This document shows positions 1 through 64,000 of a stretch of DNA of 64,000 nucleotides, piece after piece (position 1 is the stretch's first letter; each line of letters starts with the position of its first letter). The notes under the pieces were generated by a model that worked only from the letters and a program-made list of their open reading frames with translations, did not search any database and was not told the DNA's origin. Origin of the DNA: Herminiimonas sp. CN (GTDB lineage Bacteria > Pseudomonadota > Gammaproteobacteria > Burkholderiales > Burkholderiaceae_D). The stretch is from assembly GCF_000622895.1 (NCBI RefSeq), contig NZ_AVCC01000004.1, positions 1-64,000 on the forward strand, written 5' to 3'. The translations under genes and the position numbers were made by a program.

Positions 1-29
1 GAACGAATGCGCTTCGTTCTGCCGTTTTT
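1..29 (+). terminator. Possible terminator hairpin of a gene left of the window
   Basis: Perfect 7-bp stem (GAACGAA at 1-7, TTCGTTC at 13-19) with a 5-nt loop. A run of five T follows at 25-29, five bases after the stem. The T-run lies on the + strand, so it would end a rightward transcript entering from the left edge. The gap between stem and T-run is longer than ideal. No gene is visible in 1-57. Confidence 0.3.
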
Positions 30-57
30 GATTTTGCGGCCTTACCAGTGATTTGCA

Positions 58-118
58 GGGGTATAGCTAAAAACAGCTATTTTTCAGCAGGTAATTATTG
101 CAGCCATGAACATACTCC
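58..118 (+). repeat. Dispersed ~61-bp intergenic element, copy A
   Basis: Begins GGGGTAT (58-64) and ends CATACTCC (111-118), the near-inverted ends shared by the family, with the 61-bp length seen in other copies. It sits just 3' of purM. Inside it, ATAGCT-N6-AGCTAT followed by TTTT (63-84) is an A/T-rich hairpin with a T-run on the + strand. It lacks the outer ATAC box found in five other copies. Confidence 0.5.
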
Positions 119-123
119 ATTAA

Positions 124-1167
124 CTATAAGACGATGGTCTGAGCCTCGTCGCCTTGGCGGGCGCGGATGACGCCGATCTGGCTAACGGTTTCGCCGGCGG
201 CCTGCAACTGGGCGATGGCAGCAGCGGCATTTTGCTGCGAAACGATCACCACCATGCCGATACCGCAGTTGAACACCCGGTGCATTTCGGCGTCGGCCAC
301 GTTGCCGTGCTGTTGCAGCCAGGAAAACAGCGGCGGCATCGCCCACTTGCTGCGATCCAGTTCGGCGGTCAGGTGCGGCTGCAGCACGCGCGGCACGTTT
401 TCGACCAGGCCGCCGCCGGTGATGTGCGCCATGCCCTTGACTTCCATCGCGTCGATCAACGCCAGCAACGGCTTGACGTACAGGTGGGTCGGCTCCATCA
501 GCACATCGGCCAGCTTGCGGCCGTGGAAATCGCTGTCTAGGTCCGGTTGCGCGACTTCGATGATCTTGCGCACCAGCGAATAGCCGTTCGAGTGCGCGCC
601 GGACGAGGCCAGCCCCAGCACCGCGTCGCCGGGGCCGATCTTGCTGCCGTCGATGATTTTCGATTTTTCGACCACGCCGACCGCGAAGCCGGCCAGGTCG
701 TATTCGCCGTCCGGGTACATGCTCGGCATTTCGGCGGTTTCGCCCCCGATCAGCGCGCAGCCGGACAGCTCGCAACCCTTGGCGATGCCCTTGATGACAT
801 CGGTCGCGCTCGGCACGTCGAGCTTGCCGCAGGCGAAATAATCGAGGAAAAACAGCGGCTCAGCGCCCTGCACCAGGATATCGTTGACGCTCATCGCGAC
901 CAGATCGATGCCGACCGTGTCGTGCCGGTTCAGGTGGAACGCCAGCTTGAGCTTGGTGCCGACGCCGTCGGTGCCGGACACCAGCACCGGCTCCTTGTAC
1001 TTTTTGCTGATTTCGAACAGGGCGCCGAAACCGCCGATGCCGCCCAGCACGCCTTCGCGCAGCGTGCGTTTGGCAAACGGCTTGATCGCTTCGATCAGCG
1101 CATCTCCCGCATCGATGTCAACACCGGCGTCGCGGTAGGAAAGGGAAACGTTTGGAGTCGAGTTCAT
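124..1167 (-). CDS. purM: Phosphoribosylformylglycinamidine cyclo-ligase (AIR synthetase)
   Basis: Fifth step of cytoplasmic purine synthesis: ATP-dependent closure of FGAM to 5-aminoimidazole ribonucleotide. The 347 residues match the family's usual length of about 345. Visible are the N-terminal [12 protein letters not shown], the glycine-rich [10 protein letters not shown], the GTDGVGTK nucleotide-binding segment, [18 protein letters not shown] and the later [12 protein letters not shown]. The start was placed at [11 protein letters not shown] (ATG at 1165-1167); the longer open frame upstream has no family resemblance. It diverges from the permease gene at 1271. Confidence 0.95.
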
Positions 1168-1270
1168 GGTGTGATTGGCGGCAGAGGCGGTAAAATAAAG
1201 GAATATGACCGCGTCAACAGGCGCGGCAAAGTGGTATTTTATCAAATTGACCCGAACCGACACCCATTTA

Positions 1271-2353
1271 ATGCCGCATACCTTCACTCCCGAGCAAAAA
1301 CAATCCGCGCTGTGGCTGGCGCTGGGGGTATTGCTGGCCGTGCTGCTGGTCTTGCTGGGGCCGGTTCTGACGCCGTTCATTGCGGCGGCGATTCTGGCGT
1401 ATGCGCTGAATCCGGGCGTCGACTGGCTCGACCGCCAGCGCATCGGCCGCTTCAGCCTGCCGCGTTCGGTGGCGGTATTGCTGGTGATTGCGCTGCTGTT
1501 TGCCGCCCTGCTGGCACTGATCCTGATCGTGGTGCCGGTGCTGCAGAGCCAATTGCCGCTGCTGCGCGAAAAAATTCCGGCCTTCCTGGCACAGGCCAAC
1601 GATTTCCTCAGTCCGCGCCTGACGGCGCTGGGGATCCACGTCAATCTGGATGTCGAGGGCCTGAAAAAACTGCTGTCGTCGAAGCTGGCTTCCAGCAGCG
1701 ACCAGATCTGGGGCACCTTGCTGACCTCGGCCAGGCAAGGCAGCTCGGCGGTGCTGGGATGGGCTGCAATGCTGCTGCTGATTCCGTTCATCCTGTTCTA
1801 TCTGCTGCTGGACTGGCACCGCCTCCTGCACTCGGCCTTCAAGCTGTTGCCGCGCCAGTGGATCGACAAGACCCGGGCGCTCTCCGATGAGGTTGACGGC
1901 CTGCTGGCACAATACCTGCGCGGGCAGCTGCTGGTGATGCTGATGCTGGCTCTGTATTACTCGGCGACCCTGATGCTGGCCGGCTTCGACGTGGCGCTGC
2001 CGGTCGGCATCATCACCGGCTTGCTGGTGTTCATTCCGTACCTGGGTTTCGGGCTGGGCCTGATGCTGGCGCTGATTGCGGCGGTGCTGCAGTTCGACGG
2101 CATCCACGGGCTGGTTCTGGTGGCCGTGATTTACGGCCTGGGGCAAGTGCTGGAAAGCTTCTTCCTGACGCCGCGCCTGGTCGGCGAGCGCATCGGCCTG
2201 CATCCGCTGGCGGTGATTTTCGCGCTGATGGCGTTCGGCCAGCTGTTCGGCTTTGTCGGCATCCTGCTGGCGCTGCCGCTGTCGGCCATCATTTCGGTGG
2301 CGCTCAAGCATCTGCGCACACAGTATTTACAAAGCAGTTTTTACAACCAATGA
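1271..2353 (+). CDS. PerM/AI-2E-family permease
   Basis: Inner-membrane protein of 360 residues. Two N-terminal membrane segments (about residues 13-60) flank a short loop; a soluble stretch (about 85-150) and a dense block of C-terminal membrane segments follow. The motif PYLGFGLG and the late [18 protein letters not shown] are typical of the AI-2E transporter/PerM family (PF01594). Substrates in this family are poorly defined, so no transport claim is made. The start MPHTFTPEQ was preferred over an upstream ATG that adds a non-hydrophobic extension. The stop overlaps the hda start (ATGA), implying a permease-hda-HAD-pcnB-folK operon. Confidence 0.85.
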
Positions 2354-3045
2354 TGCGGCAACTATTACTCGATTTAGGGCCGGAAAAGCCGCAGACCTTC
2401 GATAACTTCTTCGTCGGCCAGAATCCCGAACTGGCCGAGCGCCTGCAGCAGATCGTGGCACGGGTTTCCAGCGAGCGCTTCGTTTACGTCTGGGGCCAGC
2501 CCGGCGCCGGCAAGACCCATCTGCTGCACGCGATGGCGGCCGCCGCCGCGCCGGCCGCGCGCTTCATCGGCGGCGGCGCCGGCGCCGCCGCGTTCCAGTT
2601 CGACCCTGCCATCACGCTGTATGTGATCGACGATTGCAACCAGTTATCGGCCGCGCTGCAGATCGAAGCCTTCAACCTGTTCAACCAGGTACGCGAGCAC
2701 GGCTATGCGCTGGTGGCTGCCGGCAACCTGCCGCCGGCCACGCTGGCGGTGCGGGAAGACTTGCGCACCCGGCTTGGCTGGGGCCTGATTTACCGGCTGC
2801 ATGAACTGACCGACGAGGACAAGATTGCCGCCCTGAGCCATTCGGCCCACATGCGCGGGTTGACCCTGTCGCCCGGCGTGCTGCCTTATCTGCTCACGCA
2901 TACCCAGCGCGACATGCGTTCGCTGTCGACCATCCTCGACGAGCTCGATGCCTATTCCCTTGAAACCCAACGTCCGATCACGTTGTCGCTGCTGCGCAGC
3001 CTGCTGCAGCTGGAACAACCTGAAGGCGAACCGAAAGCATTATGA
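2350..3045 (+). CDS. hda: Hda, DnaA regulatory inactivator
   Basis: AAA+ protein of 231 residues related to the DnaA ATPase core but without the DnaA DNA-binding domain. With the DNA-loaded sliding clamp it stimulates hydrolysis of DnaA-ATP and so prevents over-initiation. The N-terminal RQLLLDLGPEKPQTFDNF resembles the clamp-binding QL-type segment, followed by Walker A GQPGAGKTH and a Walker B-like VIDDCNQL. Position downstream of a PerM-like gene is the usual betaproteobacterial setting. The start overlaps the previous stop and the stop overlaps the next start, both by four bases. Confidence 0.9.
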   Translation: MMRQLLLDLGPEKPQTFDNFFVGQNPELAERLQQIVARVSSERFVYVWGQPGAGKTHLLHAMAAAAAPAARFIGGGAGAAAFQFDPAITLYVIDDCNQLSAALQIEAFNLFNQVREHGYALVAAGNLPPATLAVREDLRTRLGWGLIYRLHELTDEDKIAALSHSAHMRGLTLSPGVLPYLLTHTQRDMRSLSTILDELDAYSLETQRPITLSLLRSLLQLEQPEGEPKAL

Positions 3046-3713
3046 ATTTAGCCTTGTTTGACCTCGATCACACCCTGATCCCGATCGATTCCGATTACGA
3101 ATGGGGGCAATTCCTGGCGCGCATCGGCGCGGTCGACCGTGCCGCATTCGAACGGCGCAATGCAGCCTTCTTCGCGCAATACCAGGCCGGCACGCTGGAC
3201 CCGGTCGAGTACCTGGAGTTCGCGCTCGGTACGCTGGCGCAATTCCCGCGCCGCCAGCTCGACGACTGGCATGCGCAATTCATGGCCGAAGTGATCCGGC
3301 CGGCAATCCGGCCGGCCGCGCTCGACTTGCTGAAACGCCACCAGGACGCCGGCGACCTGAGCGCCATCATCACCGCCACCAACCGCTTCGTCACCGCGCC
3401 GATTGCCGAAGCGCTGGGAGTGCCGCACCTGATCGCGGCCGAGCCGGAAATCCTGGCCGACGGCAGCATCAGCGGCAAGCTGATCGGCATTCCGACTTCC
3501 GGCGCCGGCAAGGTCAGCCACACGCGCGACTGGCTGGCTGGCATGGGGAAAACGCTGGACAGCTTCGAGCGCAGCCATTTTTACAGCGATTCGCAAAACG
3601 ACATCCCGCTCTTGTCGGCCGTCACCGACCCGGTGGCGACCAATCCCAATGCCTTGCTGGAAGCGCACGCCAAGGCGCTCGGCTGGCCCATCCTGAAATT
3701 ATTCAATGATTAA
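3042..3713 (+). CDS. HAD-IB family phosphatase (SerB-like)
   Basis: Soluble 223-residue haloacid-dehalogenase hydrolase. Motif I FDLDHTLIP holds the nucleophile and acid/base aspartates (D7, D9), motif II is the TATN segment, and motif IV is near YSDSQNDIPLL. The WxQFxxRIG cap start is typical of subfamily IB, which includes phosphoserine phosphatases. The natural substrate is not deducible. It overlaps hda by four bases and pcnB by eight, so it is surely cotranscribed. Confidence 0.85.
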   Translation: MNLALFDLDHTLIPIDSDYEWGQFLARIGAVDRAAFERRNAAFFAQYQAGTLDPVEYLEFALGTLAQFPRRQLDDWHAQFMAEVIRPAIRPAALDLLKRHQDAGDLSAIITATNRFVTAPIAEALGVPHLIAAEPEILADGSISGKLIGIPTSGAGKVSHTRDWLAGMGKTLDSFERSHFYSDSQNDIPLLSAVTDPVATNPNALLEAHAKALGWPILKLFND

Positions 3714-5076
3714 AAAATTCATCCGCAAGATATTGGGCGTCAAGAACAAGACCGACGCCGCCGGCAACAACATGGAGCCGGACCTGCTCGACCCGAAGCA
3801 GCACGGCATCGACCCCAAGCTGCTGTCCAACAACGCGATCCGCGTCACCCAGACCCTACAGGAAGCCGGCTTCAAGGCGTATGTGGTGGGCGGCGCGGTG
3901 CGCGACCTGCTGCTGGGCGTGAAGCCGAAGGATTTCGACATCGCCACCAACGCCACCCCGGAGCAGGTCAAGCGGCTGTTCCGGCGCGCGTTCATCATCG
4001 GCAAGCGGTTCCAGATCGTGCACGTGATGTTCGGCCAGGACTTGCTGGAAGTGACCACCTTCCGCGGCCCGGCCGCAGTCGAGTCGCCCAAGGACGAGCA
4101 CGGCCGGGTGCTGCGCGACAACACCTTCGGCGCCCACCACGAGGATGCGGTACGGCGCGACTTCACCATCAACGCGATGTACTACGATCCGGCGACCCAG
4201 AGCGTGCTCGATTTCCACGGCGGCATGGCCGACATCCGCAAGAAGACGCTGCGCATCATCGGCGTGCCGGAAGCGCGCTACCGCGAAGACCCGGTGCGCA
4301 TGCTGCGGGTGGTGCGCTTCGCCGCCCGGCTGCAGTTTTCGATCGATCCGGCCACCGCGGCGCCGATCGCGGTGATGGCGCCGCTGATCAACAACGTGCC
4401 GTCGGCGCGGGTGTTCGACGAGATGCTCAAGCTGCTGCTCTCCGGCCAGGCGCTGGCCTGCCTGAAACGCTTGCGCTCGGAAGGCTTGCACCACGGCTTG
4501 CTGCCGCTGCTGGACGTGGTGCTGGAGCAGCCGATGGGCGAAAAATTCATCACGCTGGCGCTGGAAGCCACCGACGAGCGCGTCAGGCAGGGCAAGCCGG
4601 TCTCGCCCGGCTTCCTGTTCGCCTCGCTGCTGTGGCATCAGGTGCTGGAAAAATGGAATGCCTACCAGGCCGCCGGCGAGTTCCCGATCCCGGCGCTGCA
4701 TCTGGCCGCCGACGACGTGCTCGACACCCAGGCCGACAAGCTGGCGATCCAGCGCAAGATCGGCTCCGACATGCGCGACATCTGGGCCATGCAGCCGCGC
4801 TTCGAGCGCCGCACCGGCAAGTCGCCGTACAAGCTGCTGGAACACCCGCGCCTGCGCGCCGCGTACGACTTCCTGCTGCTGCGCTGCGCCTCCGGCGAAA
4901 TCGATGCCGAACTCGGCGAATGGTGGACCAATTTCATGACCGCCGACGGCAACGAACGCGAAGTTTTGCTGGCCGCCAAGCCGCGCACTGCCGGCACCGG
5001 CGCCAAGAAGCGCAGCAGCTCGCGCGGCGGGCGCGGCCGCAGGAAAGCCAGCGACAGCGCCGAAGGCGCGGCATGA
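3706..5076 (+). CDS. pcnB: Poly(A) polymerase I
   Basis: Adds 3' poly(A) tails to RNA and so promotes decay and plasmid copy control. Class II nucleotidyltransferase of 456 residues: the signature YVVGGAVRDLLLG, then KDFDIATNATPEQVKRLF with the catalytic aspartates, then RRDFTINAMYYD, which is shared with CCA-adding enzymes. The basic C-terminal tail (KKRSSSRGGRGRRK) is typical of PcnB rather than of CCA enzyme. The first ATG at 3706 was kept; an alternative start at 3772 (MEPDLLDP) would remove a lysine-rich leader. Its stop overlaps the folK start. Confidence 0.93.
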   Translation: MIKKFIRKILGVKNKTDAAGNNMEPDLLDPKQHGIDPKLLSNNAIRVTQTLQEAGFKAYVVGGAVRDLLLGVKPKDFDIATNATPEQVKRLFRRAFIIGKRFQIVHVMFGQDLLEVTTFRGPAAVESPKDEHGRVLRDNTFGAHHEDAVRRDFTINAMYYDPATQSVLDFHGGMADIRKKTLRIIGVPEARYREDPVRMLRVVRFAARLQFSIDPATAAPIAVMAPLINNVPSARVFDEMLKLLLSGQALACLKRLRSEGLHHGLLPLLDVVLEQPMGEKFITLALEATDERVRQGKPVSPGFLFASLLWHQVLEKWNAYQAAGEFPIPALHLAADDVLDTQADKLAIQRKIGSDMRDIWAMQPRFERRTGKSPYKLLEHPRLRAAYDFLLLRCASGEIDAELGEWWTNFMTADGNEREVLLAAKPRTAGTGAKKRSSSRGGRGRRKASDSAEGAA

Positions 5077-5564
5077 CAGCGCAGCCGACGCCGGTGCTGG
5101 CCTACATCGGCCTGGGCGCCAACCTCGGCGATGCGCGCAGCCAGGTGCTGGGCGCGCTCGCGCAACTGCAGACCCTGCCGCAGACGCGCCTGCGCGCGCA
5201 ATCGAGCCTGTTTCGCAGCGCTCCGGTCGACGCCGGCGGCGACGACTACGTGAACGCGGTGGCGCAACTGGAAACCCGGCTGCCGGCTGCCGACCTGCTG
5301 CTGGCGCTGCAAGCGATCGAGCACGATTTCGGCCGCCAGCGCCCGTATCGGAATGCACCGCGCACGCTCGACCTCGACCTGCTGCTGTACGGCGAGCAGG
5401 AGATTGCCGGCGCCGCGCTGCAGGTGCCGCATCCGCGCATCACCGAGCGCGCGTTCGTGCTGATCCCGCTGCTGGAAATCGACCCGCTGATCCTGATCCC
5501 GGGCCGCGGCGCTGCGCATCAGTTCGCTCCGGCAGTCGCCGGCCAGCGCATCCAGAGGATCTGA
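5073..5564 (+). CDS. folK: 6-hydroxymethyl-7,8-dihydropterin pyrophosphokinase
   Basis: Transfers pyrophosphate from ATP to hydroxymethyl-dihydropterin, the step before dihydropteroate synthase in folate synthesis. The 163 residues match the family: IGLGANLGD at the N terminus, FRSAPV, and the signature RNAPRTLDLDLLLYG followed by VPHPRITERAFVLIPL. The start ATG at 5073 overlaps the pcnB stop; the longer open frame upstream is a shadow of pcnB. pcnB-folK is a common proteobacterial pair. Confidence 0.95.
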   Translation: MTAQPTPVLAYIGLGANLGDARSQVLGALAQLQTLPQTRLRAQSSLFRSAPVDAGGDDYVNAVAQLETRLPAADLLLALQAIEHDFGRQRPYRNAPRTLDLDLLLYGEQEIAGAALQVPHPRITERAFVLIPLLEIDPLILIPGRGAAHQFAPAVAGQRIQRI

Positions 5565-5584
5565 AGCGCCTTTCGCGCAGAAAT

Positions 5585-5653
5585 ATACATGCCATAGTAT
5601 TTTTTATTCCGTAGAAAATACGCGCAAAAACGATACAATTCAGCATATACCCC
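5585..5653 (+). repeat. Dispersed ~70-bp intergenic element, copy B
   Basis: ATAC (5585-5588), exactly eight bases, GTATTTTTT (from 5597), then a variable middle and a right end ATACCCC (5647-5653). It lies between folK and the DUF486 gene. The ATAC-N8-GTAT pair followed by T's forms a small hairpin with a T-run immediately 3' of folK. Confidence 0.55.
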
Positions 5654-5677
5654 ACATTCAAGCACTCCAGCTGGACC

Positions 5678-6025
5678 ATGCCCAATTCAATCGCCCTGCA
5701 GACCGTCGGCCTGCTGTTCTTCTCGAATATTTTCATGACCGTGGCCTGGTACGGCCACCTGAAAAATTTCGCCAGCAAACCGTGGTGGATCGCGGCGCTG
5801 GTGAGCTGGGCAATTGCGCTGTTCGAGTACCTGCTGCAGGTGCCGGCCAACCGCATCGGCTACGCCCAGTTCAGCCTGGCGCAACTGAAAATCATGCAGG
5901 AAGCGATTACACTCACGGTGTTCGTGCCGTTCGCGATGCTCTACATGGGCCAGCCGTTCAAGCTCGATTACCTGTGGGCCGCGCTGTGCCTGGTGGGCGC
6001 GGTGTACTTCATTTTCCGCTCGTAA
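5678..6025 (+). CDS. DMT-superfamily small membrane protein (DUF486)
   Basis: Integral membrane protein of 115 residues with four hydrophobic segments (about 5-23, 35-52, 72-90, 96-113), matching the DUF486 family (PF04342) of small drug/metabolite-transporter-like proteins. Conserved-looking stretches are FMTVAWYGHL, WWIAALVSWAIALFEY and QVPANRIGY. The function is unknown. It follows folK by 113 bp across repeat copy B and precedes panB by 48 bp. Confidence 0.8.
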   Translation: MPNSIALQTVGLLFFSNIFMTVAWYGHLKNFASKPWWIAALVSWAIALFEYLLQVPANRIGYAQFSLAQLKIMQEAITLTVFVPFAMLYMGQPFKLDYLWAALCLVGAVYFIFRS

Positions 6026-6073
6026 CGCCGCTTGCCGTTTTATTCGTTGAAGTACTTTTGATGAGGATGCACC

Positions 6074-6892
6074 ATGGCTGGATATATTCAAGACCCGCAA
6101 CGCAAGGCCACCACCATTGCGACCCTGGCTGCGCTGCATGCCGCCGGCGAAAAAATCGCGATGCTGACCTGCTACGACGCCAGCTTTGCCGCGCTGATGG
6201 ACCGCTGCGGCGTCGACATGCTGCTGATCGGCGATTCGCTCGGCATGGTGTGCCAGGGGCACGACTCGACGCTGCCGGTGTCGCTGCAGGACATCGCCTA
6301 CCACACCGCCAGCGTGGCGCGCGGCAATCAGGCCGCGTTCATCGTGGCCGACATGCCGTTCGGCAGCTACGCCACGCCGGAAGCGGCGTTCCATAACGCG
6401 GTGCAGCTGGTCCAGGCCGGCGCGCAGATGGTCAAGCTCGAGGGCGGCGCCTGGCTGGCCGACACCGTGCGCTTCCTGACCGAGCGCGCGATTCCGGTCT
6501 GCGCCCACCTCGGCCTGACGCCGCAATCGGTGCACCAGCTGGGTGGCTACAAGGTGCAGGGCAAGACGCAGCAGGCGGCCGACCTGCTGAAAGCCGACGC
6601 GCTGGCGCTGCAAGCGGCCGGCGCCGCGATGCTGCTGCTGGAGGCGATTCCGGCCGCACTCGGGCGCGAAGTGACAGAATTGCTGGCGATCCCGACCATC
6701 GGCATCGGCGCCGGGCCGGATTGCTCCGGCCAGGTGCTGGTGATGCACGACTTGCTGGGCGTGTTTCCAGGCCGCAAGGCGCGCTTCGTGAAGAACTTCA
6801 TGGACGGCCAGACCAGCATCGACGCTGCGGTGCAGGCGTATGTGGCAGCGGTCAAGGACAAATCGTTCCCGGCCGCCGAACACTGCTTCTGA
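6074..6892 (+). CDS. panB: 3-methyl-2-oxobutanoate hydroxymethyltransferase
   Basis: First committed step of pantothenate (hence coenzyme A) synthesis: transfers a hydroxymethyl group from methylene-tetrahydrofolate to alpha-ketoisovalerate. The 272 residues match the family length. Visible are [10 protein letters not shown], the metal-binding [48 protein letters not shown] and [14 protein letters not shown]. panC is not adjacent. folK upstream (folate) may give a loose metabolic link. Confidence 0.95.
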
Positions 6893-6905
6893 AGCGCCGC
6901 TGGCC

Positions 6906-7607
6906 ATGATGGAGGCGACCCGCGCGGCGTTCGTCCTGCTGTTTTCGGGCGACCCCGCGCTATGGCAGATCATCTGGGTGTCGCTCAAGACTTCCAGCGT
7001 CGGGCTGGCGATTGCCACTCCGCTGGCGCTGCTGGGCGGCTATGCGCTGGCGCGCGGCAATTTCCGCGGCCGCCGCATCCTGATCTGGCTGGCGCAGGCG
7101 GCGCTGTCGGTGCCGACGGTGCTGATCGGCCTGCTGCTGTACATGATGCTGACGCGCCGGGGGCCGCTGGGCGAGCTGCAATGGCTGTTTGCGCAGCCCG
7201 GCATCATCGCCGGGCAGGCGCTGATCGCGCTGCCGGTGCTGGTCGCGCTGACGCTGGCGGCGGTGCAGGCGGCCGACCCGCGCCTGGCGGAAACCGCGGT
7301 CACGCTCGGCGCGTCGCGCCTGCGCGTGATGCTCACGCTGCTGCATGAGGTGCGGTTCGGCGTGATGGCGGCGGTCATCAACGGTTTTGGCCGGGTGATT
7401 TCGGAAGTCGGTTGCGCGATGATGGTCGGCGGCAATATCGCCGGCGCGACCCGCACCATCACCACCGCGATTGCGCTGGAAACCAGCAAGGGCGAGTTCG
7501 CGCAGGGCATCGCGCTGGGCATCGTGCTGATCGCGATTGCGCTGGCAATCAATGCGGCGCTGATGCTGCTGCAGGGCGACGCCCGGCATCAGGGGCAGCT
7601 GCGATGA
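6906..7607 (+). CDS. ABC transporter permease, tungstate-type (TupB-like)
   Basis: Inner-membrane permease of 233 residues with about six hydrophobic segments and a BPD_transp_1 EAA-type loop (LAETAVTLGASRLRVMLTLL). Similar small permeases paired with a single ATPase are TupB-type tungstate or molybdate importers; GRVISEVGCAMMVGGNIAGATRTITTAIALET fits that subfamily. The start at ATG 6906 lies 14 bp after panB; an in-frame extension overlapping panB is rejected. The stop overlaps the ATPase start (ATGA). No periplasmic binding protein is adjacent, so substrate is inferred only from family. Confidence 0.75.
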   Translation: MMEATRAAFVLLFSGDPALWQIIWVSLKTSSVGLAIATPLALLGGYALARGNFRGRRILIWLAQAALSVPTVLIGLLLYMMLTRRGPLGELQWLFAQPGIIAGQALIALPVLVALTLAAVQAADPRLAETAVTLGASRLRVMLTLLHEVRFGVMAAVINGFGRVISEVGCAMMVGGNIAGATRTITTAIALETSKGEFAQGIALGIVLIAIALAINAALMLLQGDARHQGQLR

Positions 7608-8272
7608 CCATACCGCTGCTCCAGTTGCGCCAACTGCGCAAGCGCCACGGCCAGCGCCTGCTGTTCGAGATCGACGATTTTTCCATCGCCAGCGCCAGCG
7701 CCTATGTGCTGACCGGCATCAACGGCGCCGGCAAAAGCACGCTGCTGCGCATCTTGGCGGGACTGGAGCCGGCCGAATGCGCGTCTCTCGCGCTGCTCGG
7801 CCAAGCGATGCCGCTGGCGCCCTACCCAAGCGCCTTGCGCGCCGCGATCATTTACGTGCACCAGCATCCGGTCATGTTTGCCGGCAGCGTGGCTGCCAAT
7901 ATCGGCTACGGCCTGAACCGGCGCGGCAATACCAGCGCCTGGCGCGCCGAGCGGATCGACGAAGCGATGGCCTGGGCCGGCGTCGCGCACCTGCGTGACA
8001 ACCCGGCCACCACGCTGTCCGGCGGCGAAAAGCAGCGGGTCGCGCTGGCGCGCGCCCGCATCCTGCAACCCAGGCTGCTGCTGCTGGACGAGCCGACCTC
8101 GAACCTCGACGGCGCCGCGCGCGAGCAGGTGATCGGGCTGATTCCGGCGCTGCTGGCAGAAGGCAGCAGCGTGATCATGGCCTGCCACGACCGCGACCTG
8201 ATCGCGTTGCCGCAAGTGCAACGAATCAAACTGCGCGACGGCCGGCTGCAGCTGCATGCCCGCTCGGAGTAA
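7604..8272 (+). CDS. ABC transporter ATP-binding protein (TupC-like)
   Basis: Cytoplasmic ATPase of 222 residues partnering the preceding permease. Walker A GINGAGKST, Q-loop near YVHQHPVMF, signature LSGGEKQRVALARA, Walker B LLLLDEPTS and the H-loop in MACHDRDLI are all present, so it should be active. The four-base overlap with the permease gene argues for translational coupling. A tungstate or molybdate role is likely but not proven. Confidence 0.8.
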   Translation: MTIPLLQLRQLRKRHGQRLLFEIDDFSIASASAYVLTGINGAGKSTLLRILAGLEPAECASLALLGQAMPLAPYPSALRAAIIYVHQHPVMFAGSVAANIGYGLNRRGNTSAWRAERIDEAMAWAGVAHLRDNPATTLSGGEKQRVALARARILQPRLLLLDEPTSNLDGAAREQVIGLIPALLAEGSSVIMACHDRDLIALPQVQRIKLRDGRLQLHARSE

Positions 8273-8286
8273 CCGGCCATCACTCA

Positions 8287-8356
8287 ATACATCATGCTGT
8301 ATTTTTAAATTCCGCTGATATCAATACGGAAATAACATGATTTATTGCCATACTCC
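8287..8356 (+). repeat. Dispersed ~70-bp intergenic element, copy C
   Basis: ATAC (8287-8290), eight bases, GTATTTTT (8299-8306), a central inverted pair (TTCCG ... CGGAA), and the right end CATACTCC (8349-8356). It fills the gap between the convergent tupC-like and carbonic anhydrase genes. Confidence 0.6.
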
Positions 8357-8379
8357 AGAAAAAATCACTATTTGTACGA

Positions 8380-9045
8380 TCACAGTTCATAGCGGGCAAA
8401 CACCGTCGCCAGTTTTTGCGCCAGCGATTCGGCTGAATTGACTTCCATCCCGAGCTCGCGCAGCAAGCCGTCCTGCAAGCCGTACACCCAGCCGTGCACG
8501 GTAACTTCCTGGCCGCGCTCCCAGGCGTCCTGCAGGATGGTGGTCTGGCACAGATTGGTGACCTGCTCGATCACATTCAGTTCGCACAGGCGATCCTGCT
8601 GAGCCCGGTTCGGCAAGACATCGCCGAAATATTTTTCATGCTTCTGATGCACGTCCTGCACATGGCGCAGCCAGTTGTCGGCCAGGCCGATGCGGCGCCG
8701 CATCAATGCCGCGCTCACCCCGGAGCAGCCGTAATGGCCGCAGATGATCACATGCTTGACGCTCAGCACATCGATGGCGAACTGCAGCACCGACAGGCAG
8801 TTCAAGTCGGTATGCACCACCACATTGGCGATATTGCGATGGACAAACAGTTCGCCCGGCAGCATGCCGAGCAATTCGTTGGCCGGAACGCGGCTGTCGG
8901 CGCAACCGATCCACAGGTATTCCGGTGCCTGCTGCGCCGCCAGTTTCTTGAAAAAATCCGCATCTTCGGCCTTGATGGCTGCAGCCCAATTCTGGTTATT
9001 CAGAAAAAGCTGTGCTGGCGAAAGGTCCGTTTTTGGTTCTGGCAT
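8380..9045 (-). CDS. Beta-class carbonic anhydrase
   Basis: Interconverts CO2 and bicarbonate, giving bicarbonate for carboxylation. The 221 residues carry the zinc ligands and catalytic dyad of beta-carbonic anhydrases: CADSRVP (Cys plus Asp-Arg) and HYGCSG (His and Cys), with ELFVHRNIANVV between them. The start was set at MPEPKTD (ATG at 9043-9045) because AGGAG lies about 9 bases upstream; two earlier ATGs in frame lack a ribosome-binding site. Monocistronic, convergent with the ABC genes. Confidence 0.92.
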   Translation of the reverse strand: MPEPKTDLSPAQLFLNNQNWAAAIKAEDADFFKKLAAQQAPEYLWIGCADSRVPANELLGMLPGELFVHRNIANVVVHTDLNCLSVLQFAIDVLSVKHVIICGHYGCSGVSAALMRRRIGLADNWLRHVQDVHQKHEKYFGDVLPNRAQQDRLCELNVIEQVTNLCQTTILQDAWERGQEVTVHGWVYGLQDGLLRELGMEVNSAESLAQKLATVFARYEL

Positions 9046-9197
9046 CTGCCCATACTCCTGAAAAAACATCATAGCCGCGATCCTTCCGACAGCCGGCACC
9101 GTACCCGATGCGCGCACATTTTATCGGAATCAGGCTGTGAATTCATTAGTGGCCACTCACATCGGCCGGCGGATGCACGATGGATTCTGCAATCAAA

Positions 9198-10325
9198 TTA
9201 TTCGAAAAAACCCTTCACCTTATCCATCCAGGATTTGCTTTGCGGGCTGTGCTTGGCGCCGCCTTCCGAAGTCAGACGCTCGAATTCGCGCAGGCTGGCT
9301 TTCTGGGCTTCCGTCAATTTGACCGGAGTTTCAATCACGACGTGGCAAAACAGATCGCCCGCATAACCGGAGCGCACGCCCTTGATGCCCTTGCTGCGCA
9401 AGCGGAAAGTCTTGCCGGACTGGGTGCCCTCGGGGATCGAGAACGACGCCTTGCCGCTCAGAGTCGGCACTTCGATGTCGCCGCCGAGCGCCGCCTTGGT
9501 GAAGGAAATCGGAATCTCGCAGTGCAGATCGTCGCCGTCGCGCTGGAACACCGCATGTTGCTTGATGTGGACTTCCACGTACAGGTCGCCCGACGGGCCG
9601 CCATTGGTGCCGGGTTCGCCGTTGCCGGAGGAGCGGATCCGCATGCCGTCGTCGATGCCGGCCGGAATCTTCACTTCCAGCGTCTTGTTGCGCTTGATCT
9701 TGCCGGCGCCGCCGCACGGCGGACAGGGATCGGTGATGGTCTTGCCGGTGCCGTGGCATTTCGGGCAGGTTTGCTGGATGCTGAAGAAACCCTGCTGCAT
9801 GCGCACCTGGCCGTGGCCGCCGCAGGTGGAACAGGTGGCAGGCGCAGTGCCGGCCTTGGCGCCGCTGCCGTGGCAGGTATCGCAGGTATCCCACGACGGC
9901 ACCCGGATCGTGGTGTCGAAGCCGTGCGCGGCCTGCTCCAGCGTGATTTCGAGGTTGTAGCGCAAATCCGCGCCGCGATATACCTGCGGCCCGGCACCGC
10001 GCCCGCCGCGCGCGCCGCTGCCGAAAATGTCGCCAAAAATGTCGCCGAAGGCATCGCCGAAGCCGCCGGCGCCGGCGCCACCGCCGCCACCCATGTTGGG
10101 ATCGACGCCGGCATGGCCGTAACGGTCGTAGGCATCGCGCTTTTGCGCATCCGACAGCATCTCGTAGGCTTCCTTGACCTCCTTGAACTTGCCTTCCGCG
10201 GTCTTGCTGTCCGGATTGCGGTCCGGATGGTGTTTCATTGCGAGCTTGCGATACGCTTTCTTGATTTCTTCCTCGGAAGCGTTTTTCGCCACGCCCAGTA
10301 CTTCATAAAAATCACGCTTCGCCAT
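9198..10325 (-). CDS. dnaJ: Chaperone DnaJ (Hsp40)
   Basis: Co-chaperone that delivers unfolded clients to DnaK and stimulates its ATPase. 375 residues: J domain (1-70, HPD in MKHHPDRN), Gly/Phe linker (about 75-115), four CxxCxGxG-type zinc motifs ([32 protein letters not shown] at about 140-210) and the C-terminal client-binding domain. It lies 216 bp downstream of dnaK in the same direction. Confidence 0.96.
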
Positions 10326-10506
10326 CTTTTTCCAACCTTTTACTCAAAGCTATTAGTTATTCCAATTTGCATTAGAAAGGAGAGCAAGGCACACCGGACA
10401 CGGCGCTTGATGCCTTGCATACCGCCGCCGTTTTTAATGCAAATGGGAATATGCAAAAAGCCGAGCCAGCATCGCTTGCGCTTCTGCATGAACTCGGCAA
10501 GCCATT

Positions 10507-10530
10507 GCGGCGCAGCAAACACTGCGCCGC
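10507..10530 (-). other. Perfect stem-loop between dnaK and dnaJ
   Basis: GCGGCGCAG (10507-10515) pairs with CTGCGCCGC (10522-10530) across a six-base loop. There is no T-run on either side, so it is not a canonical terminator. In the transcript it lies just after the dnaK stop and may protect the 3' end or partly uncouple dnaJ from dnaK (inference). The rest of the 216-bp gap shows no clear sigma-32 promoter. Confidence 0.5.
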
Positions 10531-10541
10531 CCGACAGGAAA

Positions 10542-12488
10542 TTACTTGTCCTTGACTTCCTTGAAATCGGCATCGACCACATCGTCTTCGGCCGGTTTTG
10601 CCTCTGCACCGCCCGCACCTCCGGCCGCGCCGCCAGCGGCTGCACCTGCCGCCGCCTGTTGCGCCTGCATGTCGGCGTACATCTTTTCACCCAGCTTTTG
10701 CGATGCAGTCGACAGGGTAGCGGTCTTGGCGTCGATGACAGCCTTGTCGTTGCCCTTGATTACCTCCTCCAGCTCCTTGATGGCGGCTTCGATCTGCTCT
10801 TTCTCGCCGGCCTCGAGCTTGTCGCCGTACTCGCCCAGCGATTTGCGGGTCGAGTGCACCAGCGCATCGCCCTGGTTGCGGGCGTCGGCCAGCTCGCGGA
10901 GCTTGTGATCCTCTTCCGCATTCAGCTCGGCGTCCTTGACCATTTTCTGGATTTCTTCCTCGGTCAGGCCCGAGTTGGCCTTGATCGTGATCTTGTTTTC
11001 CTTGCCGGTCGCCTTGTCTTTCGCGCCGACATGCAGGATGCCGTTGGCGTCGATGTCGAACGTGACTTCGATCTGCGGCGTGCCGCGGCCTGCCGGCGGG
11101 ATGCCTTCCAGATTGAATTCGCCCAGCGCCTTGTTGCCGGCGGCGATTTCGCGCTCGCCCTGGAACACCTTGATGGTGACCGCAGGCTGGTTGTCTTCGG
11201 CGGTCGAGAACACCTGGCTGAACTTGGTCGGGATCGTGGTGTTCTTCTGGATCATCTTGGTCATCACGCCGCCCATGGTCTCGATGCCGAGCGACAGCGG
11301 TGTTACGTCCAGCAACAGCAAATCCTTGCGGTCGCCCGACAATACCGAACCCTGGATCGCAGCGCCGACCGCCACCGCCTCATCCGGATTGACGTCCTTG
11401 CGCGGATCCTTGCCGAAGAATTCCTTGACCTTCTCCTGCACCATCGGCATCCGGGTCATGCCGCCGACCAGGATGATGTCGTCGATATCGGTGACCTTGA
11501 CGCCGGCGTCCTTGATCGCGGTGCGGCACGGTTCGATGGTGCGGATGATCAGCTCCTCAACCAGCGACTCCAGCTTGGCGCGGGTCATTTTCAGGTTCAG
11601 ATGCACCGGTGCGCCGTTGGCCATCGCAATGTACGGCTCATTGATTTCGGTTTGCTGAGTCGAAGACAACTCGATCTTCGCGCGCTCGGCGGACGCCTTG
11701 ATGCGCTGCAATGCGATCGGGTCCTTCTTCAGATCGAGGCCGTTGATCTTCTTGAACTCGTCGATGATGTAATCGATGATGCGCTGGTCGAAATCTTCGC
11801 CGCCGAGGAAAGTGTCGCCGTTGGTCGACAGCACTTCAAACTGCTTCTCGCCATCAACATCGGCGATTTCGATGATCGAGACGTCGAAGGTGCCGCCGCC
11901 CAGATCGTAGACAGCAATCTTGCGATCGCCCTTTTCGGTCTTGTCCATGCCGAACGCCAATGCGGCGGCAGTCGGCTCGTTAATGATGCGCTTGACATCC
12001 AGGCCGGCGATGCGACCGGCATCCTTGGTGGCCTGGCGCTGCGAATCATTGAAGTAAGCCGGCACCGTGATGACGGCTTCGGTGACTTCTTCGCCGAGGT
12101 AGTCTTCGGCGGTCTTTTTCATCTTGCGCAAGACTTCGGCCGAGATTTGCGGCGGCGCCAGTTTCTTGTCGCGGGTCGAAATCCAGGCGTCGCCGTTGTC
12201 TGCCTTGATAATCGAAAAAGGCATCAGCCCGATGTCTTTCTGGACTTCCTTTTCGTCGAACTTGCGGCCGATCAGGCGCTTGACCGCGAACAGCGTATTG
12301 GTCGGATTAGTGACTGCCTGGCGCTTGGCGGAGGCGCCGACCAGAATTTCGCCGTCTTCCTGATACGCAATGATGGACGGCGTGGTGCGCGCACCTTCCG
12401 CATTCTCGATCACTTTCGGCTGGCCGTTTTCTATGACGGAAACGCAAGAATTGGTTGTGCCCAAGTCAATGCCGATGATTTTGCCCAT
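10542..12488 (-). CDS. dnaK: Chaperone DnaK (Hsp70)
   Basis: Main ATP-dependent folding chaperone. The 648 residues match the family: [14 protein letters not shown] at the N terminus, the ATPase domain to about residue 385 with [13 protein letters not shown] and [10 protein letters not shown], the linker [16 protein letters not shown], the peptide-binding domain, and a lid ending in a Gly/Ala-rich stretch and [11 protein letters not shown]. It is followed by dnaJ and preceded by grpE, with its own candidate sigma-32 promoter in the grpE-dnaK gap. Confidence 0.98.
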
Positions 12489-12534
12489 GATGTTATCCTT
12501 TTTAGACTGAGTGACTAAAGTTTGATTGTTGTAA

Positions 12535-12562
12535 ATATGTGGAGAAAAAAACCGTTTTCAAG
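12535..12562 (-). promoter_or_regulatory. Candidate sigma-32 heat-shock promoter of dnaK
   Basis: On the minus strand CTTGAAA (12556-12562, exact -35 consensus), a 13-bp spacer, then CCACATAT (12535-12542, one mismatch to CCCCATNT). It lies in the 98-bp grpE-dnaK gap, about 45 bp from the dnaK start, so dnaK can probably be transcribed apart from grpE. Confidence 0.7.
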
Positions 12563-12586
12563 CATTTTTTACCACTATTCTGTTAT

Positions 12587-13144
12587 TTATTTACCTTGCG
12601 ATACCGTCACCAGCGCCGGGCGCAACAAGCGGTCCGAAATCATGTAGCCTTTTTGCAGTACGGTGACTATGGTATTGGCCTCCTGCTCGGCCGGCACCAT
12701 CGATACTGCCTGATGACGGCTTGGATCGAGCTTGTCGCCCGGTTGCGGGGACACTTCGGTCAACTTGTTTTTCTCGAACGCGCTGGCAAGTTGCTTCAAG
12801 GTCATTTCGACGCCTTCCTTGAGCGCAGCGACTGACGGCGTCTCGATGGCCAGCGCCGTTTCCAGGCTATCCCTGACCGGCACCAGCAACTCGGCAAAAC
12901 CTTCGATAGCGAACTTGTGCGCCTTGCTGATGTCGTCCTGGGCGCGACGGCGAATGTTTTCGGCATCGGCCTTGGCGCGCAGGAATGCATCCTGCATCTC
13001 GGCGATTTTGGCTTGCGCCTCTGCCAGTTGCTGCGCCAGCGCTGCAGCGCCAGCAGGTTGCTCGGCACCCGCAGGTGCGTCCTGCTCCGGCGACGAGGTA
13101 TCCGACGGATTCATTTGTTCTGTTTGTTGCTCTGCGTTTTGCAT
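12587..13144 (-). CDS. grpE: Nucleotide exchange factor GrpE
   Basis: Releases ADP from DnaK to reset the chaperone cycle. 185 residues: a low-complexity acidic/alanine-rich N terminus, a long coiled coil (about 45-100, [31 protein letters not shown]), and the beta domain ending [15 protein letters not shown]. It is the first gene of the heat-shock block and is preceded by a strong sigma-32 promoter match, with AGG-type ribosome-binding sequence (GGAGG) just upstream. Confidence 0.96.
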
Positions 13145-13187
13145 GAAAAGCCTCCGACAATCAATAACCTAATTTCAACATCCAAAA

Positions 13188-13216
13188 TAAATGGGGCTGT
13201 CCCAACCATATTCAAG
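13188..13216 (-). promoter_or_regulatory. Candidate sigma-32 heat-shock promoter of grpE
   Basis: On the minus strand CTTGAAT (13210-13216), a 13-bp spacer and CCCCATTTA (13188-13196). Six of seven -35 bases and the complete CCCCAT-T core match the sigma-32 consensus, with the same spacing as the dnaK promoter. It is about 45-70 bp upstream of grpE. No CIRCE inverted repeat is visible here, although hrcA is nearby. Confidence 0.8.
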
Positions 13217-13390
13217 GGGGGAGCCGCTGCAAATGCGGCAGCATGCACCGATCTGCCGCGCTGCGCTGCCGCCCGCTTCCGTTACAGAAGGTAACCAAAA
13301 TTACTGTGCCCGCATGGTATTTCAGGTCCGCTGCGGCTAGACTGAAAATGGAACGAACCAGTCGCCCACCGGCGTGGAAAGGTGAACATC

Positions 13391-13486
13391 ATGAGGTTAC
13401 CGCTAATTTTCGCATCCGTCCTGGCTTATGTCCTGCTTGCCACCGCATGGATTTGCAAAACTGTGGACAGCACGCCAATTTTCTGA
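13391..13486 (+). CDS. Possible 31-residue membrane micropeptide
   Basis: Short open frame in the 461-bp grpE-hemH gap. AAAGGTG lies about 8 bases before the ATG. The product starts MRLPLIFASVLAYVLLATAW (one hydrophobic helix) and ends CKTVDSTPIF. The helix and good ribosome-binding site are suggestive only; there is no homology evidence. The rest of the gap holds the grpE promoter and repeat copy H; nothing else was recognised. Confidence 0.3.
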   Translation: MRLPLIFASVLAYVLLATAWICKTVDSTPIF

Positions 13487-13533
13487 TTCGACGGCAGCGC
13501 AAGTCCCGTTTGAACCTTGTTCCAAGGCGGGTT

Positions 13534-13594
13534 AGAGTATGCCGAAAAATACATTCGAAACCGCATATAAATAAATCCGTTTGCAGAATACCCC
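13534..13594 (-). repeat. Dispersed ~61-bp intergenic element, copy H
   Basis: Read on the minus strand it begins GGGGTAT (ending at 13594) and ends GTATTTTTCGGCATACTCT (to 13534): exactly 61 bp, as in copy A. It lacks the outer ATAC box. It lies just upstream of the hemH 3' end, in the grpE-hemH gap. Confidence 0.5.
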
Positions 13595-13605
13595 TGATTT
13601 TTGCA

Positions 13606-14712
13606 TTACGATGCGGCGCCGAGCCGGCGTGATTCGGTGCGCGCGATTTGCGCGGCTGCCTGCTGCGCCGCGCGGGAGTCGGCGTTGCTGGCGGTCGGCC
13701 AGCCGCCGGCGTGCTGCAGCACGATATCGGCCAGCGCATGCACCCATGCCGCGGACTCGTTGAGGCAGGCGATATAGCGAAAGTCGCGCCCGCCGGCGGC
13801 CAGGAAGTCATGACGCGCTTCGATCGCGATTTCTTCCAGCGTTTCCAGGCAGTCGCTGGTGAAGCCGGGGCAGATCAAATCGACCCGCGCCACGCCTTCC
13901 CTCGCCAATTTCTGCAAGCTTGGCGCGGTATACGGCTGCAGCCATTCAGCCTTGCCGAAACGGGACTGGAACGTCACCAGGTATTGCTCCTGGGTCAACC
14001 CGAGTGCCGCTGCCAGCAGGCGGGCGGTCTTGTAGCATTCGCAATGGTAAGGGTCGCCCAGCGTCAGCGTGCGCTTCGGCACGCCGTGAAAGCTCATCAC
14101 CAGCCGGTCCGGACGGCCGTTGGCCTGCCAGTGCGCCAGCACCGACTGCTTCAGGGCGTCGATATAGCCGGGGTGGTCGTGATAATGCTTGACCAGGCGC
14201 AACTCCGGAATGTTGCGCACCTTGCGGTAATGGGCAAACACCGCGTCGAACACCGATGCGGTGGTGGTGGCCGAATACTGCGGATAGGCCGGCAGGATCA
14301 GGATGCGCTCGCAGCCATCCGCCTTCAGCTGGTCGAGCACTCCCGGCAGCGATGGCTGGCCGTAGCTCATCGCATACGCGACCTGCAACTGGTGGCCGCG
14401 CTGGCCCAGGTAACCCTGCAGCAGCCGGGCCTGTTTTTCGGTGTGGACTTTCAGCGGCGAACCATCCGCGGTCCAGATGGTCGCGTACTTGGCCGCCGAT
14501 TTGCCGGCGCGCAGCGGCAGGATGATGCCGTGCAGGATCAGCCACCAGAGCGCCTTCGGAATCTCGACCACGCGGCTATCCGACAGGAATTGCTTCAGGT
14601 AAGGCCGCAGCGCGGCCGCGGTCGGCGCTTCCGGCGTGCCGAGGTTGACCAGCACCACGGCGGTTTTGGACGGCGTGCCGTGAACGTACGGCGGTTCTGC
14701 TTGAAAGGACAT
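13606..14712 (-). CDS. hemH: Ferrochelatase
   Basis: Inserts Fe2+ into protoporphyrin IX, the last step of protoheme synthesis. The 368 residues match bacterial ferrochelatases: [12 protein letters not shown] at the N terminus, [18 protein letters not shown], the catalytic-histidine segment SFHGVPKRT, and the C-terminal [15 protein letters not shown] with the acidic metal-channel residues. Two extra cysteines near [11 protein letters not shown] are seen. The hemH-grpE neighbourhood is a typical betaproteobacterial arrangement. Confidence 0.95.
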
Positions 14713-14757
14713 GGATCGATGGCTTCCGGTGGCGGGTTAGGCATCGCTTCTGCAGCG

Positions 14758-14827
14758 ATACATCAATGGGTATTTTCAGTACCGCGCTGAATAATTGCGG
14801 CATTCATATGTTTTTGCAGCATACTCC
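14758..14827 (+). repeat. Dispersed ~70-bp intergenic element, copy F
   Basis: ATAC (14758-14761), eight bases, GTATTTT (14770-14776), a central CCGC/GCGG inverted pair, and the right end CATACTCC (14820-14827). It fills the recN-hemH gap, ending 7 bp before the recN stop codon. Confidence 0.6.
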
Positions 14828-14833
14828 GCGCAT

Positions 14834-16480
14834 TTAGAGCGCCAGCAACTCGCGCGCATGCTTGCGGGTGGTGGCGGTGATCTCGATCCCGCCGAGCATG
14901 CGGGCGATTTCTTCGACCCGGTTTTTGGCGTCGAGCGCGGCGATGCGGGACAGGGTTTTGCCGTTCCGGCTTTCCTTGCTGACCTCGAAATGCTGGTTGG
15001 CCTGGCTGGCCACCTGCGGCAAGTGCGTCACGCACAGCACCTGCCGGTCCTGCCCCAGCCGCTTGAGCAGACGGCCGACCACTTCGGCCACGCCGCCGCC
15101 GATGCCGCTGTCGACTTCATCGAAGATCAGCGTCGGCGTCGCGGTGGCGCTGGAAGTGATGACCGAAATCGCCAGCGCAATGCGCGCCAGTTCGCCGCCG
15201 GAGGCGACCTTGGCCAATGGCCGCGGCGCACTGCCGGCATGGCCGGCCACCAGAAACTCGACCTGCTCCAGCCCGCATGCTGCCGCATCGATCGGATGCA
15301 ATGCCACCACGAAGCGCCCGCCGGCCATGCTCAAATCCTGCATCGCGGCGCTCACCGCATCGCCCAGGGTTTTGGCAGCCTTCGCCCTCGCCTTGGACAA
15401 TTTTTGCGCCAGCAGCAGGTAGGCCGCTTTTGCATTGCCTTCCTGCGCGTGCAGCGCGTCGAGATCGCTGGCGTCGGCCAGTTGCCGCAGTTGCAGCGAC
15501 AGCGCATCGCATTCAGCCGGCAGCTGTTCCGGCGCGATCCGGAATTTGCGCGCGGTCGAATGCAGCGCGTCGAGCCGCGCCTCGACGGCGCGCAGCCGAT
15601 TCGGATCGAGTTCGACCCGTCCCAGGTAATCGTTGAGCGCATACACTGCTTCCTGCAACTGGATGCGGGCCGGCTCCAGCAGTTCCAGCACCGGCTTCAA
15701 TGCGCCGTCGATGTCGGCCAGCTTGCCCAGCTTCTGGTTCAGGCTCGAGAGTTGCGACAAGATCGGCTGCTCGGCTTCGGAAATCGCATCCAGCGCCTCC
15801 TGCGCGCCCTCGATCAGGCCGGCCGCATGCGACAGGCGGCTGTGTTCGGCGCTGACCTGCTCCCATTCGCCCGGCCTGGCCGCGAGTTTTTCCAGTTCGC
15901 CGACCTGCCACTCGAGCCGCTCGCGCTCCAGCAGCACGTTTTTCGCGTCTTTTTCGAAGGTTTCGCGCTGTTTGGCGATGCCGCGCCAGTCCCGGTAGGC
16001 GGCAGCCACTGCGCGCGCCTGCGGCAGCAGGCCGGCTTGGCTGTCGAGCAGGGTGCGCTGGGCATCGGGCTTCAGCAGCGACTGGTGCGCATGCTGGCCG
16101 TGGATATCGACCAGCATTTCGCCGACCTCGCGCAACTGGGCGGCGGTGGCGGCACCGCCGTTGATGAAGGCTTTGGAGCGACCGGCATTGTCGATCACGC
16201 GGCGCAGCAGCAGTGCGCCCTCTTCGCTCTGGAATGCATTGGCATCCAGCCAGGCGGCGGTTTCCGCATCGACGGCGAACTCGGCGCTGAGTTCGGCCTT
16301 GGGCGCGCCTTCGCGCACCACGCTGGCATCGCCGCGCCCGCCCAGCGCCAGCGCCAGCGCATCGATCAGAATCGACTTGCCGGCGCCGGTTTCGCCGGTA
16401 AACACCGAAAACCCGCCGGAAAATTCCAGCTCGAGGGCATCGACAATCACGAAATCACGGATGGAAAGTGTACGTAGCAT
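14834..16480 (-). CDS. recN: DNA repair protein RecN
   Basis: SMC-like ATPase that holds and processes double-strand-break ends in recombinational repair. 548 residues: N-terminal MLRTLSIRDFVIVDALELEF and Walker A GETGAGKSI, a central coiled coil (about 155-365, with the hinge-like middle), and the C-terminal signature VASGGELARIALAI, Walker B TLIFDEVDSGIGGG and CVTHLPQVAS. The length is typical. No SOS box was recognised upstream, and it is separated from nadK by 60 bp. Confidence 0.95.
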   Translation of the reverse strand: MLRTLSIRDFVIVDALELEFSGGFSVFTGETGAGKSILIDALALALGGRGDASVVREGAPKAELSAEFAVDAETAAWLDANAFQSEEGALLLRRVIDNAGRSKAFINGGAATAAQLREVGEMLVDIHGQHAHQSLLKPDAQRTLLDSQAGLLPQARAVAAAYRDWRGIAKQRETFEKDAKNVLLERERLEWQVGELEKLAARPGEWEQVSAEHSRLSHAAGLIEGAQEALDAISEAEQPILSQLSSLNQKLGKLADIDGALKPVLELLEPARIQLQEAVYALNDYLGRVELDPNRLRAVEARLDALHSTARKFRIAPEQLPAECDALSLQLRQLADASDLDALHAQEGNAKAAYLLLAQKLSKARAKAAKTLGDAVSAAMQDLSMAGGRFVVALHPIDAAACGLEQVEFLVAGHAGSAPRPLAKVASGGELARIALAISVITSSATATPTLIFDEVDSGIGGGVAEVVGRLLKRLGQDRQVLCVTHLPQVASQANQHFEVSKESRNGKTLSRIAALDAKNRVEEIARMLGGIEITATTRKHARELLAL

Positions 16481-16540
16481 AAGGGTATCTGCAAGAGTCG
16501 GGATCTGCGGCAGACTGCCGCAGGCATGGCGCCGGGCGAC

Positions 16541-17434
16541 CTACGTCTGCGGCCCTTTGGCGCTCGGGATTTCATTCCAGTGCAGTTTCTCGCGCAGGGT
16601 GTCGTAATAACTCCAGCCTTGCGGGTGTATGAAGGTGATCCGGTGCGCGGAACGCTTGAGATGGATACGGTCGCGCGGCAACAGGCTGGCGAACGACTGC
16701 ATGTCGAAATTGACGCTGGTGTCGCGGCCGCTGACGACCTCGATCATGATTTCGCTCGAATCGGGCACCACGATCGGACGATTCGACAACGCGTGCGGAG
16801 CAATCGGCACCAGCACGATGCCGCTCAGGTTGGGATGCAGCAAGGGCCCGCCGGCCGACAGCGAATACGCGGTCGAACCGGTCGGCGTCGAGACGATCAG
16901 CCCGTCGGAGCGCTGGTTGTACATGAAGCGGCCATCGACATCGACCCGCAACTCGACCATGCCGGCGCCGGCGCCGCGCGACACCACCACATCGTTGAAC
17001 GCCAGCGCCGAAAATATCCGTTCGCCATCGCGCAGCACCGCGCCTTCCAGCAGCGTGCGGGATTCGGATTCGAAATTGCCTGCCAGCATATCGGTCAGCA
17101 CCGGCAACATGCCATCGAGCGGAATATCGGTCATGAAGCCCAACCGGCCCTGATTGATGCCGATCAGCGGCACGCCATACGGCGCCAGCTGGCGCGCGAT
17201 GCCGAGCATGGTGCCGTCGCCGCCGACCACAATCGCCACGTCGGCATGCTGGCCGATTTGCGCCGGCGTCATTGCCGCAAAATCGGTCGACCCGATCTCG
17301 CGCGCGGTTTCGGTTTCCAGCACGACGGTATGCCCTGCATCATCGAAAAAATGGGCGATCCGGGACAGCGACTGTGCGATGCCGGGAGCCTGACTCTTAC
17401 CAACGAAGGCAATGGTTTTTGGCGTTGCTGACAT
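16541..17434 (-). CDS. nadK: NAD kinase
   Basis: Phosphorylates NAD to NADP in the cytoplasm. From [13 protein letters not shown] the product is 297 residues, the usual length. Visible are the catalytic [26 protein letters not shown] and [20 protein letters not shown]. An in-frame start 33 bp upstream (MPSSLTPA) and longer forms exist; none has a clear ribosome-binding site, so the start is chosen on length. Divergent from the HAD gene at 17523. Confidence 0.93.
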
Positions 17435-17522
17435 AGTGGGCTGGGCTGGAGTAAGGGAGGACGGCATGCGCAGATTAGACCATAATTCAGCCATCTCTTG
17501 AAGGATGTGAAAGATAAGCATT

Positions 17523-18221
17523 TTGAAAACTCCGATCAAAGCTGTGCTGTTCGACCTCGATGACACCTTGTGGCCGATCGTCCCGGTACTGGAGCGGGCT
17601 GAAAACCTGTTGCACGACTGGCTGGCCGCGCATGCGCCGGCGGTAGCCGAGCGTTATACGATCGACATGCTGCGGGCTCGCCGGCAGGCGCTGATGCAAG
17701 CCGAGCCGCGCTACCGCATCGACCTGTGGGGCTTGCGCCATGCAACGCTGTGCGAAGCCTTCCGCCAGGTCGGCGCGGATATTGCCAGGGTTGACCAGGC
17801 AATGGCGGTCTTCTCCACTGCGCGCAGTGCGGTCACGCCGTTCGAGGATGTGCTGCCGGGACTGCTCAGGCTGAATGCGCGGCTGGCGGTAGGCTCGATT
17901 TCGAACGGTTTTGCCGATCTGCAGGCCATCGGCATCGCGCACCATTTCCAGGCCTCGATTGCGGCGCACCGCTTCGGCCGCGCCAAACCCGATCCGCAAA
18001 TTTTTCATGCGGCCTGCGCCGCCCTCGCGGTCCAGCCGCAGCAGGCGGTATATGTCGGCGACGATCTGCTGCTGGACGTGCAAGGCGCGCAAAATGCCGG
18101 ATTGCGCGGCGTCTGGATGAACCGCTTCGGGCGCAGCCTGACGGCAGATATCCATCCGGACGCGGTCTGCACCACGCTGCATGAACTCGAACGCTGGCTG
18201 CTTGATCCGATCGGCCCATAA
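17523..18221 (+). CDS. HAD-superfamily hydrolase
   Basis: Soluble 232-residue phosphatase-like protein. Motif I is FDLDDTLWP (D11, D13), with an alpha-helical cap of about 110 residues, motif II near SISNGF, motif III KPDPQIF and motif [18 protein letters not shown]. This resembles the HAD-IA (phosphoglycolate-phosphatase-like) group. The substrate is unknown. The start appears to be TTG at 17523 because the frame has no ATG before motif I. It lies 69 bp before hrcA in the same direction. Confidence 0.8.
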
Positions 18222-18290
18222 TTCATGTTGCCAATCGCGGCTGCCGCCCCCATGTAGGTAAAAGTCAACCCGCTCTCTTTCTATAAACCT

Positions 18291-19310
18291 ATGCAACTCG
18301 ATATCCGTGCACAAACCCTGCTGAAGGCCCTGGTCGAACGCTATATCGCAGACGGCCAGCCGGTCGGCTCGCGCGCCTTGTCGAAACTGTCGGGGCTGGA
18401 TTTGTCGCCCGCCACCATCCGCAATGTCATGTCCGACCTGGAGCAAATGGGCTTCATCGTCAGCCCGCATACGTCAGCCGGACGGATTCCGACGCCGCGC
18501 GGCTATCGGGTCTTCGTCGATACCCTGCTGACGGTGCAAGCCTTCGACGAGACTGCGGTCGAATCCAGGATGCAAGCCACGCTGTCCGGCAAATCGCCGC
18601 AAAAAATCATCACCAATGCAGCCCAGGTGCTGTCTTCGCTGTCGCAGTTCGCCGGCGTGGTGCTGACGCCGCGGCATGAATCGGTATTTCAGCAGATCGA
18701 ATTTCTGCGCCTGTCAAAAAAACGGATACTGCTGGTGATCGTCAGCCCGGGCGGCGACGTGCAGAACCGCCTGCTGCTGACCGAAGTCGATTACACCCCG
18801 GCACAGCTGGTGCAGGCCGCCAATTACATTAACCAGAATTACGGCGGATTGAGCTTCGACGAGGTGCGGCTGCGGCTGCAAAACGAATTGCGCAGCCTGC
18901 GCGACGACATGACGCGCCTGATGCAGGCCGCGGTGGAAGCCGGCAGCGAAGCAATGACCGATGACAGCGAAGATGTGGTGATCTCGGGCGAGTGCAACTT
19001 GCTGCATGTGGGCGACCTGGCCGCCAACATGGGCTCGCTGCGCAAACTGTTCGACATGTTCGAGCAAAAAACCGGCCTGATGCAATTGCTCGACATGTCC
19101 AGCAAGGCCACCGGGGTACAGATTTTCATCGGCGGCGAATCGCAGCTGATGCCGATGGACGACACCAGCATCGTCACCGCACCCTACGAAGTCAACGGCC
19201 GCATTGTCGGCACGCTGGGCGTAATCGGGCCGACCCGGATGGCGTACGAACGCGTGATACCGATGGTGGATATCACCGCCAAACTGCTGTCGAATGCGTT
19301 AAGTCACTGA
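18291..19310 (+). CDS. hrcA: Heat-inducible transcription repressor HrcA
   Basis: Represses class I heat-shock genes by binding the CIRCE element, with GroEL as folding sensor. 339 residues: N-terminal winged helix (1-75, [58 protein letters not shown]), then the GAF-like and inserted dimerising domains, ending [15 protein letters not shown]. No CIRCE site was seen in this window, so its target here is probably elsewhere (groESL), while grpE/dnaK look sigma-32-driven. Confidence 0.95.
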
Positions 19311-19386
19311 TGCTGTGTACTGGTTGCGTACTTGTCCACGCCAGGCAGGAGCCGGCCCGGCGCTCCGGATGATTTCGTAAAAACAA

Positions 19387-19447
19387 GGAGTATTGCCATT
19401 TTCATGGCATCCACCGCACATACTTGTTGCGCATGATAAATATACTG
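19387..19447 (-). repeat. Dispersed ~61-bp intergenic element, copy G
   Basis: GGAGTAT (19387-19393) and TATACTG (19441-19447) bound a 61-bp unit between the convergent hrcA and fur genes. Read on the minus strand it has the family order, with a degenerate outer box beyond 19453. It is the most divergent copy accepted. The remaining parts of the 233-bp gap (19311-19543) show nothing recognisable. Confidence 0.4.
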
Positions 19448-19543
19448 CCAGTTTTATATATCCGCCTTTTGGGTGTATTGCGGGCATATTGTGCGCATGC
19501 GCCGGGAGCATGCAAACATCGGTCCAGCCATTAACCCGGTGCG

Positions 19544-19981
19544 CTATTTAGTGCGGTACGGACAATCGGTCTTGATGCAATTGCCGTACAGCGCCAGCGC
19601 ATGCTCGGAGATGTGAAAACCGCGATCGGCCGCGATTTTTTTCTGGCGCTTCTCGATTTCTTCATCGTAGAACTCTTCCACCCGGCCGCAGTCGAGGCAG
19701 ACCAGGTGATCGTGATGCGCGCCCTCATTGAGTTCGAAGATCGCCTTGCCCGTCTCGAAATAGTTGCGGTTGAGCAAACCGGCCTGCTCGAATTGCGTCA
19801 GTACCCGATACACGGTAGCCAGACCGACATCCATATTTTCAGCCAGTAATATCTTGTACACATCTTCGGCCGTCAGGTGGCGCACCGCGCTGTTCTGGAA
19901 AATATCGAGAATCTTCAGGCGCGGTAAGGTGGCCTTCAGGCCGCTGGCTTTTAAGTCGTTGGGGTTATGGATCATGTTCAT
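19544..19981 (-). CDS. fur: Ferric uptake regulator Fur
   Basis: Fe2+-dependent repressor of iron acquisition genes. 145 residues: winged helix ([49 protein letters not shown]), then the metal/dimer domain with [16 protein letters not shown] and the C-terminal CIKTDCPY. The start at 19981 (MNMIHNPND) gives the family length; the long upstream open frame is antisense to bamE. The fur/bamE divergent pair is conserved in many proteobacteria, with a 217-bp shared promoter region. Confidence 0.95.
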
Positions 19982-20198
19982 GGGCGAAATCATAGCGCGG
20001 ACTGGCAATGCATGCATCCACATATCCGCTGCGCTTATTGCCCGCTTCTTGCCCGTTGCGGGAAATTTTTCTTTCTTGATCGCAAAGGCACAAGCAGGCG
20101 AAACGGACAAAGTGTACGGCTGATTTGGAAATGGAATAAGATTCGGGCAGTTCTGTTTTATCATAGTGCGCTTTAGCGCCATTGAATCGAGATACCTT

Positions 20199-20756
20199 AT
20201 GCGATTGCTGCACTCCCCCTCTTCCCGTGCCGTCCTGCTGATTGCCGGCCTGTGCCTGGCTCTGGCCGGATGCGCCACCAAGAACCCGCTGATGGACGAT
20301 GCGCCCCTGGCCAAGACCACGGCCGCAACTCCGGTCAAAGCCGCTTCTGCGGCAGCGCCCGATGCCGCCACCGGGACCCAGACCAGCGGCCCGACCGGCA
20401 TCCGCCGTGTACTGGGTGTTTTTTCCCCTTACAAGATCGACATTCAGCAGGGTAATTTCGTATCGAGGGAAATGATATCCCAGCTCAGGGAAGGCATGAC
20501 GCGCGATCAGGTCCGCTTCGTGCTCGGCACACCGATGCTCAGCGATATTTTCCACGCCGACCGCTGGCATTACCCGTTTCAGATTCAGAAAGGCAACGGC
20601 GAAATCACCGCCAGCCGCGTCGCCGTGTACTTCAAGGATGATCTGCTGGAACGCTTTGAGGGCGGCGACTTGCCGACCGAACAGGACTACATCTCGCGCA
20701 TAGCCGGCGGCGCGCCGGACGACACAACAGCCCCGGCAGCCGCTGCCATCAAATAA
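20199..20756 (+). CDS. bamE: Outer membrane assembly lipoprotein BamE (OmlA/SmpA)
   Basis: Lipoprotein of the BAM complex that inserts beta-barrel proteins into the outer membrane. 185 residues: signal peptide with lipobox LAGC (Cys about residue 25), an Ala/Pro-rich linker (about 30-70), then the SmpA/OmlA domain (about 75-165, [61 protein letters not shown]). Divergent from fur; dapB follows 15 bp downstream. Confidence 0.93.
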
Positions 20757-20771
20757 TTATCGATAAACCGC

Positions 20772-21578
20772 ATGAATCCAATGAAAATCGCCGTCGCCGG
20801 CGCATCCGGCCGCATGGGCCGGATGCTGATCGAAGCCATCCATAACGCCGACGACGCCATTCTGGCGGGCGCGCTCGACATCGCGCAGGCGCCCTCGATC
20901 GGCACCGATGCCGGCGCCTTTCTGGGCGCTGCCCAAGGCGTGCTGATCGAATCCGATCTGGCCAGCGGCCTGGCCGGGGCCGAATACCTGATCGACTTCA
21001 CCCGCCCGGAAGGCACCCTCAAGCATCTCGAATATTGCGCCGCGCACGGCATCAAGATGATCATCGGCACCACCGGCTTCGATGAGGCCGGCAAGGCAGC
21101 GATTGCTGCAGCCGCAAAAAAAACCGCGATCATGTGCGCTCCCAACATGAGCATCGGCGTCAATGTGACGCTGAAGCTGCTCGAAATGGCGGCCAAAAGC
21201 TTTGCCGAAGGCTATGACATCGAAATCATCGAAGCGCATCACCGCCACAAGGTCGATGCACCGTCCGGCACCGCGCTGAAAATGGGCGAAGTCATTGCCG
21301 ACGCGCTCGGGCGCAACCTGGATGAATGCGCGGTGTATGCGCGCGAAGGCATCACCGGCCCGCGCGATCCATCCTCGATCGGCTTTGCCACCATTCGCGG
21401 CGGCGACATCGTCGGCGACCATACGGTGCTGTTTGCCGGCATCGGCGAGCGCATCGAAATCAGCCACAAATCGTCCAGCCGCGTGACGTATGCGCACGGA
21501 TCGTTGCGGGCCGCGCGCTTTCTGGCCGACAAGCCGAACGGCCTGTACGACATGCAGGACGTGCTCGGCCTGCGCTAG
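20772..21578 (+). CDS. dapB: 4-hydroxy-tetrahydrodipicolinate reductase
   Basis: NAD(P)H-dependent reduction in lysine and meso-diaminopimelate synthesis. The 268 residues have the nucleotide-binding [16 protein letters not shown], the IIGTTGF segment, the catalytic [20 protein letters not shown], and the C-terminal [18 protein letters not shown]. The start at ATG 20772 was taken; an ATG three codons later gives the classic [10 protein letters not shown]. Probably cotranscribed with bamE. Confidence 0.96.
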
Positions 21579-21620
21579 GCCGGACGTATATTCGCAGGCC
21601 GGTGCGGCCGCTGACTCCAG

Positions 21621-22304
21621 ATGACTGCTCGCCGGAATCCACAGCGCAGCGCGGCGGTCGCGCTGCTGGGCGCCAGCGCCCTGCATCTGGCGCTGATCGC
21701 CTCGGCGGCAGTCTGGCTGGCGCCGTTGTTCCAATCCCACCGGCCTGATCCGGTGCTGATCGTCGCGCTGCATAGCGCGACCGTCAGCACGCCGGCGGCA
21801 CCGCCGCATGCCGGCAGCCACGCGCTGCCACCGCCGGTCCGGCCGCAAAAACCGCAGCCCCGGCGGCTTGCCCCCGCTCGCAAGCCGGCTGCGCCGGCAT
21901 CGAACCTGCCGCCCGCAACGCCGCCAAGCACGCCGGCTGCCGCGCCGCAGCAGCCGGTCGCGCAGCCCGACCCCGCCGTCCCGAGCCGCGCGCCGGAGGC
22001 AACGGCGGCTACCGCAAAAACCGGCGTTGCCATCCCTGCCGCCTATGCAGCCCACAATCGCAAGCCGGAATACCCGCTGATGTCGCGCCGCTTCAACGAG
22101 CAAGGCACCGCCGTGCTGCAGGTACTGGTCACGGCCGACGGCAGCGCCGGCGATGTGCAAATCGTTACATCCAGCGGCCATGCGCTGCTCGATCAATCCG
22201 CACTGACGGCAGTGCGCAACTGGCGCTTCGTTGCCGCTACCCAGGATGGAAAGGCGGTTTCCGAGTGGTATCAGATTTCCATTCCGTATACACTGCAGGA
22301 TTAA
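21621..22304 (+). CDS. tonB: Energy transducer TonB
   Basis: Couples the proton motive force to TonB-dependent outer-membrane receptors. 227 residues: a cytoplasmic stub, one transmembrane anchor (about 12-36), a Pro/Ala-rich periplasmic spacer (about 48-130, with PPVRPQKPQPRR and APAPQQP-like runs) and the C-terminal TonB fold (about 140-227, YPLMSRRFNEQGTAVLQVLV, NWRFVAATQDG). exbB and exbD follow in the same direction. No clear Fur box was found in the 42-bp gap upstream. Confidence 0.9.
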   Translation: MTARRNPQRSAAVALLGASALHLALIASAAVWLAPLFQSHRPDPVLIVALHSATVSTPAAPPHAGSHALPPPVRPQKPQPRRLAPARKPAAPASNLPPATPPSTPAAAPQQPVAQPDPAVPSRAPEATAATAKTGVAIPAAYAAHNRKPEYPLMSRRFNEQGTAVLQVLVTADGSAGDVQIVTSSGHALLDQSALTAVRNWRFVAATQDGKAVSEWYQISIPYTLQD

Positions 22305-22334
22305 CCTTTCCTGATCCAATCACCCTACTCCGCC

Positions 22335-23021
22335 ATGAATCAAACCCTCGGACTTGCCCACTACTGGTCGCAAGGCGACGCCGTCAGCCATGCGGCCGCC
22401 TACGCATTGCTGCTGATGTCGATTAGCAGCTGGTATTTCATCCTGTCCAAGGCGTGGAGCGCATGGCGCATCCGCAAGGCGGCCGTGGCGCTGGAAGGCT
22501 TCTGGAAAGCGCCGACGCTGCCCGACGCCATCAACGTGGTGCGCCAGCAGGACACGGAAAACATCTTCATTCCGCTGGTCACCCAAAGCGCCGAGGCCGC
22601 CAATCTGCACCAGCAGGCCGATACCGCCGCCTCGCTCAATACCGCCACCGACCCGGGCGAACTGATCACCCGCACCTTGCGCCAGGAAATCAACCGGGTT
22701 TCCTCGCGGCTGGAAAACGGCCTGACCCTGCTGGCCTCGGTCGGCTCCACCGCCCCTTTCATCGGCCTGTTCGGCACCGTGTGGGGGATTTACCATGCGC
22801 TGATCGCGGTATCGGCGGCCGGCACCATCCAGATCGACAAGATTGCCGGGCCGGTCGGCGAAGCGCTGATCATGACCGCGCTCGGGCTGGTGGTGGCGAT
22901 TCCGGCGGTGCTGGCATATAACGCATTCACCCGCGTCAACCGGCTCACGCTGGCCGAACTCGACGCGTTTGCCCATGACCTGCACGCCTACCTGACCACC
23001 GGCGCCCGCGTCGGCAAATAA
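22335..23021 (+). CDS. exbB: Biopolymer transport protein ExbB
   Basis: Inner-membrane proton-channel subunit (MotA/TolQ/ExbB family) powering TonB. 228 residues with three membrane segments (about 15-37, 132-155, 172-195). Typical stretches are LLASVGSTAPFIGLFGTVWGIYHAL and GPVGEALIMTALGLVVAIPAVLAYN. Between tonB and exbD, as expected for one complex. Confidence 0.94.
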   Translation: MNQTLGLAHYWSQGDAVSHAAAYALLLMSISSWYFILSKAWSAWRIRKAAVALEGFWKAPTLPDAINVVRQQDTENIFIPLVTQSAEAANLHQQADTAASLNTATDPGELITRTLRQEINRVSSRLENGLTLLASVGSTAPFIGLFGTVWGIYHALIAVSAAGTIQIDKIAGPVGEALIMTALGLVVAIPAVLAYNAFTRVNRLTLAELDAFAHDLHAYLTTGARVGK

Positions 23022-23056
23022 AACGCCATTTGGCACCTCTCACTCTGGAGCACACC

Positions 23057-23488
23057 ATGTCTTTCGGCGGATTCAACGACAACCGGCACCAGGCCCCGAT
23101 GGCAGAAATCAATGTCACGCCGATGGTGGACGTGATGCTGGTGCTGCTGGTGATTTTCATCCTCTCGGCGCCGCTGTTTACCCATGCGATCAAGCTCGAC
23201 CTGCCGAGCGCGCAGTCGGCGGCGGCGCCCGAAAAACCGGAAACGATTTCGCTGTCGATCGATGCCGGCGGCGCCATTTTCTGGAACAACGACGCCATCG
23301 CGCAGGATGCGCTGCCGGCCAAGTTTGCCGCTGCAGCACAAAAGCAGCCGCAGCCAGAGCTGCAGCTGCGCGCCGACAAGGAAACCCGCTACGAAGTCAT
23401 CGCCCAGGTCATGGCGGCAGCGCAAGGCAACGGCCTGTCCAAGCTCGGCTTCGTCACCGATACCAAGGCGGCAGCATCGGCGAAATAA
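23057..23488 (+). CDS. exbD: Biopolymer transport protein ExbD
   Basis: Partner of ExbB in the TonB motor. 143 residues: a cytoplasmic N terminus, one membrane helix (about 22-42, MVDVMLVLLVIFILSAPLF) carrying the conserved proton-handling Asp, and a periplasmic domain. MAEINVTPMVDVMLVLLVIF is the family signature. The start ATG 23057 has GGAG about 8 bases upstream. Repeat copy D follows the stop. Confidence 0.94.
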   Translation: MSFGGFNDNRHQAPMAEINVTPMVDVMLVLLVIFILSAPLFTHAIKLDLPSAQSAAAPEKPETISLSIDAGGAIFWNNDAIAQDALPAKFAAAAQKQPQPELQLRADKETRYEVIAQVMAAAQGNGLSKLGFVTDTKAAASAK

Positions 23489-23489
23489 C

Positions 23490-23560
23490 ATACTGGATAA
23501 TGTATTTTTAAAGCACGCAATGAAATTGCGTGATAAACGCAAGATTTGTTGACATACTCC
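23490..23560 (+). repeat. Dispersed ~70-bp intergenic element, copy D
   Basis: ATAC (23490-23493), eight bases, GTATTTTTAAA (from 23502), a strong central hairpin (CACGCAAT / ATTGCGTG around 23513-23531), and the right end CATACTCC (23553-23560). It lies directly between exbD and the barstar-like gene. Confidence 0.65.
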
Positions 23561-23592
23561 ATTAAATACTATCGGCAGAAGGAGATGACGCG

Positions 23593-23919
23593 ATGCCCAC
23601 AGTCCGCCTGAACGGCGAAGCCATCACCAGTTGGGATGCTTTCCACGACGAAAGCCAGCGCCTGTTCGGCTTTCCCGAATTTTACGGCCGCAACATGAAC
23701 GCCTGGGTCGATTGCCTGAGCTACCTGCGCGACGATGACGGCATGTCGACCTTCCGCCTGAAACCGGACGAAGTGCTGCGCATCGAAGTGCAGCAGGCCG
23801 AGCACATGCGCGCGCAGGCGCCTGAGATTCTCGACGATCTGGCGTTCTGCATCGAAGCGATCAACGACCGCTACGCCGATTACGGCGAAAAACCGGCGCT
23901 GGAACTGATCCTGCTCTGA
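23593..23919 (+). CDS. Barstar-family protein
   Basis: Small soluble protein of 108 residues resembling barstar (PF01337), the inhibitor of barnase-type ribonucleases: VRLNGEAITSWDAFHDE, then FGFPEFYGRNMNAWVDCLSYL, the helix that occupies the RNase active site in barstar, with many acidic residues. No barnase-like gene is adjacent, so it may act on an unlinked or incoming nuclease, or have another role. AAGGAG precedes the start by 8 bases. Alone between exbD and leuS. Confidence 0.75.
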   Translation: MPTVRLNGEAITSWDAFHDESQRLFGFPEFYGRNMNAWVDCLSYLRDDDGMSTFRLKPDEVLRIEVQQAEHMRAQAPEILDDLAFCIEAINDRYADYGEKPALELILL

Positions 23920-23955
23920 GCGCCGACGCTATTGCGCGGGATTGAACCGGTATAA

Positions 23956-26631
<2,676 letters not shown>

Positions 26632-26667
26632 GCTATTGCATAACTTCAACACCAACCGGAATTGCTC

Positions 26668-27180
26668 ATGACGTCAGGCCGTCCTGCATTACTGAAGTAC
26701 ATTCTCGGCCTGCTGCTGGCCGCATTGCTGTCCGCCTGCGGCTTCCATTTGCGCGGCGCGGCCGACATGGCATTGCCTTTCAAGACGATATATCTCGGCT
26801 TTGCCGACACCTCGACCTTGGGTAACTCGCTCAAGCGCAATATCCGCGGTGCCGGCAGCACCGTCATCGTGACCGATGCCAGGGATGCGGAGGGCATCCT
26901 GGACGTGCTGTCGGAAACGCGCGAAAAATCCGTGCTGTCGCTCAACAACCAGGGTCGGGTACGCGAATACACGCTGGCTTACGCCTTCAGGTTCCGCGTC
27001 AGGGACGGCAAGAATAATGAGCTGCTGGCGCCGACCGAGATCCGGCTGACGCGCGACATGAACTACGACGACACGCAAACGCTGGCCAAGGAAGGCGAAG
27101 AGGCGATGCTGTACCGCGACATGCAGAACGATCTGGTGCAGCAAATCCTGCGCCGCATGTCCGCCATCCGCCCGCAGTAG
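26668..27180 (+). CDS. lptE: LPS-assembly lipoprotein LptE
   Basis: Outer-membrane lipoprotein that plugs LptD and helps place lipopolysaccharide on the cell surface. 170 residues: signal peptide with lipobox LSAC, directly followed by the family hallmark CGFHLRG. The later REYTLAYAFRFRVRD, ITRDMNYDDTQ-like TRDMNYDDTQTLAKEGEEAMLYRDM are typical. ATG at 26668 was preferred to TTG six bases upstream. The gene is nearly contiguous with holA. Confidence 0.93.
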   Translation: MTSGRPALLKYILGLLLAALLSACGFHLRGAADMALPFKTIYLGFADTSTLGNSLKRNIRGAGSTVIVTDARDAEGILDVLSETREKSVLSLNNQGRVREYTLAYAFRFRVRDGKNNELLAPTEIRLTRDMNYDDTQTLAKEGEEAMLYRDMQNDLVQQILRRMSAIRPQ

Positions 27181-27189
27181 GGGGCGCCG

Positions 27190-28230
27190 ATGCAGCTGCG
27201 ATCCGATGCACTGGATGCCCATTTGGCCAAACCGCTGGCGCCGCTGTACGTAATCAGCAGCGACGAGCACTTGCTAGCGCTGGAAGCGGCAGACAAGATC
27301 CGCAAGACGGCGCGCGCCCAGGGCTTCTCGGAACGCGAAGTGCTGACGGTGGAACGCAGCTTCAAGTGGGGCGAACTGCTGGCCGCCAGCCAGTCGCAAT
27401 CGCTGTTCGGCGACCGGAAACTGATCGAGTTGCGGATTCCGACCGGCAAGCCGGGCAAGGACGGCGGCCAAGCGCTGCAGCAGTATGCTGCTGCCATGGG
27501 CGGGCAGGCCGGCGGCAAGGGCAGCGATAGCGTCACCCTCATCACGCTGCCGAAGCTCGACTGGGCCACCCAAAAAGCGGCCTGGGTCAGCGCCCTGCAG
27601 CAAGCCGCCGTGTATCTCGACATCCCCTTGGTCGAGCGCGCGCAACTGCCGGCCTGGATCGGCGTCCGGCTGGCGGCGCAACAGCAGAGCGCCGAGCGCC
27701 ACAGCGTGGACTTCATCGCCGACCGGGTGGAAGGCAATCTGCTGGCCGCCCACCAGGAAATCCAGAAACTCGGCCTGCTGCATCCGCCGGGCAAACTGAG
27801 TTTCGAGCAAATCCAGGATGCGGTATTGAATGTGGCGCGCTATGACGTGTTCAAGCTCAACGAAGCGATGCTGGGCGGCGACGTGACGCGCCTGGTGCGC
27901 ATGGTGGAAGGCCTGAAAGGCGAAGGCGAGGCGCTGCCGCTGGTATTGTGGGCCGTCAGCGAAGAAATCCGCACGCTGCTCAAGCTGCAGTCGGGCATCG
28001 AACAAGGCCGTGCACTGGGCCAGCTGCTCAAGGAATACCGGATCTGGGGCCCGCGCGAAAAACTGATGCAACCGGCGCTGCGCCGGCTGTCGCTGAAAAC
28101 GCTGCAGGCCGCTCTGCAGGAAGCGGCGCAAGTCGATAAGATGATCAAGGGCTTGCGCGCCCCGGCCTTTTGCGGCGACGCCTGGGATGCGCTGCTGCAA
28201 CTGGGCTTGAAAGTGGCGCGCGGCCATTAA
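27190..28230 (+). CDS. holA: DNA polymerase III subunit delta
   Basis: Clamp-loader subunit that opens the beta sliding clamp. The 346 residues have the family start [29 protein letters not shown], followed by [14 protein letters not shown] and a C-terminal collar-like helical region ending [15 protein letters not shown] glycine-rich insertion ([10 protein letters not shown]) lies near residue 105. It starts nine bases after lptE. Confidence 0.93.
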
Positions 28231-28274
28231 CGACAAAACGCATCGAAACAACACCCGCATCAAAAGAAGAAACC

Positions 28275-29540
28275 ATGGACATCAAACACTACATGCACGA
28301 CCTCGGCCAGAAGGCCCGGAGCGCTTCCCGCGCGATGGCGAAAGCCGACACTGCCGCCAAGAATCAGGTGCTGCTGACGATCGCCGGCGCGATCCGGCGC
28401 GATGCGGCGTTGCTGCGCGTCGCCAACGAACAGGATATGGCGGCGGCGCGCACCAGCGGCCTGACCGATGCGATGCTCGACCGCCTGAGCTTGTCTGACA
28501 AGGCGATTGCGACCATGGCCGCAGGGCTGGAGCAGATCGCCGCGCTGTCCGACCCGATCGGCGAAATCTCGAACCTGAAATACCGCCCGAGCGGAATCCA
28601 GGTCGGCCAGATGCGGGTGCCGCTGGGCGTGATCGGCATCATTTACGAGGCGCGCCCGAACGTCACGGTGGACGCGGCCGGCCTGTGCATCAAGAGCGGC
28701 AATGCGACCATCCTGCGCGGCGGCTCGGAAGCGATCCACTGCAACCAGGCGCTGGCAAAAATCGTCCAGGAAGGGCTGGCCGCCGCCGGGCTGCCGCAGG
28801 ACGCGGTGCAGATCGTCGAAACCACCGACCGCGCCGCAGTGGGCGAACTGATCACCATGCCGGAATATGTGGACGTGATCGTGCCGCGCGGCGGCAAGGG
28901 CCTGATCGAGCGCCTGATGCGCGAATCCCGGGTGCCGATGATCAAGCATCTGGACGGCATCTGCCACGTCTACATCGACGACCGTGCCGATCTGGCCAAG
29001 GCGGCAGCGGTTGCCTTCAACGCCAAATGCCACCGCTACGGCACCTGCAACACGATGGAAACCCTGCTGGTGGCGCGCAGCGTCGCCGCCGAAGCGCTAC
29101 CGCAACTGGCCGCGCTGTTCGCCGGCAAGCAGGTCGAATTGCGCGCCGATGCCGAAGCGCAGATCATTCTGGCCGGCTACCCGCACCTGGCCGCCGCCAC
29201 CGAGGAAGACTGGCAGACCGAATACCTGGCGCCGATCCTGGCGGTGAAAATCGTCGGCGACATCGAGCAGGCGATCGACCACATCAACACCTACTCCTCC
29301 AGGCATACCGACGCCATCATTACCGAAGACTATTCGCGCGCGCTGCGCTTTCTGCGCGAAGTCGATTCGGCTTCGGTGATGGTGAATGCCTCGACCCGCT
29401 TCGCCGACGGCTTCGAATACGGGCTGGGAGCCGAAATCGGCATCTCGAACGACAAGCTGCACGCGCGCGGCCCGGTCGGGCTGGAAGGCCTGACCTCGCT
29501 GAAATACATCGTGCTCGGGCATGGGGAAATTCGTGAATAA
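28275..29540 (+). CDS. proA: Glutamate-5-semialdehyde dehydrogenase (gamma-glutamyl phosphate reductase)
   Basis: NADPH-dependent second step of proline synthesis. The 421 residues show [36 protein letters not shown] split over the cofactor site, [14 protein letters not shown], the catalytic-cysteine region [15 protein letters not shown], and the C-terminal [33 protein letters not shown]. The start is ATG 28275; the longer frame upstream overlaps holA. Its last codons are the first bases of the tandem repeat that follows. Confidence 0.96.
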
Positions 29541-29749
29541 GTGCCATGCAGACGGAGTGCCACCTTGCGAGGCGGCACCGTTACGCAGGCGCGGAACATG
29601 TTCCGCGAAATCCCTGCTCCACCATGGGGAAATTCGTGAATAAATTTGCCATGCAGACGGAGTGTTGCCTTGCAAGGCAACACCGTTGCGCAGGCGCGGG
29701 GCAATGCCCCGCGAAACCCCCGCTCCACCACGGCGAAGTGCGCCAATAA
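29521..29749 (+). repeat. Tandem ~104-bp repeat with two covarying palindromes per unit
   Basis: Two full units (29521-29623 and 29624-29726) and a decayed third start (about 29727-29749). Each contains a 22-bp palindrome (29557-29578; 29662-29683) and a second of 16-17 bp (29591-29606; 29696-29712), offset by 105 bp. Arms differ between units but pairing is kept by compensatory changes. The first unit covers the last 20 bases of proA, including its stop; unit 2 repeats that proA end. No ORF here is credible. Confidence 0.8.
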
Positions 29750-29772
29750 AATAGCTATCAGAAAGAAACCGC

Positions 29773-30195
29773 ATGCTCTGGATCAAATCGCTGCACATCG
29801 TCTTCGTCGCCTCCTGGTTCGCCGGCCTGTTCTATCTGCCGCGCATCTTCGTCAACCTGGCGATGGAAAGCGAGCCGGTTGCGACCACCCGCCTGCTCAT
29901 GATGGCGCGCAAGCTGTACCGTTTCATGACCGTTCTGGCCATTCCGGCAGTGGCTTTCGGCCTGTGGCTGTGGCTCGGTTACGGCATCGGCAAGGGCCCT
30001 GGCAATGGCTGGCTGCATGCCAAGCTGGTCGTGGTGCTGCTGATGCTGGGCTACCACCATGCGTGCGGCCTGATGCTGAAGAAGTTCGAGCTGGGGCGCA
30101 ACACGCGCAGCCACACCTGGTTCCGCTGGTTCAATGAAATCCCGGTGCTCGCCTTGCTGGCGGCGGTCGTGCTGGTCGTTGTGAAACCGTTTTAA
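29773..30195 (+). CDS. HemJ/CopD-family membrane protein (possible protoporphyrinogen oxidase)
   Basis: 140 residues with four predicted membrane segments (about 5-24, 50-75, 82-100, 118-138). LWIKSLHIVFVASWFAGLFYLPRIFV, with its N-terminal His, and HAKLVVVLLMLGYHH match the UPF0093/HemJ family (PF03653), whose members oxidise protoporphyrinogen IX, the step before ferrochelatase. hemH at 13.6 kb supplies the next enzyme. The family is also annotated as CopD-like, so HemJ is likely but not certain. Confidence 0.75.
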   Translation: MLWIKSLHIVFVASWFAGLFYLPRIFVNLAMESEPVATTRLLMMARKLYRFMTVLAIPAVAFGLWLWLGYGIGKGPGNGWLHAKLVVVLLMLGYHHACGLMLKKFELGRNTRSHTWFRWFNEIPVLALLAAVVLVVVKPF

Positions 30196-30213
30196 GCTTG
30201 AGTCGAACCCGTC

Positions 30214-30825
30214 ATGACAAAAACCTGTGAATACTATTTCGCGCCGCAATCGCCGTGGGCTTATCTGGGCCATGCGCGGCTGGCGGCGCTGGCAGAACGG
30301 CACGGCGCGCACATCGAGGTCAAGCCGTGCGATCTCGGCAAGGTGTTTTCCCTCTCCGGCGGGCTGCCGCTGGCAAAGCGGGCGCCGCAGCGGCAGGCTT
30401 ACCGGCTGCTCGAGTTGCAGCGCTGGAGCGATTATCTGCAACTGCCGCTGAATCTGCAGCCGCAGTTCTTTCCGGTGTCCGGCGATGCGGCCGCCAGACT
30501 GATCGTCGCCACCCAACTGGCGCACGGCAATGCGGCGGCAATGGCGTTGACCGGCGCGGTCATGCGCGCACTGTGGGCGGAAGAAAAAAACATCGCCGAT
30601 GCCGACACGCTGGCGGCACTGGCCAATGACTGCAAGGGTTGCGAGTTGGACGGCAGGATGCTGCTGAAAACCGCCGAAACCGGCGCGGTGCAGAGCCAGT
30701 ATGACCGTTACACCGACGACGCGCTGGCCGCCAATGTCTTCGGCTCGCCCTGGTATGTGGTCGACGGCGAAGGCTTCTGGGGCCAGGACCGGCTGGATTT
30801 CGTCGAGCGGGCATTATTGAAATAG
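30214..30825 (+). CDS. 2-hydroxychromene-2-carboxylate isomerase family protein (DsbA fold)
   Basis: Thioredoxin-fold protein of 203 residues (PF01323). EYYFAPQSPWAYLGHARLAALAERHG, with the Ser-Pro active-site dipeptide in place of a CxxC, and NVFGSPWYVVDGEGFWGQDRLDFVERAL match the glutathione-dependent HCCA isomerase/kappa-GST-like group. No naphthalene pathway is nearby, so the substrate is unknown. It lies 18 bp after the HemJ-like gene. Confidence 0.8.
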   Translation: MTKTCEYYFAPQSPWAYLGHARLAALAERHGAHIEVKPCDLGKVFSLSGGLPLAKRAPQRQAYRLLELQRWSDYLQLPLNLQPQFFPVSGDAAARLIVATQLAHGNAAAMALTGAVMRALWAEEKNIADADTLAALANDCKGCELDGRMLLKTAETGAVQSQYDRYTDDALAANVFGSPWYVVDGEGFWGQDRLDFVERALLK

Positions 30826-30866
30826 GCAACGCACGCCGCAACTTCCTATCATCACTGCATCACAAC

Positions 30867-30895
30867 GCAGCGCCAGCCATCGGGGTTGGCGCTGC
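30867..30895 (+). terminator. Strong stem-loop, probable terminator after the isomerase gene
   Basis: GCAGCGCCAGCC (30867-30878) pairs with GGTTGGCGCTGC (30884-30895) over 12 positions (one G-T) with a five-base loop. Only an AT-rich tail (AATAATTTT, 30901-30909) follows, so termination efficiency is uncertain. It separates the isomerase gene from the methyltransferase gene. Confidence 0.5.
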
Positions 30896-30936
30896 GCCCG
30901 AATAATTTTGCAACATAACGGATAAAGGGTTCCCCC

Positions 30937-32145
30937 ATGGCACATTCCTATTTTTGTCCTTGCCCGCGCGGCCTGGAAGCAGCACTGGCCGAAGAACTGC
31001 TGGAAATCGCTCAGCAATACACGCCGACGCTGAAAGTCCACAACCAGGTGCCCGGCGGCGTCCATTGCTCGGGCGAGCTGACCGACGCCTACCGGATCAA
31101 CCTGCATTCGCGCATCGCCTCGCGCGTGCTGATGCGCATGGCGCACATCAGCTACCTGAATGAAAACCATATCTACGACCTGACGCTGGCGCAGGAATGG
31201 GAAGACTGGTTCAGCGTCGACCACACGATCCGGGTCGATGTCACCGCGATCAAGTCGCCGCTGAAGAGCCTCGAATTCACCACGCTGAAGATCAAGGATG
31301 CGATTTGCGACCGTTTCCGCGACCAGTTCGGCAAGCGGCCGTCGGTCGACACCCACAGCCCGGACATCCGCATCGTCGGCTTCCTCGATGCGCGCCATTT
31401 CACGCTGTATCTGGACACTTCCGGCGAAGCGCTGTTCAAGCGCGGCTGGCGGCTCGACACCGGCGACGCGCCGCTGCGCGAAAACCTGGCGGCAGGATTG
31501 TTGCGGGTGACAGGCTGGAAACCCGGCATTCCGCTGTTCGACCCGATGTGCGGCTCCGGCACCATCCTGGCCGAAGCCGCGCAAATGCTGGCCGACATCC
31601 CGCCCGGCGCCCGGCGCAGCTTCGCGTTCGAGAAGTTCCACGGCTTCGACAGCGCCGCCTGGCAAGCGATCAAGGGCAGCGTCAAGCCGCTGCCGCTGCC
31701 GGGCGCGCCGAGCATTTTCGGCAGCGACATCTCCGGCGACATGATCGCGATGACGCGCGAAAACCTGCGCCGCGCCGGCATCCTGTTCGAGCTGCCGCTC
31801 AAGCAGATCGAGGCGCAAGAAGTCAAGCCGCCGACCGAGATTCCCGGCATCCTGCTGACCAACCCGCCGTACGGCGAACGGATCGGCGTGCGCGGCGACA
31901 GCAGCGTCGAAGCCGATGACCTGACCCGCGCCTTTTACAGCGCATTCAGCACCACCCTGAAGCAACGCTTCGCCGGCTGGAAAGTGTTCCTGTTCTCGGC
32001 CGACCTGACGCTGCCGAAGATGCTGCGCCTGAAGGAAGCGCGCAAGACGCCGTTCTTCAACGGCGCGCTGGAATGCCGGCTGTTCCGCTTCGACATGGTG
32101 GCCGGCTTCAACCGGCGCGAAGAAGCCAAGCCCAGGGAAGATTGA
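30937..32145 (+). CDS. THUMP-domain RNA methyltransferase (RlmL-like N-terminal type)
   Basis: Probable rRNA guanine-N2 methyltransferase. 402 residues: ferredoxin-like/THUMP region (about 1-155, PCPRGLEAALAEELLE, RINLHSRIASRVLMRM) and a class I SAM-dependent domain (about 165-385) with motif I DPMCGSGTILAEAA and motif IV TNPPYGERIG. It is about the length of single-domain relatives and lacks the RlmK half found in the roughly 700-residue fused RlmKL. The exact target base is not deducible. Confidence 0.85.
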   Translation: MAHSYFCPCPRGLEAALAEELLEIAQQYTPTLKVHNQVPGGVHCSGELTDAYRINLHSRIASRVLMRMAHISYLNENHIYDLTLAQEWEDWFSVDHTIRVDVTAIKSPLKSLEFTTLKIKDAICDRFRDQFGKRPSVDTHSPDIRIVGFLDARHFTLYLDTSGEALFKRGWRLDTGDAPLRENLAAGLLRVTGWKPGIPLFDPMCGSGTILAEAAQMLADIPPGARRSFAFEKFHGFDSAAWQAIKGSVKPLPLPGAPSIFGSDISGDMIAMTRENLRRAGILFELPLKQIEAQEVKPPTEIPGILLTNPPYGERIGVRGDSSVEADDLTRAFYSAFSTTLKQRFAGWKVFLFSADLTLPKMLRLKEARKTPFFNGALECRLFRFDMVAGFNRREEAKPRED

Positions 32146-32196
32146 GGCAGAACTTCTTGAGGCGGCGCTTTTTGCAGGCATTTTTGACCCGAAAAT

Positions 32197-32267
32197 ATAC
32201 TGCATAGCGTATTTTTGAAGCGCCAATGAAATAGTGCAGAATGGCAGCAATATCTACTTATACCTCC
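32197..32267 (+). repeat. Dispersed ~70-bp intergenic element, copy E
   Basis: ATAC (32197-32200), eight bases, GTATTTTT (32209-32216), and a right end ATACCTCC (32260-32267, one inserted C relative to ATACTCC). It lies between the methyltransferase and Bcr/CflA genes. Confidence 0.55.
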
Positions 32268-32337
32268 GCACACATCATCAATGGGGCAATCGGCTCGGGA
32301 ACCGTCCGATGCCGCCCCGCCGGAAGGAATCCCGACC

Positions 32338-33588
32338 ATGCCATCCGAAACCAGCCCGTCTTCCAGCGCCCTCCGGGTCGCGCTGCCGGGTACCGGCGCG
32401 CTGGCATTGATGCTGGCCGCGCTGGCCATGCTCGGCCCGTTTTCGGTCGATACCTACCTGCCGGCCTTCCCCAGCATGCAGGCGGCGCTGCGGGCCAGCC
32501 CGATCGAGGTGCAGCAGACGCTGACCGCCTACATGTTCTCGTTCGCGGTCATGATCCTGTGGCATGGCGCGCTGTCGGACGCCTTCGGCCGGCGCAACCT
32601 CATCCTCGGCGCGCTGGCGGTGTTCGCGCTGGCTTCGCTCGGTTGCGCGGCCTCCCACAGCGTTCAATACCTGTGGGCGTTCCGCATTCTGCAGGGCATG
32701 TCGTCCGGCGCCGGAATCGTGATCGGCCGCGCGATCATCCGCGACCTGTATACCGGCGCGCCGGCGCAGCGCCTGCTGTCGCTGGTGACGATGATTTTCT
32801 CGATCGCGCCAGCCATTGCTCCGGTGATCGGCGGCTGGATCGTCCAGTTGCTGGACTGGCGCGCGATATTCCTATTCATGTTCTCCTACACTGCGCTGCT
32901 GCTGTGGTATTGCACCCGCCATTTGCCGGAATCGCTGCCGCCCGAAAGGCGGCAAGCGTTCAATCTGCGCTTCCTGTCGAATAGCTACCGCAAAGTTTTC
33001 CGTTCGCCGCTGTTTCATTGCAAGGCAGGCACGCTGGCCTTCAATTTTGCCGGTCTGTTTCTGTATGTTGCCGCTGCACCGGCATTTATTACCCGCCATC
33101 TCGGCCTGGGCACGCATCAATTTGGCTGGCAATTCATTCCGACCGTGGCGGGGATTTTTCTGGGCGCGCTGACTGCCAACCGGCTGGCCGGCCGCATCAC
33201 CATCCCGCAGCAGGTTCTGGTCGGATTCGCATTCCTGGTCGGGGCCGGCCTGTTCAACGTGGCATACCATCTGTTCTTGCCGCCGGCATTGCCGTGGTCG
33301 GTGGCGCCGCTGATGTTCTATACCTTTGGCATGTCGATCGTCGCTCCCGGCGCCACTCTGATGGTGATGGATCTGTTCCCGGAGATTCGCGGCATCGTCG
33401 CTTCCTGCCAATCCTTCTTCCAAACCATGCTGGCTGCTTTGGTTGCCGGCGTGATCGCGCCGCTGCTCGACATTTCGGTACTCTGGCTGGCGCTCGGCCA
33501 GCTCGGTTTTGCCCTTGCCGGGCTCGGCTGCTGGCTGGCGGGCCGCACGTATCGCCGCAAGTCGGCGTACCCAAGCCTGAATGTATGA
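32338..33588 (+). CDS. Bcr/CflA-family multidrug efflux transporter
   Basis: Major-facilitator inner-membrane antiporter of 416 residues with 12 predicted helices. MLGPFSVDTYLPAFPSM with its membrane Asp, and the loop LSDAFGRRNLILGAL (motif A), GRAIIRDLYTG and APAIAPVIGGWI (motif C-like) fit the Bcr/CflA drug-resistance subfamily. The start at ATG 32338 has AAGGA about ten bases upstream; an upstream ATG at 32281 lacks this. Substrates are unknown. Confidence 0.85.
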   Translation: MPSETSPSSSALRVALPGTGALALMLAALAMLGPFSVDTYLPAFPSMQAALRASPIEVQQTLTAYMFSFAVMILWHGALSDAFGRRNLILGALAVFALASLGCAASHSVQYLWAFRILQGMSSGAGIVIGRAIIRDLYTGAPAQRLLSLVTMIFSIAPAIAPVIGGWIVQLLDWRAIFLFMFSYTALLLWYCTRHLPESLPPERRQAFNLRFLSNSYRKVFRSPLFHCKAGTLAFNFAGLFLYVAAAPAFITRHLGLGTHQFGWQFIPTVAGIFLGALTANRLAGRITIPQQVLVGFAFLVGAGLFNVAYHLFLPPALPWSVAPLMFYTFGMSIVAPGATLMVMDLFPEIRGIVASCQSFFQTMLAALVAGVIAPLLDISVLWLALGQLGFALAGLGCWLAGRTYRRKSAYPSLNV

Positions 33589-33639
33589 AAGCGGCCGCAT
33601 CAAACAGGCGACCGATCATGAGTGGATCGCGATCCCTCG

Positions 33640-34869
33640 TTAGCCGAAAAACAGGTAAGCCACCGCCACCGCCGCGATAAAGCCGACCAGGTCGGCAAAC
33701 AGTCCGCACTGCACCGCGTGGCGCGTGTGCTTAATGCCGACCGAGCCGAAGTACACCGCCAGCACATAGAACGTGGTTTCGGTGCTGCCCTGTATCACCG
33801 ACACCAGGCGGCCGGCAAACGAATCGGCGCCCTGGGTTTTCATGGTGTCGATCATCATCCCGCGCGCGCCGCTGCCGGACAGGGTTTTCATCAGCGCGGT
33901 CGGCACGCCGTCGACGAAACGGGTATCCCAACCGGCCAGCGCAACCAGCGCCCGGATGCCATTCATCAGCAGATCGAGCGCGCCGCTGGCCCTGAGCACG
34001 GCAATCCCGACCAGCATCGCGACCAGGTACGGAATAATCCGCACCGCAGTGGCAAAGCCTTCCCTGGCACCGTCGATGAAGGCGTCATACACATTGACCC
34101 GCTTGAGCGCCGCGCCACCGATAAACACCACCACCAGCAACGACAGCAGGAAATTGCTGATCAGCGCAGATTGCGCCTGCATCTGTGCCGCGGACAAGCG
34201 CGCAAACCACAGCGTAATGCCGCCCACCAGCAGGCTGAGCCCGACCATGTAGGACAGGATCACGCGATCGAACAGATTGATCTTCTGCACCAGCGCCACC
34301 GCAATGAAGCCGAACAGGGTCGAAATATAGGTCGCGATCAGAATCGGAATGAAGACATCGGTCGGGTCGGCCGCACCGAGCTGGGCCCGATAGGCAAACA
34401 CGGTGACCGGGAACAGCGTCACCGACGCGGTATTGATGACCAAAAACAGGATCTGCGCATTGCTGGCGGTATCCTTGCTCGGGTTCAGCGTCTGCAGTTC
34501 CTGCATCGCTTTCAGGCCCATCGGCGTGGCGGCATTGTCCAGCCCCAGCATATTGGCCGCAATATTCATCGTCATCGCGCCCAGCGCCGGATGATCGGGC
34601 GGAATGGCCGGGAAAATACGGGCGAACAAGGGATTCAGCATGCGCGCCAGCGCCGCCATGAAGCCGGCGTTTTCGCCGATTTTCATGATCCCGAGCCAGA
34701 GCGTCATCACGCCGGTCAGTCCGAGCGAAATTTCAAACGCCGACTTGGAACTGTCGAACATCGCCCTGACAATCGCGGCAAAAACATCAGCCTGTCCAAA
34801 AAACAGCGCCTGCACACACGCGGTCAGGAAGGCCACGATAAAAAAGCTGATCCAGATAAGATTGAGCAT
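33640..34869 (-). CDS. SpmA-SpmB fusion, nucleoside-recognition (Gate) membrane protein
   Basis: 409 residues with about ten membrane segments and two Gate domains (PF07670). The N-terminal half (about 1-190, MNIAANMLGLDNAATPMGLKAM) resembles spore maturation protein A; the C-terminal half (about 215-409, RIIPYLVAMLVGIAVLRASG, GSTETTFYVLAVYFGSVGI) resembles SpmB. In Bacillus these are separate proteins acting in spore-core dehydration. This host is not a spore former, so transport of another solute is probable. It sits 8 bp downstream of the KimA-like gene. Confidence 0.85.
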   Translation of the reverse strand: MLNLIWISFFIVAFLTACVQALFFGQADVFAAIVRAMFDSSKSAFEISLGLTGVMTLWLGIMKIGENAGFMAALARMLNPLFARIFPAIPPDHPALGAMTMNIAANMLGLDNAATPMGLKAMQELQTLNPSKDTASNAQILFLVINTASVTLFPVTVFAYRAQLGAADPTDVFIPILIATYISTLFGFIAVALVQKINLFDRVILSYMVGLSLLVGGITLWFARLSAAQMQAQSALISNFLLSLLVVVFIGGAALKRVNVYDAFIDGAREGFATAVRIIPYLVAMLVGIAVLRASGALDLLMNGIRALVALAGWDTRFVDGVPTALMKTLSGSGARGMMIDTMKTQGADSFAGRLVSVIQGSTETTFYVLAVYFGSVGIKHTRHAVQCGLFADLVGFIAAVAVAYLFFG

Positions 34870-34877
34870 CGAGGCGG

Positions 34878-36839
34878 CTAGACTTTCATCGGCAAGATAA
34901 CCATCTGCAAGCCGTCAAAATGCAGTCGTCTTTGAATCGCCAGTGCGGCCTGGTTATGCAATAAACGAGCGAACCAATTATCGTTTTCGAAAATCAGCTT
35001 GCTGGTAAAGAAGATCACGTTCGGGAATTGCGCATTGATCTGCTCGCACAGCTTGGTCACCTCATTGACCACGTCGGTACCGAAACCGAGGAAGGCAGAC
35101 GACGCCATGCCGTGGCTATGGCAAAAATCGATAAAATACTGCAGGGTTGCATTCGCTTCGCTGCGCATCTGCTCCAGCGCGCCCTCGCCGCCGTACGCAT
35201 GCGAATCCACCGTGCGTGCATTGACGAATATGAAATTCTTGAAATGCCCCGGAAACATGCGCTGCACCCACAGCAACGCATGCAAGCCGCCGCCGCGTGA
35301 ACTGCCGACGATAAACACCGCCGTCTGATCTTCCGAGTTCGGAATTATCGGCCCGACATGCTTGCCGAACGGCTGATTCGCAAACACCTGATCTACCGAT
35401 CGAATTGCGTTCTTTGTCTCTTGATAATGATTGCGGATATAGATGCACAGCGCTGCCATGGCCGCGATGATGACGGCGGTCGCCCAGCCGCCATCCGATA
35501 TCTTTTCTATCAGAAGAACCACCAGGATGGAGGCGCAGATCAGGAAGCCCAGCAAGGAAAGCGCCATGCGCCGCCGCCATTGCCGGTGCTGCTTGCGACT
35601 TTGCCACCAATACAGACACAGGCCGAACAGCGAGATCGCGAAAGTCAGAAAAACCGAGATCGAATACAGCACGATCAGCAAGGTCACGCTGCCGCCGGTC
35701 CAGAACAGGATCGCCAGCGCCGCCAGGCCCATGACCAGGATGCCGTTTTGCGTCACCAGTCGGGTCGACAGGTAGCGGAATTTGTGCGGCACCCAGGAAT
35801 CCGTCGCCATATTCGAAAGTACCGCCGGCCCACCCAAAAAACCGGTGTTCGCAGCCACAAACAACAGGCCGGCTTCGAATATCAGGACAATCAGGAGCAC
35901 GATTTGATTGGCCCATGCACTGCCGAAGCCGATGCTGGCAATAATCGCCTTGAACGTCGAGGCATTCAGCGTCTGCCCCTCGACCGGCGCAGCATCCCAC
36001 AGCAAGTACAGCAAAATGATGCCGCCAGCGGTAAATGCCAGCGACAAAGCCATGTAGAACATGGTTATCTTGCCGGTGCGCACGCGCGGCTCTGCCAAGA
36101 TATTGACGTTGTTCGACACCGCTTCCAGTCCGGTATACGTGCCGCCGCCCTGCGAATACGCCAGCATCAGCATCGCTGCAACGCCAGTCCAGCCTATGCT
36201 TTTGGCCAGATCGGCGGTCTCGGCAAAAGTGTTCGGCAGCAGATCCGGCAATTTCGATGCATGTACCAGGATGCCATAAGCGATCAGCGCAAAATGGGTT
36301 GCAACAAAACCCAGAAAAACCGGCAGCAGGATTTTGATTGCCTCTTTCAAGCCGCGCAGATTCATTACAATCAGGATTCCGGTGCAAAGCACTTCGGCCC
36401 ATAATTTGTAAGGCTGAAAACCCAACGGCAGCAGCGACGCCAGCGCTTCGACCCCGGCTGCAATCGAAATCGCCACGGTCAACACATAATCCAGAATCAG
36501 CGCGCATCCCGAAATCAAACCCATATAGGGTCCGACCAGTTTGGTAGCGACACGGTAACCGCCGCCGCCGGTCGGAAACAATTCAATCACCTGGTTATAG
36601 GCTAAAGCGATCACGAATACCGTAACCGCCGTTGCGATTGCCATGTACAAACCAAGATGCGTGTGGCTGCCCAGAGCGCGGAACGTTTCTTCCGGGCCAT
36701 AAGCCGAGGACGACAAGCCATCGGCTCCCAGCCCGACCCATGCCAGAAAGGCGACCAAGGCCAGCGAATGCCGCGTTTCGCTTTTCATTGGATCGAGCGC
36801 CTTCCCCAACACCATTTCGCGAATTTTCTTAGATTTCAT
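34878..36839 (-). CDS. APC-superfamily transporter with C-terminal cytoplasmic domain (KimA-like)
   Basis: 653 residues. The first 500 form about 12 helices (LSSSAYGPEE, YNQVIELFPTGGGGYRVATKLVGP, YSQGGGTYTGLEAVSNN), and the last 150 are soluble (AVFIVGSSRGGGLHALLWVQRMFP, FSHG-like segments), resembling a USP-type domain. Similar bacterial proteins include the KimA potassium importers, which carry the SSAYGPE-type motif, but an amino-acid substrate cannot be excluded. The start MKSKKIREMVLG was chosen; the open frame upstream runs antisense through the tRNA. Likely cotranscribed with the Spm fusion. Confidence 0.75.
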   Translation of the reverse strand: MKSKKIREMVLGKALDPMKSETRHSLALVAFLAWVGLGADGLSSSAYGPEETFRALGSHTHLGLYMAIATAVTVFVIALAYNQVIELFPTGGGGYRVATKLVGPYMGLISGCALILDYVLTVAISIAAGVEALASLLPLGFQPYKLWAEVLCTGILIVMNLRGLKEAIKILLPVFLGFVATHFALIAYGILVHASKLPDLLPNTFAETADLAKSIGWTGVAAMLMLAYSQGGGTYTGLEAVSNNVNILAEPRVRTGKITMFYMALSLAFTAGGIILLYLLWDAAPVEGQTLNASTFKAIIASIGFGSAWANQIVLLIVLIFEAGLLFVAANTGFLGGPAVLSNMATDSWVPHKFRYLSTRLVTQNGILVMGLAALAILFWTGGSVTLLIVLYSISVFLTFAISLFGLCLYWWQSRKQHRQWRRRMALSLLGFLICASILVVLLIEKISDGGWATAVIIAAMAALCIYIRNHYQETKNAIRSVDQVFANQPFGKHVGPIIPNSEDQTAVFIVGSSRGGGLHALLWVQRMFPGHFKNFIFVNARTVDSHAYGGEGALEQMRSEANATLQYFIDFCHSHGMASSAFLGFGTDVVNEVTKLCEQINAQFPNVIFFTSKLIFENDNWFARLLHNQAALAIQRRLHFDGLQMVILPMKV

Positions 36840-36930
36840 TTTATGGATACGCCCAGGCAAATTTCGCAGATCAAGGCCGCGATGATACGCTTTTGGGCTC
36901 GCGCATACCAATGCCAGCCGCATGAAATTG

Positions 36931-36959
36931 TTGCATATAAGGTGTGTATCGTACATAAT
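36931..36959 (+). promoter_or_regulatory. Sigma-70 promoter of tRNA-Leu
   Basis: TTGCAT (36931-36936), a 17-bp spacer and CATAAT (36954-36959), 14 bp before the mature tRNA 5' end. Four of six -35 and five of six -10 bases match consensus. Confidence 0.6.
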
Positions 36960-36972
36960 TGCGGGATGCGTT

Positions 36973-37059
36973 GCCGGGATGGCGGAATTGGTAGACGCAC
37001 GGGACTCAAAATCCCGCGCTGGAGACAGCGTGCCGGTTCGATTCCGGCTCCCGGCACCA
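36973..37059 (+). tRNA. tRNA-Leu (anticodon CAA)
   Basis: 87-nt class II tRNA. The acceptor stem GCCGGGA/TCCCGGC is followed by encoded ACCA; the D-arm contains GGTAGACGC. The anticodon stem CGGGA/TCCCG closes a 7-base loop with CAA at 37007-37009, which reads UUG. It has a long variable arm (GCGCTGGAGACAGCG) and the T-arm GCCGGTTCGATTCCGGC. It is the last host gene; the prophage begins within or just after its 3' end. Confidence 0.97.
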
Positions 37060-37068
37060 ACAAACATG

Positions 37069-37097
37069 CGGCTCTCAGAAATGAGTGCCGTTTTGTT
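37069..37097 (+). terminator. Rho-independent terminator after tRNA-Leu
   Basis: CGGC-T-CTCA (37069-37077) pairs with TGAG-T-GCCG (37082-37090), with one T-T mismatch, followed by TTTTGTTTTG. Correct strand and position to end the tRNA transcript. Whether it is host DNA or came with the phage depends on where attL lies. Confidence 0.7.
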
Positions 37098-37156
37098 TTG
37101 TTCCGCAATTACTGCTCTGTTCCGCAAAAATCCCAGTCCCGCACCCACCACGGCAA

Positions 37157-40100
37157 TCACTTCACGTTCACCTCTTTCATCCTTTCGTTGAATTCCTGCA
37201 TTTTTCTGGTGATTGCGTCGTTACTCTCCTTGATCTGGTCGCGCGATGCGTTTTCTGCCTCCAGTTGCTTGCGCTGGTTGCGCAGTAACTTGATTTGATT
37301 TTCGACCGCTTTCCCGTAGCCAATCATGCTCACATCAGGATTATTGTCGATATATTCCTGGATCGGCTGGCGATCCTCCAACCGGCCTTTGATCTCCTTA
37401 TCATGCTCGTGCAGCTTCGTTGTATTGGCGTAGAACTTGTTGCTTGCTGAAAAGGCATTCTCTGAATCCCCATAGAAGCGACTGACCAGCGGGATTTTAT
37501 GTGGCGGCAAGTCGTCGCCAGTTGCAATCGCCGTCACGGACTGGGCGGCCTTGTTCAATTCGCGGCCGACACCGCCAGTCACCTGCCCGAATAAATAGTC
37601 AATCTGGTCGGGCGTCGGACTGGCTTTACCGGCCACATATTCAGTGCCGCCGGAGAGATAGTTGATCGCCTCCGCAATCATCTTGGCAGGCGCGCTGGCC
37701 GTACTCTTAATGCGGGTATAGCCTGGCTCAAGTTTGTCAAAGGTCGGCTTAGAGATCGATTTCCCGGTCCAGTCCTTGTCGACGGCCAGGGCAACAAATG
37801 GTGCGGCCGGGGTTGGCGTGAAGCCTTGCACCGAAATCCCGCCGCCGCCGATCGGGTTGAATGCCTCCGTAATGACGCCCAGCAACCGAAGGACGTGATC
37901 AGTTGGCTTCTTGTAGCCGCCCAGCGCAAACTCGGCAGCAATACGGCCGATATTCGGAATCGCGTGATAGCCCAGCGGCATCGGGATGGTGACGTATTTC
38001 TTGCTCCCGATAGGAATAATTATGTTGCGCTCCCGAATGAACTCAGGCGGCTCGTCATCATCGAATCCGGCCAGTGACAGCATTACCGCCTGCATCGCTC
38101 CCCATGCAATGCCGCCGACGATGATCTTCTTGCCGGCGGACGTCAGGCGCGCGGTCTTGATATTTCCTCCATCCATCGTAAACAATGTTTGCGACAACCG
38201 CGCCGTTCCCTGCACCGCGGCATTGAAGAACATGTAAAGCGCGCCGATCTGCTGTGCCGATTGGCCTTTTCTGTTGAAATTGACCGTGATATTTTTGGCA
38301 ATGCTGGCGGCGCGCTGCTTGCTTATACCTTGTTCGCGCGCCATCTTGTAGACTGACAGCCGGGTCGCGTTTTCCATCGACTCGTTATAGTCGGATAGCA
38401 AATCGAGCATCACCTTGCCGCCGCCCTGCAATTTCGCCATCGGCACTTTCAGAGCGCCGTTTGCAGTAAACATCTTGCCGGCGGTGCTTTCCATCCAGGC
38501 GGTCGGGTCCATTGCGGACTTGATCGCATCGGCGCGGTCGGCGCTGTTGGCGTACATATCGCGAAATCCCGTTGCGCCGCCCTCTGCCCGATATTCCTCC
38601 CACAGCCTGCCCATGTCAGAATCAATCGTCTTGCCTTTGCGATCAGCGCGGGTCGAGCGGCCAATTGCCACCAGTGCCGGGCCAATATTCTTCATCAACT
38701 TCAGGCGCTGGCCCGCTAAAGGCGTGCTAGACAGATTGAGCGTAGATTCGCCAATATCGCGCACCAGGTTGGTCGCGCCGAATACCGGGTTATATTGGGT
38801 GTTGATCGCAGCAAAGTAGCGGGTAATCTTCGCGGATACGCCCAGCAAGCCATTCAGCTGCGCCGTGTCCAGATTTTTCATGGACTTGGCCATGCGTAAA
38901 GCGCGCTCGTTCCGTTCGTTGAATACGATCGCACGCTCCTGAATTTCCCCTTTGGAATCCTTGATCTTTGCCACGACAACATTGTCTGCGCTCTTCCAGT
39001 TGCCATTGATGCTCATCTCAACGAGCCCAGTGGCTTCGTTGTAGCGCCGCTCCGGAACGGGCGCAAAGGTCCAGAAATCCGGGCTCGGATTCAGTTTGAC
39101 CAAGCCGGCCAAGGCCACCGCCACGCGGTTCTTCTCGCCGCGCACAATCACCTTCTCCCGCTGCAGGGCGATGTTGGCCAGAATATTCACCACCGAGCGG
39201 GTCGATCCAGTGCGGTGCTTGACTTCCTTGCCCTTGATCGAGAATCCCTGTCCGATCCCCATGCCGGCGCCATCGTCTTCACGCATCAACGGTACGTAGT
39301 GCTTGAACATGTCGCCCCACTCCTTGACGGTACCGGCCGACTCCAGGCCGTAGGATGCGTACAGGCGCCGGGTTTCCGCCAAGATCGCGTCCACCTTCTC
39401 CGCCACGGCGGTCAGATGCCGGCGCTTGGAATCGGTCAGGCCGGCAAAATAGGCATCTGCATCCTTGTTTGTCATGCCGGAGCCGCCGTCCGGGATCTCG
39501 GGATTGCGCTCGGCGATCAGCGCATTGGCTTCTTTAGCATGGCGCGCATGCAGGTATTGGTCGATCTCATCCAGCGATAGCTGACGGGCAACAGCGTTTT
39601 TCAGCAGCGGCGTCAACTCTTTGTTGACGAACGCCTCGACGCGCGACGACGAGCGGCTATGAAACAGTTCTTCCTGCAGATAGGGGTCGTAGCTGTCGGC
39701 GATCTGACCGGATTCCTTGGTGATCGCCTGCACCGCGCGCCGCAGGTCGATGTGCTTGTCCTGCAACTTGTAGATGATGTTGTCGAGCCGGGTGTTTTCC
39801 GGCGCATCCCATGAAGCCCGGCTGCCGGCCTTGGCGCCTTCCAGTGGAAGGGATTGTTGCTTGGGAGTGATAATGGGCGCGGAGCGGTCGCCCAGCGCGC
39901 CGTCAGCGGTTAGGTCGCCGGTTCGGCTATAGAGGATTCCCTTAAGTTCGCCAGAGCCTTGATCCACGGTGGACACATGGTTGCGCAGCTGCCGGCTAAG
40001 ATGTGCCAAGACTCCGAGGGGCTGCCGTCCGGATTGTCCGGCGCGTAATGGCTGTAGCAATGACTTGAGGAGAGCGTGTCGCGCAAGTGTATCGCCACCT

Positions 40101-43100
40101 GCATTTCCTGCTCTACCCAGCCCAGCTTTTGCCAATCCGCGTATATCTTTGCGCGTAAGGCGCGTTCCGTCGGCGCCAGTGAAACGTCCAGTGGATGCAT
40201 CGTATTGAATTCCTCCATTTCCGCCTTGATTGTCAAGATTTTGGAGATTAACGTCAATCAATTTTTGGATATTGCCAAGGTGGTCGCCATATACCCAATC
40301 GAGCGGCGCAATGCCGGCGCTACGCTTGCCGCTGACTTGGTGCGGATGCGGTGCCAGGTGTTCCGTGGTCCCGAACTTCAGTGCCGACGATAGCATTTGC
40401 TCCGGTCGCCGGCGCAATGCCTCGTCCGTAATCCCGGCCGGGTCGCCTATGAACACCTTGCCGGTGTTGTGGGCATAGTTCGCCGCGATGTTGTACAGGG
40501 CTGCGCCGAAGCTGCCGCCCTCGCTCAGGAGTGACACGTCAATCCAGACATCGTCCTTGCCGTGCGCCTCTTCCGCATTTTTTCCGGGGCGATCGCTTTC
40601 GCGGTTCACCATCTCGCCGTCATTCAAGTTGAAGCCGTACAGGCTGCTGCCGTATTTATTGAACGGCCGCACCATCATGCGCGCCATCGTATCGTCCGGC
40701 AAATCGAATTGATAGCGCGTCTCGCCGGGAATGTTGGTGATCTTGCGCACCTTGATATCGGGCCGGATATCGTGCGTAATGCCTTCCACGGTGGTGCTGG
40801 GCGATGCCTTGAATTGGAATGCGTCACCAATTGAGGCAATGCTGCGCAAAATATCATCGTCCAGTGTGCCATCGGCGCGCGAGAACTGCGCCTCTTCTTC
40901 GTTGGCTTGGCCGCCCCTGTTCTGAACGTGTTCTGCCCACGTCTGCACCATGATCGCGCGCACCGCCGCCACATCCGACACCAATGCATGCAGATCGAAG
41001 TTGGTCCCGGCCAAGCTATCCACGATTCGAGTTGCTACCTGCATGAAACGATAGGCAACTTGCCGAAACAGATTGGCGTCGGCCTTCGCCAGATCGCCCC
41101 AAAACTGCGGGTCCATCCACATCGCACCGTTGATATCGGCCAGCACTTCGCTTTCAGCCGTCCGGACTGACACGTCCTGGCCGCCACTACGGGCCTGCTC
41201 CCAGTCGCTGCGATTAGCGACCGTATCTTTCAGCAGATACTGATTAATTTGCTGGCGCAACCGCTCTCCCATTGCTGGATCGCTCTGCTCCATCGCGTGC
41301 AGCGTTTCATGGCCGGCAATCGCCAGCGCCGGACTGCGCAAGCTACTCGAAATGTAGGCGGTGCCTTTGTAGCTGACGCCTTCGAACGTTGTGTTGCCGG
41401 TGACGAAATGCACATCGATGCCGAATGCCTTGCCAATTCGCTTGGCTAGGGCATGTTCGGCGGTCGGCGCCGTCTTCAGCGCCTGCACCGGCTCCACGCC
41501 TGATTTTTCGAGCGCGACGTTCAGCTTTGCCACTGCCTTCCTTGATTTGGCCAACTCATGCTCATTCAGCTTTGGCGACGACTGCTGGCCAACCCGCTCC
41601 GGAACGGAAGGAGTTTCTGGCAGAGTTTCGCGGAAATAGGCGGCATCGGCTAACGGCGAATTCAGGCCGAATACTTTATTTTTTGCGCCAATCGCCCCGG
41701 CAGCAACCAGCGCGTCGCGGATTTGCGTCGGCGTCGCGTCGGGCGCAACGGTTACGTCCTCGCCGGTTTCAAAGTTTTGCGCCGGGTATTTGCCGATGTG
41801 CACCACGCCGTCTTTGACCATAACCGGCTCGGCAGATGTTGGCGTGCGGCCAACGGATATCCCTTTACGCGCGGCATCTACCCGGGATGCCTTGGCTTCC
41901 CCCTCGGTTTTTGGCTTGGATTTTTGTGTGGCATTGACTCCATCCGAATCCAATGCCTTCGGAGTATTCGTCGCCGGCTGGCTAAAAATATCCCCCTGCC
42001 CTGCAAGGCTATCGTCGGCACTCTGCCCCAACTGGAAATTATCCGAGCTGGCATCTTGGCGTGATGCTATTTCCTTCTGGATTCCGGCCTGCCGCTCGGC
42101 TTCGGCAAGCTTGCGCTCATTGGCCTGGGTGTCGGCCCGCTGCTTTTCCTGTGCGACTACTTGGGCGCGGCCTTCGGCTGCAGTTTCTCCTTGGAGTTTG
42201 GTTGGCTGCTCGGCCTGCTTCTCCGTCTTGGGAACCGCCACCGGCTGTTCAGGGTCGGCAGCGGGCGCCGCGCGCTCAACTGGCCCGGCGCGCAGCTCAC
42301 GTTCGCCCGGAATGGTACGATGCATGCGCGGCCCTTCGCCAGTCGGCACCCACTGGCCGTCTTCCTGCTTGACGTGCTCGACCGTGACGCTGAACCCTTC
42401 ACCTTGGCCGTTGCTTGGCGTGTACGAGATAACGCGATCGTGACCGTAATAGCCCTTCACCACGTTGCCCGGCGTGAAGTAGTCGGCCATCTGGCGCGCG
42501 TGTTCTTTCTGGCGGGCTTTGCCGGTCAGCTTCGGTGCGGGGTATTGCGCCTTCGCTTGGCGCTCGGTCGTTGGTTTCGCAAACGGCTTTTTCGTGTTAC
42601 CCGATTTCAGCCAGTCCTTGAATCCCTGCATAGACGTTTCCGTGATGGCCTTGCCTCCGGTCCAGCCCTTATCATAATTAGCCTGGTATGCGGCCTGCGC
42701 CTGCTCCTTGCCATCAAAGCCGAGCATGACTTTATGTTCATCTGGCTTGCCAGTGACTGGATCAACCTGATCCACCACGAACACCTTGTCGCTATCGTGA
42801 TTGGTGCCGATGAAGGTGTCGATGTGGTCTTTGTCCATCCCGACGGTACCCTTGATGTAGCCGTAGTGGTGGCGCATCTCGGTTTCCCATACCAAGCCGT
42901 CTTTGCCGGTACCGCTACGCGTGGAACCGGCTGGGTTTTCAATGGAAATGTCCAGTCCATGAAGGTTGATTTTTCCAACCTTATAGTTACCAGCCTCTTT
43001 TTGTTTATCTGTTGGCTGAGCCGCATCATTCAAGGGAGACGTAGCCGCTTCATGCGCAGCGACATCAAGCGCGGTTGGCGTGTCGATGACGGGCGCCGAT

Positions 43101-45352
43101 TCTGTCTGAATGGTCTTAGCTGCCTCCCGCCGCGCCTTCGCTTCCTTCTCAGTCTTTGGCTTGGCCTCAATCTTTGCCTGCGCTGCGGCAAGTTGATCTG
43201 CAACCTCCTTAGCCGCCGCGCCGTGCGCCGCATTCAATTCTTGCCGGACTGCAGTCAGATTGTGCTCGGCAGCCTGCGCCGCCACCTCGTCACCAGATAT
43301 AGCCGCGTCCTTGTAGTTGGCGATGGCTTGGGCGTGCTGTCCTGTCAGATCAGCGTGGGTCGCGCTTGCTGGCACCGCTTGCTGATTTTGTGCGAGTGCA
43401 TTGGCGGCCTGCTTCCTGCTTTGGATCGATTCTTTTTCAGTCCGAGGCGGAACGATGGGAGCTTCCGTCGCCAGTGCCGGCGGCATGGTCGCCTCATCGT
43501 CCAGCAGGTGTGCAGCATCGATCGCATCGCTTTCTGCCTGCGCAACTGGCGCTGGCGAAACAATCAGCGCTTCCGTTTGCGTCGGCGCTTCCACGCTTGC
43601 AGCCTCTACCTGTTCAGCAGCTGGCGCGATATCCGGCGTTGGCGCAATCTGTTGTGCCTCGACTGGATCGTCGGCAAACGTCGACTCAGCGCGCTCCCCG
43701 AGCTGGGGCGCATGACTCTCATGCTGCCCACCCCCCAACCCCGCCCCCATGGCGGCTCCCGTAACCAGCCCCATCGCAGCGGCGTTACCCACGCCTTTTC
43801 CTGCGGGGTCGCCCATCGCCAGATTCGTAAAAACCTGCTCTTGCGCCGACTGCGGCATTTCTTCCAGAACACCTTCGCTGAATGCGGATTTTGCAATGCG
43901 CGCCGGCAAATTGCCTGTGATGCCGCCGGCGCCACTCCCGCCCGCTAGCCGCGCGGCAATCGCTGTTTCCGCATCGCCCATCAGCTTCCCGGCCCCACGT
44001 CCGATCAGCGCAGTGCCAGTGCCAGCGGCAACCGCGGGCAATGCATAATCAGAATAGCCGCGCCCCGCTTGCTGCGCCTGGTCGGCGATCTGTCCAGCGG
44101 TTTGCGCACCCTCGGCACCAGAGCCCGTCCACATCAGCTTACCGGTGGCTTGCTCGATGGCCTTCTTTGCCGCCACTGAACCGGCCTGCTTCCCGGCCTC
44201 GGTCGCCAAGCCGCCCAGCGGCTCTGCTGCCGCAAGCGCCGCCTTCGCGCCGATCGCTTTGGCAACTCCCATGGTGACGGCCGTTCCGCCGATCATGCCC
44301 GGCAGCGATTTGGCAACGCCCCCGGCAATCGCGCGCGGATTCTGGACCGCCGCCAGAATCGTATCGACAAAGCCTTCCGCGTTCTGCGTCTTGGCATCAG
44401 ACGCCTTCTGCGCATCACTCAGGTATTCTCCCAGTGCCGCATTGGTCGCTTCCGGATCATAGCCAATGGCGCGCATGCCTTTGCCGACTGCGCCGCCCGT
44501 CGCCAGGCTGCCCAGGCCGACCACCGACTGGCCGAGATCAACCACGCCCTGGGCGAGCTTGATACCGATATCGCCCGCCGTGCGCAGCGCACCCGCTTGT
44601 GGCGGCTCTTTTTTCTTGGATGGCGCCATGAACTGTTCGAACAGCGCATCGCGCTCGCCGCCAACGTGCGGCGCAACCCAGTGGTCAAAGTACGCTTTCT
44701 TGGTGTAGGCCTTGTCCTCGTCGCTCAGGCGCTGGAATTCAGGCTTGGCTTCAACCTCAGTCCACATCGGAGCCTTACTTGGATCGGCAACCGCGACCGC
44801 CTTCGCAGGCTCCGCAGCCTGCGCCGCAGTTGATCCCGAGAGTCGCCCCAGGATATCGTTGACATAGGACGATACGCGCTTGCCGTTGCCGTCGGCGGCG
44901 TCATTGCGCCATGCCCTGCCTTTCCCAACGGTCATGTTTCCGGCCCCGGAGAAATAACCGGTCGCCATCCTGGCCGGGTCGTCGCCCGACTTGGTACCCA
45001 AGTCCTTGACGATGCGCGCCATCACGGCCAGGTTGTGGTCAGGGTTATCGATCGTCTCTCCGGGCCTGGCGTATTGCTTGAACGTGCCCGGCATTACCTG
45101 CCCTGCGCCGCGCGCGCCGTCTATGCTGGTTACTGCGTTCTTGCCATTGTTCGACTCTTGGCCCAGCAATGCACCCATGACCTGGCGCTGTACCGGCGAC
45201 AAACCCTCGCGCTGGGCTATTCCATCTATGGCAGAGACATCAATGGCGGTGGTGGTTTTTGATGTCGCCGCCGGTTTTTCCTGAAACAAAAAACTGGAAT
45301 TGCCCGGCTGGTCTTGGATGTCGCGGAGAAGGCTGCCGAAGTTCGAATCCAT
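37157..45352 (-). CDS. Giant polyvalent ejection protein with N-terminal lytic transglycosylase (T7 gp16-like role)
   Basis: 2731 residues, the last late gene. About 40-170: soluble lytic transglycosylase/goose-lysozyme-like domain (GALLGQESNNG, catalytic Glu66; GARGAGQVMPGTFKQYA). About 194-248: segment duplicated in the lipoprotein at 47702. About 255-560: Gly/Ala-rich hydrophobic stretches. 787-920: domain resembling the phage polyvalent-protein pyrophosphatase-like module (YGYIKGTVGMDKDHIDTFIG). About 1345-1355: zincin-type HETLH. About 1490-1700 and 1850-2731: large polyvalent-protein-associated (LPD, LPD38-like) regions, with a hydrophobic helix near 2411-2434. Expected in the virion, ejected to cut peptidoglycan and protect DNA. 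GAGG precedes the ATG by 9 bases. Confidence 0.85.
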   Translation of the reverse strand: MDSNFGSLLRDIQDQPGNSSFLFQEKPAATSKTTTAIDVSAIDGIAQREGLSPVQRQVMGALLGQESNNGKNAVTSIDGARGAGQVMPGTFKQYARPGETIDNPDHNLAVMARIVKDLGTKSGDDPARMATGYFSGAGNMTVGKGRAWRNDAADGNGKRVSSYVNDILGRLSGSTAAQAAEPAKAVAVADPSKAPMWTEVEAKPEFQRLSDEDKAYTKKAYFDHWVAPHVGGERDALFEQFMAPSKKKEPPQAGALRTAGDIGIKLAQGVVDLGQSVVGLGSLATGGAVGKGMRAIGYDPEATNAALGEYLSDAQKASDAKTQNAEGFVDTILAAVQNPRAIAGGVAKSLPGMIGGTAVTMGVAKAIGAKAALAAAEPLGGLATEAGKQAGSVAAKKAIEQATGKLMWTGSGAEGAQTAGQIADQAQQAGRGYSDYALPAVAAGTGTALIGRGAGKLMGDAETAIAARLAGGSGAGGITGNLPARIAKSAFSEGVLEEMPQSAQEQVFTNLAMGDPAGKGVGNAAAMGLVTGAAMGAGLGGGQHESHAPQLGERAESTFADDPVEAQQIAPTPDIAPAAEQVEAASVEAPTQTEALIVSPAPVAQAESDAIDAAHLLDDEATMPPALATEAPIVPPRTEKESIQSRKQAANALAQNQQAVPASATHADLTGQHAQAIANYKDAAISGDEVAAQAAEHNLTAVRQELNAAHGAAAKEVADQLAAAQAKIEAKPKTEKEAKARREAAKTIQTESAPVIDTPTALDVAAHEAATSPLNDAAQPTDKQKEAGNYKVGKINLHGLDISIENPAGSTRSGTGKDGLVWETEMRHHYGYIKGTVGMDKDHIDTFIGTNHDSDKVFVVDQVDPVTGKPDEHKVMLGFDGKEQAQAAYQANYDKGWTGGKAITETSMQGFKDWLKSGNTKKPFAKPTTERQAKAQYPAPKLTGKARQKEHARQMADYFTPGNVVKGYYGHDRVISYTPSNGQGEGFSVTVEHVKQEDGQWVPTGEGPRMHRTIPGERELRAGPVERAAPAADPEQPVAVPKTEKQAEQPTKLQGETAAEGRAQVVAQEKQRADTQANERKLAEAERQAGIQKEIASRQDASSDNFQLGQSADDSLAGQGDIFSQPATNTPKALDSDGVNATQKSKPKTEGEAKASRVDAARKGISVGRTPTSAEPVMVKDGVVHIGKYPAQNFETGEDVTVAPDATPTQIRDALVAAGAIGAKNKVFGLNSPLADAAYFRETLPETPSVPERVGQQSSPKLNEHELAKSRKAVAKLNVALEKSGVEPVQALKTAPTAEHALAKRIGKAFGIDVHFVTGNTTFEGVSYKGTAYISSSLRSPALAIAGHETLHAMEQSDPAMGERLRQQINQYLLKDTVANRSDWEQARSGGQDVSVRTAESEVLADINGAMWMDPQFWGDLAKADANLFRQVAYRFMQVATRIVDSLAGTNFDLHALVSDVAAVRAIMVQTWAEHVQNRGGQANEEEAQFSRADGTLDDDILRSIASIGDAFQFKASPSTTVEGITHDIRPDIKVRKITNIPGETRYQFDLPDDTMARMMVRPFNKYGSSLYGFNLNDGEMVNRESDRPGKNAEEAHGKDDVWIDVSLLSEGGSFGAALYNIAANYAHNTGKVFIGDPAGITDEALRRRPEQMLSSALKFGTTEHLAPHPHQVSGKRSAGIAPLDWVYGDHLGNIQKLIDVNLQNLDNQGGNGGIQYDASTGRFTGADGTRLTRKDIRGLAKAGLGRAGNAGGDTLARHALLKSLLQPLRAGQSGRQPLGVLAHLSRQLRNHVSTVDQGSGELKGILYSRTGDLTADGALGDRSAPIITPKQQSLPLEGAKAGSRASWDAPENTRLDNIIYKLQDKHIDLRRAVQAITKESGQIADSYDPYLQEELFHSRSSSRVEAFVNKELTPLLKNAVARQLSLDEIDQYLHARHAKEANALIAERNPEIPDGGSGMTNKDADAYFAGLTDSKRRHLTAVAEKVDAILAETRRLYASYGLESAGTVKEWGDMFKHYVPLMREDDGAGMGIGQGFSIKGKEVKHRTGSTRSVVNILANIALQREKVIVRGEKNRVAVALAGLVKLNPSPDFWTFAPVPERRYNEATGLVEMSINGNWKSADNVVVAKIKDSKGEIQERAIVFNERNERALRMAKSMKNLDTAQLNGLLGVSAKITRYFAAINTQYNPVFGATNLVRDIGESTLNLSSTPLAGQRLKLMKNIGPALVAIGRSTRADRKGKTIDSDMGRLWEEYRAEGGATGFRDMYANSADRADAIKSAMDPTAWMESTAGKMFTANGALKVPMAKLQGGGKVMLDLLSDYNESMENATRLSVYKMAREQGISKQRAASIAKNITVNFNRKGQSAQQIGALYMFFNAAVQGTARLSQTLFTMDGGNIKTARLTSAGKKIIVGGIAWGAMQAVMLSLAGFDDDEPPEFIRERNIIIPIGSKKYVTIPMPLGYHAIPNIGRIAAEFALGGYKKPTDHVLRLLGVITEAFNPIGGGGISVQGFTPTPAAPFVALAVDKDWTGKSISKPTFDKLEPGYTRIKSTASAPAKMIAEAINYLSGGTEYVAGKASPTPDQIDYLFGQVTGGVGRELNKAAQSVTAIATGDDLPPHKIPLVSRFYGDSENAFSASNKFYANTTKLHEHDKEIKGRLEDRQPIQEYIDNNPDVSMIGYGKAVENQIKLLRNQRKQLEAENASRDQIKESNDAITRKMQEFNERMKEVNVK
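44609..44773 (-). repeat. 165-bp inverted repeat, arm 1 (inside the giant gene)
   Basis: Codons about 194-248 of the giant protein (APMWTEVEAKPEFQ ... FEQFMAPSKKK). On the minus strand it matches 47930-48094 of the plus strand at 160 of 165 bases by my reading; the five differences are single substitutions. The match stops sharply at both ends. Confidence 0.92.
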
Positions 45353-45428
45353 GTGCTGCGCCTCAAATAATGGTCTGGATGGGCTAGTCTATTGGCCCAT
45401 CCAGTATTTGATGCTTGGAATTTGGAAT

Positions 45429-45460
45429 GAAAAACCCGCCGATGTCGCCAAGAGCGGGCT
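45429..45460 (-). terminator. Rho-independent terminator after the rha-like gene
   Basis: Read leftward: AGCCCGC, a 14-base loop region, GCGGGTTTTTC. The stem CCCGC/GCGGG (45435-45439 with 45454-45458) is followed by five T (45430-45434). It would end leftward transcription from the regulatory genes before the giant late gene begins at 45352, insulating early from late expression. Confidence 0.7.
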
Positions 45461-45477
45461 GGGTTACGCGCAATTAT

Positions 45478-46200
45478 TTACATCCGATCGCCGCACACCA
45501 TCTCCGATAGCCGCGCCATGCCTTTTGCTGTAATACGCGCTTGCGTACTGGCCCACTCTGACCCGTCGCTTTTCTCGCCAGTCGCTATTTTGTGCTCCAT
45601 TACGCCCTGTTGCAGCCTTTCAGAATACGCCAGCAGGCCAGTGCCCATCGGTCGCTGATATGCCCATTTGCTCTGAATAAGAATTTGCTTGAGCTTCTTC
45701 TCCTGAACTTGAAGTGTCTTTGCGGCATCCCGAATGCACAGCGATCCATCGGTTGCCGTGGCGATCCGGTCAAGTGCTTCCACCTTTGGCGCTTGCTCCG
45801 CAACTTTTGATTCCAGCGTCAGAACCTTTTCCGTGTAGGTCAGCAGCAAGCCGCGCATTGCTACTGGATCGGAAAGCACTTGCATTGGGTCAATAGCGGG
45901 AACCTTCGCCTCCAATTCCGCCATGCGGTCGTAGACCTTGGCCTGGACTGCGTAGGACTCGGACATCACCATCAGCGAGGCCTCGCGCTTTGGCAGGCGG
46001 TAGCAAGGGTAAGTCTGGCCGTTTTGCTGGTTCTGGTAGGTGTCGGAAAATTTTCCGGCACCATCACCAAGCACTTTTGCGACCTTCTTCATGAAGTCGG
46101 AATGGGCTAACTCTGCCTTGTCCTCTTCTCGTAACTCGTTAATGACGCCGACCAATTCTACGCTGCTCATTGTTTTGACGATATTTACGATAGCATTCAT
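45478..46200 (-). CDS. Phage antirepressor, Rha-type N terminus with KilAC/ANT C terminus
   Basis: 240 residues. The N-terminal half contains FSDTYQNQQNGQTYPCYRLPKREASLMVMSESYAVQAKVYDRMAELE, the hallmark of Rha/antirepressor family proteins (shown here by LPKREASLMVMSES and VYDRMAELE). The C-terminal half (about 130-235, ALDRIATATDGSLCIRDAAKTLQVQEKKL, ITAKGMARLSEM) is a KilAC/ANT DNA-binding domain (PF03374). Such proteins counter phage repressors. It overlaps its upstream gene by four bases (ATGA), with a terminator after it. Confidence 0.85.
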   Translation of the reverse strand: MNAIVNIVKTMSSVELVGVINELREEDKAELAHSDFMKKVAKVLGDGAGKFSDTYQNQQNGQTYPCYRLPKREASLMVMSESYAVQAKVYDRMAELEAKVPAIDPMQVLSDPVAMRGLLLTYTEKVLTLESKVAEQAPKVEALDRIATATDGSLCIRDAAKTLQVQEKKLKQILIQSKWAYQRPMGTGLLAYSERLQQGVMEHKIATGEKSDGSEWASTQARITAKGMARLSEMVCGDRM

Positions 46201-46787
46201 GCTGCCACCTCCGAATCAAGAGACGCCATGTACGCAGCCTCGTCGAAATTGAGCCCTGCATTGGCTTTTCGCACCAGGTCTTGCTCCGTCAGGCGATCAA
46301 GATTGCCGCCCAAGTGTTTTGCGGATGCGGTCAGCCAATCCGCAATCGTGTTGAAAAACCCAGTGTACTGACCGCGAAAGCCGCTAAAGCCGTCGCTCCA
46401 TTCGCTCATGCGGCCCATATTCTTCATAGCCAAGCCGCCCTCCTGCTCAAAGCGCACCATGAACGATTCAATAATTCCCGTAAGGTGATGCGAAGCAAAT
46501 TCGCCCTTGTCTTCGCGCAGGAACTTCAGGAATGACTGCGCCATCGCCGCGCCAGTCTCATAGCCGCCGAAGTAACCGCCCGAGGCTGAAACGCTCCAGT
46601 ATGGCGTTTCAGTGACCGAACGTGACCCTGCTACAAATGGAAGGTTTTGGAATGCATGCTTAACTCGCCTCTTCTTTTGCAACCTCACAGGATCACTCAT
46701 GCGGGATATGCAAGGGAAATTTATGGCAAATGACTTCTTGGTCGCCATTCCTGATCCTACGTTTTCTGTATTTGTGCTAGCATTCAT
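46197..46787 (-). CDS. Phage protein of unknown function, coupled to the antirepressor
   Basis: 196 residues; not recognised. Visible: a basic N-terminal part (LQKKRRVKHAFQNLPF), an aromatic/glycine stretch (YWSVSASGGYFGGYETG), and helical segments with SFLKFLREDKGEFASHH and GFFNTIADWLTASAKHLGG. No membrane segment or cysteine pairs. ATG 46785-46787 was chosen because AGAGG lies 8 bases upstream; a longer form from 46820 lacks it. Its stop overlaps the antirepressor start, so the two are translationally coupled and probably act together. Confidence 0.65.
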   Translation of the reverse strand: MNASTNTENVGSGMATKKSFAINFPCISRMSDPVRLQKKRRVKHAFQNLPFVAGSRSVTETPYWSVSASGGYFGGYETGAAMAQSFLKFLREDKGEFASHHLTGIIESFMVRFEQEGGLAMKNMGRMSEWSDGFSGFRGQYTGFFNTIADWLTASAKHLGGNLDRLTEQDLVRKANAGLNFDEAAYMASLDSEVAA

Positions 46788-46820
46788 TTTGTTAGACCTC
46801 TTTTGTGATTGTTCTGACAT

Positions 46821-46856
46821 AAACCCCGATCCCGCCTGCGAAGCTGATTGGGGTTT
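46821..46856. terminator. Bidirectional-looking hairpin between the arc-like gene and its downstream operon
   Basis: AAACCCCGATC (46821-46831) pairs with GATTGGGGTTT (46846-46856), 11 pairs with one G-T. A T-rich tail follows on the plus strand (TTTTTCTTTT); on the minus strand the tail is only TTTAT. Leftward read-through from the arc-like gene would meet it before the 46787 gene, so it could act as a partial terminator or attenuator. Confidence 0.5.
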
Positions 46857-46861
46857 TTCTT

Positions 46862-47044
46862 TTAGTGCGCTGCATTTTGTTTTCCAATTCCTTGTTCGAT
46901 CAAGTGCACAAACTCAGAATTCATCGAACGATGGTTTTTTGTAGCTGCCTCCTTGACTTTTCCTCGTAATCCATCTGGCAGTCTCACAACAAAACTTTCC
47001 TTCATTTCACTTGGATAGCGAGCCCGCTCTAATTTCTCATTCAC
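46862..47044 (-). CDS. Arc-type ribbon-helix-helix repressor (leftward)
   Basis: 60 residues of the Arc/MetJ RHH fold (PF03869-type): YPSEMKESFVVRLPDGLRGKVKEAATKNHRSMNSEFVHLIEQGI, where ESFVVRLPD is the DNA-contacting beta strand. The start appears to be GTG (47042-47044) with GAGG about 8 bases upstream. A near-perfect promoter precedes it. Divergent from a second Arc-like gene at 47162; the pair brackets shared operators. Likely maintains lysogeny or times early genes (inference). Confidence 0.85.
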   Translation of the reverse strand: MNEKLERARYPSEMKESFVVRLPDGLRGKVKEAATKNHRSMNSEFVHLIEQGIGKQNAAH

Positions 47045-47064
47045 TTGATAACCTCACTTTGACT

Positions 47065-47151
47065 TGATGCCAACTCGGCATGACCAAAATATATTCCGAG
47101 TTAGCATCAATGTCAAGTAGGAAGTATTAAATATATTCCGAGTTGGCACTA
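47065..47151. promoter_or_regulatory. Three operator half-sites between the two Arc-type genes
   Basis: CCGAGTTRGCATCA-type sites at 47065-47078 (inverted), 47096-47109 and 47138-47151 (direct). The first two form an inverted repeat with arms of about 18 bp. The second and third share AAATATATTCCGAGTT and lie 42 bp apart, about four helical turns. The middle site sits between the -35 and -10 of the leftward promoter. Good candidates for RHH-repressor binding. Confidence 0.75.
47088..47116 (-). promoter_or_regulatory. Strong sigma-70 promoter of the leftward Arc-type gene
   Basis: On the minus strand TTGACA (47111-47116, exact consensus), 17-bp spacer, TATATT (47088-47093). The predicted start lies near 47081, giving a leader of about 37 nt. 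An operator half-site fills the spacer, so binding there would block polymerase. Confidence 0.8.
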
Positions 47152-47161
47152 TCATGTTGGT

Positions 47162-47590
47162 ATGTCTCATAAACCATACCCCAGCGAAACCCAAGATCGC
47201 TTCATCGTCCGCTTCCCAGACGGCATGCGTGACCGCATCGCCGAGGAGGCGAAGGCTAACGGACGCAGCATGAACGCTGAAATTGTCCAGAGATTAGAAA
47301 TGACTCTGGGCATGACAACCCGCCCCAATGTGCCAAACATATCCGGCGACATCCCCTTCTACATGGCGCAAGACATTGCGATGCTTGCCGAAGATACCGG
47401 GGTATCATTTCGGGAAATGCTTTCTCGCATCTTTATCGCCGGCATACATAAAGACGCCCCTCAAGTGCTTTATGTATCGATCACTCCCGGCGTTACAGCA
47501 GAAGAAGTGCGGAAAGCCTTAGAGGCAACGAGAGACATAGCGCGACCTGATGCAGCACTTGTGTTTGAGCCACTAGCTAAAAAGCCCTAA
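47162..47590 (+). CDS. Arc-type DNA-binding protein with C-terminal extension (rightward)
   Basis: 142 residues. About 1-55 is an Arc-like RHH domain (SETQDRFIVRFPDGMRDRIAEEAKANGRSMNAEIVQRLE) closely resembling the product of the divergent gene. The rest (FYMAQDIAMLAEDTGVSFREMLSRIFIAG, then a beta-rich LYVSITPGVTAEEVRKALEAT) is not recognised and may be a dimerisation or effector domain. No ribosome-binding site precedes the ATG. With its neighbour it forms the probable genetic switch, in place of a CI/Cro pair. Confidence 0.8.
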   Translation: MSHKPYPSETQDRFIVRFPDGMRDRIAEEAKANGRSMNAEIVQRLEMTLGMTTRPNVPNISGDIPFYMAQDIAMLAEDTGVSFREMLSRIFIAGIHKDAPQVLYVSITPGVTAEEVRKALEATRDIARPDAALVFEPLAKKP

Positions 47591-47701
47591 CCCTCCAATA
47601 ATTATTTAATGCTATTTAGCAGCTAAAACTAACATTTCCCTTTGTCAATATATAATCAAAACCATAATCAACGAAACGCCTGATTCTGACAAAGAGCGAA
47701 G

Positions 47702-48097
47702 ATGAAAATCATATTAATCGCATTCATGCTATTGCTTGCTGGCTGCACCCGCTACCCAACTAGTGACTTCGAATGCCGCATCGAAGCGTCCAAGGCGCCC
47801 ACGGGTTACGGAGTATCTGCAACCAACAAAGCTTGCGACGAAAAGTTTAAGGATGAAATTGCCGCACGTAAATTAGCTAGCGATATTGTCGTGAGAGAAA
47901 AACTTGATGAAATTATCTCCACGGCACAAGCTCCGACGTGGGCTGAGGTTGAAGCCAAGCCTGAATTTCAGCGCCTGAACGACGAGGACAAGGCCTACAC
48001 CAAGAAAGCGTACTTTGACCACTGGGTTGCGCCGCACGTTGGCGGCGAGCGCGATGCGCTGTTCGAACAGTTCATGGCGCCAGCCAAGAAAAAATGA
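47702..48097 (+). CDS. Chimeric prophage lipoprotein carrying a copy of an ejection-protein segment
   Basis: 131 residues. Signal peptide with lipobox LLAGC (Cys15; Thr at +2, so no inner-membrane retention signal), a helical spacer (about 20-76, two Cys) and a C-terminal 55 residues almost identical to residues 194-248 of the giant ejection protein. It would sit in the periplasm, lipid-anchored. Upstream 47591-47701 is AT-rich with promoter-like TTGTCA-N15-CATAAT (47642-47668). Function not known; phage lipoproteins often block superinfection, and a decoy for incoming ejection proteins is proposed in the findings. Confidence 0.75.
   Translation: MKIILIAFMLLLAGCTRYPTSDFECRIEASKAPTGYGVSATNKACDEKFKDEIAARKLASDIVVREKLDEIISTAQAPTWAEVEAKPEFQRLNDEDKAYTKKAYFDHWVAPHVGGERDALFEQFMAPAKKK
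47930..48094 (+). repeat. 165-bp inverted repeat, arm 2 (3' end of the lipoprotein gene)
   Basis: Matches the complement of 44609-44773 with five substitutions, in the same reading frame. The stop codon of the lipoprotein begins one base after the end of the match. Confidence 0.92.
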
Positions 48098-48184
48098 GGC
48101 ACTGAGATTTATTGCGTAATGCTCTTTTGCAGCAAAAGCCTCGCACCTAGAAAAAATCCCAACCCTGCCTTCGCAAAGTAATCC

Positions 48185-48212
48185 TTGCTTTGCGTATCTA
48201 ATTGGATACAAT
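48185..48212 (+). promoter_or_regulatory. Promoter and overlapping palindromic operator of the toxin-antitoxin pair
   Basis: TTGCTT (48185-48190), 16-bp spacer, TACAAT (48207-48212). GTATCTAATTGGATAC (48194-48209) is a 16-bp near-perfect palindrome covering the spacer and part of the -10, a fitting autoregulatory site for the HTH antitoxin. The -10 ends only 6 bp before the toxin ATG, so the message may be leaderless. Confidence 0.7.
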
Positions 48213-48218
48213 ACATCA

Positions 48219-48524
48219 ATGAACGTTATCCAACGTACCGAAGAATTCAGTTCCTGGCTCGCGGCCCTCAAAGACGTGAAGGCCAGAGCCAGAATCATCG
48301 CCCGAATTCGGCAGGCGAGCCTCGGCAACTTTGGCGACGTGAAGCCCCTTGACGAAGGCGTTTGGGAAATGCGGATCGACTCCGGCCCCGGCTATCGTGT
48401 TTATTACGCCCGCGAAGATCGCGTGGTCTACCTTCTGCTGAATGGCGGCGACAAATCCACGCAACGCCAAGACATCAAGCGCGCAATTTCCATGTGGAAC
48501 ACAATCCAAGAGGAACAGCCATGA
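48219..48524 (+). CDS. RelE/HigB-type toxin (Gp49-like, PF05973)
   Basis: 101 residues. IQRTEEFSSWLAALKDVKARARIIARIRQASLGNFGDVKPLDEGVWEMRIDSGPGYRVYYARE is the phage-derived Gp49-like/HigB fold, probably a ribosome-dependent mRNA endonuclease, with GVWEMRIDSGPGYRVYY as the core signature. Toxin first and antitoxin second is the higBA order. The stop overlaps the antitoxin ATG by four bases. No ribosome-binding site is seen upstream. Confidence 0.85.
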   Translation: MNVIQRTEEFSSWLAALKDVKARARIIARIRQASLGNFGDVKPLDEGVWEMRIDSGPGYRVYYAREDRVVYLLLNGGDKSTQRQDIKRAISMWNTIQEEQP

Positions 48525-48814
48525 CTACCATTAGAATCGCTCCTTTCGATGCCGCCGAATACCTCGACAGCGAAGAAATGATCGCGGAGTACCTGTCTGC
48601 GGCCTTGGAAGAAGATGACCCCTCACTTTTCCTTGCTGCTCTCGCCGATGTTGTTAAGGCACGCGGCATGGCAAAAGTAGCCCAAGATGCAGGGCTTGGT
48701 CGCGAGAGCCTATACAAAGCGCTCGCCCCGGGTGCCAAGCCGCGCTATGACACCGTGATGAAACTGGTGCATGCGCTTGGCGTGAAATTTACTACCGCGC
48801 CAGTTGGCGCCTAG
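48521..48814 (+). CDS. HigA-type antitoxin (HTH, addiction module antidote)
   Basis: 97 residues. FDAAEYLDSEEMIAEYLSAALEEDDPSLFLAALADVVKARGMAKVAQDAGLGRESLYKAL is the standard start of this antidote family, with a Cro/CI-type HTH (about 45-92, MAKVAQDAGLGRESLYKAL, VMKLVHALGVKF). It should neutralise the toxin and repress the promoter. The stop lies 8 bp from the convergent stop of the 468-residue ejection protein. Confidence 0.88.
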   Translation: MTTIRIAPFDAAEYLDSEEMIAEYLSAALEEDDPSLFLAALADVVKARGMAKVAQDAGLGRESLYKALAPGAKPRYDTVMKLVHALGVKFTTAPVGA

Positions 48815-48822
48815 CGCAGTTT

Positions 48823-50229
48823 TCAAAGTAGGCCGAGACTGCGCTTAGCCTTCGCGGCAGCCTCTATCCCCGCTTGGTTGCGCTCCGCAGTGGCGCGGGC
48901 AATGCCCTCTCGCTTTTGCTGCTCCAGCAGCGCCCTGACCCCGGGCGACCATTGCATGCGTTTTCCGTCGCCCATCTCGGCAAGCTCACGCTGGTATTGC
49001 GCCTGCGTTGCCAGCGCTATCCGGGCGGCTTCCGGCAGGTTCCCTTGCGTTGGCGCTGACACTGCCTGGGGCTTTGGCGTATTCAGTCCTGGCGCGACGG
49101 GCTTCGGTGTTGGCGCTGCTGCCGGCGCTGGTGCTGGGGCGGGTGCTGGGCGGGGCGGCACCGCAACCGGCTGCGGCGCAGGCTGTACACCACCTGCACC
49201 AATGATCTGACGTGCTCGCTCGGCCTTGGCTTCGTCGACTGGTACAACTGACGTTGCTCCAGAGTGCATTGCGTCGAACTGCTTCTCGAAAATCGTTCGG
49301 GCGCTGATGATATCTTTTTCTGTGGCGCCGCTCGAAAGAGAAGTCTTCATCATCTCGCCAACCCAATCCGTCTTGCTTTTATCACGCGAGGATCGCACCA
49401 TGCCCCATGCAGCAGCTTCATCCTTTGCTACGCCCGAAGATAAAAGCCACTTAGCCGTCGTGACCTCGCCCGGATCGCCTTTACCGCCAGCCATATTCGG
49501 ATCGCCTTGCTTGACAATATCGATCTTCCCGGTCTCCTGATTAATCGAGCCGATTGTGCCGTCTCGCGTATGGATGGCGGAGTACTTGCCGGTCTTTAAG
49601 CTACTCTCAGCCTGCTCGTAGGCCGTCGCCGGAATAGTGAGCCGGGATCCATCATCGGCAATAATGTCATATCCGCGCTGGACAACGCCATCGACCGCTC
49701 CGCTAGTGGGCTCGATACCGATGTATTTCTTGGCTTGGGTCCCGGCCTGTAGCGCCTCCGCATCGGCTACGGAGTTTACATGCGTGAGCAAGGCTTGCTT
49801 ATCATTTGATTTGACTAGCCGGCCGAATGTTGCCAGCGCTTTCACCCTGCGGGTAGCTGCGTCCTCTGAGTTGGCTGCCACGCGCCCCTTCTCCTGCTCT
49901 GGGATGTCCGCCACGCCGCGATCCAATTTGGCGGAATCGATTTGCTGTTGCTTCGGCTGCTGCTGCAGCTTAAAATCAATGCCGCCCCGATCCAACTCCT
50001 GCTGGCGCATAGTGTTGGCGGTCTGCCCCGGCAGCGTTTCCTGGGCGGCGCGCGCCAATGCGGCGGCCTGCCTGAACTGCTCCCTTTGTGCGGCAGTGTG
50101 ATCATCCAGGGTTGATAGCCCCGCCGCCCGGGTTTGCTTGTCGTACGCGCGCTCGTCTTCCAGCGCCCGCTCTTTATTGCCTTCTTCGATGCCCTTCCAA
50201 GCACCGTACAACCCTGCGCCAAAGCCCAT
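48823..50229 (-). CDS. Internal virion (ejection) protein, second of three
   Basis: 468 residues, not matched to a named domain. The N terminus MGFGAGLYGAWKGIEEGNKERALEDERAYDKQ is a helix typical of phage ejection proteins; the middle is soluble and mixed, and about 345-410 is a Pro/Ala linker (QPAPQPVAVPPRPAPAPAPAP-like), followed by a helical C terminus. Position between a gp14-like and a gp16-like gene suggests the T7 gp15 role in the trans-envelope channel. GGGA precedes the ATG by 6 bases. The rightward island ends 8 bp beyond its stop. Confidence 0.65.
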   Translation of the reverse strand: MGFGAGLYGAWKGIEEGNKERALEDERAYDKQTRAAGLSTLDDHTAAQREQFRQAAALARAAQETLPGQTANTMRQQELDRGGIDFKLQQQPKQQQIDSAKLDRGVADIPEQEKGRVAANSEDAATRRVKALATFGRLVKSNDKQALLTHVNSVADAEALQAGTQAKKYIGIEPTSGAVDGVVQRGYDIIADDGSRLTIPATAYEQAESSLKTGKYSAIHTRDGTIGSINQETGKIDIVKQGDPNMAGGKGDPGEVTTAKWLLSSGVAKDEAAAWGMVRSSRDKSKTDWVGEMMKTSLSSGATEKDIISARTIFEKQFDAMHSGATSVVPVDEAKAERARQIIGAGGVQPAPQPVAVPPRPAPAPAPAPAAAPTPKPVAPGLNTPKPQAVSAPTQGNLPEAARIALATQAQYQRELAEMGDGKRMQWSPGVRALLEQQKREGIARATAERNQAGIEAAAKAKRSLGLL

Positions 50230-50244
50230 AGCAATCCCTTTGAA

Positions 50245-50913
50245 TTAAGACACGTCATCGCCAAATGTCGGTTCCGCCGCATAACGCTGCGGCTTGGTGT
50301 AATCGCTCAGGCCTGGCGAATTATTCCAGGCCTTTATGCCGGCATCAATCGTCTTCGCATAACCTGCGGACTCCCGACTTTGCTGCTCCATCCCGTTCTG
50401 CGCCATCCTGGCATTGGTACTCGCCACGCTACTGAGCCCGGCTGACGCATTTGCAGCCAGTCCCTTGCCAAGACTGAGTGCATCCGTTTTGTGGGCCCAT
50501 GCCATATCGCTGACCCGGTTGCGCGCCGCATTCTGGCCGACCGCATCAGATGCAGCTTGGCTCATGTCTAGGCCAGCCATGCTGCTGGCATAGGATGCGC
50601 TTGATGGATCAAGACCGGGGGTACGGCTCAGCCGATCGCGTGCTTTGCCGTACTGCTCGGAGTTGGTGGCCGATGCGAGCCCCGCGGCGCGCGCGTAGGC
50701 TTCCGGTGTATCGTAGTTCTGAGCCTCAGCGACATAGGCTTTTTCCAGTGGCTGGTACGTTTCTTTGTACGTGTTCCACTGGTCTCTGGCGATGGCGGCT
50801 TGCTGCTTGGTCGCGTCGGCAGCAGCGCCGTTTGCGTCTTCCGCGCCGTTGTCGTCGGCCAGCATGCTGCCGACTACTGTTGATGCTACAGCTCCGAGAA
50901 CTGACGCCACCAT
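50245..50913 (-). CDS. Internal virion (ejection) protein, first of three
   Basis: 222 residues. A hydrophobic glycine/alanine N terminus (MVASVLGAVASTVVGSMLAD) is followed by long helices with many Ala, Gln and Asn (TKQQAAIARDQWNTYKETYQPLEKAYVAEAQNYDTP). This resembles the small internal proteins (T7 gp14-like) that form the outer-membrane part of the ejection channel. It starts the ejection block, after the acetyltransferase gene. Confidence 0.6.
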   Translation of the reverse strand: MVASVLGAVASTVVGSMLADDNGAEDANGAAADATKQQAAIARDQWNTYKETYQPLEKAYVAEAQNYDTPEAYARAAGLASATNSEQYGKARDRLSRTPGLDPSSASYASSMAGLDMSQAASDAVGQNAARNRVSDMAWAHKTDALSLGKGLAANASAGLSSVASTNARMAQNGMEQQSRESAGYAKTIDAGIKAWNNSPGLSDYTKPQRYAAEPTFGDDVS

Positions 50914-50915
50914 GA

Positions 50916-51374
50916 TTAAAACTCCTTCACGTAATAAATATCCTGCGCCGCATATCCACGCCGCCGGTACAGTCGCGCCAATGCTTTCGGCTTGATATTG
51001 GCGGTGCTGGCCATGCTAAACACTGCGCACCCCATATCCGCAGCCCATGCCTCCAATGCATCGAGCAAATGCATTCCGGCCTGAGTGCCGCGCTGATCCA
51101 CATCCACCCACCAGAATAGTTCTTGCCCAATCCGCTTACTGGCATTGAACCAATAGGGAGTGGAAATGGCGGCAGCCATACCGATGCAGCCTGCCGCTCC
51201 AGCATCAAACACGAACAAAACGGATGCGGCGTTCGTCGCGATGTCGCTTATGGCGCTTGCGAAGTTGGCGTCACTGAACGGAATGGTGTTCGCGCAACAG
51301 GATTGCGCATGAAACTCACGTCCCATGCGTATCAGGTTGGGTAAATCATCAGGAATGGCGCGGCGGATTGTCAT
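50916..51374 (-). CDS. GNAT-family N-acetyltransferase
   Basis: 152 residues with the GNAT fold: MTIRRAIPDDLPNLIRMG, FWWVDVDQRGTQAGMHLLDALEAWAADMG (an acetyl-CoA loop variant of Q/RxxGxG/A as QRGTQAG) and the terminal LARLYRRRGYAAQDIYYVKEF. It lies inside the late structural block between a tail chaperone-like gene and ejection genes, so it is probably expressed late. The target (capsid, tail or host protein) is unknown. Confidence 0.85.
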   Translation of the reverse strand: MTIRRAIPDDLPNLIRMGREFHAQSCCANTIPFSDANFASAISDIATNAASVLFVFDAGAAGCIGMAAAISTPYWFNASKRIGQELFWWVDVDQRGTQAGMHLLDALEAWAADMGCAVFSMASTANIKPKALARLYRRRGYAAQDIYYVKEF

Positions 51375-51398
51375 ACGAACAGCATAGCCATGCGCGCG

Positions 51399-51833
51399 CT
51401 ATTTGATCTCGTTCTTAGGGTATTGCGCCTTTACCGCTTCGCATTTTGACAGGTACGCCTGCATCTTCGAAGCGTCACCTTGCGCCTGCCAGTACAGAGC
51501 ATCAGCCAGGTCAGTTAGCGGCGGGTAGTTTTTGGCACGATTGGTCAGCATCGCGGCGGCGGCATCGACTTGGCGCTGAGCGTCGGTGCGAGGGTCGAAC
51601 GCGATCCGTTCCGGCATCTTCCATATCCAGCCTTGTGGCAGGTTGTTTTTTGCATGAAGCTCCGCCTCAGTATAGGTTTTCAGCTCTGCATTAAGAACAT
51701 ACTGTGTAGCGCTGTCTGCCGTCCCAATATAAACAATTCCAAGGTTGGAGGTATTAAGTTCAAGCGCCTCCTTTTGACAAGTCCCACAGTGGGTTATCAC
51801 CCCATCCAAAGTGCTAATAAAGTAAGAAATCAT
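51399..51833 (-). CDS. Putative tail assembly chaperone
   Basis: 144 residues. The C-terminal part (FDPRTDAQRQVDAAAAMLTNRAKNYPPLTDLADALYWQAQGDASKMQAYLSKCEAVKAQYPK) resembles the phage tail-fibre/assembly chaperone C-terminal region, and the gene directly follows the fibre gene with overlapping stop/start (TGATG). Role inferred from position and similarity. Confidence 0.6.
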   Translation of the reverse strand: MISYFISTLDGVITHCGTCQKEALELNTSNLGIVYIGTADSATQYVLNAELKTYTEAELHAKNNLPQGWIWKMPERIAFDPRTDAQRQVDAAAAMLTNRAKNYPPLTDLADALYWQAQGDASKMQAYLSKCEAVKAQYPKNEIK

Positions 51834-53173
51834 CGCTTCACCGCCAATGCAAAAATGGATGCCCCACCGTTTCTGGAGTCGCTAGAAGTTAACGTGTAGG
51901 TAAATGTGCCTGGACCTGGCCGGGTTAGCACTGAGCGGGAGGCAAGCGTTGGGCTCATGGGAGTCTCAACCCACTGCACTATGCCGTTACAGGTAAGGGT
52001 AATAGTGGATGGGTAGCTTTGAGAAACTGTGCAGATGACAAAAATAGGGTAATCAGCGTCCAACGTTAAAGTGGCAGAAGCTGTATTGCTCACGGACGTT
52101 TGTCCTACCGGAACCGTTACTGTATTCCCAGCGAGTTTGAGCGTGTCGACCTCAGCAACCCCGATTTTCGCGTTCGTAATCGTACCGTTGGCAATGAATG
52201 CCTCTTGCATGTAGACGCCTGGCGGCACATACTGGCCATTCACATAGCCTGGCGTGGTGCGTACGATGAAGGGTACGGCCGGCGTAATTCCGGGTCCTGA
52301 TGGGCTGCCGATGGCGAAGTTGTCGGCGCGGATAATGAAGCTGGAATAGGGAATCGCATTGTTCACGGTGCTGGCCAGCCCGAAGCCTGACACGTAGCCG
52401 TTCACATCCGTCTTGACCGCCCACTTCGCTTCTAATTGTCCGGCTCTGTTGACTGCGGATTCTGCGGTTTGCTTGACTGCCGACGAAGACACGATGTTGC
52501 CATTGGCATCCCGGATGGCTGCTTGTACCTGGTTCCAGTTGCTGGCAACTGCACCGGCCATATTTGCCGTGATTTGGCTGCCGCTCTGCACCAAGCCGGA
52601 ATTATTGCCGACTGCCGCCCATAAAGTGTTGACCGCGCTGGCCAGTGCATTATCGCTATTCGTGCGCAAGGTAGTTTCGGTCTGCGTCGCCGCCTCGGCC
52701 TGCCCGACGCGCACGCCAACCGCAGTCAGCGAAGTGGAAAGCGCGGTGTCTGCGGTCGTTCTGTTCTCGGTTTCGTTGCGCAGGGCGATTTCGCTATCGC
52801 CCACCCGCGAGAATAAGCCGCCCGGCGCATCAATCAGATCGACCCGCGCGCCTAGTTCTTTGAACAATGGCGATTCGATTACCTGCGCCTGCAGGTCATT
52901 GATGATGCGCGCCACATCCGAAGGATTGATCGTGGTGTTTCCGGGGCTAGATAGGTTGTTGCCGTACCCGCCACCTATGGCGCTATTGCCTTTCACCAGG
53001 CCGACCTCGGCAGCGGTCACGAAACGATGGTCTCCGGAGCCAGAGTTACCATTGCGCACCTGCCAGCCGTCGATCAGCGCCCGCAATACCTCGCGAGTAT
53101 TTGCGTCAGTGATCGCGTCCAGCGCAGATAGGTCTACGCCCGGGATGATCTTTCCTTTTTGTGCGGTTGCCAT
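51830..53173 (-). CDS. Tail fibre with lambda gpJ-type (DUF1983) segment
   Basis: 447 residues. N terminus (about 1-110, SDVARIINDLQAQVIESPLFKELGARVDLID) is helical; about 110-250 is a repetitive coiled fibre shaft; then WAVKTDVNGYVSGFGLAS and SSFIIRADNFAIGSP (about 255-305) match the central straight-fibre region of lambda-type host-specificity protein J; the last 100 residues are a beta-rich tip. Start ATG 53171-53173 overlaps the previous stop. Confidence 0.75.
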   Translation of the reverse strand: MATAQKGKIIPGVDLSALDAITDANTREVLRALIDGWQVRNGNSGSGDHRFVTAAEVGLVKGNSAIGGGYGNNLSSPGNTTINPSDVARIINDLQAQVIESPLFKELGARVDLIDAPGGLFSRVGDSEIALRNETENRTTADTALSTSLTAVGVRVGQAEAATQTETTLRTNSDNALASAVNTLWAAVGNNSGLVQSGSQITANMAGAVASNWNQVQAAIRDANGNIVSSSAVKQTAESAVNRAGQLEAKWAVKTDVNGYVSGFGLASTVNNAIPYSSFIIRADNFAIGSPSGPGITPAVPFIVRTTPGYVNGQYVPPGVYMQEAFIANGTITNAKIGVAEVDTLKLAGNTVTVPVGQTSVSNTASATLTLDADYPIFVICTVSQSYPSTITLTCNGIVQWVETPMSPTLASRSVLTRPGPGTFTYTLTSSDSRNGGASIFALAVKR

Positions 53174-55404
53174 CACGCCCCCGCCATTTCCCGGCCAGAC
53201 TCTGCCACGCGCAACTCCCGGAAACGGCCGGTGCCGGATAGCCCAATCTTCCAGCGATCCGACTTAAAACCGCTCGGCAGCCTGAAATCCATCTTACCGG
53301 TGACCGCCTGTGTATGTTTCAACTCACCATCGGCGTAGAACTGTACTGTCCAATTTCCGGTGCAGACTGTCTGCGCAAAGCCAAAGTTGACCGGCTTTGG
53401 GAGTACGTTCTCGCGCGACACCCAGTTCGCTGTCGCATCGCTGCCGCCGGCGAACTGGTACAGGCCGGTGCCGGACGCGTAATAGCACAGGTCGGTGACC
53501 GGCGATACGAACGAGCATTGCGCGCTGAAATCCGGCAAGTCGGTCATCGCACCGCCCTGCACTTCATCCAGTCGCAGCATGAACGCGGTAAAGGCATTGC
53601 TGCTTGAGTAGACGATCAAGCGCCCGTCCCATACCGCGAAACGCAATGATGACATCGCGTTGTTGCAGCGTGCGCGCCAGACCTCGCGGGTGAAGAACGG
53701 CTCGGACGCCATTGAAGGTTGACCCCCGGCGACCGATACGATGCCGTCATGACTGGCATATACCACCTGGCCGTTGATGTCGGCCATCGACCACTGTGAT
53801 ACACCAGCCTGCGGAAACGCAAGAGCGCGATCGGTCATCGAGTCAGGCGACACGCCAGAGATCAGGAACGGCTGGCCGATGGTCGTTACCAGCGCGCCGG
53901 AGCCGTGCGCAATGGCGCCGATAATGTTGTGCGTGAATGTTTTGACATAGGCAGGAGGCCAGGCCCAAGGCCGGTATGCTTCGGAAAAGTGTAACTCATT
54001 ACCTTTCCATGCCATCAGGATCCCGTTCGGCAGCGCCAACAGGCCGGTCAGCGCCGGATCTGGTGCATAGGCTTCAGTCGAGGAAATCGGCTCATTCAGG
54101 CCGGAAGCCTTGACGTCGTCGGTAAAACTGAAGTCGGTCCCAAGCAGGGTCAATACCGGCAGCGCTCCGACATAGAAGTAGTCAGCAATCTCGGAGCCAG
54201 TCGGCGTGCGGTAGAAGCGAATCTCCTTAATCGGTGCATAATCGGCGCCGGATACGTCCCGCTTAACGTCCAGCGCCACCGGCAGCACGGTAGCCGTCGT
54301 GATCGATCCTGCTGGACTCGGTGGGCCTTCCTCGTCGTAGGTATTGACGTAGGTGTACACGTAAGCGCGGGTTTCCTTGTCGGCCTCGGCTGCGCCGGAC
54401 GACAGCGCGATCGCATAGCCAGTGGCCGGCGCATCCTCTTTCGTGATCGTCAGTTGCCATATCGCGTTGGTGCCAAGCGAGGAGTTCGCGGTATAGATGT
54501 CGAATAGCGTTTCGTGCGTGGCGTTGTCGGTAGCAGTCAAGCGGATTACCGGGATCGCCTGCTCCGGTGTGTAGCTGGCGGCAGTACTGGACCCTGATGC
54601 CTTCAAAAGCCCGTATTGCGACAGTGTAAGCAGCGTTTCCACCTCGTGGATCACTCCGACCGCATCCTTCACCATCGTGGTTGCAAGCGTATCGCCGACC
54701 TTTAGCTCCATACCGAACCCATTAGCCCCGCCGCTGACGATCCGAACGGAGGCGTTTGATAATGGCGATACCGTCGTTCCCGCATCAAGTGCCCCCCAAA
54801 ATTCCGCTTCCTGTCCGGCGATATAGTAGGCAGTCGCCGCAAATGCCTGCGACGATGTCGCGGCGCCAGTCGCCTTACCAGGAGGATCGAAGCGCCATTT
54901 CGTGTTTGCGTCCAGCGCCACCGGTGCAATATCCTGCTCCTGATACTTGACGCCGCCGTATTCGTAATGAAACTTGGCCGCAATCGTTGCATTTTCCAAC
55001 GATGGTATGGCCGGTACCGTCAATGCTGGCGCTGTGATTGGCCTTGGCACGCCAACGCGGTAACTCGACGCCGGATTACCGCCACTGACCTGCATTCCAC
55101 TGCGCGAAGTCACGCGGAAGTCATTGGGCGTCGTGTAGTAGAGACGGTCGAACGTATCGCGTGACAACGGCGAGCGCGCCGCGCTGACTTCATCCGTCCA
55201 CGAATAAAACTTCAGGCCGTCATCGGTGTATAGGCTAGCCGGCGCATTCGACAGCGTTTGCACCAGGTAGCCGCCCTTGGTGTTGCGCAACTCCCCATAG
55301 GCAAAATCGCAATTGCTTGATTCTGTTGCCGCCGTTGGAGGTAGCAATGATTCTGAGATTTTAGGATACAGGCCGGAAAATGCGTTGTATTTGAATGCAG
55401 CCAT
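53173..55404 (-). CDS. Large tail protein (probable nozzle/hub)
   Basis: 743 residues. The N terminus MAAFKYNAFSGLYPKISESLLPPTAATESSNCDFAYGELRNTKGG resembles the start of beta-propeller-like tail tube/nozzle proteins of short-tailed phages. The body is beta-rich with several Trp/Tyr-rich blades (YTYVNTYDEEGPPSP, VVYASHDGIVSVAGG, LRFAVWDGRLIVY). No enzymatic motif is recognised. It follows the peptidase gene by 15 bp and precedes the fibre gene. Confidence 0.6.
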   Translation of the reverse strand: MAAFKYNAFSGLYPKISESLLPPTAATESSNCDFAYGELRNTKGGYLVQTLSNAPASLYTDDGLKFYSWTDEVSAARSPLSRDTFDRLYYTTPNDFRVTSRSGMQVSGGNPASSYRVGVPRPITAPALTVPAIPSLENATIAAKFHYEYGGVKYQEQDIAPVALDANTKWRFDPPGKATGAATSSQAFAATAYYIAGQEAEFWGALDAGTTVSPLSNASVRIVSGGANGFGMELKVGDTLATTMVKDAVGVIHEVETLLTLSQYGLLKASGSSTAASYTPEQAIPVIRLTATDNATHETLFDIYTANSSLGTNAIWQLTITKEDAPATGYAIALSSGAAEADKETRAYVYTYVNTYDEEGPPSPAGSITTATVLPVALDVKRDVSGADYAPIKEIRFYRTPTGSEIADYFYVGALPVLTLLGTDFSFTDDVKASGLNEPISSTEAYAPDPALTGLLALPNGILMAWKGNELHFSEAYRPWAWPPAYVKTFTHNIIGAIAHGSGALVTTIGQPFLISGVSPDSMTDRALAFPQAGVSQWSMADINGQVVYASHDGIVSVAGGQPSMASEPFFTREVWRARCNNAMSSLRFAVWDGRLIVYSSSNAFTAFMLRLDEVQGGAMTDLPDFSAQCSFVSPVTDLCYYASGTGLYQFAGGSDATANWVSRENVLPKPVNFGFAQTVCTGNWTVQFYADGELKHTQAVTGKMDFRLPSGFKSDRWKIGLSGTGRFRELRVAESGREMAGA

Positions 55405-55419
55405 TGATTTTCTCGCTTC

Positions 55420-55887
55420 TTATGTTCCCGCAGATTCACTGCAATGGCCTTTGTCTATCCGATATGGCGTGGCTGGCTGATTGGACGCTACGCTGTGTAA
55501 TATCGCTGGGCTGTAGCGCCATGGCTCCGGATAGCCCAGCGCATCGGCGATACTTTCTGCGCATGACCATTTGTCGCGGCCATCCGGCACGCAGCCGATG
55601 ACGAAGCCGAGATTGCCAATCAGGTCATAGGCGCGGCCCTCATGCGCGATGAACCATTGCCGTACCGCGTTTTCGTCGCCGGAAATCTCGACAAAATCCC
55701 AATGCGCGGGGTCGAACTCGATGCGCTTGAATCGCACCCCGCCGTCAATGAACGAGGACGATGCGGCCATGCCGTCGCTGAAAATGACTTCCGCGTGGCT
55801 GTAAGGGCTGCGCGTCCACCAGCGCACTGCGCGACTGTAGATCCCCTGCGCGCTTGGGCGAGTCCCACGATAGAAGGCAATTTTCAT
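55420..55887 (-). CDS. Permuted papain-like (NlpC/P60-related) tail peptidase or amidase
   Basis: 155 residues. SPYSHAEVIFSDG (His) precedes DKWSCAESIADALG (Cys), the permuted order of LRAT/YaeF-type papain folds. Such proteins cleave cell-wall peptides or lipids. As part of the tail module it may open peptidoglycan at infection, together with the transglycosylase in the giant protein. It overlaps the previous gene by four bases. Confidence 0.75.
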   Translation of the reverse strand: MKIAFYRGTRPSAQGIYSRAVRWWTRSPYSHAEVIFSDGMAASSSFIDGGVRFKRIEFDPAHWDFVEISGDENAVRQWFIAHEGRAYDLIGNLGFVIGCVPDGRDKWSCAESIADALGYPEPWRYSPAILHSVASNQPATPYRIDKGHCSESAGT

Positions 55888-56513
55888 GACTCGACATATA
55901 CAATAGGCCAGCCACCAGAGAAATCGTAAGCATCAGGAGCTACGGATGCCTCCATTGCGACCTTGTGTAACTCTGCCCTGGTGAATATTGCTTGGTCGCT
56001 TACCGCCGCCGCGCTGAATATCTGCCCCGCCAAGGTCTGTGTCATGGTTACGAAGGAGCCATCCATCGTTTTCCATTGCAAGCCTGCTGGGATATTCGCG
56101 CCCATCAGCACTAGGCCAAGCTGCTGTATGCGCGAGCCTTCATCGGAGTGATACCACTTTCCCCCCACGGTATAGCCGCCAGCCTTACGCCGGTCGCGCT
56201 CGGCCTTGATCGCCGCCCACTTGTCCGCCTTGGCTCGCGCAAGGTTTACCGCAATCACTCCAATATCAAGTTCCGTGATCACCCATTGCTGAGTCCATAC
56301 TCCCGCAACTTGGGTAGGGGTAGTCTCGTCACATCGCTGCGTCAGGGGATCGAACGCAGGAGGTGCTGAAAAGGAGAATTCCACCACGCCGAACTCCGTC
56401 TTTTGTTCTGGTGTGAGCGTGGATGCAGGCTGAAAAACTGTAGGGCTGAACTCGATGTTTTCACCTTCTACGCGTGTTTTATACGTTCCATTTTCTATGA
56501 TTGCGTATGCCAT
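55884..56513 (-). CDS. DUF4376-containing tail protein
   Basis: 209 residues. The C-terminal half (about 100-200, ERDRRKAGGYTVGGKWYHSDEGSRIQQLGL, GLQWKTMDGSFVTMTQTLAGQI) is a clear DUF4376 domain, common next to phage tail fibre genes; the N-terminal half is a short beta-rich region. A tail fibre accessory or assembly role is likely. Confidence 0.75.
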   Translation of the reverse strand: MAYAIIENGTYKTRVEGENIEFSPTVFQPASTLTPEQKTEFGVVEFSFSAPPAFDPLTQRCDETTPTQVAGVWTQQWVITELDIGVIAVNLARAKADKWAAIKAERDRRKAGGYTVGGKWYHSDEGSRIQQLGLVLMGANIPAGLQWKTMDGSFVTMTQTLAGQIFSAAAVSDQAIFTRAELHKVAMEASVAPDAYDFSGGWPIVYVES

Positions 56514-56520
56514 TTTTAAT

Positions 56521-57159
56521 TTATTCCCATGTGAGTTTTAGCCATCCCTGCCTACCCATACCGGTGTGAGCGTTGCCTATTCCGCCGCCGCCACCATAAT
56601 AAGCACCGTCAGCATCTGCATTTCCGCCTGCACCGGCAGGAGAGCCGCCACTAGTACCCCCTACACCGGTATTTGTGCCGTCCCCGCCCGCGCTTACTGG
56701 CCCTGCGGCACCACCGCCGCCAGAAGTGTAGGTTGCTCCGCCATCAGTTGCACCGGCACCACCTGCTCGCAGCACATCACCTACACTACCCGCCGTTGTG
56801 CCCCCTGTACGATTCCAATTTCCACCCTGCGCTGAACATATCACTGTCCCACTAGAATTATTTTCCCTGGCAACGGCTGATGCCCCGGATATGCCAGCTG
56901 ACGCGGAAGTAGGCACAACGATGTACACCGCTGTCAATCCGGATACCGAGTAGGCGGTTTTCTTTGCGTAAGCCCCGCCACCGCCGCCAAGGAATGTTCC
57001 GCTGAAAGATGCCCCGCCTCCGGCGCCGATAGCCTCGACAGTAACCTTCGTTGCACCTGCTGGAATAGCTACGGTCTGCGCACCAGGGGTGGTATACGCC
57101 GTTGAGAATGAATTGAACTTGAACCCTTCCCCCATCAGCATTTGTTGTGCCGCACCCAT
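56521..57159 (-). CDS. Glycine-rich tail tip/adhesin protein
   Basis: 212 residues. A beta-rich N-terminal domain (about 20-60, TVAIPAGATKVTVEAIGAGGGA) is followed by a very Gly/Ala/Ser-rich tail with repeated GGGG runs, ending GMGRQGWLKLTWE. Glycine-rich polyPro-II-like tips are known in phage receptor-binding adhesins. ATG 57157-57159 was chosen: it overlaps the upstream stop (TGATG). Likely receptor-binding (inference). Confidence 0.65.
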   Translation of the reverse strand: MGAAQQMLMGEGFKFNSFSTAYTTPGAQTVAIPAGATKVTVEAIGAGGGASFSGTFLGGGGGAYAKKTAYSVSGLTAVYIVVPTSASAGISGASAVARENNSSGTVICSAQGGNWNRTGGTTAGSVGDVLRAGGAGATDGGATYTSGGGGAAGPVSAGGDGTNTGVGGTSGGSPAGAGGNADADGAYYGGGGGIGNAHTGMGRQGWLKLTWE

Positions 57160-57944
57160 CAGGAAAGCCCCGTTCCGCTGATGATCCACTCTGTTGCAGT
57201 TAGCTTCATTGCCGTAGCTATTCCGTTTGCAGCCAGCGTCCTACTTCCAGTCGTTCCTGTGCCGGCCAGCCGCATGATGTCTGTCGTGATTGAAATTGTA
57301 ATCACGCCCCCGCCATTTTGGTTTGCAAAGGTAATCGCCGAACCTATCGGGAACGCTACAGACCCATTCGCTGGGATCGTGAAAATACGCGCTGTGGTGT
57401 CTGCACTAGGGTGCAGGATATGCTTCCCTGCGTCATCCAAACCCAGCGTATAGGCTGCGCTTTTACTATTCTGCGGGATGTTCAGATAGCCTATATTTCC
57501 CGATCCAGCAGTTTGGTCGCCGGTATTGTCTCCAGAAACACTGGCATCCAGTGGAACAGTAAGAGTTTTACTCGTCACTCCGCCCGACACAGTAAATCCT
57601 ACTGTCTGAGGCAATATTCTGTCCGCTGTTGCTACAGCTGCCTGCGCTGCTCCTGCGGTCATACGCAACTCAATCGGATCGGCATTGCTGAACGCCATCG
57701 CAGTCGTCCCTTCCTGGGCGCGCACTACCGTCAGCACGTCGCCGGCGCGCGCGGTGCATTTGACGATTTCATGGTTGATCTCGGCTGCGCCAACTTTCTG
57801 ATACAACGTCACTAGGAAGTAGTCGCCGACAGTGGGCGTAGGGAACTTGGCCCCCGTACCGGTCTTTAGCGTGATCGATAGTGCGGCGGCATCGATCGCG
57901 CCGTTCAGCTCGGAATCCGCATTGTTGGTGAAGAGTTGCATCAA
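57159..57944 (-). CDS. Tail fibre/structural protein
   Basis: 261 residues. The N-terminal 95 residues (MQLFTNNADSELNGAIDAAALSITLKTGTGAKFPTP, EIVKCTARAGDVLTVVRAQEGTTAMAF) are a small beta domain frequent at the base of phage fibres; the rest is Thr/Ala-rich with beta stretches. Overlaps its neighbours by a few bases at both ends, which indicates tight translation coupling. Confidence 0.65.
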   Translation of the reverse strand: MMQLFTNNADSELNGAIDAAALSITLKTGTGAKFPTPTVGDYFLVTLYQKVGAAEINHEIVKCTARAGDVLTVVRAQEGTTAMAFSNADPIELRMTAGAAQAAVATADRILPQTVGFTVSGGVTSKTLTVPLDASVSGDNTGDQTAGSGNIGYLNIPQNSKSAAYTLGLDDAGKHILHPSADTTARIFTIPANGSVAFPIGSAITFANQNGGGVITISITTDIMRLAGTGTTGSRTLAANGIATAMKLTATEWIISGTGLS

Positions 57945-58222
57945 TAATCCTTGATCTTGAGAATAAATTCATCCTGCAGAATGCGACCGTCGTCGGTGGT
58001 GGCGGTCGCCGTGATCTTGTACTTCACGCCGTTGGTACCACCCTCTATCAACACCTTGACGCGGGTTCCGACCACCATCGATGAAACGATGGTCAGATCG
58101 ACTGGCTCGACGGTCACGACCGCACTGGCAATGCCGTCGCTGTCGATCAGGTCGTCGGCATAGTCGATTGAGTACGATTCCTTCTCAGCCGGCTGCTTAA
58201 CGTAGGTACCCAAAATGGTCAT
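57941..58222 (-). CDS. Small phage structural protein
   Basis: 93 residues, beta-rich (DLTIVSSMVVGTRVKVLIEGGTNGVKYKITATATTDDGRILQDEFILKI), resembling an Ig-like or minor structural domain found with phage tail genes. No name is assigned. It overlaps both adjacent genes by four bases. Confidence 0.6.
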   Translation of the reverse strand: MTILGTYVKQPAEKESYSIDYADDLIDSDGIASAVVTVEPVDLTIVSSMVVGTRVKVLIEGGTNGVKYKITATATTDDGRILQDEFILKIKDY

Positions 58223-59337
58223 GCCGACCTCCGCATTGTTCTGTCTGTAAATGGACGCGCCATTGATCGGTCGGTGAATGGCCGTGTCATGGTGCGCTCC
58301 GGTGGATCAAGCGCTTCGGCGTTGGTGAAGGCATCGGCCGTCATACCAGATACGCAGGTAATCAATACATCCGACTCAATCAGCAAGGCCCACTGCGCAG
58401 TCGCATCGCTAATTGCGTCTATCGTTGCCGATGCCATTTTGTAAATCGCGCCATCCGCCCCAACACTGGTTATGACCGTAACCAGCGCACCAGCCTGCAA
58501 TGCCAGCCGGCCATCCGCTGTCATGCTCGATATCGCCACAGCTTCATCGGCAGTGCCAAAGGTGGTGACGGTCTGGTATGCGGTAGCACCGGACTCGGCC
58601 CGTGCCAGAGCTTCGCCAAATTGCGTGATGAATCCGTTCGCCGTGCAATCGCTGGTAGCGACGATCTTCGACGCATCGGTCGACGCAATCGCCGAGATAC
58701 TGAACACCGCGTCAAACCGCGCAGCGCCGCCATGCGTCTTGATTCCTTCGGCAATGCAATCCGATATCGATGCGCCGTAGGCGTACCCCAGCGCAGTTTT
58801 CAGGCCATCGGCCGTCATGCCTGAGGTTGATGCGGCCTGCGCGTAGCCATCACGCTGCACCGTGGCCTGGCCGCTGAGCTTGACGCTGGCATCTGCGGTG
58901 GCTGATGATGTTATGTCAATGCGGCTGGCGAACCCAGCTGTTACCAGCGGACCGGCAGTAAGAGTGCTGACGGCTGCCGCCACTCCGGCGCCGGGGCGGG
59001 CAATGTAGCCTTCGCCTTGCAGCGATGTAGCAGCTAAAGCATACGCATCGGTATAGGTGGCATGCAGCCCGGACGTAACGACGATATTGGCGGTTTGCAG
59101 TTGCAGCAGTGCGGGAAACGCTGACATCGACGACGCGACGATAAAGCCACCGTCGCCATAGGCTGTGCGAACTCCGGTTGCCGTGGCGCCGGAGCTTGCG
59201 GCAATGGATGCCCCAGGCAGAACGACTCTGGTGCCTTCCGCAGAAAAACCGCTAGAGGCAATAATCAGCGCCGCACCCGCGACGATGCTGGAAGCGCCGC
59301 CGTTGAGCGCAGCCCGATTAAGCCCGAAGAAGTTCAT
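58219..59337 (-). CDS. Repetitive structural protein with about ten similar ~30-residue units
   Basis: 372 residues. Units resembling SxMTADGxxxxxGxAxA recur through the sequence (SGFSAEGTRVVLPGASIAASS, TSGMTADGLKTALGYAYGAS, ISSMTADGRLALQAGALVTV, VSGMTADAF). This suggests a beta-solenoid or stacked array. The first 25 residues are hydrophobic (MNFFGLNRAALNGGASSIVAG). A head or tail role is inferred only from position. Confidence 0.65.
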   Translation of the reverse strand: MNFFGLNRAALNGGASSIVAGAALIIASSGFSAEGTRVVLPGASIAASSGATATGVRTAYGDGGFIVASSMSAFPALLQLQTANIVVTSGLHATYTDAYALAATSLQGEGYIARPGAGVAAAVSTLTAGPLVTAGFASRIDITSSATADASVKLSGQATVQRDGYAQAASTSGMTADGLKTALGYAYGASISDCIAEGIKTHGGAARFDAVFSISAIASTDASKIVATSDCTANGFITQFGEALARAESGATAYQTVTTFGTADEAVAISSMTADGRLALQAGALVTVITSVGADGAIYKMASATIDAISDATAQWALLIESDVLITCVSGMTADAFTNAEALDPPERTMTRPFTDRSMARPFTDRTMRRSA

Positions 59338-59343
59338 TACTTA

Positions 59344-59754
59344 TCAGTCGATCGACGCGACGAGGGTGCCAGGGGCGAACGACAGCACATCACCGACTTG
59401 CAAGGTCTTGCTGGATGTCATTGGGGCGGAAAACAGCATGTTGCCGGCGGTCGCGGCGTCGAAAATGCCGATATGCGTGACTGTAACCGCGGCGACCGTC
59501 ACTGCGGGGAACGTGATCGAGGCGACGTTAGACGACTGGTTAGCCGAACCCGACGGGGATGGCGCAGTGAAGGTGCCGGTCAGTTGGCGGCTGTACCAGG
59601 TGCCAGTACCTACCTCGTTTATATTGCCGGCATCGGTGGGATCGGCAGTGAACAGCCCCAGCCGCAGCGAGGCGACCGTGGGCGCAGTAAAGTTAGTGCC
59701 GCGCAAGAAGGCGTTTATGGCTGCCTGCTCTGCGTAGTCTGAAAGTCCGGACAT
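59344..59754 (-). CDS. Phage minor structural protein
   Basis: 136 residues. LSDYAEQAAINAFLRGTNFTAPTVASLRLGLFTADPTDAG resembles a family of small phage proteins next to tail fibre or adaptor genes; the rest is beta-rich (VAAVTVTHIGIFDAATAGNMLFSAP). Role unknown. Confidence 0.6.
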   Translation of the reverse strand: MSGLSDYAEQAAINAFLRGTNFTAPTVASLRLGLFTADPTDAGNINEVGTGTWYSRQLTGTFTAPSPSGSANQSSNVASITFPAVTVAAVTVTHIGIFDAATAGNMLFSAPMTSSKTLQVGDVLSFAPGTLVASID

Positions 59755-59779
59755 GTTTGAAGCTCCTTAAAAAATTGGC

Positions 59780-60427
59780 TTACGTTGTGGTGCCGTTACC
59801 GCGCGCATTCGGATCAGTTGCCACTTCTGCGCCGACCTTGCCCCTGATTGCTGCGATGAATGCCTGGTAGTGATTCGATGCGGTTTGCCCGTTTGCTGCG
59901 TATTCGGTGTCCTTGCTGTACGCGCGGTACATCACGTAGTCCACCAAAGCACTGGCATAGATGTCATCAATCGAAATCGCACCGCCAAGCGCCGCATCGG
60001 CCGGATTGGCGTTGTAGACGATCTCGACCGAGTTGCCGCCCGGGGACGGTGGGTAGACATAGAAATTCTTCGGGTCGTGTTCCGAGTAGCAGTAATGCGC
60101 TACCTTAGCGCTGGCCTTGGATGGAAGGTGCCAATCAGGCACTTGTACATCCAATGTGCCGCGCGCGACCAGTCGGATCGCCATGCCGTTTGTATTACGT
60201 GGTATATCCACCAGGGAATTGCCGTCGGCTGGGATGGCCTGCTTGGTGCCAGCCGCCAGCGTCACATCGATATTGCGCACGCAAGCATTGGGCTTGTAGA
60301 GCGCCACTTCGCGCTGGCCGTCGTTGAGCCAGTCCAATAACTCAAGACGTGGCCATCGGACATTCGCGGCGTCTTGCAGCAGGATGCTTACGCGGTTTAT
60401 GATCGATGACGCGGGTAGTGTTGCCAT
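59780..60427 (-). CDS. Phage adaptor/head-tail connector protein (DUF6682-like)
   Basis: 215 residues. RVSILLQDAANVRWPRLELLDWLNDGQREVALYKPN is the usual start of adaptor proteins that sit below the portal ring; the body is beta-rich, and the C terminus is helical (DIYASALVDYVMYRAYSKDTEYAANGQTASNHYQAF). It lies beside a second protein of similar size and architecture. Confidence 0.7.
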   Translation of the reverse strand: MATLPASSIINRVSILLQDAANVRWPRLELLDWLNDGQREVALYKPNACVRNIDVTLAAGTKQAIPADGNSLVDIPRNTNGMAIRLVARGTLDVQVPDWHLPSKASAKVAHYCYSEHDPKNFYVYPPSPGGNSVEIVYNANPADAALGGAISIDDIYASALVDYVMYRAYSKDTEYAANGQTASNHYQAFIAAIRGKVGAEVATDPNARGNGTTT

Positions 60428-60439
60428 TTTTGCGTCTCG

Positions 60440-61078
60440 TTAATGTTGCGCGGTGGTGCGCACTGGTGCGCGGCTCAGGCCGCTCGTGCCGAATGCCTTA
60501 GCAACCTGTATCGCGGCCTGAAACTTATCTTTGTTAAGCATCCCAGCCTGGCCGTCGCTCCACGCTTTGCCCGGCATTAATAGCAGGCGCGACAACGCAC
60601 CGGCGGCCAGACTTTCCGCGTACTGGTCGGCGATCCATCCTGGGAATGCTGTCGATGATCGACGCGGCTGCAGCGCCAGCACCATCACTAGGGCTCCTGC
60701 AATGTTGAATTCGGGCCTTGGAACCAGAAGGATGGAGTTGGTATCGGTCTGGGTATAGTGTCGGGCCGGGCCAGACAGTGATTGCCAGCCTGTATAGATG
60801 CGGTCCAGATCATCGGTCGATGCCGGCGAAATAAGATTGCCGCCAATGCTGCACGACAAAACCGCAGCCACATCGGCACCGGTGGTCGGCTCCAGATCAT
60901 AAGCCACCTCGCCTGCAACAATGTCGATCGGATCCGGCAGGTAGCGCCATAGCCAGGACTGGTTGCAGAATTCGATGACGGCATTGCGGATCGCCGCCTC
61001 AACCAGCGGATCGGATGGCCCGTTTGTCAGGTGCGGTAGTACATCGCGGATAAGATCGGAATACTTGACGTTGCTCAT
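60440..61078 (-). CDS. Phage head-tail connector/tail tube-like protein
   Basis: 212 residues. YSDLIRDVLPHLTNGPSDPLVEAAIRNAVIEFCNQSWLWRY gives a helical N terminus common to gp6/tail-tubular-like connectors; a beta core and a helical C terminus (GWIADQYAESLAAGALSRLLLMPGKAWSD) follow, paralleling the next gene. The pair probably forms the neck. Confidence 0.65.
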   Translation of the reverse strand: MSNVKYSDLIRDVLPHLTNGPSDPLVEAAIRNAVIEFCNQSWLWRYLPDPIDIVAGEVAYDLEPTTGADVAAVLSCSIGGNLISPASTDDLDRIYTGWQSLSGPARHYTQTDTNSILLVPRPEFNIAGALVMVLALQPRRSSTAFPGWIADQYAESLAAGALSRLLLMPGKAWSDGQAGMLNKDKFQAAIQVAKAFGTSGLSRAPVRTTAQH

Positions 61079-61138
61079 GTGCCGGACCGGGGATTGATGG
61101 ACTAGGCGCCAGTATCAATCCGGTTCGGCTATTTGATC

Positions 61139-61534
61139 TCATACAAAATCGACGTCGTTGCCCATGTTCAGCACTTCATCCAGCAGGATCTTGCGAGACC
61201 GGTTAGCCTTCAAGGTCTTGCCGTATTTCAGCTTGGCGTAGGCGACCAGCTCGGCGGCCGTCATCTTCTCCAGTGGGCCGTTCAGTTCCGCCGCGTCAGT
61301 CAGTACCGTCTCGCCCTGCGCGTCTTGAGTTTCCACCGTGTATGGTGCGTCCAGCGCATCAACGTCACTCGCCTCTACCAGCGCCCATTGGTCGCGGTAG
61401 CTCGTCAGTATCTTGGCTTGCTGCAACGTGACTTCCTGTACGTCGCCGGGGCCGTTCCACACCTTGCCTGACTTGGCGACGTTATCAATGCAAAATGGCT
61501 TCTTGCCGATGTACTCGACTTTGATAGTGGTCAT
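61139..61534 (-). CDS. Phage protein of unknown function (head-neck region)
   Basis: 131 residues. The N-terminal half (TTIKVEYIGKKPFCIDNVAKSGKVWNGPGDVQEVTLQQAKIL) is beta-rich; the C-terminal half (EKMTAAELVAYAKLKYGKTLKANRSRKILLDEVLNMG) resembles the small helix-extended-helix fold used by phage neck and transcription-factor proteins. Start MTTIKVEY at 61532-61534 was preferred over an upstream ATG. Function unknown. Confidence 0.6.
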   Translation of the reverse strand: MTTIKVEYIGKKPFCIDNVAKSGKVWNGPGDVQEVTLQQAKILTSYRDQWALVEASDVDALDAPYTVETQDAQGETVLTDAAELNGPLEKMTAAELVAYAKLKYGKTLKANRSRKILLDEVLNMGNDVDFV

Positions 61535-61600
61535 GATATGAGATTCCTTGGGAACGGGGGCGGCCCGCAAGCCGCCCCCTTGGTGCTGCGTCGGATCAAA

Positions 61601-62008
61601 TTACAGCGTGCCGCGATGCTCGAAGCTGATTACCGCATCGAACTGACCGGTGGCAGCCGCGCCGGCGACGGTAGCCGTGATATATGCGTCGTAGTCCAAA
61701 GTGACCGGCGCCACGATCGAGTCTGTCTTCGCGATTGCCGCCGTAGACGTTGCAGGGATCAGTGCCGCTGCGCCGCCGCCTGCTTCCGCATTGACATACT
61801 CGAAGCCCAGGCTGATAGTGGAACTGGCGCCCAGGGCGGCGTTGATCATCTTCGCGCAGTAGATCTTGGTTCCGGCGAACAGTTTGACCAGGCGCACCTT
61901 GTCGGCAATTTGCGCGGCAGCCAGGGTGATCTGGCCGTGCGCAAATGCGGAGCCGTCATCGCCGCTGTATTGCACGTTTTGAAGCGTTGGGGCATTGATT
62001 GTTGCCAT
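61601..62008 (-). CDS. Probable head decoration or minor capsid protein
   Basis: 135 residues, beta-rich and Ala-rich (GQITLAAAQIADKVRLVKLFAGTKIYCAKMINAALGASSTISLGFEYVNAEAGG). It lies directly after the major capsid gene, where decoration or head-completion proteins are usual. No named family is recognised. Confidence 0.6.
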   Translation of the reverse strand: MATINAPTLQNVQYSGDDGSAFAHGQITLAAAQIADKVRLVKLFAGTKIYCAKMINAALGASSTISLGFEYVNAEAGGGAAALIPATSTAAIAKTDSIVAPVTLDYDAYITATVAGAAATGQFDAVISFEHRGTL

Positions 62009-62083
62009 TGTGTGTTCTCCAAAATAGGCCAGCCGTAGCCGGCCCGTAAATCAATCGTTACTTCTCGCTGGGTGGGCTACCGA

Positions 62084-63358
62084 TTAGCTGGCCAGCAACG
62101 TACGACCAGCGGCCGACGCTGGATCTGGTGCGTAGGAATCGATGACCGCGACGCCGTGATCGGTGTCGACGCCGTCGATGCGGAAGCGGATCTTGGCCGA
62201 GCCGCCCATTGCCGCAGCAACGGTTTCGACACTGTTGCCGTGATCTACCTCTTCTTCTGACCAGTCGTAGAAGTAATCGGAACGCGACTTGCCGTACGCC
62301 TTGGCCAAGGCTTGTGCACCCAGGATGATCGCTCGGTCCACCGGAACTGCAGTGGTTGCCGCGCTTTCGGTGTAGGTACCTCCGTCGGCGCCGCCGGTGT
62401 CCGTGACAACAGATGCGCCGGTGTCGAAACGGATCGCGTAGCGGTTCAAGCGCTTGATCAGCATGCCGTTCCACATGATCGTCTCGAAGTTGTCGAACAG
62501 CGGATGCTTGCCGCCACCGGCTGCGCTCTTACGCTCGAATGCGTACTTCATGGCTTCGTTCCACTGCGTTTGGCTGGTACGGGATTTCAAATACAGCCAT
62601 TGGCGTTCAGTCACGAACATCGCCCACATTGGCGAATTCCACGATGCGTCATCACCCTTGATCTTGATCGGAGCCAGCGGTACCGAGGATTCGCGCAGGG
62701 AAGATACGATGCGGTCGATGTCCTGCAGCGTCAGCGCATCGTTGGTGCCGATATTGTCCGGTGCGGTTGCATCGTTGGCGTAGTAGACGCGGTTCTTGGT
62801 CGGCGCATTGACCTTGTTGACCATGATGTCGGCAAATTCATTGTCGCTCGCCAGTGGCACAACCCAGTCGGTTGCCGATTGCGTGCCACGCGCGCCGGCC
62901 AGGTGAACCAGCGTGTTCTGGTCCTCGAAGCGCTGCATCCAGGCCTGCAAACCGGCCATGCTGATATTGCGCAGGTTGTGGACCGTGCGTTGCTGCGTCA
63001 TGCGCCCGCCAGAATCCGCGCCGCCACGAACTTGATTGATCTTCACGTCCATGCTGGAAGACGTAAGCGGCATCATGCGGCCCTCGATCTTGCGGTCGCC
63101 CATGGTCGGCTTGCCCTGCAGGATGTTGAACAAGTCGATCGAAATTGCATCGCCCGCACCCTTGGACAGATCGCCGGCCTTGACGATCGGATAGTCCGGT
63201 GAAGTCTGGCCCTTGGTCTTGGCGGCGAAGTTGCCCTCGGCCGGCATGTCGCCCGCGATCAGGTTCATGAAGCCCGGTGCGGTCTGCACGCGGGTGAAAA
63301 GACCCACCGAATACACTTTACGTGCGAGCGGGCTGCCTACTGGGATGTTCGTTGCCAT
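62084..63358 (-). CDS. Major capsid protein (N4-gp56 family)
   Basis: 424 residues. Diagnostic stretches include PDYPIVKAGDLSKGAGDAISIDLFNILQGKPTMGDRKIEG (short citation: KGAGDAISIDLFN), RGTQSATDWVVPL, AMFVTERQWLYLKS and the C-terminal SGAKIRF-like GSAKIRFRIDGVDTDHGVAVI. This is the N4-gp56/DUF4043 coat family of podoviruses and relatives. It builds the head. It follows the edge gene resembling a scaffold. Confidence 0.88.
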   Translation of the reverse strand: MATNIPVGSPLARKVYSVGLFTRVQTAPGFMNLIAGDMPAEGNFAAKTKGQTSPDYPIVKAGDLSKGAGDAISIDLFNILQGKPTMGDRKIEGRMMPLTSSSMDVKINQVRGGADSGGRMTQQRTVHNLRNISMAGLQAWMQRFEDQNTLVHLAGARGTQSATDWVVPLASDNEFADIMVNKVNAPTKNRVYYANDATAPDNIGTNDALTLQDIDRIVSSLRESSVPLAPIKIKGDDASWNSPMWAMFVTERQWLYLKSRTSQTQWNEAMKYAFERKSAAGGGKHPLFDNFETIMWNGMLIKRLNRYAIRFDTGASVVTDTGGADGGTYTESAATTAVPVDRAIILGAQALAKAYGKSRSDYFYDWSEEEVDHGNSVETVAAAMGGSAKIRFRIDGVDTDHGVAVIDSYAPDPASAAGRTLLAS

Positions 63359-63368
63359 TTTTTAGTCC

Positions 63369-64000
63369 TTAAAGGTTTTGTAAGTACGCTTCCAATTTGT
63401 CGGGCGTCATGCTGGCGAACTTCTGCGCGATCTGGAGCGGCGTCATATTGGTGATCGCTTCCTGCTCGTCGTTTGCAGCGTGTTGCCCTGCAGGGAAATC
63501 GGACAGGGAGGTCGGCACCGTGGTCTTGCCCGCTTTCGCGGCGGCATCGGCTACGGCCTTGGCCTCCTGCTTCAATTGCTCTGCGGTCTTTTGCGCCGGC
63601 TGGGGCGCTGCTTGTCCTGGCACGGTGATTGCGCCGTGCGTTAGCTCGACCATTTCAATCACTTTGGAAAAGCGGTCTGCGAGTGATTTGTCAGCCCATG
63701 CCGGGTTTGCCTTCAGCGTGTTGTCGAACTGCTTTGCCAGTTCGTAGGCTGCAGGGTCGCTCGCCATGATGTGTGCCAGCTTGGGGGTAGAATCAATCGC
63801 GTCCTGCACCTGTTCGGCTACAGTCAGCTGTTGAACCTGCTCCGCGCTGCGCACGCTATCCTGTACCGGCTTCAATTGGGCTTGCAGTGATGCGGCTTGC
63901 GCTTGCATCGCCATCAGCCCTTTGTAGACGGTTGGGAAATCCTCTTTCAGCGCCGCCATGTCCTCATCGGACAAGCTACTTGCATTTGCTTCCCGGCTGG
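63369..64000 (-). CDS. Probable capsid assembly/scaffolding protein (5' end outside the window)
   Basis: At least 210 residues are visible. The frame stays open past MSDEDMAAL (a TTG at 63974) to the right edge (SREANASS upstream), so the true start lies outside. It is rich in Ala, Gln and Lys with helices (LMAMQAQAASLQAQLKPVQDSVRSAEQVQQLTVAEQVQD), acidic overall, like phage scaffolds that precede capsid genes. Terminase and portal are expected further right. Confidence 0.65.
   Translation of the reverse strand, partial: SREANASSLSDEDMAALKEDFPTVYKGLMAMQAQAASLQAQLKPVQDSVRSAEQVQQLTVAEQVQDAIDSTPKLAHIMASDPAAYELAKQFDNTLKANPAWADKSLADRFSKVIEMVELTHGAITVPGQAAPQPAQKTAEQLKQEAKAVADAAAKAGKTTVPTSLSDFPAGQHAANDEQEAITNMTPLQIAQKFASMTPDKLEAYLQNL

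Follow-up and report, generated by a model that had tools for sequence, protein, structure and literature searches.

An open reading frame at 47702-48097 (+ strand) of the window, by which we mean the whole 64,000-nucleotide stretch of DNA analysed, encodes a 131-residue lipoprotein that was characterised by reading of the ORF, repeat analysis and AlphaFold2 prediction. The translation begins MKIILIAFMLLLAGC and continues TRYPTSDFEC..., and comprises a signal peptide with a lipobox (LAGC, Cys15), an orphan region (residues 16-76) and an ejection module (residues 77-131). The full lipobox, LLAGC, occupies residues 11-15 and is followed by Thr at position +2, as read from the sequence. Under the E. 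coli Lol rule, which is not universal, Thr at this position predicts retention in the outer membrane. A simple pattern scan identified the gene as the sole lipobox ORF of the prophage. The orphan region holds Cys25 and Cys45 and is predicted to form a long helix between residues 38 and 74. Signal peptides and topology were judged by eye throughout; on this basis, and in the AlphaFold2 model, the protein possesses a single N-terminal hydrophobic signal and its remaining helices appear soluble.

The C-terminal part of the lipoprotein is a copy of another prophage gene. An unbiased repeat search revealed an inverted repeat of 165 nt, with arms at 44609-44773 (- strand) and 47930-48094 (+ strand) that are 97% identical, differ at five positions and share a longest run without mismatch of 103 nt. 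No second comparable long repeat was found when the search was applied to 36-56 kb and to the whole window. The first arm encodes residues 194-248 of a giant ejection (internal virion) protein of 2731 aa (37157-45352, - strand), which has an SLT domain near the N terminus and, in addition to the module at 194-248, InPase-like, LPD37 and LPD38 domains. The second arm encodes residues 77-131 of the lipoprotein. At the protein level, BLASTP of the lipoprotein segment against the giant protein returned 89% identity over 57 aa (E 1.8e-35). These results reproduce what the first-pass annotation had read by eye, namely the lipobox with Thr at +2, the near-identity of the last 55 residues to residues 194-248 of the giant protein, and DNA about 97% identical over 165 bp with five substitutions; its further reading of the copy as recent is likewise supported.

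The copy comprises exactly 55 codons, in frame and with matching codon phase in the two genes. Its first residues are Ala-Pro, ahead of the module's conserved Trp, and its last are KKK, with the TGA codon of the lipoprotein gene directly next. Similarity ends abruptly at both edges and the flanks cannot be aligned. The giant gene is the likely donor, since related giant proteins have the module in the same region and the N-terminal part of the lipoprotein gene is an AT-richer orphan (45.6% GC, versus 58.2% for the module). The substitutions between the arms are T/M, A/T, a silent change at F, N/S and A/S. As four of the five change an amino acid, purifying selection is not visible in the copy, which is too young for selection to show.

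That the segment derives from an ejection protein, as had been proposed, is supported by homology to both gp16-type and giant ejection proteins. A tblastn search of 50,697 phage records placed the module at the extreme N terminus of the gp16-type DNA-transfer proteins of P22-like phages (HK620, Sf6, Brookers and CUS-3), and at least 12 contigs of related phages encode giant ejection proteins with the module in their N-terminal region. When IMG/VR was searched with a profile of the module, 290 relatives were returned; the 26 different loci read among the best 80 all encode ejection-type proteins (one cut by a contig end). In P22-like gp16 the module is positioned at residues 2-5, and in larger proteins at about residues 40-210, there usually after an SLT-type region. 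The lipoprotein carries the gp16-type pattern W-x-x-V/I ... L ... YF ... AP ... F, and residues W80, L92, Y104, F105, A110 and P111 (lipoprotein numbering) are invariant in 33 sequences. Judged by this homology, the 55-residue segment is a real module of gp16-type ejection proteins. In gp16 and the giant proteins, however, it lies within a virion protein, whereas in the lipoprotein it is exported by a signal peptide. In the AlphaFold2 prediction the module folds into a compact helical unit (pLDDT about 90) after the long helix, while the region around the lipid-bearing Cys is poorly predicted. A Foldseek search with the model matched no solved structure, and the best match was another phage giant protein (E 0.07, 57% identity).

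Residues 1-76 of the lipoprotein had no homologue in phages, plasmids, IMG/VR or 399 genomes of the order, the only match, to a LexA-like frame of genome G330 (E 0.006), being ascribed to chance. In the collections searched, the exact lipoprotein-module fusion was found in a single prophage of a single genome, by pattern-based scans of a kind that miss divergent relatives. The only other record with the fusion, IMGVR_UViG_2585427722_000008, is identical over 16.4 kb and apparently represents the same assembly; it therefore does not provide independent confirmation. The lipoprotein matched no Pfam family, and sequence comparison with PDB chains gave no significant match. A match to a TraV lipoprotein (E 0.018) lay in the signal region and was rejected, that to the Cor superinfection-exclusion lipoprotein (phrog_1119; E 0.085 over residues 2-29) reflects signal-peptide similarity only, and one to an Alteromonas 'ATPase' (E 0.5) was dismissed as chance.

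The lipoprotein gene resides in a 3.4-kb cassette that separates the gene for the gp20-like protein from the giant gene. These two are adjacent in 11 related phage contigs, with 3-74 nt between them, and the cassette is thus an insertion. The gp20-like ejection-protein candidate (468 aa; 48823-50229, - strand) was assigned by position and by an N-terminal pattern common to its relatives, with no family match; beside it lies the gene for a gp7-like protein (222 aa; 50245-50913, - strand) with PHROG 'DNA ejection' and virion structural matches. Read in the late-gene direction, the cassette contains, on the opposite strand, a HigB/antitoxin pair (48219-48814, +), the lipoprotein gene and a Mnt/Arc-type repressor gene, and then genes for a divergent Arc-type repressor, a phrog_12849 protein and a KilAC antirepressor. 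The pair, downstream of the lipoprotein gene, consists of a HigB/RelE-type toxin (48219-48524, +) and an HI1420-type antitoxin within the ORF at 48362-48814. Just upstream of the lipoprotein gene and on the same strand is the Arc/Mnt-type ribbon-helix-helix repressor (47162-47590, +; Pfam Arc 1e-15); its divergent counterpart is an Arc-like protein of 60 aa (46862-47044, -; Pfam Arc 7.8e-14). The phrog_12849 protein (207 aa; 46197-46820, -; PHROG match) is encoded between this gene and that of the antirepressor (KilAC/Ant; 45478-46200, -; domain matches), upstream of the latter.

Between the two repressor genes lies an operator-like region (47068-47148) with three CCGAGTTRGCA sites, at 47068-47078 (-), 47096-47106 (+) and 47138-47148 (+), together with promoter-like sites. 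This sequence occurs nowhere else in the 64 kb, with 0.07 occurrences expected by chance. A further promoter-like site, CTAACA-16-TATAAT (47629-47656, +), lies 45 nt before the lipoprotein ATG and was recognised by its consensus match only (10/12). The immI order in P22 is 20, 16, sieA (reverse), orf59a (reverse), mnt (reverse), arc, ant. On the basis of gene order and domain matches, the lipoprotein cassette is of the P22 immI type, with the lipoprotein gene in the sieA slot. In Proteus phage Brookers (L011 4542-5018, - strand), the sieA slot is occupied by the gene for an unrelated protein annotated as a putative lipoprotein, with an Arc-type gene next to it; it represents a candidate exclusion gene.

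P22 SieA blocks DNA injection, and mutations in gp16 and gp20 allow escape (Leavitt et al. 2024, PMC10883804). Like sieA, the lipoprotein gene lies in immI beside mnt/arc/ant, in the same slot and orientation and antisense to the late genes; both products would be envelope proteins, with gp16/gp20-type ejection proteins as the proposed target. SieA is a multi-pass inner-membrane protein, whereas the prophage protein is a lipoprotein carrying an ejection-protein copy; its single hydrophobic signal does not suggest a multi-pass protein, and it matched no family. The gp16 changes that permit escape from SieA map to the C-terminal part of that protein, outside the N-terminal module (PMC10883804). 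Additionally, SieA showed no similarity to the P22 ejection proteins and the Brookers sieA-slot lipoprotein none to those of Brookers. Mimicry is therefore not the usual design in that slot.

The first-pass annotation had cited as a precedent the lipoprotein Ltp of Streptococcus phage TP-J34. The Ltp report (PMC3952083) confirms that this prophage lipoprotein, built of a lipid anchor, a spacer and an active domain, acts on the tape measure, or injection-channel, protein at DNA injection; SieA with gp16 and gp20 adds a closer precedent. Like Ltp, our lipoprotein has a lipoprotein signal with a lipobox, but no homology to the Ltp repeat domain was seen by PDB sequence comparison or Pfam. Ltp differs further in belonging to a Gram-positive system, in its gene lying in the lysogeny module and, in the text consulted (PMC3952083), in its active domain not being described as a copy of its own phage's tape measure protein. 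SNIPE, a membrane-placed defence, likewise acts on the injection complex, and the N-terminal region of some homologues is homologous to the P22 tail needle (PMC13190303). SNIPE is a nuclease, however, whereas the lipoprotein has no recognised catalytic domain.

When the module profile was run against about 85,000 species genomes of bacteria and archaea, four loci emerged (L107, L108, L109 and L110), all in betaproteobacterial genomes and none an ejection gene. The proteins encoded, of about 335-430 aa, all consist of a signal peptide, an ejection-protein N terminus with the module and then hydrophobic, apparently transmembrane, segments. They are collinear with the ejection N terminus (QDLSKFFD... 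PDLSKAPKWRDI...), and BLASTP against the giant proteins gave, for example, 45% identity over 102 aa (E 4e-22). The membrane part of one protein differs (DUF2628), so that there are at least two kinds in all. At least two of the loci are on integrase/primase-type elements. In Gallionellaceae UBA2239 (L105 3869-about 13000), the gene for the exported mimic lies on a stretch of roughly 9 kb flanked by ychF and other host genes. This stretch also encodes a tyrosine integrase, a primase-helicase and HicA, has no recognised capsid gene and resembles a satellite-type or P4-like element. At L109, Toprim/DUF927 primase, HicA and Fic genes lie nearby. A small conserved neighbour of the exported proteins (L107 6831-7157 and L110 4511-4948) belongs to no Pfam family.

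These four proteins thus share with the lipoprotein a signal peptide and an ejection N terminus with the same module, as well as, at L107 and L109, a mobile-element setting. They differ in possessing a transmembrane rather than a lipid anchor, in that the copy is old and diverged, and in the absence of a matching ejection gene in the stretch read. Fusion of the module to an export signal has thus arisen at least twice, in mobile-element settings and with different anchors. Exported relatives were found neither on plasmids nor in a single-protein scan of IMG/VR, and a profile-based scan aimed at exported forms gave hits on five contigs, each a giant-protein locus known before.

A second exported protein is encoded by the same prophage, on the same contig and outside the window. 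P0003 (227 aa; C4 82995-83678, + strand; L126 18995-19678) carries a signal peptide, and its gene directly follows that of P0006, a CI-like S24 repressor. The mature protein opens with SFGAGLTGALEGVRQANEEEELRQDRKY, which matches the beginning of the gp20-like protein of this prophage. The Smith-Waterman score was 74, whereas the next of 516 ORFs scored 38, and none of 2000 shuffles reached it; because the match was first spotted by eye, single-comparison E-values overstate it, while the ranking against all ORFs does not. The rest of P0003 consists of two copies of a segment of the prophage's scaffold-position protein (63369-64364; 38% over 88 aa, E 3e-13). PADLOC defence models matched neither the lipoprotein (P0001), P0003 nor the exported membrane proteins.

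Superinfection exclusion is the most likely role of the lipoprotein, since SieA in the same slot blocks injection and Ltp acts on an injection-channel protein. More specifically, we propose, at about even odds of being correct, that the lipoprotein displays a module of the ejection machine in the periplasm and there poisons or out-competes incoming ejection proteins. This proposal starts from an anatomy that is plainly seen: a copy with in-frame domain boundaries, the lipobox, a module conserved in ejection proteins, a cassette arranged like immI, and analogous exported proteins. The host prophage would be short-tailed, P22-like or F116-like, and the protein would have originated by fusion of a lipoprotein signal and helical spacer to a copy of the small helical module of the prophage's own gp16-type ejection protein. 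The immI analogy and the promoter-like match suggest expression from the cassette in the lysogen. Once anchored in the envelope and facing the periplasm, the displayed module would meet the ejection proteins of an incoming related virion and the DNA conduit would fail to form, either through co-assembly (a dominant-negative effect) or through occupation of the module's normal binding site. Packaging of the prophage's own ejection proteins takes place in the cytoplasm; export would keep the lipoprotein apart from them, and the phage would not poison its own assembly.

Two sequence findings strengthen the idea, namely the four exported analogues and the presence of P0003 beside the CI repressor. 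Against it stand the restriction to one genome, the orphan N-terminal half, the position of SieA escape mutations outside the module and the predominance of non-synonymous substitutions. The superinfection reading of the first-pass annotation has accordingly fared unevenly: the sieA slot and the analogues fit exclusion, but the fusion was found in no other prophage. Absence of the fusion from all related prophages, which that annotation had named as a refutation, is thereby partly borne out, but there are analogous proteins that export the module on another kind of anchor. Searches of the open-access literature turned up no description of an exported mimic or decoy of an ejection protein.

The presence of the module at no fixed position and in widely differing ejection proteins, as would be expected of a portable binding domain, and the anchoring of exported versions both by lipid and by transmembrane segments, could instead suggest that the module binds a component of the host envelope. 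The lipoprotein would then block or occupy that component and not the incoming ejection proteins. We regard such competition for a docking site as rather unlikely. No host partner is known, and a near-exact copy of the prophage's own variant would be needless for a generic host-binding domain, though recency alone could explain the identity.

It is similarly doubtful that the fusion is an accident, in which recombination appended 165 bp of the ejection gene to an orphan lipoprotein gene, leaving a functionless module at its end. Its occurrence in a single genome, the junction between low-GC orphan and high-GC module, and the four amino acid changes are what an accident would leave. Conversely, the edges of the copy coincide with the module boundaries, in frame and without a stop or frameshift, the same type of exported fusion has arisen elsewhere, and a second exported mimic is present in the same prophage. 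Lipoproteins with unrelated functions are the products of many prophage morons, and the protein might have another envelope job, such as adhesion or signalling, with the module as a passive helical tail; the sieA-slot position and the identity of the tail make this improbable. Finally, the inverted, near-identical arms, which share the same codon phase in both genes so that both inversion products would be open, might allow the 3.2-kb stretch between them to flip and swap the N termini in frame into a lipoprotein-tethered giant protein and a truncated 248-aa transglycosylase protein, but we consider such a switch highly improbable, as the cassette contains no recognised recombinase gene, the assembly is in one orientation and inversion would break the ejection protein.

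Returning to exclusion by a displayed ejection module, a broader pattern may be suggested, tentatively and at somewhat below even odds: prophages and small integrative elements might time and again derive exclusion proteins from exported parts of phage ejection proteins, which would be self-derived, separated by compartment and dominant-negative against incoming relatives. One prophage would here have used the strategy twice, once in the lipoprotein with its gp16-type module and once in the signal-peptide protein beside CI, which has a gp20-type N terminus. If so, exclusion genes could be sought by a simple rule, namely a signal peptide joined to part of the neighbouring ejection protein. The blocker would be the resident phage's own injection machine, kept harmless to itself by compartment, and would offer a small tool with which to dissect the poorly known envelope assembly of gp16-type proteins. 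The strategy would also reach small integrative elements, which may shield their host from phages.

Right after P0003 (L139 1776-2592, equivalent to C4 83675-84491, + strand) lie the genes for two further proteins, each with an apparent signal peptide: a small protein (HSGGTDANGCHVNHKTGERHCH) and an SNase-domain nuclease (Pfam SNase 4e-23). A nuclease exported next to an ejection mimic, from within the immunity region, could attack DNA as it enters.
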